Shown in pieces: positions 1 through 31,686 of a stretch of 31,686 nucleotides of DNA. Each line of letters begins with the position of its first letter. Position 1 is the first letter of the stretch. The position numbers and the translations under genes are program-made. The DNA comes from a virus, in the IMG/VR virus record IMGVR_UViG_3300010151_000077, positions 1 to 31,686 of that record; one strand, 5' to 3'. The notes under the pieces were generated by a model. The model was not told the origin of the DNA and did not search any database. It was given only the letters and a program-made list of their open reading frames with translations.

Positions 1-811
1 GATAATGTTTGATGATTAACTCACCGTCTATTTTTTCTAGATCTTCTTTTACTTGTGATTGATAATGTTTAAGATTTTGATTAGCAATACCTGTTACAAC
101 AGAATCATATCTCAATCCTACATATGCTTCATTAAGTTCTAATGTGTAATGTAATACAGTCATGCCCTTCTTTATTGCATGTGCACCGATATTGATCAAT
201 CCCCATGATTTTCCTATACCTGCAGGAGCTACAAATACTGCTAACTCTCCTTTACCTAAACCGCCATCTGTTAAGTCATTTAATACTTCCCATGGGGTTT
301 CTTTTGTATCTCTAACTGAATCCGTATATCGTTCTTCTATACTAGTCATATAATCATGCCCAATATCTTTATCTCCGCCGGCCTTTAATGCACCATCAAT
401 TTTAGATTTTATTTCTTCATATCTTCCATTTTTTAATAAATCAACTGAAGATAAAATTGCCTTTTTAATTTCTTGGTTTTTACAAAAATCTAAAGCCTGG
501 TCTTTGATATATTCTAAATCTGGAGCATCGGTGTATCGCCACGCATCCTTAAGATGTTGAATTACTGAAGTTTTGAGTACTTCATGATCCAAATCTTCCA
601 TCTTCACTTTCATTACTTCTAATGTAGGTGATGATTTATATTCTTTATTGTATTCAAGGATTATGTCAACTATCCAGTTATTAGCCTCTGATTCAAAATA
701 TTTTGGAACCATAATATCTGATATTTGCTGTAAGAAGCTTTTATCAGTTAATAAAGCAGTTATAACTTTTATCTGAAATGCATATCCGTATGAACTTAAT
801 CTATCTGTCAT
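1..811 (-). CDS. 41: Replicative DNA helicase, DnaB/gp41 type (C-terminus outside window)
   Basis: This is the N-terminal 270 residues of a hexameric 5'-3' replicative helicase that unwinds the fork ahead of the phage polymerase. The reading frame is open from the ATG at 811 to the window edge, so the gene is partial. The first ~150 residues are a helical N-terminal domain. The RecA-like ATPase core follows: a Walker A loop APAGIGKS at residues 195-202, then the HYTLEL stretch at 221-226, which corresponds to the Y-S-L-E-M segment of DnaB-family helicases. It lies 29 bases downstream of the 5'-3' exonuclease gene, in a run with uvsX and the ssDNA-binding protein. That grouping matches the T4 replication/recombination set. 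The ribosome binding site is weak and the leader is almost pure A/T. Confidence 0.9.
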   Translation of the reverse strand, partial: MTDRLSSYGYAFQIKVITALLTDKSFLQQISDIMVPKYFESEANNWIVDIILEYNKEYKSSPTLEVMKVKMEDLDHEVLKTSVIQHLKDAWRYTDAPDLEYIKDQALDFCKNQEIKKAILSSVDLLKNGRYEEIKSKIDGALKAGGDKDIGHDYMTSIEERYTDSVRDTKETPWEVLNDLTDGGLGKGELAVFVAPAGIGKSWGLINIGAHAIKKGMTVLHYTLELNEAYVGLRYDSVVTGIANQNLKHYQSQVKEDLEKIDGELIIKHY

Positions 812-840
812 ACTTAATTATAATAAATTTTTTTCAATAA

Positions 841-1890
841 TCAAAGAGAAGTGTAAGCATTTAATACATTAAATGAAGTATGTAACCAAGAATCTAAATC
901 TTTTATCACTGTATACATTTTATCTGCCATGAACATTTTTTTGAACTCATATGTATTTGTGCGATCAACTTTACCTTTAACTTTATCCAGAGTTAACATT
1001 TTTGCGCCACCGTGTATATTAACTTCTTTTAATCGCATAAGGTCATAATTTAGTTGCAATGTTTCTTTATTCTGTAACACGGTTTCATGGACTTTATATT
1101 TCTTATCAACATTATCCGCATATTCAACTATTTCATCGACCGTTATCTCTCTATCTTCACATATTATAGGAAAATGTTTAATCAAACTTTTTGTTCCTAC
1201 ACCTTTAATACCAGGAATATTATCCGATTTATCACCAATAAACGTTCTGTACAACAAGTAATTTTCGGGACTAAATCCAAATTCTTCTTTCATTAAACTT
1301 GGAGTATATAACTTCTTTTTTATAGGACTCCATACTGAAATACGATCATTTACCAATTGTAAAAAATCTCTATCCGTTGATACAATAGTTGCTCTATTTT
1401 CTTTGTCTGTATATAACTCGTTAGCAATATATGCCATTATATCATCTGCTTCAACGTTATCAACTGATAATGTTGTAATTGGTAAACAATTAAGATATTG
1501 AGCCAATCTTCCAAACTGACGGCGCATGCTATCTTGTTCATCTTCTAATGAAGCAAATTCTTGATATCTATTAAATGCTGTTTTATTTGCACGATTGGCT
1601 TTGTAATTTGGATAAATTGCCTTACGACGCTTTGAACCACCTTTACCGTCAAATACAATTACACATCTAGTAGGTTTTAACTGACGGATATTGGCAGCAA
1701 CGGACCGTAAAAAGCCCGTTACCCCTCCAATATGTTGCCCATCATCATTTAGAGCCGGAACGGCTGAAAACACTCTAATGAATGTATTCAGCCCGTCAAT
1801 GATTAAAAGATGGCTGTCTTTACTTGACCCCGTTCCTTGCTCATGCTCCTTTTCCACTTCTCGTAGTATGTTAAGATATTTAGAATTCAT
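841..1890 (-). CDS. 5'-3' exonuclease / RNase H of the FEN (T4 Rnh, PolA 5'-nuclease) family
   Basis: This is a flap/5'-nuclease expected to remove RNA primers and flaps from lagging-strand fragments. Metal-binding acidic residues sit in the usual order: IIDGLNTF (D32), VFDGKGGSKRR (D81), VEADDIMAYI (E148, D149, D150), STDRDFLQL (D173, D175). The helix-hairpin-helix DNA-binding segment GDKSDNIPGIKGVGTK begins at about residue 219. The length of 349 residues fits the stand-alone phage enzymes. The N-terminus carries about 25 residues before the PIN-like core, which is slightly long. The ATG overlaps the uvsX stop codon by one base (TAATG), so translational coupling is likely. A free-standing 5'-nuclease complements the neighbouring polymerase gene, which has no such domain. 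Confidence 0.88.
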   Translation of the reverse strand: MNSKYLNILREVEKEHEQGTGSSKDSHLLIIDGLNTFIRVFSAVPALNDDGQHIGGVTGFLRSVAANIRQLKPTRCVIVFDGKGGSKRRKAIYPNYKANRANKTAFNRYQEFASLEDEQDSMRRQFGRLAQYLNCLPITTLSVDNVEADDIMAYIANELYTDKENRATIVSTDRDFLQLVNDRISVWSPIKKKLYTPSLMKEEFGFSPENYLLYRTFIGDKSDNIPGIKGVGTKSLIKHFPIICEDREITVDEIVEYADNVDKKYKVHETVLQNKETLQLNYDLMRLKEVNIHGGAKMLTLDKVKGKVDRTNTYEFKKMFMADKMYTVIKDLDSWLHTSFNVLNAYTSL

Positions 1891-3035
1891 TAGCTTTCTT
1901 CGTTAACAAATTCTTCTGATATCGTAACATCATCTATTCCAATGTCCTCGCCTGGCTTATATTTAAGTATATATGCTTCACAGATTTGAGTATATATCTC
2001 ATCTTTAAGACCATCTAATTCTTCTAGTTTCTTTTCAAAATCTTTTGATAAGAATTTAACTTCAGAACCATCTGCTCTAGTAAATGTATACCATGCACCT
2101 GCAGTTGCTACTAACTTAAACTGCTTCATAATGTTTAGCCATCCACCGTAATTATCAATACCTGATTCAAAATAGATATCATAATCAACAGTTTTTAATG
2201 GCGGTCCCATTCTGTTTTTAACCACTTGGCATCTAGTCTTGATTCCGATAGCCTGATCGACTCCATCTTTCTTAACTTTGATTTGACCAACTGATTTTAA
2301 TCGTAACCGTACCGAGGCATGGAATGGAATAGCTTTACCACCAGAGGTAGTATAAGGATCACCAAATGCTACTCCTAATCTAGTCCTTAATTGATTTGTA
2401 AATATTAAACAAATCTTTTCGCGACCTATCATATTAGTAAGCTTTCGCATACCTTTTGATAAAATAATAGCTTTACTAGTTGCATAACCATCTTTATCAA
2501 ATTCCTTTGCCATTTCAATTTTCGTAGAAGCGCCCATTACAGAATCCACTACAATTGTAACTAAACGATCTTTATTTGATTCACGTATTTTTACAACTAT
2601 ACTTTCAATTGCTTCGAATATATCTTCGATAGTTTCTAATGGAACATATAACATCTTTTCAAGATCAAGTCCAATTGCTTCTAAAAACTCTCGAGAGATT
2701 GCATTTTCAGTATCAATATAAACGGCTAAGCCGCCGTCTTTTTGACAATTTGCTAATGCATGGGCTGCTAGTAACGATTTTCCAGAGGCTTCTAAACCTG
2801 TAATTTCAGATATTCTACCAACTGGAAAGCCGCCTTCTCTGCGATTTGAAATTGCAAGATCAAGCATTGATGATCCACTACCTACCCATCCACGTACTTC
2901 GCTAGGAGCTTTTGTATCACCGTCTAAGAAAAATGCAGTTTGATATCCTGTATTCTTAAACTTTTTATTAAGACTATCAGCTAATTCTACAGCTAGAGTG
3001 TCTGCCAACTCGCTTTTCGTTTTTGATTTTGCCAT
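1890..3035 (-). CDS. uvsX: UvsX/RecA-like recombinase
   Basis: This is a RecA-fold strand-exchange protein that forms filaments on ssDNA and drives recombination-dependent replication and repair. Visible motifs are Walker A GLEASGKS (residues 80-87), YIDTEN (106-111), Walker B LVTIVVDSV (158-166), and the glycine-rich loop 2 region with FTNQLRTR followed by TTSGGKAIPFHASVRLRL. The 381-residue length equals that of T4-type UvsX proteins. The C-terminus is acidic. It sits 10 bases downstream of the ssDNA-binding protein gene and shares its stop with the start of the 5'-exonuclease gene, so the three are probably one transcript from the promoter at 3856-3887. Cellular RecA is less likely because of the phage context. 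Confidence 0.93.
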   Translation of the reverse strand: MAKSKTKSELADTLAVELADSLNKKFKNTGYQTAFFLDGDTKAPSEVRGWVGSGSSMLDLAISNRREGGFPVGRISEITGLEASGKSLLAAHALANCQKDGGLAVYIDTENAISREFLEAIGLDLEKMLYVPLETIEDIFEAIESIVVKIRESNKDRLVTIVVDSVMGASTKIEMAKEFDKDGYATSKAIILSKGMRKLTNMIGREKICLIFTNQLRTRLGVAFGDPYTTSGGKAIPFHASVRLRLKSVGQIKVKKDGVDQAIGIKTRCQVVKNRMGPPLKTVDYDIYFESGIDNYGGWLNIMKQFKLVATAGAWYTFTRADGSEVKFLSKDFEKKLEELDGLKDEIYTQICEAYILKYKPGEDIGIDDVTISEEFVNEES

Positions 3036-3045
3036 TTATAACCTT

Positions 3046-3816
3046 TTAGTCATTAAACAACTCATCGAATGCAGCAGATACATCATCTACTTTATTCACA
3101 CCAGCTGGTACTGGCTCTGGAGTTGTTTGTTTTGTAACTGTTTCTGTAGCAGTCTCTGTTTCCCCTTCAGGATTCAGATACGCTTCCAATGCAGCTTTAA
3201 GGTCATCATATGATGGCTCTTTAAAGATTACGGCCAGATCTGGCTGCTCTTTAGCAACTCGCTCTGCAACATTACGATCTTCTGTCATAGCTGTTACATT
3301 AGGCTTAACACGGATTGATGTTTTAGGGTATTGACCCGCGCCTTCTGCAGGAGTAAACTCGACTACAATATCTCGGCCACCGGTTGGATCGGTAATATCA
3401 CCATAATCTGGATCAGTAATAAATCCTAATAATTCTTGATATACTGTCTTACCAAAGCCCCACATTTTAACGCCTTCAGACTCTTTACCTCTTACAATTA
3501 CCGGAACATATGTTCTCATTTTAGGTTCCATCTGCTTACCTAACTTCCATTCATCTGAATTACCAGATGCTTTAAGCTTTTCACAAAATTCTACTACGGG
3601 ATCTGGCTTGCCATGAGTTACCGGAGATAGATAATTTTTCTTACCTAAATTGTAATGAAAATAAAGTTCTTGGAATGGATTGTCTCTATCATGTTGATAA
3701 GGAACAATTCTTACTACTTGTTTACCAGGTTCTGGTTTCCATAGATTATCTCGGCGGGCGCCTGTCGTTTGTAATTGATTAAGTTTTGCCTTAATCGCGT
3801 CTAAATTAATTGCCAT
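3046..3816 (-). CDS. 32: Single-stranded DNA-binding protein, gp32-like
   Basis: This is the probable ssDNA-coating protein that works with UvsX, helicase and polymerase at the fork. The N-terminal half has the pattern seen in gp32-like proteins of marine T4-like phages: a basic helix (NLDAIKAKLNQLQ), then LWKPEPGKQVVRIVPY and PFQELYFHYNLG (residues 25-58), and a beta-rich OB-type core. The C-terminal ~50 residues are low-complexity (T/E/P) and end in the acidic tail DDVSAAFDELFND, typical of the protein-interaction tails of SSBs. Only one cysteine (C78) is present, so the His-Cys3 zinc site of T4 gp32 is missing. A good AAAAAGGA ribosome binding site precedes the ATG, and a host-type promoter lies about 40 bases upstream. 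Confidence 0.82.
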   Translation of the reverse strand: MAINLDAIKAKLNQLQTTGARRDNLWKPEPGKQVVRIVPYQHDRDNPFQELYFHYNLGKKNYLSPVTHGKPDPVVEFCEKLKASGNSDEWKLGKQMEPKMRTYVPVIVRGKESEGVKMWGFGKTVYQELLGFITDPDYGDITDPTGGRDIVVEFTPAEGAGQYPKTSIRVKPNVTAMTEDRNVAERVAKEQPDLAVIFKEPSYDDLKAALEAYLNPEGETETATETVTKQTTPEPVPAGVNKVDDVSAAFDELFND

Positions 3817-3855
3817 TTTTTTCCTTTTTAATTATTAATGGTTATTTATTATTTG

Positions 3856-3887
3856 CTAATATAAGAAACTTATTTCACTCTACCAAA
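3856..3887 (-). promoter_or_regulatory. Promoter for ssb-uvsX-exonuclease genes
   Basis: Read on the minus strand, TTTGGTA (TTTG at 3887-3884) and TATATTAG (3863-3856) are separated by 20 bases. Read as sigma-70 boxes this is TTGGTA-17-TATATT. Read as a Bacteroidota promoter it is TTTG-20-TAnnTT(T/A)G. The same architecture with identical spacing occurs upstream of the polymerase gene and of the ORF at 25743. The predicted start of transcription is about 33 bases before the ATG at 3816. Confidence 0.6.
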
Positions 3888-3910
3888 GGTTTTCTGAAAA
3901 AAGTTTAAAT

Positions 3911-3931
3911 TTATTTGTTATTTGTTATTTG
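3911..3931. repeat. Three tandem 7-bp repeats
   Basis: TTATTTG occurs three times head to tail (plus strand), immediately next to the stop codon of the 77-residue ORF and about 25 bases upstream of the ssb promoter. It is AT-rich and may be slippage-generated, or it could be a protein-binding site. Nothing in the sequence decides this. Confidence 0.5.
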
Positions 3932-4165
3932 TTAAGCTATCGTCCATTGTCTAACGCCAGACACTACATTTACTGCAGTAACGCGCCATGGTATATGTAT
4001 TTCTTCTAAATATGTATTTGTAGCAGATACTGTCACTTTTGTTATAAACGTAGATGCCATTGAATCTGGATACCCGAACCATAAATCATGATTATTTAAA
4101 CATTGAGATTCTGTGATAATATCACCTGATTTAAATAATGTGTAATTTGCTGAAAATACTCCCAT
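3932..4165 (-). CDS. Small protein of unknown function (77 aa)
   Basis: Not recognised. It is 77 residues, without an obvious signal peptide or membrane segment, with alternating hydrophobic/polar residues that suggest a small beta fold (FITKVTVSATNTYLEEIHIPWRVTAVNVV) and a C-terminal tryptophan. An ATATTTAT element lies 21 bases before its ATG, with a GAGAG ribosome binding site in between, so it looks individually expressed with the late class even though it stands next to the early-looking ssb gene. The gene before it (4220-4606) ends 54 bases upstream. A small virion decoration or assembly protein is possible, but this is only a guess from the promoter type. Confidence 0.65.
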   Translation of the reverse strand: MGVFSANYTLFKSGDIITESQCLNNHDLWFGYPDSMASTFITKVTVSATNTYLEEIHIPWRVTAVNVVSGVRQWTIA

Positions 4166-4186
4166 AACTTGCTCTCTTTATTTAAT

Positions 4187-4194
4187 ATAAATAT
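4187..4194 (-). promoter_or_regulatory. ATATTTAT element before 77-aa ORF
   Basis: The minus strand reads TATATTTATATTAAATAA, 21 bases before the ATG at 4165. It lies in the 54-base gap between two genes. Confidence 0.5.
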
Positions 4195-4219
4195 AATGAA
4201 TATTTTTTAATTATCCTAA

Positions 4220-4606
4220 TTATAAATCAATTCTTTTGTATAAATTTAAATGTATATGACGTACATCATTTCCATCATTTAGCATTAAAGAATTTTCATA
4301 TGCCGGCCAATTAATAATAAATTTTTTATCTAATACGCCGTTATTTGTTTTTCTGATAATTACATTTAATGCATTTACTGTGTATAATGTGTTAGTTTCT
4401 TTTTTTCTATGTATCATTATAGTATTTGGAGTTTTACCATAATCGTCCGGCTCCACATTGTAAGTTACATATAAATCTGATCTATTATTTGCATCTTCAA
4501 ACACAAATAATCTTTTTTCTGATATAGTGTATGACTTTGCTACATAATCCGCTACCAGTTCTAAATCTTTTTTATGTGCAAAAGTGCATAATAATTGTGT
4601 TTTCAA
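4220..4606 (-). CDS. Conserved phage protein of unknown function (128 aa)
   Basis: No function is recognised, but the sequence style, an N-terminal MKTQLLCTFAHKKDL, a central HRKKETNTLYTVNALN (about residues 86-101) and a C-terminal LYKRIDL, is familiar to me from small uncharacterised proteins of marine T4-like phages. That is memory rather than a search. It is mixed alpha/beta with no membrane segment. The gene begins 9 bases after the stop of the PD-(D/E)XK-like gene, with an AAAGGATACTATTG-type ribosome binding region inside the junction, so it is co-transcribed with and probably functionally tied to that gene. Confidence 0.7.
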   Translation of the reverse strand: MKTQLLCTFAHKKDLELVADYVAKSYTISEKRLFVFEDANNRSDLYVTYNVEPDDYGKTPNTIMIHRKKETNTLYTVNALNVIIRKTNNGVLDKKFIINWPAYENSLMLNDGNDVRHIHLNLYKRIDL

Positions 4607-4615
4607 TAGTATCCT

Positions 4616-5863
4616 TTATCCTAATTTCAATTTTACACTTGGATTGGTATTATCCCAAAAGAAACTACCTTCTGTCTTTTGGGATCCTAATCGTATGGTA
4701 CCAGCTTCTACTACAGGATCAATATCTTCCAATTTAACTAATGCGAACCGTAAATCATTACTTTTCCCCTTACGGAAATTATGGAATAAAATTTGTGATG
4801 TTTTTATTTTATTCATATACGATTCTAAGTTAATTTTTACCATTTGCTTCATAACTTGGTTAACGTTTTTAAAATCAGAACCATCATTGAAGTATTTTTG
4901 TGCTATTTCTATATTTTCAAAGAATATAGCTCCAACACCTTTTTGAATTTTTTGTAGGAAATCTATTCGATCAGCGCCTTTATCTTCAACTAATAATTCA
5001 TATACATCTCGAATAGCAATTGATATATTATTATGATCTGTATCGTTAATGAATTCATTATACTCGTCATCTGTGATTATACCTTTAGCTGCGGCATTAT
5101 CTAACATAAATCCTAAAAATGTAGATTCTAATTTACGCTTGCCACGCGATTGTTGACCTAATCGGGCATCCTTTCCTTTAACTTCTAATGTACGACCATC
5201 AAATGCTAAATCACCGCCGCCGGTGTAATTTGTAACATTACGAAATAATAATGCTAATGCAATTTCACCAGGCCCGGTTGCATTTCCGCCTCGGTCTGCA
5301 CCTGGTTGCATTTTCATCATTTCTAATAAAGTTTCTTTAGGTAATCCAGATTGTTCTAACGTTCCTCTACCATCATCACCAATAACTAATTTTTGGGGTG
5401 ATTGGAAATAATTTAATACTTGATTAACATTTGGTAAAGATGCAATTGTATTAAACAGTATACGTACTGATTTTTCACCTAATTGATATGCATCACCTAC
5501 TATATCTTTTGATGCAAAATATTTTAATAATTTACCTTTGAAAGCTGAACGTATAATTACGGCTTGGATATCAGATAAATCTTCTTGATCTAACTGGTCC
5601 TTTACATCTTTTAAAAGATTCATTATTTCCGGTAATTGTATTGTTTCATTGATCATATCTTTATGAATTTCCTTCCATTCATGTAGATTTTCCATGGGAT
5701 GATCATCAATTGTCTCTAATTCTTTAACAAACATAGAACCATTCAATCCGTTCTCTGTAAGAACTTCATGTAATATGTTCATTTCATTTTTTGAATAAGG
5801 TGCTGTTGCATATCCATCAGGAAGCCGGTAAAACCATTCGCGTATAATGCTTTCTTTATCCAT
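4616..5863 (-). CDS. Putative PD-(D/E)XK nuclease-like protein (415 aa)
   Basis: The family is not firmly recognised. The middle of the protein (about residues 195-250) shows a plausible PD-(D/E)XK nuclease signature: GPGE (E200) on a helix, GGDLAF (D218), then RTLEVKGKDARLG with the E-x-K pair E227/K229, followed by basic residues and a long helix. The N-terminal ~190 residues are helical and acidic with no visible motif. The C-terminal ~170 residues are also mostly helical. An ATATTTAT element lies 16 bases before the ATG and overlaps the polymerase stop codon, so it may be expressed late, for example in DNA processing, packaging or virion assembly. A structural protein with an inactive nuclease fold is the main alternative. 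Confidence 0.6.
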   Translation of the reverse strand: MDKESIIREWFYRLPDGYATAPYSKNEMNILHEVLTENGLNGSMFVKELETIDDHPMENLHEWKEIHKDMINETIQLPEIMNLLKDVKDQLDQEDLSDIQAVIIRSAFKGKLLKYFASKDIVGDAYQLGEKSVRILFNTIASLPNVNQVLNYFQSPQKLVIGDDGRGTLEQSGLPKETLLEMMKMQPGADRGGNATGPGEIALALLFRNVTNYTGGGDLAFDGRTLEVKGKDARLGQQSRGKRKLESTFLGFMLDNAAAKGIITDDEYNEFINDTDHNNISIAIRDVYELLVEDKGADRIDFLQKIQKGVGAIFFENIEIAQKYFNDGSDFKNVNQVMKQMVKINLESYMNKIKTSQILFHNFRKGKSNDLRFALVKLEDIDPVVEAGTIRLGSQKTEGSFFWDNTNPSVKLKLG

Positions 5864-5879
5864 AAATACTTTCTTTTTA

Positions 5880-5887
5880 ATAAATAT
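5880..5887 (-). promoter_or_regulatory. ATATTTAT element before PD-(D/E)XK-like gene
   Basis: The minus strand reads TAATATTTATTAAAAAG. The TAA is the stop codon of the polymerase gene, and the ATG at 5863 is 16 bases downstream. Confidence 0.55.
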
Positions 5888-7236
5888 TAAACAATTTTAG
5901 AAGTCATGTCAGACATGGCATGGTAATTTACGCCAGCTTTAATTTTGACCGGGAATTTACCAGCTTGTGACATTGAATTTTTTATTTTTATCATTAATTC
6001 TTTGCCATCTCGTAAATCAAAATCAAATAGCAATGAATCATATGTATATAATATTAATTTTGTATTATATTCTGATAACATTTCATTGACGTTGTTTATA
6101 ACATGTAAATTGTTTTCAGTTTCCGTGGCTTGTAACAAATAATTAAATAATTTATTAGGATTCATATCATGTAAATGTTCAGCATATAATGGACGTTTAA
6201 AATATGGAGTAAGTATATAGCCTTTCTGTTTAAACACTTTCCATAAAAATTTAATAAATTCCTTTACTTTACCAAAAAATGGTATTGTTTCAAAGTCTTT
6301 ATCTATACCACCATATAACAATCGGAATGTAATTTTTTTAGAATCTTCATATTCAGATTCAGATAATTCATCTTTTCCAAAATATTGTTTACCAAAATAT
6401 TCATGTATTGAACCAGTTGGCAAATCATATCCTATAATATCTGCTATAAGACGTGGGTGATATGCATCAAAGTCCATTTCTAATAACATGCCTTTCTCCC
6501 AACGACTTACAAATGATTCTCGGCAGCCATCCTCTTTATTCAATGCTGCATAATTTACACCGCCAAATTTATTGGATGGCCTACCAGTAGTTGTATACAT
6601 ATTATACTCTGAATATGCTTTATGATTATGAATACCATTTGATTTAAATTTTTCTAAAAATTTTGTATAATCAACTTGTAAGCCAGAATTTTCTATTGCA
6701 TACAAATTATCTGTAATCATTTGTTCATATGCTTCAAATTTATCTGTCTTTTCAAATGTTGCATATGATTCCATAAATTTTGCACGCATTGCAATACATC
6801 GATCTATATGGCATGTTATCGGCAACCAATCATATGTATTTGTTTCATTATGCCACCAGCGGTTCCATACATCATGAGCAGCTGTATTCGTTTCATTTAA
6901 TGGTAACATTCGATGAGTTTGCCACCATGCAATCATATCAGCATCATAACATTTATTAGCATTGAAATGAGCAAACCGTTTCTTAGCTAAAACATATATA
7001 TCATGGCTACTAGTAAGGTCTTGCAAACGTTCGGTATTGAGGTTTATACAGTCCATATGATGGAAAGGTAATACATAATCAATATCATCTGTAATTGAAT
7101 ATATGTATATAAAACTAATGCGATTATTCATGTAATGTCGGAATGGGTCTGAATATATTGGTATCCAGAATGAATCTCCATTATCTAATGACATTAGTAC
7201 TCGTTGTAACTCTATTTCATCTTCGATTATCTGCAT
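5887..7236 (-). CDS. Family A DNA polymerase, polymerase domain without active exonuclease
   Basis: This is the phage replicative polymerase candidate. Numbered from the ATG at 7236 (449 aa), it has TTTGRPSN (215-222, the TGRLSS equivalent), motif A MDFDAYHPRLIA (catalytic D255), motif B SKKITFRLLYGG (K300/K301 and Y308-G309), an ATETENN stretch (370-376) and motif C LYTYDSLLF (D400). Motif C reads Y-D-S where bacterial Pol I has H-D-E. The first ~140 residues could be a remnant of a 3'-5' exonuclease domain, but no D-x-E motif is visible, so proofreading must be absent or encoded elsewhere. A TTG nine bases upstream lies inside the predicted -10 box, so the ATG is the better start. The transcript may then be almost leaderless. 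Confidence 0.85.
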   Translation of the reverse strand: MQIIEDEIELQRVLMSLDNGDSFWIPIYSDPFRHYMNNRISFIYIYSITDDIDYVLPFHHMDCINLNTERLQDLTSSHDIYVLAKKRFAHFNANKCYDADMIAWWQTHRMLPLNETNTAAHDVWNRWWHNETNTYDWLPITCHIDRCIAMRAKFMESYATFEKTDKFEAYEQMITDNLYAIENSGLQVDYTKFLEKFKSNGIHNHKAYSEYNMYTTTGRPSNKFGGVNYAALNKEDGCRESFVSRWEKGMLLEMDFDAYHPRLIADIIGYDLPTGSIHEYFGKQYFGKDELSESEYEDSKKITFRLLYGGIDKDFETIPFFGKVKEFIKFLWKVFKQKGYILTPYFKRPLYAEHLHDMNPNKLFNYLLQATETENNLHVINNVNEMLSEYNTKLILYTYDSLLFDFDLRDGKELMIKIKNSMSQAGKFPVKIKAGVNYHAMSDMTSKIV

Positions 7237-7241
7237 GTATA

Positions 7242-7273
7242 GCAATATAAGAAAAATATTTCATATAACCAAA
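7242..7273 (-). promoter_or_regulatory. Promoter for DNA polymerase gene
   Basis: The minus strand has TTTGGT (TTTG at 7273-7270), a 20-base spacer, then TATATTGC (7249-7242). The spacer shares GAAAT and TTTCT with the ssb promoter at the same positions. With normal -10 spacing, transcription would begin at or within a few bases of the ATG at 7236. Confidence 0.6.
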
Positions 7274-7278
7274 TGTAA

Positions 7279-7839
7279 CTACTTATAAAATTCTGTTAAA
7301 TCTGTTAAATATTCTGATAAATTATTAAATATAGAATTTTTTATAATTCGTTCATTTGCGGTGCGGACATCATCAATTGGCCCGGATATTGACCACTGTA
7401 TTGCAGTTTTACGATATAAACCAGCATCTATACCTGTTTCATTTTTACGATTTATATTGTTATATGCATCACTATTTATTTCAATTAATTCTGATAAGTT
7501 ATTTCGGCGTTGTACAAAATAACGAGTAATATTTGCAACTTTATAATCTGATTCTGTAACTACTGGATAATAATATTCTGGTAGAACATAATTATTAAAT
7601 CTTTTTTTGGTTAGTTCATAATATTTTCCGCTAATTTCTGTTTCAATTGCAGTGGAGTATAGTACTAATTCTTTACTCAATGTATTATATTCTGCTTCCG
7701 AATATATTGAATTATTTGGATATTGATGATATAATCCTATATATTCTTTATTAGTATCTGCGAACATCAACTCTTTACCAGATGTATATAAACTAGTTTT
7801 AATTTTTTCTGCTGGGGTATAAATTGGTCGTGCCATCAT
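7279..7839 (-). CDS. Putative baseplate-associated structural protein (186 aa)
   Basis: The function is not established. The N-terminus (YTPAEKIKTSLYTSGKEL, then FADTNKEYIGLYHQYP and IYSEAEYNTLSKEL) has the layout of a short tail-associated protein found near baseplate genes in marine T4-like phages: a T-x-G-x-E stretch followed by a Y-x-G-x-Y-H stretch. This is family memory only. The rest is mixed helical, rich in N and Y. Two adjacent ATG codons (7839 and 7836) follow an AGAGGA ribosome binding site. The first overlaps the hub stop codon, so translation is coupled to the hub. It is the last gene of the tail block before the polymerase promoter. Confidence 0.6.
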   Translation of the reverse strand: MMARPIYTPAEKIKTSLYTSGKELMFADTNKEYIGLYHQYPNNSIYSEAEYNTLSKELVLYSTAIETEISGKYYELTKKRFNNYVLPEYYYPVVTESDYKVANITRYFVQRRNNLSELIEINSDAYNNINRKNETGIDAGLYRKTAIQWSISGPIDDVRTANERIIKNSIFNNLSEYLTDLTEFYK

Positions 7840-9881
7840 TAATCCTCTACTATTCTAGAAACACATGTTAATTCAGTTTGCCAATCATTACCTTTTATTG
7901 TATGGGTATATTTTGTTACTGTAAATACTACTCTCATACCGCTTTCTAATCTATAACGACTTGGCAAATAATTTGATGTAATAGTATCTCCAAATCTAAA
8001 TCCTTCAATACCATCCAAAACAATACTTATTGTTAATGGAAATGGCACCGGTTCCATTAGTTTACACCGAGTTGCTAATCCAGAAGGTTTTAATGTTTCT
8101 ACTAATTGTTTCATTAGTCCTTTTGCCGCAGTCGTTGCATCTTGAGTATATCTATCATCATTTATCTTAGTTTGAGCTAATGGTAGTTCTGCCTCTAACT
8201 TCTCCTTCTTTTCATTATATAAAACTATTTCTTTTTGTAATGCTTCTTCGTTAGCAGCAATAATTTGTGCTGCCGTACGTGTAGGACTCATGGTAGGAGC
8301 GCCACCAAATGCTTCTGCTTGTATATCTTTCGGAACTGCTCCGGACAATTTTAGTTCACGTATACCATTTTGGCCGGCTGTAGGTGATAACATTAATGGC
8401 TTTACTAATGATTTTACTGGTGCTTTTTTGTTTACTATAAATATAGTTCCAGGAGGTACTGGTTTATTATTAGAGTCTTTAAGATCTTCTGATATGTCTA
8501 AGTATAAATCCCAATCACCTCCAGAATTATCACGGATAACTGCAAATATTTTTTTAAAAAATGATATAAGATCTATTTTTGAATTTGCCTTTTCCGTTTC
8601 TTCAGTAGATTCATCTTCATCTATTGCCTTTGAATCAAAAGATGATTGTATTTCTCGTAATACATCTCGTGTTAATAAAATTCCACTCGGTGAACCAGTA
8701 ATGACATCACTCGGTGCTTGTACATTTTCTCCTAGTTTATTGTTATCTATTCGAAATTCATCATATATCTCTTGACTAAACTCTGCAAATGCGTTACATG
8801 TAATAAAATCTTGTTTATTTACCGTATATTCGTTCCTATCAGTAGGCGTATAGCTATTTTCAGGTGTATCTTTTTGATATGGAAATAAAGCCTTGTATGG
8901 TGATGGACTCCAAACTCGACCAGCCGGAAACTTACAATCTAACGCCGAATATCCGGTATCGAATAATATTTGGTAATTATTTTCATGACCTTTTAAAATA
9001 AAGTTATTAACTATACCAACTAATGCCTCCAATGTTATATATGTGATTAAGGTGTCTTCCATAACGCCGGCATCTATAGCATTTGCAGGAGAATAATGCA
9101 ATGGAGCCTTTAAAACACCATAATGTCCACCATCAGGCAACCTACCACATTTTCCATGGGGAGGATCGAATGCATTTGCCTTTTCAATCCCAGAATCATA
9201 TTTAATTCGCTTTCCGAAAATTATTTTATCTATTTTATATGTATCTTCTGCGGATGACTCAATATCTGTCCCGGTTGCTCCTTGTACTACATAATCTATA
9301 TAATCAAACATATTTTGTACTGGGGCAACTGTATCTTTCCAATCAAAGTCGGTTATAAAGAATAATTTAGGAGAAAAATTTGCAAATTTATCTGTACCTG
9401 TTATATCTATATGTTCAAAATCTGCACCGGAGCCTTTTGCTACTGCTTTAAAGGAACAATCAAAATAATTTTCTTTTGTTATTTTAAAAGAATAATCAAA
9501 TACTCTAAAAACGTATTTCCCAGATTCTGATGGTTTTTGAGGTCCGGCATATCCATATTCAATAGTGACTTCAGAACCAGGTACTAATAATGACTTTTCC
9601 AACTCTTCGAAAGATGTCATATCAAAACATGTATATGATACTTCGGCCCGGCGTAATGAAGCAGCTTCGCCTTCTAATGATATTTTAACATCTTTAAGTA
9701 CAGGAGCAGCTCTTCCAGTACCTTTTGGATTATAAGTACTAGCCATACCGGTACCTACAATAGGCAACTGAATATCATTTTTACCAGTTATTGTTACAAA
9801 TGCGTTATTACGTATACGACTATTTGTTTCAATATCTTCTTGGTTTACTGTACTTTGTTTATAATAAAAATTTCCTGCCAT
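7839..9881 (-). CDS. Putative baseplate hub protein (gp27/GpD-like position)
   Basis: A 680-residue tail protein. Residues ~60-150 look like the first barrel of tail hub proteins (gp27/GpD type): APVLKDVKISLEGEAASLRR, SYTCFDMTSFEELEKSLLVPGSEVTIEYGY, then FRVFDYSFKITKENYFDCSFKAVAKG. Near the C-terminus, FRFGDTITSNYLPSRYRL and MRVVFTVTKYTHTIKGNDWQTELTCVSR resemble the closing beta segment seen in hub and late-control proteins. A coiled-coil-like stretch lies around residues 540-600 (AANEEALQKEIVLYNEKKEKLEAEL). No lysozyme domain is visible, so cell-wall cutting must be encoded elsewhere. It follows the small LysM-like gene directly and is coupled to the next gene. Confidence 0.6.
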   Translation of the reverse strand: MAGNFYYKQSTVNQEDIETNSRIRNNAFVTITGKNDIQLPIVGTGMASTYNPKGTGRAAPVLKDVKISLEGEAASLRRAEVSYTCFDMTSFEELEKSLLVPGSEVTIEYGYAGPQKPSESGKYVFRVFDYSFKITKENYFDCSFKAVAKGSGADFEHIDITGTDKFANFSPKLFFITDFDWKDTVAPVQNMFDYIDYVVQGATGTDIESSAEDTYKIDKIIFGKRIKYDSGIEKANAFDPPHGKCGRLPDGGHYGVLKAPLHYSPANAIDAGVMEDTLITYITLEALVGIVNNFILKGHENNYQILFDTGYSALDCKFPAGRVWSPSPYKALFPYQKDTPENSYTPTDRNEYTVNKQDFITCNAFAEFSQEIYDEFRIDNNKLGENVQAPSDVITGSPSGILLTRDVLREIQSSFDSKAIDEDESTEETEKANSKIDLISFFKKIFAVIRDNSGGDWDLYLDISEDLKDSNNKPVPPGTIFIVNKKAPVKSLVKPLMLSPTAGQNGIRELKLSGAVPKDIQAEAFGGAPTMSPTRTAAQIIAANEEALQKEIVLYNEKKEKLEAELPLAQTKINDDRYTQDATTAAKGLMKQLVETLKPSGLATRCKLMEPVPFPLTISIVLDGIEGFRFGDTITSNYLPSRYRLESGMRVVFTVTKYTHTIKGNDWQTELTCVSRIVED

Positions 9882-10168
9882 TATCTGGTTTCCTCAACCT
9901 CTCGTAATTGGTCAAGCAAATCAGTAATTGGAAAAGGTATTCGTAACTGCAAGCCTGGTTGTACGTTCATTGTACCTTTACCTACATTATTTGCTTCTGC
10001 TAAAACCCACCAATATCTGGGATCTTCATAAAATTCGTTTGCTAGCATATCTAAACGGTCGCCTTCTCGCGATATTATATAAAGATCTGATTGTTTTTTT
10101 ACAAACTTAGGATATCGAGTAGTTCGGTACCGATCTTGGTTTGTTTTTGTAAATTGATATCTATCCAT
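9881..10168 (-). CDS. LysM-like small baseplate protein (gp53 / tail protein X type)
   Basis: A 95-residue protein that is nearly all one LysM-like fold: YIISREGDRLDMLANEFYEDPRYWWVLAEANN, then GLQLRIP, with the pattern D-x-L-A-x-x-x-Y-x-D-P-x-x-W-W-V-L-A-x-A-N. Such modules occur in T4 gp53 and in small tail proteins that join hub and tube in other contractile tails. The position, between the hub gene and a baseplate gene and overlapping the latter by 8 bases, fits a structural joint rather than a lysin. It has no signal peptide. Confidence 0.72.
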   Translation of the reverse strand: MDRYQFTKTNQDRYRTTRYPKFVKKQSDLYIISREGDRLDMLANEFYEDPRYWWVLAEANNVGKGTMNVQPGLQLRIPFPITDLLDQLREVEETR

Positions 10169-11570
10169 TTTCTAATCCCGGAATATTATATAATATGCTA
10201 TTACTTTGTGGCCGGGGACCTAATACTATACATGTCATATTAACACTTGTATATAATGGATGTTGCCGGTCTGGGTCTATTTCCCATGGATGTTCACTAT
10301 CCCAATCATAACCTAAATCTTGAATGATCATAGGTCTTTGATTAAATAATTTACCTATAGTAACATTAACAGTTTGTCCATAAAACCCATTTGATCCATA
10401 TACAGGATGAGTTAATTGAGCCAAATCCTGCAATTTCTGCCATATTTTTGTGGTCGTTTTCACACCTTCAATTGCAACCGTAAAATCAAATGATATAGTG
10501 CGTTCAAACCCGGTATATTGATACCTAGAATCGGCTCTTCCCTGATCTGGGGTACTATCCCATGCAGGTGCAAAGTTATCCGATAACATACCTAAATAAG
10601 CTTTAAATGTAATATCACTGAATCGAAAATCTATTAATGATTCATCTGTATCTTTATTAATATCATTAATTAATTTTAACGAATTTTTAAAATTACCGGT
10701 ACGGTTTTCTTCTAGACTATAATCAGATTCCTCATACGCCTTCTCGATCTCTTTTTCAGTCAATGCCTGGCTATCTCGTATTTTTCGAAAATCTATGATT
10801 GTAGTACTATGTGCACGGTCTGGAATTTGTCCGTATGAAATAGCTCTATATTTTCCTAATGTCTTTGTAGGATGTTGTACAGATGTTGCAGCTTCGAATA
10901 TTTCTCCAATCAACTCCCAGCCAACTTTGTCAGAGTTTCTCATTATAAAATCGTTTATTTCGGCTTGATTTTGTAAATTTGCTTTAGTCGTATCTTCATA
11001 TCTACGTATGGTAGTGGCTCCTATACCGCCTATTGAATGAGGTCCTGTTAAACCAGATATTGTGTTTATAGGCATGCCTTTATATCCACCAAAGAAGTTT
11101 CCGATTTTTTGGATCTTCTTTAACAAGCCTCCGACTTTAGTAGATTTACCAAGTATTAGTTCATCTCTTAAGTTAAGTAATCTGTTACCTGTTTGTTCTG
11201 TGTTTAATGGTATACGTGCCTTAATGATGCCTTCATAAGTTGAAAGCTTAGATCTTACAATTGGTGGCATATGTCGATCGGTCCGTATTCCTAACGGAGC
11301 TCCTATTGTATTTGTTAAAGGTGATATTGGATCATATATTTTAGTTAAACCAACCCCAGCTCTTCCAGCAACATTTTCTGTATTAGGGTTCATTAACTGT
11401 AAAGCAAATTGTTTAATATTAAATATAAGGCCTTTTGGTGATATTAAAAAATTGGCTACACGAACAGTATCTCTTATAATTGCGGTAGGAGAAGGACGTC
11501 CAATAATTTTTGTTATCTTTTCAGGATTATCTTTACGAGATAAATCAGATGTTAAATCAATTAATCCCAT
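10161..11570 (-). CDS. Putative baseplate / tube-cap protein (469 aa)
   Basis: Not assigned to a named T4 gene. The C-terminal ~150 residues are beta-rich and look like a tube- or hub-associated fold: FERTISFDFTVAIEG, KIWQKLQDLAQLTHPVYGSNG, GQTVNVTIGKLFNQRPMIIQ, DLGYDWDSEHPWEID, then a final strand with TCIVLGPRP. The N-terminal half is low in motifs and carries glycine-rich stretches. The gene is coupled to the tape measure gene upstream (shared base at 11570) and overlaps the LysM-like gene by 8 bases downstream. Tape measure next to tube-cap or hub proteins is the usual order in contractile tails, so a role in starting tube polymerisation on the baseplate is a reasonable inference. Confidence 0.55.
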   Translation of the reverse strand: MGLIDLTSDLSRKDNPEKITKIIGRPSPTAIIRDTVRVANFLISPKGLIFNIKQFALQLMNPNTENVAGRAGVGLTKIYDPISPLTNTIGAPLGIRTDRHMPPIVRSKLSTYEGIIKARIPLNTEQTGNRLLNLRDELILGKSTKVGGLLKKIQKIGNFFGGYKGMPINTISGLTGPHSIGGIGATTIRRYEDTTKANLQNQAEINDFIMRNSDKVGWELIGEIFEAATSVQHPTKTLGKYRAISYGQIPDRAHSTTIIDFRKIRDSQALTEKEIEKAYEESDYSLEENRTGNFKNSLKLINDINKDTDESLIDFRFSDITFKAYLGMLSDNFAPAWDSTPDQGRADSRYQYTGFERTISFDFTVAIEGVKTTTKIWQKLQDLAQLTHPVYGSNGFYGQTVNVTIGKLFNQRPMIIQDLGYDWDSEHPWEIDPDRQHPLYTSVNMTCIVLGPRPQSNSILYNIPGLENG

Positions 11571-13762
11571 TATTTTCTCCTATACGAATCTGCTGTTCTT
11601 ACTACTTGACCTACTAATTGGCCATCCATTTCAATAACCGTACCTTGTTCCAGTATTTGACGTAATAATGCATTTGTTGTTGCCAATGCCTGAGCGACGG
11701 ATCCCATTCCTCCGCCGGTATTTGAACTACGATTTGGTGTAGTATTACCAGTTTCTGCACCACCACCAAGACCATGGCTCGGACTCATTGATACGCCGTC
11801 GTTTTTTGTACCCTGGAATATAGTTCCTTCTCTTGGAGATGATACTACTGGTCCTCCATTTGGATCTATAGATACATCACCTGCATTTAAAAATTTATAT
11901 CCCATAGCAGTAATACCTATAGCCGCTATTGCACCTAATATTGGTCCTAAAAATGCAAATGCTTTCATTACTGCCATACCTATATTTTTCACTAATCCTT
12001 TAGATTCCAAAAGTTGTTTTTTCTTTGCAAAACCGCCTTCTTTTGCCGCCATAGCTAATTTGACTCCCTGTATTGCTTGTTGGCCTAACATGACCCCTTT
12101 AATAGCTGTGTATATACCTAATATTGTACCTAATATCTTTTGCATGTTTGTTAATCCTTCGGTACTGAAGGTGATTAATCCATGTAATCCTGTGAATGCA
12201 TCGACTATTGGTATAAGTAGTAATGATATTCCTTGTACTATTGGCGTAATTGCAGAAAATAATTGTACTAACACTTTTCCAGCTGGAATTAACGCGGCTG
12301 TGAGCTCATCTTTTAATACAGCAAAATCTTTTGCAATTTGACCGGAAGCTTCTTGCTGTGCCAATAACGCCTTTAACTGTTCTGGTTGCATGCCGGCAAG
12401 TTCTGATGCAGATAATCCTAATGCCATGGCTGCCTTCATCTGTGCTTCATCACCATTGCCTAATTTTTCTTGTATTGCCAATGATTTAGTTAATTCATCA
12501 ACAGTCATACCAGTTGCTGCGGCTAATTTTCGTTGAGCCATTGGACGCATTGCATCAAATTCTGCTAAAGAACCTACATTAGATAAAACCTCTTGAGTTG
12601 CTTCTGCTATTTTTCCATCCAATGCTAATTGCCGAGCTTTATCAAAGTTTATCATTTTACCAGTCATTGCTTGGAATTCGAATTGAGCTGCTATAGAATC
12701 TTCAAATTTTAATAAGCCATCAGCAACACTTGCCATTGTCTTTAAACTAACACCCATTTTAGCTGCTTCTACTGCCGCCTTTTTTAACGACTTTACATTA
12801 CCTCCAAAATACTTTGCAACATCTTTGGCATTTGCTGCTATATCTGCGGTAACTGTACCAACTGATACTCCGGCTTTTAAAGCTGCTGCCGATACATCTA
12901 GTAATGAATTCTTTGCATCTTCACCTCCCATACCCATTCGCATGAATTCATTGGTAACTGCTGCAGCCTTTTCTGCTCCTATACCAAATGATCTTCCTAT
13001 ATCTGCTATATTCGCAGCTTGCTTGCCTGATAACATGGTTCCGATACCAAACTCTTTGATAGTTGCTTTTTGTACTGCCAATATATCTGTTGATGTTGCT
13101 AATTCTATACCTTTAGCTGCTGAAGCCGCTTTTGCTTCCTTTACTAACGCTTTGGATTGTGATAATGTGAGACCAGTTGCCTCGGCTATGCCTTTGGCTT
13201 TCTTTTCAAAGTTTATAAATACCAAGGCGAGTCCTGCAATGATTGCGGCGACTATAGTAAATGGGTTAATCAATGCCATGGCGGATGCACTAAATGCTGA
13301 TAAGGCTGCTCCTGCAGATCCATTTTTAGCTAAGACTGCCGCGGCTTTATTTAAACTTGTAGTTAATGCACTTCCTAATTTATCTATACCAAATGCCTTT
13401 ACTAACATATTACCACCTGGTAATTTTTTTATAAACGTCTCAATATTGCCTACCAAGTCTTGAGCTTGATCATTAATCAAGCTCATTTGTTTAGCAATGC
13501 GATCATTTAGTTTTGATTGGTGTTTTATTTTTTTAAGTACTGATTCATAACCTTTTGCTTCATCCGCTAGCTCTTTATTTCCAGCTTTTTGGGCGGCGAC
13601 ACTTAATTGCATAGCTTTTGTTATATCTTGTTGAATAGAAAGTTGTTGAGATTTCGCGCCAATTAATTTATCAACATTTGCGCCTAACTCTTTATCAATT
13701 TTTGCTATATTATCACCTAGACTAGCCCATTGATCTTCTAATTCTTTTGGATCTTTTGCCAT
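11570..13762 (-). CDS. Tail tape measure protein
   Basis: A 730-residue, alanine-rich, largely helical protein that sets tail length by spanning the tube lumen. Residues 1-110 are coiled-coil (GDNIAKIDKELGANVDKLIG onward). A hydrophobic segment at about 160-184 (MALINPFTIVAAIIAGLALV) and two more toward the C-terminus (ITPIVQGISLLLIPIVDAF and FLGPILGAIAAIGITAMGY) are the membrane-active segments usual in tape measures. The C-terminal ~90 residues are glycine/serine-rich. Its place after the tail-chaperone position and before the baseplate hub genes is diagnostic. T4 gp29 is its functional counterpart, but sequence similarity is not claimed. Confidence 0.88.
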   Translation of the reverse strand: MAKDPKELEDQWASLGDNIAKIDKELGANVDKLIGAKSQQLSIQQDITKAMQLSVAAQKAGNKELADEAKGYESVLKKIKHQSKLNDRIAKQMSLINDQAQDLVGNIETFIKKLPGGNMLVKAFGIDKLGSALTTSLNKAAAVLAKNGSAGAALSAFSASAMALINPFTIVAAIIAGLALVFINFEKKAKGIAEATGLTLSQSKALVKEAKAASAAKGIELATSTDILAVQKATIKEFGIGTMLSGKQAANIADIGRSFGIGAEKAAAVTNEFMRMGMGGEDAKNSLLDVSAAALKAGVSVGTVTADIAANAKDVAKYFGGNVKSLKKAAVEAAKMGVSLKTMASVADGLLKFEDSIAAQFEFQAMTGKMINFDKARQLALDGKIAEATQEVLSNVGSLAEFDAMRPMAQRKLAAATGMTVDELTKSLAIQEKLGNGDEAQMKAAMALGLSASELAGMQPEQLKALLAQQEASGQIAKDFAVLKDELTAALIPAGKVLVQLFSAITPIVQGISLLLIPIVDAFTGLHGLITFSTEGLTNMQKILGTILGIYTAIKGVMLGQQAIQGVKLAMAAKEGGFAKKKQLLESKGLVKNIGMAVMKAFAFLGPILGAIAAIGITAMGYKFLNAGDVSIDPNGGPVVSSPREGTIFQGTKNDGVSMSPSHGLGGGAETGNTTPNRSSNTGGGMGSVAQALATTNALLRQILEQGTVIEMDGQLVGQVVRTADSYRRK

Positions 13763-13774
13763 TACATTACTTTA

Positions 13775-14041
13775 TTATCGTTCCCATGGAAATTTTGCGT
13801 ACTTTGCTGCTGCCGGTTTTCTGCCGTACTTTTTTTCAAAATCTTTGATCTGTTTTTTGAGTTCCTTTCCGTGGAATTCTATACCATCAATCGCGGATAT
13901 TACTTCTGGGTCGTCTTTTAATGAACGTAACGCCCTTTTAACTTTTCCTTTAAAAAAGAATTTGAGTAATGATAGACCTAAACCTTCATCTATCTGTTTA
14001 ATTTCTTCTAATGCACGTTTTTCGAATTTACTTGTAGACAT
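13775..14041 (-). CDS. Small basic helical protein between chaperone and tape measure (88 aa)
   Basis: Not recognised. It is 88 residues, very rich in K and E, apparently all helical (KFEKRALEEIKQIDEGLG, ELKKQIKDFEKKYGRKP), without cysteine or a membrane segment. It lies 12 bases before the tape measure gene and has its own ATATTTAT element 18 bases upstream plus an AAAAGGA ribosome binding site. Two ATG codons are present close together; the reported start at 14041 is 7 bases after the first, out-of-frame ATG. The position suggests a tail assembly helper, inferred from context only. Confidence 0.65.
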   Translation of the reverse strand: MSTSKFEKRALEEIKQIDEGLGLSLLKFFFKGKVKRALRSLKDDPEVISAIDGIEFHGKELKKQIKDFEKKYGRKPAAAKYAKFPWER

Positions 14042-14059
14042 ATCATGATATCCTTTTTA

Positions 14060-14067
14060 ATAAATAT
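14060..14067 (-). promoter_or_regulatory. ATATTTAT element before 88-aa ORF and tape measure
   Basis: The minus strand reads TGATATTTATTAAAAAGGA, where TGA is the stop of the preceding frame (14067-14069). It lies 18 bases before the ATG at 14041 and could drive the tape-measure/baseplate operon. Confidence 0.55.
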
Positions 14068-14357
14068 CAACGTCTTTTCGTTTTAGGGGTGCTTACACGA
14101 GATTTGGATTGCATCTTTTTCATTGCCTTCTCCTGTTCTTTATTTTGATCTTCAAATAGCTTGTTTAATTTACGTATATAATATAATCTCATATATACAG
14201 GCATATTATAAACTTCTGTATATGAAAATGCTCCATTACTGTGATACGTTAAATCAAATATTTGATCTGCTTTATGTAGTTTATATTTCCGCGTCAGGCC
14301 AAAAAAAGTCCAATCCGATGGCAACTTGACTGCGAAATGTATCGCCGGACTCTCCAT
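14067..14357 (-). CDS. Probable frameshift extension of the gp26-like protein (tail-chaperone GT-type ORF)
   Basis: The open frame has 96 codons, but its first ~19 codons lie inside the end of the gp26-like gene (77-base overlap). The candidate ATG at 14357 has no convincing ribosome binding site (GCCGG directly upstream) and no promoter element. The recognisable part begins after the overlap: GLTRKYKLHKADQIFDLTY, then FSYTEVYNMPVYMRLYYIRK, a helical segment, and a K/Q-rich basic tail. A run of seven T (14307-14301) in the overlap lets ribosomes move from the gp26-like frame GAC-TTT-TTT-TGG into this frame by +1 (or -2). The product would be ~357 residues. This is the arrangement of G/GT tail assembly chaperones just before the tape measure. 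Independent translation from 14357 is the alternative. Confidence 0.65.
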   Translation of the reverse strand: MESPAIHFAVKLPSDWTFFGLTRKYKLHKADQIFDLTYHSNGAFSYTEVYNMPVYMRLYYIRKLNKLFEDQNKEQEKAMKKMQSKSRVSTPKTKRR

Positions 14358-15141
14358 CCGGCACTTCTACTGATAAATCTATTTCTGGAGTAATTGTTTT
14401 AAGATATGTTCTAATTGCTCTGGAATCAATTGCTAATAACTCATTATCAATAAATTTACGTATTTTATTGTTATCTGCATCTCCATCAATTGATATGATA
14501 ACATGTTTTAATGTAGTTGTTAATGTAGCATTACGTTTTAATTTGGCTAAGCTTTTGGTTTCTATATCTATTTTACGTTGAGCTCCTTGAGTTAATAATC
14601 GTAACATTACTTTTCGTTTACTAGCTGGTAATTCAAATTCAAATTCATTTTTACCAGATTCATGAGGTGCCCAATCAATTTCTTTTTCTACTAATTTTGT
14701 TAAGTCAACGGTAACCTTATGCTCCTCACCTGTATTTGGATGTGTAACTGTTACTTCATAATCTTTACCATATCCTAAAACTCTAGCGGCTATCATTACT
14801 GCATTTTTATCACATAATAATAAATCATTATAATCAATAGGTGTAACGATCAACGCTTTAAATAATTTATCTAACACCACTCCTTGTTTAATAAACGAAT
14901 CATTGGTAAGAATATCTTCTTCACGAGCTGACATATATTTCATTTCAAGTTTTCCAGAGCTTAATGGATGCCCTTCGGGGTATAATTTACCTTTACTTGG
15001 TAATTCTACTATTTCCGTCGGAAAATCATATACTTTTATTTCTTCTGTGGCTTTTGACTCGTATTTTGCAGTTGCAATATCTTTTAATTGTTTATCTGAT
15101 AATGGCTTTGTTGGATAATCATCGTTAACTTGTTGTGACAT
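14281..15141 (-). CDS. 26: gp26-like baseplate / tail assembly chaperone protein
   Basis: A 286-residue protein of the T4 baseplate gp26 type. The hallmark is ELPSKGKLYPEGHPLSSGKLEM followed by KYMSAREEDILTNDSFIKQG and VLDKLFKALIV (about residues 46-95), as found in gp26-like proteins of T4-like phages. A central beta domain (KDYEVTVTHPNTGEEHKVTV) follows, and a helical C-terminal part ends IGLDFFWPDAEI. The start has an AAAGGA ribosome binding site 6 bases upstream and an ATATTTAT element 28 bases upstream. The final codons contain the TTTTTTT run discussed for the overlapping downstream ORF. The tube gene is directly upstream and the tape measure downstream, so a tail-assembly role is well supported by order. 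Confidence 0.82.
   Translation of the reverse strand: MSQQVNDDYPTKPLSDKQLKDIATAKYESKATEEIKVYDFPTEIVELPSKGKLYPEGHPLSSGKLEMKYMSAREEDILTNDSFIKQGVVLDKLFKALIVTPIDYNDLLLCDKNAVMIAARVLGYGKDYEVTVTHPNTGEEHKVTVDLTKLVEKEIDWAPHESGKNEFEFELPASKRKVMLRLLTQGAQRKIDIETKSLAKLKRNATLTTTLKHVIISIDGDADNNKIRKFIDNELLAIDSRAIRTYLKTITPEIDLSVEVPDGESGDTFRSQVAIGLDFFWPDAEI
14301..14307 (-). other. Candidate slippery site: seven consecutive T
   Basis: In mRNA sense the region reads GGA TTG GAC TTT TTT TGG CCT. Phe-tRNA on the second TTT can re-pair perfectly after a +1 or -2 move and then continues GGC CTG ACG in the frame of the downstream ORF (stop at 14067). A -1 move meets a TGA two codons later, so it would not be productive. 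Confidence 0.6.
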
Positions 15142-15169
15142 AATGTTCCTTTAATAACTTTTATTTAAT

Positions 15170-15177
15170 ATAAATAT
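15170..15177 (-). promoter_or_regulatory. ATATTTAT element before gp26-like gene
   Basis: The minus strand reads CTATATTTATATTAAATAAAA, 28 bases before the ATG at 15141. It lies just downstream of the tube terminator, so it would restart transcription for the tail-chaperone gene. Confidence 0.55.
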
Positions 15178-15186
15178 AGGTATAGT

Positions 15187-15211
15187 AAAAAAGTCCTAAT
15201 TTCTTAGGACT
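15187..15211 (-). terminator. Intrinsic terminator after tail tube gene
   Basis: On the minus strand an 8-bp perfect stem, AGTCCTAA / TTAGGACT, is closed by a GAAA loop and followed by a T run (15191-15187). It begins 22 bases after the tube stop codon. It is the only strong rho-independent terminator I could find in the window. Confidence 0.85.
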
Positions 15212-15232
15212 CTTTACTAAATATAAAATTAA

Positions 15233-15721
15233 TTAGAATTGTAATATTGCGTAATCATATTTCAATGTCAATTCAATATTAACGGGGTCTTCTGTAGCCC
15301 AATCCATATCACCGAATGTTGCTGCTGATATAAATGCTCCTTTTAAAGTCCATTCTTCAACTTTATCACCTACAGGTCCTAAAGAATTGAAAGTAATGTC
15401 TTTCTTATAAAAGTCTGCATATCCATCTCTACCAGTAACAGATTCATGATGTAAACGTACCCATTCCATGACTGCTTGAGCACCTGATGGTACAACCGGA
15501 TCATATAATGTTACAGTAACGTCTTGCCATCTAGTTTTACCTTTTAATTTACGCTCAACATTGATATGATCGAGAATAACTTCTCCTTGATCTAATGATG
15601 GTCGTGATGCGGCTTTAATAAGGTACGAAGGTATCCCTTCAATATACATGATAAACCTATTTGCCATTTTAGGTTCATATGCTGTAAAAAACAATTCGGT
15701 TGCTTCAAGTGGTTCTGCCAT
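15233..15721 (-). CDS. 19: Tail tube protein, gp19 type
   Basis: A 162-residue major tail tube subunit, whose rings form the inner tube through which DNA passes. The typical gp19-like pattern is seen: an N-terminal FFTAYEPKMANRFIMYIEGI, then YLIKAASRPS, a beta-hairpin region KGKTRWQDVTVTLYDPVVPSG, AVMEWVRLHHES with GRDGYADFYKKD, and a C-terminal EEWTLKGAFISAATFGDMDW and LTLKYDYAIL. The length matches T4 gp19 (163 aa). It has its own ATATTTAT element, a GAGGAA ribosome binding site and a strong terminator, which suits a product needed in many copies. The sheath gene is directly upstream. Confidence 0.92.
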   Translation of the reverse strand: MAEPLEATELFFTAYEPKMANRFIMYIEGIPSYLIKAASRPSLDQGEVILDHINVERKLKGKTRWQDVTVTLYDPVVPSGAQAVMEWVRLHHESVTGRDGYADFYKKDITFNSLGPVGDKVEEWTLKGAFISAATFGDMDWATEDPVNIELTLKYDYAILQF

Positions 15722-15740
15722 CTTTTTATTCCTCTTTTAT

Positions 15741-15748
15741 ATAAATAT
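15741..15748 (-). promoter_or_regulatory. ATATTTAT element before tail tube gene
   Basis: The minus strand reads GATATTTATATAAAAGAGGAA, 19 bases before the ATG at 15721, in the 42-base sheath-tube gap. The ribosome binding site follows immediately, so a promoter here would leave a leader of only ~12 bases. Confidence 0.6.
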
Positions 15749-15763
15749 CATCATTCAGAAATT

Positions 15764-17878
15764 TTATTCCGGAAATGATGCTCCAGTTGGTAGAATATTA
15801 AAGTCAACTACAATAAATTCTGCTGTTTTAGCAGGTTGCATAAATATTTGACCTCTCATCTCATTTCTATCTATTACATCAGCAGTATTATTAGTACCAT
15901 CCATAACAACTTTGAATGCATATAAACCTTGTCTTTGTTGTATACTTTCAAAATATGGATTAACTATACTTAAGAATCGGTTTCTAGTTGCTGCTGTATT
16001 ATTTTCAAACACTAAAAACTTAGTAGATGATGCAATAAATTTCTTAGCTGCTATTAATAATCTACGTACATTTACTCTATCCAATGCAGATGCCTTTTTC
16101 TGCAATGTTTTTTGTCCAAATACAGTAACACCTGCATTAGGGAACGTTGCAATTGGATTCACATTTGAATCATACAATGTATCTCTATTAGCATGAGTCA
16201 ATTTACGTTCTGCTTGGATTGCTATATCAATTCCACCTCTATTAAGACCGGCTGGTGCAAACCATGGCGCTGCTACTCGATCATTAAATGCATACACGGA
16301 AGGAATTACAGTAGATGCTGGTACCCATACATTACGACCTAATTCATTATCAGGTATCTTAATCCATGGCCAATATTCAGCTACATAATTAGAATCTCTT
16401 CCTTCTGCTTTAGCAGTTACATTTGGTATAGACGTTTCTCCATACAATACTGGGTCCATTACTAAGAAACAATCTCCACGGTCTTCTACCATACCAACTG
16501 CTTCTGTTAATACAGTTGCATGATTTTCAGCTGCGTCACATAATCCTGGTAATGATAATACGTTGATATCATATTCATCTTGATTTTTTAATAATTTAAT
16601 TGCATCAATATATGCATTTTTATCAGATGTTAAACTTAAATTAAATCCTTGTATATTATCGTCACTAATATCCTCATTAAATTTCATTGGATGTACTACA
16701 GATCCATCACTACCATTTGCAAATGCCCCATTTGCTGCGGCTGGTAAGGATGATGATAATGCATTATCTCTTATTGTACCATTTTCATCTAAATAATTTA
16801 AAGTTTTTTGGTGAACTGTTACACGTACATATTTAGATCGATTCGCGTAATCACCTGAATATTGTATATATGGATCACTAGACCCAATTCCTGCAATTGT
16901 TGCTTTTTGATCACCGATTACTTTTGCAATATAATTTGATGAATTTGGGTCTAATGTAACATTACTATATTGTTCTACAATTTTCTTTCTATTTGATGTA
17001 TCATCTCCACGTCGGATTGATAATTGGAAAGTACCTTTTGTATTATTAACATTGCTAACTTCCCAACGTATATTATTTTCAGAGCCATTTGGTAATAAAC
17101 TATTAGTACCTAATGTACTTTCACTGTTTTGGTCTGCTCCGTATGATAATGTTTCTAATGTAAAACAATTTGCAGCAGTAGTTGTATTTGTTCCTCCGGC
17201 TAATGTTAATACATCGCTAAACGTCGTACCTGATCCAGTATCTACTGTAATTGAATTACCGGATGTTCCAGCTGATGAGGCTGTTAATTGTAATGCCGTT
17301 ACTGTCGCTGTTGCATCTACACCAATTGCTGCATTGTCAATTTCAGTAACTAAGCTAGCGATACCAAGTGCTAAGGTACTACCTGTTGCAAAATAAAATA
17401 TAGGCGAACTATCTACCGGAATACCTCCTACAGGATCGGCTGCTATAAATCTATATTCTGTTTCACCTACTGTAATTTGTACTTCATCTTCAGCTGCAAA
17501 ATTACTTCCTATAGTTAATGACCCACTTGCCACTGCACTACCAATTGTTGTAGATGATGATATGATAGATGTTGCAACTGCCGCATCTGAATGCATAGGA
17601 CGTACTACAGTCAATGTATCTGCGTATTTTAAATATTCTTGAGCTGCATAATTTGTTAAATACTTATAAGAATTTTTACTTGCTCCAGACCCGGATTCAA
17701 ATTTTCCACCAAACAATTGTACAAATTCTGAATAACTTGATACTGTTGTTGGTACATTTGCAGGACCTTTTGCGGTTGGTCCAATTACTGCTGCACCTAT
17801 TGCAGCAACTCCTGCCGGTAAGAACGACTGGTCGACTTCGTTAGTAAAGACTCCAGGTGAGACTATTTTTTCAGCCAT
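15764..17878 (-). CDS. 18: Contractile tail sheath protein, gp18 type
   Basis: A 704-residue sheath subunit that contracts to drive the tube into the cell. The N-terminus EKIVSPGVFTNEVDQSFL with GPTAKGPANVP, the central ALKSL-type block (YDINVLSLPGLC), PWIKIPDNELGRNVWVPAS, FNDRVAAPWFAPAGLNRGG and the C-terminal FKVVMDGTNNTADVIDRNEM with FIVVDFNILPTGASF are classic for T4-like sheaths. Residues ~115-233 form an extra beta domain rich in S, T, A and G (SGSLTIGSNFAAEDEVQITVG through TLAGGTNTTT) that looks inserted. Total length is slightly above T4 gp18 (659 aa). The leader contains an ATATTTAT element and an ATGGAG ribosome binding site. Confidence 0.95.
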   Translation of the reverse strand: MAEKIVSPGVFTNEVDQSFLPAGVAAIGAAVIGPTAKGPANVPTTVSSYSEFVQLFGGKFESGSGASKNSYKYLTNYAAQEYLKYADTLTVVRPMHSDAAVATSIISSSTTIGSAVASGSLTIGSNFAAEDEVQITVGETEYRFIAADPVGGIPVDSSPIFYFATGSTLALGIASLVTEIDNAAIGVDATATVTALQLTASSAGTSGNSITVDTGSGTTFSDVLTLAGGTNTTTAANCFTLETLSYGADQNSESTLGTNSLLPNGSENNIRWEVSNVNNTKGTFQLSIRRGDDTSNRKKIVEQYSNVTLDPNSSNYIAKVIGDQKATIAGIGSSDPYIQYSGDYANRSKYVRVTVHQKTLNYLDENGTIRDNALSSSLPAAANGAFANGSDGSVVHPMKFNEDISDDNIQGFNLSLTSDKNAYIDAIKLLKNQDEYDINVLSLPGLCDAAENHATVLTEAVGMVEDRGDCFLVMDPVLYGETSIPNVTAKAEGRDSNYVAEYWPWIKIPDNELGRNVWVPASTVIPSVYAFNDRVAAPWFAPAGLNRGGIDIAIQAERKLTHANRDTLYDSNVNPIATFPNAGVTVFGQKTLQKKASALDRVNVRRLLIAAKKFIASSTKFLVFENNTAATRNRFLSIVNPYFESIQQRQGLYAFKVVMDGTNNTADVIDRNEMRGQIFMQPAKTAEFIVVDFNILPTGASFPE

Positions 17879-17910
17879 TTGTATACTCCATTTTTATAAA
17901 TCAATTTCAT

Positions 17911-17918
17911 ATAAATAT
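17911..17918 (-). promoter_or_regulatory. ATATTTAT element before tail sheath gene
   Basis: The minus strand reads TTAATATTTATATGAAATTGA, 32 bases before the ATG at 17878, the longest distance of the ten copies. Confidence 0.55.
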
Positions 17919-17938
17919 TAATAAATAAAGCCAAACTA

Positions 17939-18214
17939 TCAAATTTGAGGCGAAAACTCTCCAGTATTTACATCAACAGTACCGGTACCATATTTTTTAT
18001 TTAATTTGCCGGCTAAATCCTTTTCTTGGACTTGGCAATTTGAAAATTCTACCTGCAATGTATCTTTTGTATCTTGCAATTTTTCAAGTTCTTTATTTAA
18101 AAAATGTATTTGCATTTCAGTTTGGCCTAAATCGAAAATTAATCGATTGTTTTGATTCTGTAATTGTTCGATTTGATCTAATTCTTCTTGTGTAAACTTT
18201 TTTGATTCTGACAT
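17939..18214 (-). CDS. Small coiled-coil protein (91 aa)
   Basis: No named family is recognised. Residues ~8-75 form a long coiled coil with heptad spacing (EELDQIEQLQNQNNRLIFDL, MQIHFLNKELEKLQDTKDTL), then a short tail KKYGTGTVDVNTGEFSP. The VNTGEF type of ending is familiar from small virion-associated proteins of marine T4-like phages, which I state from memory. It is preceded by AAAAGGAATGAG and lies 16 bases after the gp15-like gene, ahead of the sheath. A neck- or tail-associated role follows from position only. Confidence 0.65.
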   Translation of the reverse strand: MSESKKFTQEELDQIEQLQNQNNRLIFDLGQTEMQIHFLNKELEKLQDTKDTLQVEFSNCQVQEKDLAGKLNKKYGTGTVDVNTGEFSPQI

Positions 18215-18230
18215 AACTCATTCCTTTTGT

Positions 18231-19049
18231 TTAATATCCGCCAGGCGGTGGATCTGTTATATTTGTATTATCTGTTTCAAATTCATTACCAAATGATATT
18301 CGTTTTATTGAATACCGCTTTTCAATTGTCGATTTACGTAATTCACTTGGCATTAATAATGTTGCTTTACATGTTAATGGTAAAGTAGCTCTTACTATAC
18401 GATCTTCGCTAGTCGTATTCACCGTTTCAAATGTATAATCTGAAATAACGGTTGGAAATTTCCATGTAGTTCCCCAAGCAAATCCACCGGCTGGCATTAT
18501 CTGTTCTACTAATGAATTCATTTGTTCTGTATATTCAGTCCATAATATTAATTCATATGCCACATCAATATATTCTGGTATAGCGGATATGTAATATTCG
18601 TTTAATCGTTTAGATCCTTGTTGCACGGAAAATCGATCATATCTATTTACTTTAGTATGTTTATTTTGTAATATTTGTGCATTTCCGGATGGATTTTTAT
18701 TAACATCTAATTTTTTTAACATGTCACGCTCGGTAATCGAGTTACGACGTATACTTATCACAGGTGTCATAATTTTACCTTTACGATCTCGCATATAACC
18801 ACGACTCTGTACTTGAGCCCATTTTTCTCCATTAGCATACATTACAGGAATATCAATAATATTACCATTTTCTGATATCTGCGGTTGGATCGTATCTCGT
18901 ATATATGATAAAATTGCAAAATCCACGTCTTCAATAGTACATTTTGATGTTTTTATAATATCATCATCACGGCGTACGTGATTTGCACGATTTACTTGAG
19001 CATTTCGTGAAAAACTACTATATGATTGTTTTAATTCCTTTTTAGCCAT
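18231..19049 (-). CDS. Putative tail completion / sheath stabiliser protein (gp15-like, tentative)
   Basis: A 272-residue protein in the neck-to-tail junction block. It lies directly between the gp14-like neck gene (sharing its start base with that gene's stop) and the sheath region, where T4-like phages keep gp15, the protein that caps the tail and stabilises the sheath. Consistent sequence features are VDFAILSYIRDTI near the N-terminus, then IIDIPVMYANGEKWAQV and KIMTPVISIRRNSI, followed by a beta-rich C-terminal half (ATLPLTCKATLLMPSE). The tail end PPPGGY is disordered. The assignment rests on position plus this weak pattern; gp3-type tail terminator is the alternative. Confidence 0.5.
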   Translation of the reverse strand: MAKKELKQSYSSFSRNAQVNRANHVRRDDDIIKTSKCTIEDVDFAILSYIRDTIQPQISENGNIIDIPVMYANGEKWAQVQSRGYMRDRKGKIMTPVISIRRNSITERDMLKKLDVNKNPSGNAQILQNKHTKVNRYDRFSVQQGSKRLNEYYISAIPEYIDVAYELILWTEYTEQMNSLVEQIMPAGGFAWGTTWKFPTVISDYTFETVNTTSEDRIVRATLPLTCKATLLMPSELRKSTIEKRYSIKRISFGNEFETDNTNITDPPPGGY

Positions 19050-19576
19050 TATAAATTCCTAGGTATAATACTTGGTTTATTAATACCGGTACGTACTTCT
19101 TGAATATTTAATCGGTTTCTTCGAGTTACATGGGCAGTTACTTTAATCGCAACTGATAATCCATATTCGCCGCGGTCATTTTTACCTAAATCAGTTTCTG
19201 GATTTCTGCCTGTCCAATATTGTGAAGACCCTACACCATCAATTTCATAAAATTCATTATCATATTCTAATACATCACCTTCCTCGATTACAATATTTTT
19301 ATCTTTAACATCAGATCTTAAAAATGCAAACTCTCCTAACCTAGTAGAATCATATGCATCACCATCCACATATGTTTTATCCTCTTTCAATATTAAACAA
19401 TTAATACGCATTGGAGCATAATATATTTTATTATCAGATTCATCATACATATTAGCTTTTGTATCATTTAAACTTAATTTATAAAATGCTACTTCTGTAT
19501 CGATGTAACGATTAATCAATTCACGATTAATTGATTTTATTAAATTTGCATCTCTTGAAGAACCAAATAATGCCAT
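19049..19576 (-). CDS. 14: Neck protein, gp14-like
   Basis: A 175-residue protein that probably joins head and tail. The pattern LIKSINRELINRYIDTEVAFYKL, IYYAPMRINCLILKED, FAFLRSDVKDKNIVIEEGDVLEYDNEFYEI and VAIKVTAHVTRRNRL agrees with gp14-like neck proteins of T4-like phages: a helical start, then a beta core with an E-G-D-V-L-E-Y turn. The start codon follows an AGGAT ribosome binding site located within the last codons of the preceding gene, 2 bases away. It is followed without a gap by the gp15-like candidate. Confidence 0.68.
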   Translation of the reverse strand: MALFGSSRDANLIKSINRELINRYIDTEVAFYKLSLNDTKANMYDESDNKIYYAPMRINCLILKEDKTYVDGDAYDSTRLGEFAFLRSDVKDKNIVIEEGDVLEYDNEFYEIDGVGSSQYWTGRNPETDLGKNDRGEYGLSVAIKVTAHVTRRNRLNIQEVRTGINKPSIIPRNL

Positions 19577-19578
19577 TA

Positions 19579-20742
19579 TTATCCTATATAAATTTTAAGT
19601 GGTATCTTATTCATTTGCTGAAGCATTGCATCAGATTCCGCCTGTTTACGTTCCAATTGTGCTTGCCTTGACATAGTATCAAGTGTCTCTTTAAGTTCTG
19701 TTATAAGGGCCTCTTTTTCGGTTTGTCCGGCTGATAATAAATCGCTTCCATTTAATGTTACTTCTGCATTTGGAATTGGAATACTAGAATATTTACCTCT
19801 AATAAAACCTAACATTTCTTTTGCTAATGCTAATGTATATTTACGAATCCATTGTTTACCGACATCATTAACATTTGAATATATTACATTATTATAAGGG
19901 GCATTTGAATAATCGGATATCGTGCCGGTTGACCCTTTTAAAGGATTTGATCTATCTGATTTTTTAATGTATTGAAATATAATTTTTGTAAAATTAGTTC
20001 CATTTGGTATAGGAAATATTCGTATTCTATCATTAATTAATTCAAATGAATATGCAGATTTTCGTATCTGGTCGTTGAATTCTATTCCTTGCATTCTTAA
20101 CATGTCCGCATATACTGGCATCATCATAAATGATACTCCTGGAGACATTCCACCAAAACCAAATTCTGTCATTAAATTTTGAGAACCTAAACCTGTACCA
20201 ACAAATGGATCGAAATATTTTACAATTGCTGGTGGTGGTTCATGATATACACGCTTAATTTCTATTGCATCTGTCCCAGGTGTTCCTGATTCAAATGAAA
20301 TGGAATTTGGGTCTGTTAAATCATATAATTGTTTACTAGCCGAAACTGAAATAGATCCTGTATAATATGTAACGTTTCCTCCGGAGCCGGCTTCTGTTCC
20401 ATATTCTTCAGCTAGTTCTATTAATCCTCCAAAATTTGGGGATACTTTTCGCCCAGATAAATTACTCGATGTTGATGCGCCATATAAATTTAACATATTA
20501 TCACGTATATTATATGTATTTAACTGAGCACCGTATTCAGAAACAGCTTCTTCGAAACATGCAAAAAAATTAGTTGATTGTAATTCAATATCATTTATAG
20601 GATACCCCATACGTTTAGCACACCATTCTGCTACTTTATCTGCGTCCGCAGTAAATTTACTATCTGAATCGTATAATCCAAATGGTGTATCACCGGAAAA
20701 GAAAGAAGATGATCCAGGCCATATTGCAACGTTTTGTGCCAT
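19579..20742 (-). CDS. 13: Neck / connector protein, gp13-like
   Basis: A 387-residue structural protein. The N-terminal signature TPFGLYDSDSKFTADADKVA, WCAKRMGYPINDIELQSTNF and FEEAVSEYGAQLNTYNIRDN matches a neck protein type common in marine T4-like phages (from memory). It is followed by a helical block (PVYADMLRMQGIEFNDQIRK), a beta stretch, and a C-terminal amphipathic helix ETLDTMSRQAQLERKQAESD. Its place upstream of the gp14-like gene fits the gp13-gp14 neck pair. An ATATTTAT element and an AAAAAGGAA ribosome binding site immediately precede the ATG, so it is probably the first gene of the neck operon. Confidence 0.7.
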   Translation of the reverse strand: MAQNVAIWPGSSSFFSGDTPFGLYDSDSKFTADADKVAEWCAKRMGYPINDIELQSTNFFACFEEAVSEYGAQLNTYNIRDNMLNLYGASTSSNLSGRKVSPNFGGLIELAEEYGTEAGSGGNVTYYTGSISVSASKQLYDLTDPNSISFESGTPGTDAIEIKRVYHEPPPAIVKYFDPFVGTGLGSQNLMTEFGFGGMSPGVSFMMMPVYADMLRMQGIEFNDQIRKSAYSFELINDRIRIFPIPNGTNFTKIIFQYIKKSDRSNPLKGSTGTISDYSNAPYNNVIYSNVNDVGKQWIRKYTLALAKEMLGFIRGKYSSIPIPNAEVTLNGSDLLSAGQTEKEALITELKETLDTMSRQAQLERKQAESDAMLQQMNKIPLKIYIG

Positions 20743-20758
20743 TAGAATTCCTTTTTAT

Positions 20759-20766
20759 ATAAATAT
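20759..20766 (-). promoter_or_regulatory. ATATTTAT element before neck genes
   Basis: The minus strand reads TAATATTTATATAAAAAGGAA. The TAA is the stop of the 72-residue ORF, and the ATG at 20742 is 16 bases downstream. Confidence 0.6.
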
Positions 20767-20984
20767 TAGATCTTGGCAATAAACCGTTGCATTGACGCGG
20801 TAAGAACTAACCATTTATGAGCATGAATTCTCATTTGATCATTTGGTATTGTTACATCACACCATACATGCCCATCCCAACCACATGAACTACTTGCTAT
20901 AGACGCAGTCAAATATGGATTTGCATTTAATGCTCCTTGTATTGGAATATAATCACTTGAACTTATTATAAATCGATCTGTCAT
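20766..20984 (-). CDS. Small protein of unknown function (72 aa)
   Basis: Not recognised. It is 72 residues with two cysteines (SSSCGWDGHVWCDV), several tryptophans and histidines (IHAHKWLVL) and an N-terminal ISSSDYIPIQG. It has a CAGGAA ribosome binding site and follows the 573-residue adhesin-like gene by 14 bases, so it belongs to the fibre operon. The S-S-S-rich start resembles the style of the neighbouring virion proteins. A small virion or fibre accessory protein is plausible, from context only. Confidence 0.6.
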   Translation of the reverse strand: MTDRFIISSSDYIPIQGALNANPYLTASIASSSCGWDGHVWCDVTIPNDQMRIHAHKWLVLTASMQRFIAKI

Positions 20985-20998
20985 TGAATTTTCCTGTT

Positions 20999-22720
20999 TT
21001 ATTCTCCACCTAATCCTGTTATTCTTATATTTGCGATACAGAAATCACTTTTGTAGGCATTACTATCACCTCCTGGTTTTACATAATGAAATACAATGTA
21101 ATATTCTGTATCATGGTCTAGTATTGATAAATCAACTTCTGTTCTATACCATTCTCCGGAGGTGAGGTGGCCAGTTTGCTGTTGATTTCCACTGAGATTA
21201 TCACTACTATATCCCACATATTCTCCTTGAATTTCCATGGAAAGTTGAGTTGCATTATATGTACTGTCTATAGTCATAACAATAGTTCCCCATTTATCTA
21301 GGATATTTGCATTAGAATAACCCGGATGTTTAAAAAATTCTTGAGATGTTGGATGTGCTAGTACGGTCAACGTGCCAATATTGGCACCGTATGCATAATA
21401 ATAAAATACTAATGTTTCTGATCGTTGATTTGTTTGATTAAATGTTAATGGCCCCGTACGAAATATAAAGGTAGATGGGTTACTGTTAATAACACCATTA
21501 CCGGCGGATGTTTCTGTATATGCATATCTTGATGGAGATGTGGCTAGTTGTTCACGATGCTTTTTCCATCCAAAATTACTATATACTATAAAACTATTAT
21601 CATAACTAGTAACATCACCATCTTCATCTTGTATTCCAAATGACCCTTGATATTGAGTTTTAGTTAACATGGGCGGGCCATTCTTTGCACCGGTATTACT
21701 AGATGGAGTAGTACCATTTGTCTTATTTAATGACCATGGGAAATGTGGATTGTTAGTTGTATTGTATACATGAGTAAATGCGTGATGGGCCCAACCACTA
21801 TTACCGGTTGTTTGACTATTTTTTACGTTGACTAACGCACCATATGGATTATAATCTGATCCAATATTATTTGTATTTGGTGATAATGCAAAATATGTAT
21901 GCACTGGCAACCCGGTATCGCTATATTTAAAGTTTACTGATGATGACATTATTCGATTTGTAATAGGTGTCTGTGCTACGGATACGTTTATAGGTGTCAG
22001 TTCAATTTTATAAAATTGGTATGTTGCATTTGGCGTTGGTGTATCAATTCTTAATCCTATATACCTAATATTTACATCGCCATTAAATTGAAAATAACCA
22101 TCTATTTGGCTATATTTATTTACATTGCTAGGTAGTTCAAGGTATGCTTGGTATCCTGTATGTTGGCTGGCGAAATTCGTAATATCTTCTGGTGTGCCAA
22201 TATCTTCATCAGACACTGTGCTTTCAAAGTTGTCAGAATATTGGAACGGGTAAGTCCGAACTAACATATTACCTAATTGATAGCCTTCATGGAATGCATA
22301 GCCATTTTCATCTAATCCATATACGGTTATCATTACTATCGAATCTGTGGCGGTTGTATTCCCGGGCTTTGCAATTACACGTAATCTCCATTGAGAATCT
22401 GAATCGGTATTAGTTATAATTGCATTAAGATCTGGATTATTTGCACCGTACGGTATTGTATTAGCTGCTTGATTCTGATTATATATTGTATAAGATGTAT
22501 CACTGGCGTATATATATCCACCATTTTCTAATGTAAACCGCGGCGTTTGCCAAGAAGTGATGTCATCATGATCAGTTGGGTTTGGAAACCATGAACCCAA
22601 ATCATTGTATGTGAACCCTACTTTACCACCTCGACTAATATCATTACTTCCAGATAATGACATGACGGTAGAATCCACATCTGCCCAACTAGAACTTATT
22701 ATGGATACGTTACTTGGCAT
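20999..22720 (-). CDS. Adhesin-like tail/virion protein (573 aa)
   Basis: No specific family is recognised. It is a long beta-rich protein, very rich in S, T, N, G and Y, with few charged residues and without a signal peptide. Repeated jelly-roll-like patterns are visible, for instance TDSIVMITVYGLDENGYAFH and, at the C-terminus, EWYRTEVDLSILDHDTEYYI with FCIANIRITGLGG, which looks like a carbohydrate-binding-type beta sandwich. The ribosome binding site is AAAAGG. It begins one base after the S74 fibre gene ends, so it probably belongs to the same receptor-binding assembly as that fibre, as a distal tip or adaptor. Confidence 0.6.
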   Translation of the reverse strand: MPSNVSIISSSWADVDSTVMSLSGSNDISRGGKVGFTYNDLGSWFPNPTDHDDITSWQTPRFTLENGGYIYASDTSYTIYNQNQAANTIPYGANNPDLNAIITNTDSDSQWRLRVIAKPGNTTATDSIVMITVYGLDENGYAFHEGYQLGNMLVRTYPFQYSDNFESTVSDEDIGTPEDITNFASQHTGYQAYLELPSNVNKYSQIDGYFQFNGDVNIRYIGLRIDTPTPNATYQFYKIELTPINVSVAQTPITNRIMSSSVNFKYSDTGLPVHTYFALSPNTNNIGSDYNPYGALVNVKNSQTTGNSGWAHHAFTHVYNTTNNPHFPWSLNKTNGTTPSSNTGAKNGPPMLTKTQYQGSFGIQDEDGDVTSYDNSFIVYSNFGWKKHREQLATSPSRYAYTETSAGNGVINSNPSTFIFRTGPLTFNQTNQRSETLVFYYYAYGANIGTLTVLAHPTSQEFFKHPGYSNANILDKWGTIVMTIDSTYNATQLSMEIQGEYVGYSSDNLSGNQQQTGHLTSGEWYRTEVDLSILDHDTEYYIVFHYVKPGGDSNAYKSDFCIANIRITGLGGE

Positions 22721-22721
22721 G

Positions 22722-25700
22722 CTAACCTTTTAATTTTGATTTTAAATCGTCAATTTCTGATTTTAACTCTTTGATAGATTCGATGAGATGAGGTACTAAT
22801 TGTTCATATTGTATAGTCTTATACATATTATTATTGTTAGCAAAAAATGGTAATTCCGATTCTTTTATAATACCAGGAAATATCTTTTCAACATCTTGTG
22901 CAATTAATCCAACTTGAGACTTTTCATCGCGATATTTCCAATCATACTGAACTGCTTGTAATTCACATACTTTAGATAAACTGGAAGTTATATTGTAAAT
23001 ATTATGTTTTAATCGTTGATCGGATGGTGTAGTTGAATATGCTATAATATCTCCAGCTGCATGTAATGTACCATTACTTGCAACCTGTACTCTAGCTAAA
23101 TTGCTAGTCCATATTTCAAATGTATCATCTGATGGGAATCCAAATTTGGTATTGGTGTCACCGGTATGAGCTATAAAACCGGCTATTTCATCAACTGTCC
23201 CAGTGCCGCCTCCACCGCCGTAACTTCCAGTATAATATACTTGGCCAGTAACTATATCATACATTAATGTATTTAATGTAGATGCAGTCGTTGATGCACT
23301 TATAAATAAATTACCACTTGCGCTTATATTACCTGAGGCTGTTATATGACTTTGTATACTAAGTGGTAAAGGTGATGATATAGAGGCCGAGGTTATTGTT
23401 AACTGGAGACAGTTACTCGAAGATTGAAATGAATGTATGGGACTAGTATATGTAATTTTTTGGGATTGGTCTGCGGCATCATGTATTGTGATATAATTGG
23501 TGGCATCAGTTGATAAATTACCTAGCCGGGTAAGATGGTCAGCGAAAAATTTGAGACCATTCGTTGGTGTCCCAAATCCGGAAAGATTATCTCCACGGCC
23601 GATGTATGCATCAGCTCCTCCAAATGTCAACATAGGCCAATAGTTAAAAGTTTCTTCATCATCTATTTGTGATGATGAATATTCAAAGTTTATAAGAGCT
23701 CCTAGACTATTCGGCCGGATACTTAATGATGAAGCCGTTATATCTCCATGGACTTTCAATGATCCAGAAATACCTACATCCACAGATGATGTTAATTCTG
23801 TATTGGCATCAAACCATAATGAGCTGGCTCCGGCGTTTAATGCATATGATGCAGTACCATGCAAGCTACCGGTAAATGATTTAGCAGTAACAGATTCGGA
23901 AACATATAATGATCCAGTTATTTGCACATCTCCGGAGAAGTTAGCTCTAGATTCTGTAATTCGTAGTATTGATGGTTGGTCGGCTGCACCGTAATAATTC
24001 CTTATTACAAAGTCTTGTGAGTTGATGGTAACTGCGGAGTTAGCTACATCTGAATCTTCGATTAATACCCGTGATACGCTGTTACCTACACATATCGTAT
24101 TTGATGTCTTTTCAAATTTAATTCTATTTCTAGGAATACCAAATGCATCTAATACTTGACCATGACCAATAAAACTATCTGTAGTTGCTCCTATACGTAA
24201 TATTGGAAACCAATCGTATACATCTTCTTCTCCGGAATAAGATGATGATAATCCAAAATTTATCATGTCTGTACCATCTGGTGCTATAGATAATGACGAT
24301 GCTGTTATATCTCCATGAACTGTTAATGATCCAGTAATACCTACACTCGCAGATGATGTTAATTCAGTGCCGGCATCAAACCACTGATCTGAGTTTGCAG
24401 CTGTTTCTGCAATTGTGGCATATGAAGCTGACATTACATATGATGCTGATAAAGCACTACCTGCATGTGAAGCGGAGGGCCATGATGTTGATGATACTAT
24501 TTGTCCGGAGGAACTCATTACAAGCATATTAGGATTAGTTGTTGTTATAGTATCAGTTATATCTACCGGGTCTATATAAATAGCTTGATTGCGATTATGA
24601 ATATATACATTATCTTGATCAATAATTGTATGCGGGGTCTCAAACGTGAATTCAAATGCTGTGGTTTCAATATTTACACCACTTCCTAATTCAAATGATA
24701 TTGGTATTACGCCATTGGTCATGTATACATGATTAACATTTCCCGGACCTAGTATGAAATTTGAGCCGGCATCGGCTGGAAAATCGAGTTCATTATTTTC
24801 AACAGGTAATACAATTTTATATGCTCCAACACTAGCTAGTGCCCGGTCGAGTAACGTAATTAATGTTTGACCACCTAATCGAAAATCTTTGAAAAATTCA
24901 TCAGCTGATGAATCAAAATCTCCTTTCACACGTAATTGAGTCAATCGCACATATCCAGTATAATTAAATCCAACTTGGGCGCTAATGTCTAATGAACCGG
25001 TACCAGTATCATTAGTTGCGGCTAGCCATATGGCTTGATGTGATGCATCACCGGCTGCAATTATTGATTCTGTAGTAGTTGTATATACTGACGTTTGGAA
25101 TGCACTACCAGTAATGTCGCCGGCATTAATTGAACCTGTAAATTGATGAGTATCAGTAACAGTATCACCAAATATAGTTGAGCCAGAACTAAATGACTGG
25201 GTCATATAAGATACTGATGATGATATAATATAATTTTGAGCTATTATATTACCAGTAGTTGTGATATCATCTTTAACTATTAATGGCGTGTTTATTTCGA
25301 ATCGCGATGCAGTGGCCACAGCAATATTTGAATGTTCACTTGTACCAATGACTACAGATTTAGAGCCTTGAATGTCAATTGATGTATTAGAGATGCTAGC
25401 TTGATCTTGTATGTTAACGTAGTTAGAAGAATTACCTACGGATATGACATCATCGTTTGAGTTAAAGAAAATCCTATTTTTAGGAATTCCGGAGATATTT
25501 AAATTAGATTTATGACCTATATAACCATGAAATCCACCAAAAAGTAATAAAGGGCTAAAACTTTCTCCATCTGGTACATCGCCATCAGCTCCGGATGATG
25601 AAATGCTAAATTCGATAGCCGGCGTTGATGCCGGAAAATTTGGGCGTATTGATAATGAGGATGCAGTAATATCATTGGTTATTATATCATTTAAATGAGC

Positions 25701-25739
25701 ATCGCTACCACTATATATTATCTTTTTCCAGCTGGCCAC
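22722..25739 (-). CDS. Tail fibre with C-terminal Peptidase S74 intramolecular chaperone
   Basis: A 1005-residue fibre. The last ~100 residues are an S74 (endosialidase-type) chaperone that helps the fibre trimerise and then cleaves itself off: SDQRLKHNI at residues 906-914 (cleavage expected before S906), LQAVQYDWK, VGLIAQDVEKIFP, and a final coiled coil IESIKELKSEIDDLKSKL. The N-terminus MASWKKIIYSGSDAHL is shared with the other large fibre and is probably the tail-attachment end. A module of ~85 residues (ITASSLSI... I-G-x-G/K... G-x-P-x-N-x-I/L-x-F... VGN) appears three times, at about 24-112, 478-561 and 667-754. Helper segments such as ASGNISASGNLFISAS are typical shaft repeats. Confidence 0.9.
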   Translation of the reverse strand: MASWKKIIYSGSDAHLNDIITNDITASSLSIRPNFPASTPAIEFSISSSGADGDVPDGESFSPLLLFGGFHGYIGHKSNLNISGIPKNRIFFNSNDDVISVGNSSNYVNIQDQASISNTSIDIQGSKSVVIGTSEHSNIAVATASRFEINTPLIVKDDITTTGNIIAQNYIISSSVSYMTQSFSSGSTIFGDTVTDTHQFTGSINAGDITGSAFQTSVYTTTTESIIAAGDASHQAIWLAATNDTGTGSLDISAQVGFNYTGYVRLTQLRVKGDFDSSADEFFKDFRLGGQTLITLLDRALASVGAYKIVLPVENNELDFPADAGSNFILGPGNVNHVYMTNGVIPISFELGSGVNIETTAFEFTFETPHTIIDQDNVYIHNRNQAIYIDPVDITDTITTTNPNMLVMSSSGQIVSSTSWPSASHAGSALSASYVMSASYATIAETAANSDQWFDAGTELTSSASVGITGSLTVHGDITASSLSIAPDGTDMINFGLSSSYSGEEDVYDWFPILRIGATTDSFIGHGQVLDAFGIPRNRIKFEKTSNTICVGNSVSRVLIEDSDVANSAVTINSQDFVIRNYYGAADQPSILRITESRANFSGDVQITGSLYVSESVTAKSFTGSLHGTASYALNAGASSLWFDANTELTSSVDVGISGSLKVHGDITASSLSIRPNSLGALINFEYSSSQIDDEETFNYWPMLTFGGADAYIGRGDNLSGFGTPTNGLKFFADHLTRLGNLSTDATNYITIHDAADQSQKITYTSPIHSFQSSSNCLQLTITSASISSPLPLSIQSHITASGNISASGNLFISASTTASTLNTLMYDIVTGQVYYTGSYGGGGGTGTVDEIAGFIAHTGDTNTKFGFPSDDTFEIWTSNLARVQVASNGTLHAAGDIIAYSTTPSDQRLKHNIYNITSSLSKVCELQAVQYDWKYRDEKSQVGLIAQDVEKIFPGIIKESELPFFANNNNMYKTIQYEQLVPHLIESIKELKSEIDDLKSKLKG
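23724..23816 (-). repeat. Intragenic direct repeat, copy A (S74 fibre)
   Basis: This is one of two diverged copies of a ~93-bp unit, offset by exactly 567 bases (189 codons). It encodes WFDANTELTSSVDVGISGSL and the start of the following module. Shared blocks include GTTATATCTCCATG and GATGATGTTAATTC (plus strand). Confidence 0.75.
24291..24383 (-). repeat. Intragenic direct repeat, copy B (S74 fibre)
   Basis: The partner of copy A. It encodes WFDAGTELTSSASVGITGSL, so most differences are conservative. In-frame spacing shows duplication of a fibre module rather than an insertion. Confidence 0.75.
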
Positions 25740-25742
25740 TTA

Positions 25743-25910
25743 TTACTTTCCTTTTTTAGAAACTAACTTGCTAGTTGGAGGATTTGACATTTTGGTATGT
25801 TCTGTGGTAACTTTGTTTAGCAATTGTGCCACTAATGGAGCATCGGCTCCTTTAATGGTCATTTCAGAAATTGATTTATGAATTAATGCTAAGTCTTGAA
25901 TTGTAAACAT
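25743..25910 (-). CDS. Small protein (55 aa) ahead of S74 fibre
   Basis: It runs from the ATG at 25910 to TAA at 25743-25745, 55 residues. The sequence begins MFTIQDLALIHKSISEMT and continues KGADAPLVAQLLNKVTTE, then a basic tail KLVSKKGK. The IQDLAL start with a G-A-rich helix turn is a style I know from short uncharacterised ORFs beside fibre genes of marine T4-like phages (memory only). A strong AAAAGGAA ribosome binding site precedes the ATG, and a host-type promoter with the full TATATTTG box lies just upstream. It ends 3 bases before the fibre ATG. It is too helical and short to be a fibre and could be an assembly helper. Confidence 0.75.
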   Translation of the reverse strand: MFTIQDLALIHKSISEMTIKGADAPLVAQLLNKVTTEHTKMSNPPTSKLVSKKGK

Positions 25911-25939
25911 GGTTGTTCCTTTTAAAAATTATGTTATAT

Positions 25940-25971
25940 CAAATATAATAAAACTTTTACAAACAACCAAA
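25940..25971 (-). promoter_or_regulatory. Internal promoter before 55-aa ORF and S74 fibre
   Basis: The minus strand has TTTGGTTG (TTTG at 25971-25968), a 20-base spacer, then TATATTTG (25947-25940). It is the best match of the three promoters of this class. The upstream box overlaps the stop codon of the 58-residue ORF. The predicted leader is about 23 bases. Confidence 0.6.
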
Positions 25972-26148
25972 TTATTCTGTTAAAAGTTTTTGCAGTTTAA
26001 CTGCGGTACCATATACTATCTGTACGTCTTTCCCATCAAATTTGGAATCTGCTATTATCTTTAATAAAAATTCTAACTCATGAGGTTCCAATCGTACCTG
26101 AGATTGCGTGGTTTGTGATTTTGGTTTTGTTCTGTCTAATAATCCCAT
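25972..26148 (-). CDS. Small protein (58 aa) between the two large fibres
   Basis: It runs from the ATG at 26148 to TAA at 25972-25974, 58 residues, beginning MGLLDRTKPKSQ. The second half is a clear helical unit: LEPHELEFLLKIIADSKFDG, then DVQIVYGTAVKLQKLL. The E-L-E-F-L-L-x-x-I-x-x-S-x-F-x-G-x-x-V pattern followed by K-L-Q is a recurrent form of tiny ORFs near tail fibres in marine T4-like phages (from memory). The ribosome binding site AAAGGAAAG lies at good distance, 17 bases after the 807-residue fibre gene. Confidence 0.75.
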   Translation of the reverse strand: MGLLDRTKPKSQTTQSQVRLEPHELEFLLKIIADSKFDGKDVQIVYGTAVKLQKLLTE

Positions 26149-26165
26149 TTATAACTTTCCTTTAA

Positions 26166-28589
26166 TTATGCGTAAATCCATATAGTTCCATTGCCATTAG
26201 TATCTACATGCATTTGGCCGGCTCTGCTAGCGGCATCGTTTCCAAACATCGGATTTCCGCCATTTACACTACTTGGCACAGTACCATCTGAAGTTGTTTT
26301 CACAGAAACCATATAAGCATCTGGTGATAATGAAGTAAGAGTACCTCCACCGGCGCAGTTAACATCTTTTTGTAATGCCCATCGATCGGCAGATGAATCA
26401 ACACCTAACGCATATGCTGTGGCCGCTCCTTCCTGTACCAAAATACCACCATCTGTAGTGCCGGACATCGATCCAGAATTCAATAATATGAACTGGTCAT
26501 CAACTATTAATTCGGTAGTATTTAAAGTGGTGGTTGTACCGTTAACTGTTAAATTACCTGCTATGGTCACTGTATCTGAAGTATGGTTACCTAATGTAAC
26601 ATTTCCATTAACTGTTAAAGTATCAGTAACTGTTAAATCACTTCCTATAGTTACATCATCTGGTAAACCAATATTGATAACTGTAGCATCTGTATCAGAT
26701 ACATTATGTGACATGGAAATTTCATTGGTAGTACCATTAAATGTTACAGTATCATTATTTGAACTATCAGATAATGTAATTACTACTGAATTGTCACCTG
26801 CCGAACCACCTTGGCTACCTTCTAATGTATATGTTGTATTGGCATTTAAAGCGGTTAATACATTAACATCATTAAGATATGCAACCAACTGTGTAATGGT
26901 GGTACTTCTATTATCATTTGCAGATGTATCATATATTAAGAATCTATCATCAGCTACTATTGAATTACCCATAATAGTTGAAGCAGATATAAATGATGAG
27001 CTCAAATGATTTTCATTAACTTTATCATTTCCAATTGATACTGTACCATTATTCGCTAATGTTACATCTCCGCTTACAGCAACTGAATTAATATCTGTTC
27101 CATCACCTACTAATATGTAACCGCTAGTTTTAGCATCTAAATCAGTTGGTGCATTACTGCCACCACCCACTTTGATGTAACCTTGCGTTATATTTGCTAA
27201 TTTATCATTTGTTACCGCATCAGTGGCAAGTTGATCGGTACCAATACCACCATTACTAATATATAATCCATCGCTGTCAACTGTTAATCCGGTAGATCCA
27301 CTTAATTCTAACGCAATGGATTTAGCAACCGTACCATCATAAGTAAAAGAGGTAATACCATTACCATCTGTCAGGTCGCTGATTGACACATTACTTACAT
27401 TAAGATTAGTTAATCCGGCTCCATTTCCGACAAATGCGCTAGCGGAAATTGGTCCATCAAAATCAAAAAGACTACCGGTTGCATAAATTGAACCAGTAAA
27501 TGTATGAGTTGCTTCTGCCGCGGTTCCTATATCTCCGGCAGATCCTGTACCAAATGCAGATGATCCAGATGTCGATGTAATGGAATCTATTTGAATACCA
27601 AATCCATTGGCTCCAAATATATTACCGCTATCAATAGCAATGTCACCAGTAAAATGACCATCACCTTTAATTTCTAAACCACTACCGGTAATACCTCCAG
27701 ATGAACTTATATGAGTAACAGTTGCATTGCCAGTCTTTAATGTACTGCTACCATTATCTATGTTTCCAAAACCACTGGAAATGCTACCACCGCTTAAAGC
27801 GCCAACCGAAGTTATATTGGTTTGAGCCGCGGTTTGAATCAAACCTGACATTGATGTTGCAGATAAATTACCAGTGGAAGGATTATACGTTAAATTGGAT
27901 GAATCTGTTTCAATTCCTTGCGCGCCGATATTCCCATCCACAAATGTAACAAAAAGATCTGCGGCTTCTGAAGCATTGTTTGTCACTGTAACGTCGGTAG
28001 CTGTATCTGCTGTAATACCGGTTAAAGCAGATCCATTACCTACAAAGTTTGATGAACTTATTTCACCGGATGCTTGTAATGCCACAAAGCTGGCAGTATT
28101 AGTAGAACCGTTAATTGTTATATTGGCAAAGGTTGGAGTGGCACTAGTATGGATGTCTTGAGGAGTAGTTAAAGTTGATACTCCGCTTGTCGTTGATACT
28201 GAAACTTGATTAGTGGTACCTACAACTGAATGAGTAACTGCCTGTAAATGAATGAATGTTGAATCAGATGATGCAGACATTTTAAAGTTAATGTTCTGAC
28301 TATCCGATCCTGTAACAAATACTATTGCCCCAGGATTGGTACTAGCAATACCGGTAGTATCATCAAAGTCGTTTAAATTTCCTCCTGATACTGCTGATAC
28401 TCCCATAAATGATGCAGATTCAAATGCAACGGCTGCTCCAGCAACAGTTGATTGATCAACTTGTTTAAATACACCTCCATCAGATACAACTACTTTATGT
28501 GAAGATCCCCCCGTAGTTAAATCCGTAACCGTTAAATTACTTAACTCGGCATCACTACCCGATACTATTACTTTTTTCCAATTTGCCAT
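26166..28589 (-). CDS. Large tail fibre protein (807 aa), no S74 domain
   Basis: It starts MANWKKVIVSGSDAEL, the same anchor as the S74 fibre. The body is made of fibre-shaft repeats rich in T, S, G, N and D: SNFVGNGSALTGI and SAFVGNGAGLTNL, HISSSGGITGSGLEIKGDG, SDLTVTDTLTVNGNVTLGNH, and AGNLTVNGTTTTLNTTELIV with DDQFILLNSG near the end. The C-terminus (GQMHVDTNGNGTIWIYA) has no chaperone domain and no recognised receptor-binding fold, so it may form a proximal shaft or rely on partner proteins for trimerisation. An AAAGGATAAAATAAA leader precedes the ATG. Confidence 0.8.
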   Translation of the reverse strand: MANWKKVIVSGSDAELSNLTVTDLTTGGSSHKVVVSDGGVFKQVDQSTVAGAAVAFESASFMGVSAVSGGNLNDFDDTTGIASTNPGAIVFVTGSDSQNINFKMSASSDSTFIHLQAVTHSVVGTTNQVSVSTTSGVSTLTTPQDIHTSATPTFANITINGSTNTASFVALQASGEISSSNFVGNGSALTGITADTATDVTVTNNASEAADLFVTFVDGNIGAQGIETDSSNLTYNPSTGNLSATSMSGLIQTAAQTNITSVGALSGGSISSGFGNIDNGSSTLKTGNATVTHISSSGGITGSGLEIKGDGHFTGDIAIDSGNIFGANGFGIQIDSITSTSGSSAFGTGSAGDIGTAAEATHTFTGSIYATGSLFDFDGPISASAFVGNGAGLTNLNVSNVSISDLTDGNGITSFTYDGTVAKSIALELSGSTGLTVDSDGLYISNGGIGTDQLATDAVTNDKLANITQGYIKVGGGSNAPTDLDAKTSGYILVGDGTDINSVAVSGDVTLANNGTVSIGNDKVNENHLSSSFISASTIMGNSIVADDRFLIYDTSANDNRSTTITQLVAYLNDVNVLTALNANTTYTLEGSQGGSAGDNSVVITLSDSSNNDTVTFNGTTNEISMSHNVSDTDATVINIGLPDDVTIGSDLTVTDTLTVNGNVTLGNHTSDTVTIAGNLTVNGTTTTLNTTELIVDDQFILLNSGSMSGTTDGGILVQEGAATAYALGVDSSADRWALQKDVNCAGGGTLTSLSPDAYMVSVKTTSDGTVPSSVNGGNPMFGNDAASRAGQMHVDTNGNGTIWIYA

Positions 28590-28605
28590 TTTATTTTATC
28601 CTTTA

Positions 28606-29979
28606 TTATGTCGATGTATATGATAATCCATTCCATCGAGTGGCTGCTGTTATTAATGAAGCAGTTGATTCATGAGCTGAATCAAATGGATTTTGAAATA
28701 ATGATGATCCAGTAACAGAATTTCCTAATATTCCATCTCCTGCCACATGTACTGTATATCCAGTACTTACTGAATTTGTTTTACCGATAAACATTGTGGA
28801 ATAATATCCACCAGATGCTGGTTGTGTTAATGTGGCATCTAAAAATATATGTGATCCGGAGTCCATTCCGGAAACATCGAATACATTACCATCACCGGAA
28901 TTATCCGGCGTCATTGCACTTGGAGATATTGATCCGGATAATCCATTTGATCCGGTCATTCCAGATGAACCTGATGCCCAATATAATGTTACTACTTTGG
29001 CTGGCCTATGGCCTAAACTAACTCCTGATCGATAACCTGGTAATACTAGATATTGAAAGTTAGTAGCATAATCAAATGATCCGCTAGCTACTACAGTATC
29101 ATATGGAAATGTTATTATCTCACGTGGTGCAGAATACATTGCAGATCCAGTATCTAGGAATGATGCAGAAAATAAAGTTTCATTACCATCACCAAATACA
29201 TTTGCATTTAATATAGTACGATAATATCCTGCAGATGATGTTTCTATACCATTACTCCCAGTCCATTGATAATTATAAAATTTACCAGAATCAATACGAG
29301 ATTGTGAATATGTTGGTATGAATGGAAATAAATATGTTCCAGAATTAGATCCAGATGCATACGTTCTGATTATAAATGATGATGTATATTCTGGTTGATG
29401 AAATTCATTACCTGCGGCACCATCTACAAATGTGGATGCTGAATTTGCAAAAGACCATGTTGCTCCAGTTGCGGTTGGCGATTCATTATTAATAAATCGA
29501 TTTAAATAACCAGATAAATTAGCAATACCAGAATATCCAAAATTATTAGAGCCTGAAATTTTTATATTATACGATCCGGTAAATGGTGTATCTTCTGTAA
29601 AAATTATAATCGGATCTGGTAATGTACTTAAACTGGTAGATATAGATGCACTTAATTGAGTATATAAAGATGCAGTTACTGATCTAGACATTGGTGCTTT
29701 TTCTAATTCAGTATTTATTTCTCGTAATAATCGATCTGCATATTTAGATTTTTTTATACGTATGTAATTTAATTTTTCATCTAACTTCACAATCATATGA
29801 TCTGATGCATTTGCTGGTAGTGATATATCAGATTTTCTAAACCGTTTTGATTGATCGCCACGCTGTAGTTTAAAAGGCAGTCGTTGCCTAGTTTTAGGAA
29901 ATCTTCTCCTAGCAGATAAATCTGCGGAACCTGTTAATTCTTCCCATGATCGAATATCGAATTTGCCTTTAAATTTCAT
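28606..29979 (-). CDS. Virion / fibre-network protein (457 aa), unknown
   Basis: No family is recognised. The N-terminal ~130 residues are basic and partly helical (ARRRFPKTRQRLPFKLQRG, KLNYIRIKKSKYADRLLREI), and could be the attachment part. The rest is a beta-rich, S/G/Y/T-rich region with motifs such as YSGIANLSGYLNRFINNE, SQSRIDSGKFYNYQW, GYYRTILNANVFGDGNETLF and GGYYSTMFIGKTNSVSTGYT, typical in composition of receptor-binding or decorative virion proteins. The start is preceded by an ATATTTAT element and AAAAGATT. The gene leads directly into the large fibre gene, so it is likely part of the same assembly. Confidence 0.6.
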   Translation of the reverse strand: MKFKGKFDIRSWEELTGSADLSARRRFPKTRQRLPFKLQRGDQSKRFRKSDISLPANASDHMIVKLDEKLNYIRIKKSKYADRLLREINTELEKAPMSRSVTASLYTQLSASISTSLSTLPDPIIIFTEDTPFTGSYNIKISGSNNFGYSGIANLSGYLNRFINNESPTATGATWSFANSASTFVDGAAGNEFHQPEYTSSFIIRTYASGSNSGTYLFPFIPTYSQSRIDSGKFYNYQWTGSNGIETSSAGYYRTILNANVFGDGNETLFSASFLDTGSAMYSAPREIITFPYDTVVASGSFDYATNFQYLVLPGYRSGVSLGHRPAKVVTLYWASGSSGMTGSNGLSGSISPSAMTPDNSGDGNVFDVSGMDSGSHIFLDATLTQPASGGYYSTMFIGKTNSVSTGYTVHVAGDGILGNSVTGSSLFQNPFDSAHESTASLITAATRWNGLSYTST

Positions 29980-29996
29980 ATAACATAATCTTTTAT

Positions 29997-30004
29997 ATAA
30001 ATAT
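29997..30004 (-). promoter_or_regulatory. ATATTTAT element before 457-aa virion gene
   Basis: The minus strand reads GTAATATTTATATAAAAGATT, 17 bases before the ATG at 29979. It may serve the whole block down to the large fibre. Confidence 0.55.
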
Positions 30005-30014
30005 TACTAACTAG

Positions 30015-30668
30015 TTAAAAACCTAAATAAAAATGTCCCGATGCACTGTAAAACATTCCTCCGACGACAGCATTAGGAGTTGTATCAAATGCACCTAAAA
30101 CAGTGACTCCTTGAAGGTTAATTACAAATTTACTATCGGTATCATCATCTAATTTAACAAGAAATAAATCTTGAGATCCATCTCCTTGAATTTGTATACG
30201 TGATGATGATACAATAGGAGAAAATAAATCAGTAGATGTTTCTAAACCGAAGTTAGGATCTGTTAATCCAATACCAACATTACCATCAGTGTAATTAATA
30301 TCAGCACCAGTTTGATTCCAAAGCGAATCAGCTTGAAAATTTCGATTTGCTCGATTGACGGCGTCCGCGGCTGATAATACAATACTTAAATCATCTGTAA
30401 CTTCTATTACTTTTGTTTCAGTTGTAGTAATTGTTACAGTATCTGTGTTAATATCTTTAACTTCTACTATAGTTAAATCTTCTGCAGGTAATGATATAGT
30501 ACGAATTACTGTTGATTCTTGTATTGTTTGACTGTCAAGTGTAGATGAAATGTCAGCAACTGTTACAGATCCTACATTGGATAAATCTGTTACATCTATA
30601 CTGAATATATCAACGTCGTTAATATCTATAGAATTTTGATTTTCTGTTACATCTACATTAACTGCCAT
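30015..30668 (-). CDS. Fibre-like virion protein (217 aa)
   Basis: The first ~95 residues are acidic beta-type sequence dominated by V, T, D, I and S (ITVVEVKD-like strands, TVTITTETKVIEVTDDL). The second half has the phage fibre phrase GNVGIGLTDPNFGLE and DLFLVKLDDDTDSKFVINLQ, and ends with an S-A-S-G-H-F-Y-L-G-F tip. Similar G-N-V-G-I-G-T-x-x-P segments are common in shafts of phage fibres. The ATG lies 2 bases beyond the stop of the 121-residue gene upstream, so the two are translated together. The precise role in the virion is unknown. Confidence 0.6.
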   Translation of the reverse strand: MAVNVDVTENQNSIDINDVDIFSIDVTDLSNVGSVTVADISSTLDSQTIQESTVIRTISLPAEDLTIVEVKDINTDTVTITTTETKVIEVTDDLSIVLSAADAVNRANRNFQADSLWNQTGADINYTDGNVGIGLTDPNFGLETSTDLFSPIVSSSRIQIQGDGSQDLFLVKLDDDTDSKFVINLQGVTVLGAFDTTPNAVVGGMFYSASGHFYLGF

Positions 30669-30669
30669 A

Positions 30670-31035
30670 TCATCTGGTTACATTTTTAGATAATTTAATA
30701 CGTCCTTGTAATAATCTTGTAACCGCGCCGGCATTTTCTATTTCTAAATCATATACTGCTTGATCAAATGTATATAATGATGAGGATGTGGCATGAATAT
30801 TTAACTCTATAGTACCTGTTGCTGCAGATCCAGTAGTAGGTAGTATACGTAAACTTCCGAGTTGTATATTATTAAAATCTGCAATTTTGATATCAGAATC
30901 GACTGATGATCTTATCTGCATACTTGCAGTATATCCATCAAGATTTACAACGTCTCCAGATGTATCTTTGTATGTGAACTGTTTAACTAGAGTTGCTCCT
31001 TGTTCTATCGTAAATGAGTATTGACCTGCTGCCAT
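30670..31035 (-). CDS. Conserved small virion protein, beta-sandwich type (121 aa)
   Basis: The sequence has the layout of a small structural protein that I remember from many marine T4-like phages: FTIEQGATLVKQFTYKD, NLDGYTASMQIRSSVDSD, GTIELNIHATSSSLYTFDQA and VYDLEIENAGAVTRLLQGRI ending LSKNVTR. The fold is probably an Ig-like or upper-baseplate-protein-like beta sandwich. There is no signal peptide. The leader has an ATATTTAT element and an AAAAGGAAA ribosome binding site, so this gene and the next form a late unit. The function (fibre adaptor or neck fibre) is unproven. Confidence 0.7.
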   Translation of the reverse strand: MAAGQYSFTIEQGATLVKQFTYKDTSGDVVNLDGYTASMQIRSSVDSDIKIADFNNIQLGSLRILPTTGSAATGTIELNIHATSSSLYTFDQAVYDLEIENAGAVTRLLQGRIKLSKNVTR

Positions 31036-31050
31036 AGTATTTCCTTTTAT

Positions 31051-31058
31051 ATAAATAT
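31051..31058 (-). promoter_or_regulatory. ATATTTAT element before 121-aa virion gene
   Basis: The minus strand reads CAATATTTATATAAAAGGAAA, 15 bases before the ATG at 31035, in a 52-base gap. Confidence 0.6.
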
Positions 31059-31087
31059 TGGAATGATATGATACAATGTGATTTTTG

Positions 31088-31480
31088 TTATATCGATATA
31101 CGGCCAGAAGTTAATGAAATTTTTCCGGATGTATGGACGATGGGAAAGCCTGTAACAACTACAGCAGCAGTTGTTTCTGGATCATACTTCTTAAGTACTT
31201 CTTCTGCTTTATATGGATTCTTCACTTTTACTATGTTTTTAATACCATAAGAGCTTATTATCTTTTTCTTTTCATTGAAGGAGAATGGAGATTTAGGTAG
31301 TTGCACTTTATCAGATGTTGCAACGTATGCATCTTTGAATTTAGACTTCAACCATTTATATGCTTGAGCATGGTGTTTACCCATGGGTTGAAATCTGCCC
31401 GGGTAGATAGCAACTACAGTTGTTATATTAGAGTTAGCTTCGTTTATTATATTATTTGCTAACCACTTTCCTAATGTCAT
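31088..31480 (-). CDS. Nucleotidyltransferase-like protein, apparently C-terminally truncated (130 aa)
   Basis: A cytidylyltransferase/NMNAT-like Rossmann domain. VVAIYPGRFQPMGKHHAQAY (about residues 21-40) carries the nucleotide-binding GRFQP and a K-H-H variant of the H-x-G-H motif. YVATSDKVQLPKSPFSFNEK and KYDPETTAAVVVTG follow. Proteins of this type in marine T4-like phages are, as I recall, about twice as long. Here the frame ends at SLTSGRISI soon after the fourth strand, and no continuation is open in another frame. The ATG at 31480 is preferred over an upstream TTG because GGAG lies 6 bases before it. An ATATTTAT element precedes it. The substrate is unknown and activity is doubtful if truncated. 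Confidence 0.7.
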   Translation of the reverse strand: MTLGKWLANNIINEANSNITTVVAIYPGRFQPMGKHHAQAYKWLKSKFKDAYVATSDKVQLPKSPFSFNEKKKIISSYGIKNIVKVKNPYKAEEVLKKYDPETTAAVVVTGFPIVHTSGKISLTSGRISI

Positions 31481-31486
31481 ATTATT

Positions 31487-31490
31487 CTCC
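31487..31490 (-). promoter_or_regulatory. Ribosome binding site deciding the nucleotidyltransferase start
   Basis: GGAG (minus strand) ends 6 bases before the ATG at 31480. The longer frame would start at a TTG (31507) inside the end of the preceding gene, with no such signal. Confidence 0.65.
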
Positions 31491-31496
31491 ATAATA

Positions 31497-31504
31497 ATAA
31501 ATAT
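31497..31504 (-). promoter_or_regulatory. ATATTTAT element before nucleotidyltransferase-like gene
   Basis: The minus strand reads TGATATTTATTATTATGGAG. The TGA is the stop codon of the collagen-like ORF, and the ATG at 31480 is 16 bases downstream. Confidence 0.5.
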
Positions 31505-31686
31505 CAATTCACCTTCACAGTACCTCTATCGTTCCATAATTGACCACTAGATAACCCCCTGGAGTCTGTAGGTAGGCTACTGCCATTTAAAGATGTAATA
31601 GTTGGTGTACTTCCATCAGCTCCATCAGCTCCATCAGAACCATCTGATCCTGCGGCACCTGTTGCGCCTCGTGCACCTGTTGCTCC
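31504..31686 (-). CDS. Collagen-like fibre protein, C-terminal end only
   Basis: The frame is open from the window edge to TGA at 31504-31506, giving the last 60 residues of a longer protein. The first ~26 residues are G-x-y triplets (GATGARGATGAAG, GSDGSDGADGADGS), a collagen-like triple-helix shaft as found in many phage fibres. A short end follows with TPTITSLNGSSLP and a final GQLWNDRGTVKVN. The start and any anchor domain are outside the window. It precedes the nucleotidyltransferase-like gene with no gap. Confidence 0.8.
   Translation of the reverse strand, partial: GATGARGATGAAGSDGSDGADGADGSTPTITSLNGSSLPTDSRGLSSGQLWNDRGTVKVN

Follow-up and report, generated by a model that had tools for sequence, protein, structure and literature searches.

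How is the reading frame that overlaps the 3' end of a gp26-like phage tail gene translated when it has to be entered in a different frame? The question is raised by a 31,686-base virus fragment (IMG/VR record IMGVR_UViG_3300010151_000077), the whole of which is referred to here as the window. A sequence-only reading of this DNA had proposed programmed frameshifting, as in the G/GT tail chaperones, at a run of seven T residues, a proposal that is strongly supported by the comparative evidence presented here. Judged from the sequences of the window and its relatives, the locus very probably encodes a tail assembly chaperone produced in two forms from one gene, the long form arising by a +1 frameshift.

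The locus lies on the minus strand of the window, within a cluster of myovirus tail genes, in the order sheath, tube, gp26-like gene, extension, 88-aa ORF, and gene of tape measure size (Table 1). The gp26-like product matched PF12322 (T4_baseplate) above the family cut-off with an E value of 2.5e-6 and matched phrog_150 with an E value of 9.7e-10. The latter family was also matched by 41 of 42 fusions. No match in Pfam or PHROG was obtained for the 730-aa tape-measure-type gene, and none at the curated cut-offs of these databases for the 88-aa ORF, which resembles a frame at the same place in the uncultured phage LR756508 (L003). Elsewhere in the window, and by eye only, the C-terminal stretch (SDQRLKHNI...) of the ORF at 22722-25739 resembles a tail-fibre end of the intramolecular-chaperone (peptidase S74) type, and the ORF at 31504-31686 is collagen-like (GATGARGATGAAGSDG).

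Table 1. Features of the tail chaperone locus (window coordinates unless another sequence is named)
Feature	Coordinates	Strand	Basis or remark
Tail sheath	15764..17878	-	phrog_23 E 5.6e-73; PF04984
Tail tube (gp19-like), directly upstream of gp26-like gene	15233..15721	-	phrog_4542 E 8e-25
gp26-like ORF1, short form (TAC-N, "G" product), 286 aa	14281..15141	-	PF12322, phrog_150
TTTTTTT slip site	14301..14307	-	YTT_T invariant in relatives
T-like C-terminal extension, 77 codons + stop, predicted to be translated only after +1 shift	14067..14300	-	
Predicted long form (TAC-NC, "GT"), 357 aa	14067..15141	-	TGGC read as one step
ORF2 as mechanically called, 96 aa, ATG at 14357	14067..14357	-	
88-aa ORF between extension and tape-measure-type gene	13775..14041	-	
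Tape-measure-type gene, 730 aa, two genes downstream	11570..13762	-	synteny (position + size) only
Hairpin after the slip in a sub-lineage of relatives	~3757-3774 in L017		also in L019, L021, L022, L024, L026, L029, L055, L057, L061

The ORF1 protein ends ...GLDFFWPDAEI, encoded together with its stop by GAC TTT TTT TGG CCT GAC GCG GAA ATA TAA, in which the codons TTT, TTT, and TGG at the slip occupy 14307-14305, 14304-14302, and 14301-14299. The sequence-only reading was exact in its description of this region: the overlap of ORF1 and ORF2 is 77 bases (14281-14357), and the seven T residues within it have the coordinates and frames that it gave. Its fusion of about 357 residues was also borne out, because translation through a +1 shift gives 357 aa. 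Past the slip the +1 frame continues with GGC (14300-14298), CTG, ACG, CGG, and AAA. The -1 frame, which had been said to be blocked by a TGA, indeed has this stop at 14296-14294. With the extension in the +1 frame and the -1 frame closed by TGA, the site does not belong to the -1 X_XXY_YYZ class.

Relatives of gp26 were fetched from 2.9 million viral contigs. At least 598 were confirmed, and the best 80 were read; removal of duplicates and incomplete sequences left 76 distinct sequences, counting the window, Microcystis phage Mel-JY01, and Flavobacterium phage immuto. A further search that started from the extension yielded 48 distinct loci, and some contigs are common to the two sets. The relatives are 44-86% identical in gp26. 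An extension of about 80 aa lies in the +1 frame and is joined at the slip in 76/76 of the sequences retrieved with gp26 (from the best 80 of at least 598), and TTTTTTTGGCCT is accompanied by the extension in +1 in 48/48 of the loci retrieved from the extension side, these counts not being independent because the relatives share descent. Alignment of relatives had been suggested earlier as a check, and it showed that the relative frame of the extension does not vary among them and that a T-rich slip codon is conserved. The contrary pattern, a separate downstream gene or an in-frame fusion, was absent from the relatives examined in the window's group, and no in-frame fusion was present among the 48 extension-side loci.

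At the slip itself, the P-site and A-site codons of the 76 sequences (from the best 80 of at least 598) are TTT_TGG (68), TTT_TAC (4), TTT_TTC (2), and CTT_TGG (2), so that the A-site codon is UGG, UAC, or UUC. Only TTT and CTT occur as P-site codons, each time followed by T; the YTTT bases are thus invariant in this set, and base-by-base conservation is highest there. A YTT_T in every sequence has the P-site re-pairing expected of a +1 site of the UUU_N class. The gp26 stop follows no more than six codons after the slip in the relatives. Outside the slip, TTT makes up on average 83% of the Phe codons in these genes; given this usage, gene by gene, the chance of finding TTT at every P site is ~1e-9, a value that assumes independence among relatives that share descent.

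Past the overlap the extension has dN/dS values of 0.04-0.41 in pairs with a defined value, similar to those of gp26 itself, and by this measure it is under purifying selection. ORF2 might alternatively be a separate gene, possibly coupled to gp26, that is translated from its own start; an in-frame ATG (14357) is present in the window, and the annotators of Mel-JY01 called a separate gene. However, the extension frame has no ATG, GTG, or TTG between the previous stop and the slip in 34/76 sequences (from the best 80 of at least 598), and none before the slip in 18/48 of the extension-side set, so that those members offer no separate start ahead of the conserved part. Moreover, conservation across the window's group is lacking for the codons and residues that precede the T run in the ORF2 frame, and translation from an own start leaves the exact conservation of YTT_T unexplained. 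We regard an independent start as extremely unlikely, and probably neither the ATG at 14357 nor the residues ahead of the slip are used. The recognizable part of ORF2 had been said to begin only after the overlap; conservation instead starts at the slip, some 20 bases inside the overlap.

A sequencing or assembly error in the homopolymer of an otherwise fused gene could also create two frames, and such errors probably do occur at this site. The record of Stenotrophomonas phage IME-SM1 (L184) has five T residues at its -1 slip versus six in Bhz51 (L304), probably owing to a deletion in the homopolymer that makes the annotated gp26 of IME-SM1 longer. However, the frame relation of the window recurs in every relative examined and in the genomes of six isolates (Mel-JY01 and immuto and, more distantly, SP-15, LIS04, GXN1, and RM378), and no relative is fused in frame. 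Because isolated phages have the same arrangement, it is not an assembly error; this explanation retains practically no probability and is refuted for the window's group.

The sequence-only reading had left the direction of the shift as +1 or -2. The frame is the same in all relatives of the window's group, and variants of the site make +1 the most likely shift and disfavor -2. A -2 shift, as occurs in phage Mu, would reach the same frame with one extra Phe inserted. Re-pairing is perfect for both shifts in the T7 run of the window, which alone therefore cannot decide the direction. In contrast, re-pairing after a -2 shift fails and after a +1 shift works at TTC_TTT_TGG (L039), AAC_TTT_CTA (L003), TTC_TTT_CGN or CAT (L005, L191, L197, L199, L205, L214, and L215), and AAT_CCC_AGT (L208, L211, L213, and L217). 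In 28/28 additional +1 sequences, the site offers a P-site codon capable of pairing again one base forward. Transcriptional slippage that adds or removes a U at the T run would suit the seven consecutive T residues of most members, but the frame is kept without the run in TTTCTTTGG (L004 and L044), TTCTTTTGG (L039), AACTTTCTA (L003), TTCTTTCGT, and the CCCAGT members. Since these variants bar -2 re-pairing and lack a long run, both explanations are minor rivals only, the -2 shift being very unlikely and transcriptional slippage even less probable.

For the +1 shift we propose that most ribosomes read gp26 to its stop and yield the short form. A fraction carrying peptidyl-tRNA-Phe on the second TTT would slip one base forward, from UUU to the overlapping UUU, with the P-site TTT (14304-14302) re-pairing on TTT (14303-14301) while UGG waits in the A site. 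Reading would then resume at GGC (14300) into the extension of about 80 aa, yielding the long form. We infer that this fusion is made and that the two forms stand in some ratio. If they work as in lambda G/GT, coating of the tape measure protein would fall to the short form and recruitment of tail tube subunits to the long form.

Possible stimulators of the shift were sought around the slip. No stable downstream RNA fold was detected in the window (z 0.44). Over the group, downstream folding has a mean z of -1.34 versus a synonymous-codon control, indicating some excess of structure, and no single downstream structure was shared by the entire group. A sub-lineage of ten relatives has a 7-bp hairpin at +7 to +24 after the slip, with the gp26 stop in or beside the loop and with paired changes on both arms; this hairpin is absent from the window. 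A shuffled-arm control gave 3.1 such hairpin sequences on average and 8 at most, versus 10, the pairing having been chosen after the folds had been viewed. No clear Shine-Dalgarno-like element was seen in the window. Over the group, an upstream signal of this kind was positive relative to in-gene positions but had only a weak effect relative to the synonymous-codon control (mean z -0.53).

We infer a function as tail assembly chaperone from the position of the gene, its family membership, and what has been published on the role of gp26/gp51. Besides the PF12322 and phrog_150 matches, the extension of the window's group aligns with those of T4-like and jumbo phages with hhalign probabilities of 95.6-95.7% (T4-like, 95.7%). 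The predicted long form consists of the short gene plus a C-terminal extension at the sequence level only, and the gene lies between those for tail tube and tape measure, the latter identified by synteny only. An AlphaFold model, which covers the gp26 part only (pLDDT 83), had no significant match when searched with Foldseek against the PDB. The highest probability among the matches listed was for the HK97 tail assembly chaperone 2ob9 (0.38, with a non-significant E value of 1.7 and a TM score by target of 0.49), a hint rather than proof of a chaperone fold.

A distant group comprising Bacillus phage SP-15, Listeria phage LIS04, Streptococcus phage GXN1, and related metagenomic contigs also has the extension in +1, with slip sites that are mostly UUU_CGN and in some cases CCC_AGT. 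CCC_AGT replaces the Phe codon at the same position in a sub-group (L208, L211, L213, and L217) and is another +1 slip codon. The extension is in the -1 frame in cyanophages, with T_TTT_TTC in all of 55 distinct sequences, in the other T4 relatives VH7D, P19, pf16, ACP17, OLIVR6, and Bhz51, and in jumbo phages. These -1 users slip at the same Phe-Phe position, with the site T_TTT_TTY. T4 gp51 matches positions 13-280 of phrog_150, whereas T4 gp26 matches only to 235, and gp51 is therefore a gp26-like domain plus extension encoded as a separate gene, in agreement with the citation of Vladimirov et al. 2022 in PMC10885494. In S-PM2, the short gene annotated as "gp51" matches positions 240-281 only.

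The +1 and -1 users form clusters in a gp26-domain tree, which requires at least three changes of direction. One single +1 clade is not rejected by the AU test (p 0.485), and we therefore claim no number of switches. The tree places a -1 group (L010 and L294/L298; TTTTTTCTTC) beside +1 users with a support of 87%, a possible reversal of direction. On balance, we favor the view that three routes to the long form have been exchanged at one homologous site, namely a -1 shift (T_TTT_TTY), a +1 shift (UUU_U, UUU_CGN, or CCC_AGT), and separate paralogous genes (T4 gp26/gp51), and that the +1 class is large and environmentally common, part of it having the UUU_CGU motif of eukaryotic viruses.

The T4-like tail chaperones gp26 and gp51 were described by Vladimirov, Gautam and Davidson (2022, Virology 566:9-15), as cited in PMC10885494 and PMC12846349, and as cited the paper accounts for T4-like phages by a short and a long form encoded in separate genes. 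In a 2016 review, T4 is named as the exception to the conserved G-T frameshift (PMC5009743). The window's group shares with these phages homologous proteins (PF12322/phrog_150), a related C-terminal extension, and, in many relatives, the place beside tube and tape measure. The difference is that T4 has two separate genes and the window's group a single gene with a +1 shift at YTT_T, where cyanophages and most other relatives examined shift by -1 at T_TTT_TTY. Lambda G/GT, a programmed -1 frameshift (Xu et al. 2004; reviewed in PMC5009743), similarly derives two products, a short and a long one, from a single gene that directly precedes that for the tape measure, with the slip near the 3' end of the first ORF. 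However, lambda uses tandem slippage on X_XXY_YYZ, whereas re-pairing of a single P-site tRNA is proposed here, and the likeness of the gp26-like gene to lambda G is one of gene arrangement. A probable +1 shift at the tail chaperone gene of the haloarchaeal myovirus HSTV-2, as cited in PMC5009743, has the same direction and position in an archaeal virus and is likened here by description only.

The proven +1 site of influenza A PA-X is UCC_UUU_CGU (Firth et al. 2012, PMC3498833). At both sites tRNA-Phe on UUU would slip one base forward, and the SP-15-like sister group has UUU_CGU itself; the window differs in having UUU_UGG and bacterial translation, and no common descent is implied. Escherichia coli prfB has the +1 site CUU_UGA, with P-site re-pairing to UUU. 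Two relatives of the window (L004 and L044) carry CUU_UGG, with the same re-pairing; the A site here holds a sense codon, and a consistent Shine-Dalgarno-like stimulator is lacking.

Already known are the chaperone family, backward slips within it, and poly-T sites for -1 slippage in T4-like phages. We found no report of a +1 class in this family, although Vladimirov et al. 2022, represented here by the papers that cite it, may already note +1 members. The forward slip in a T4-type tail-chaperone gene thus appears to be new. The source phage is a T4 relative known only from metagenomic DNA, and the long form is missing or is split into hypothetical proteins in the annotated phage records examined, an annotation that can now be corrected. 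The many phage +1 sites supplied here have a defined P-site codon. T4 relatives split at one homologous junction into -1 users, +1 users, and one user of separate genes, a natural series that lends itself to the question of how a programmed frameshift changes direction while its product is kept.
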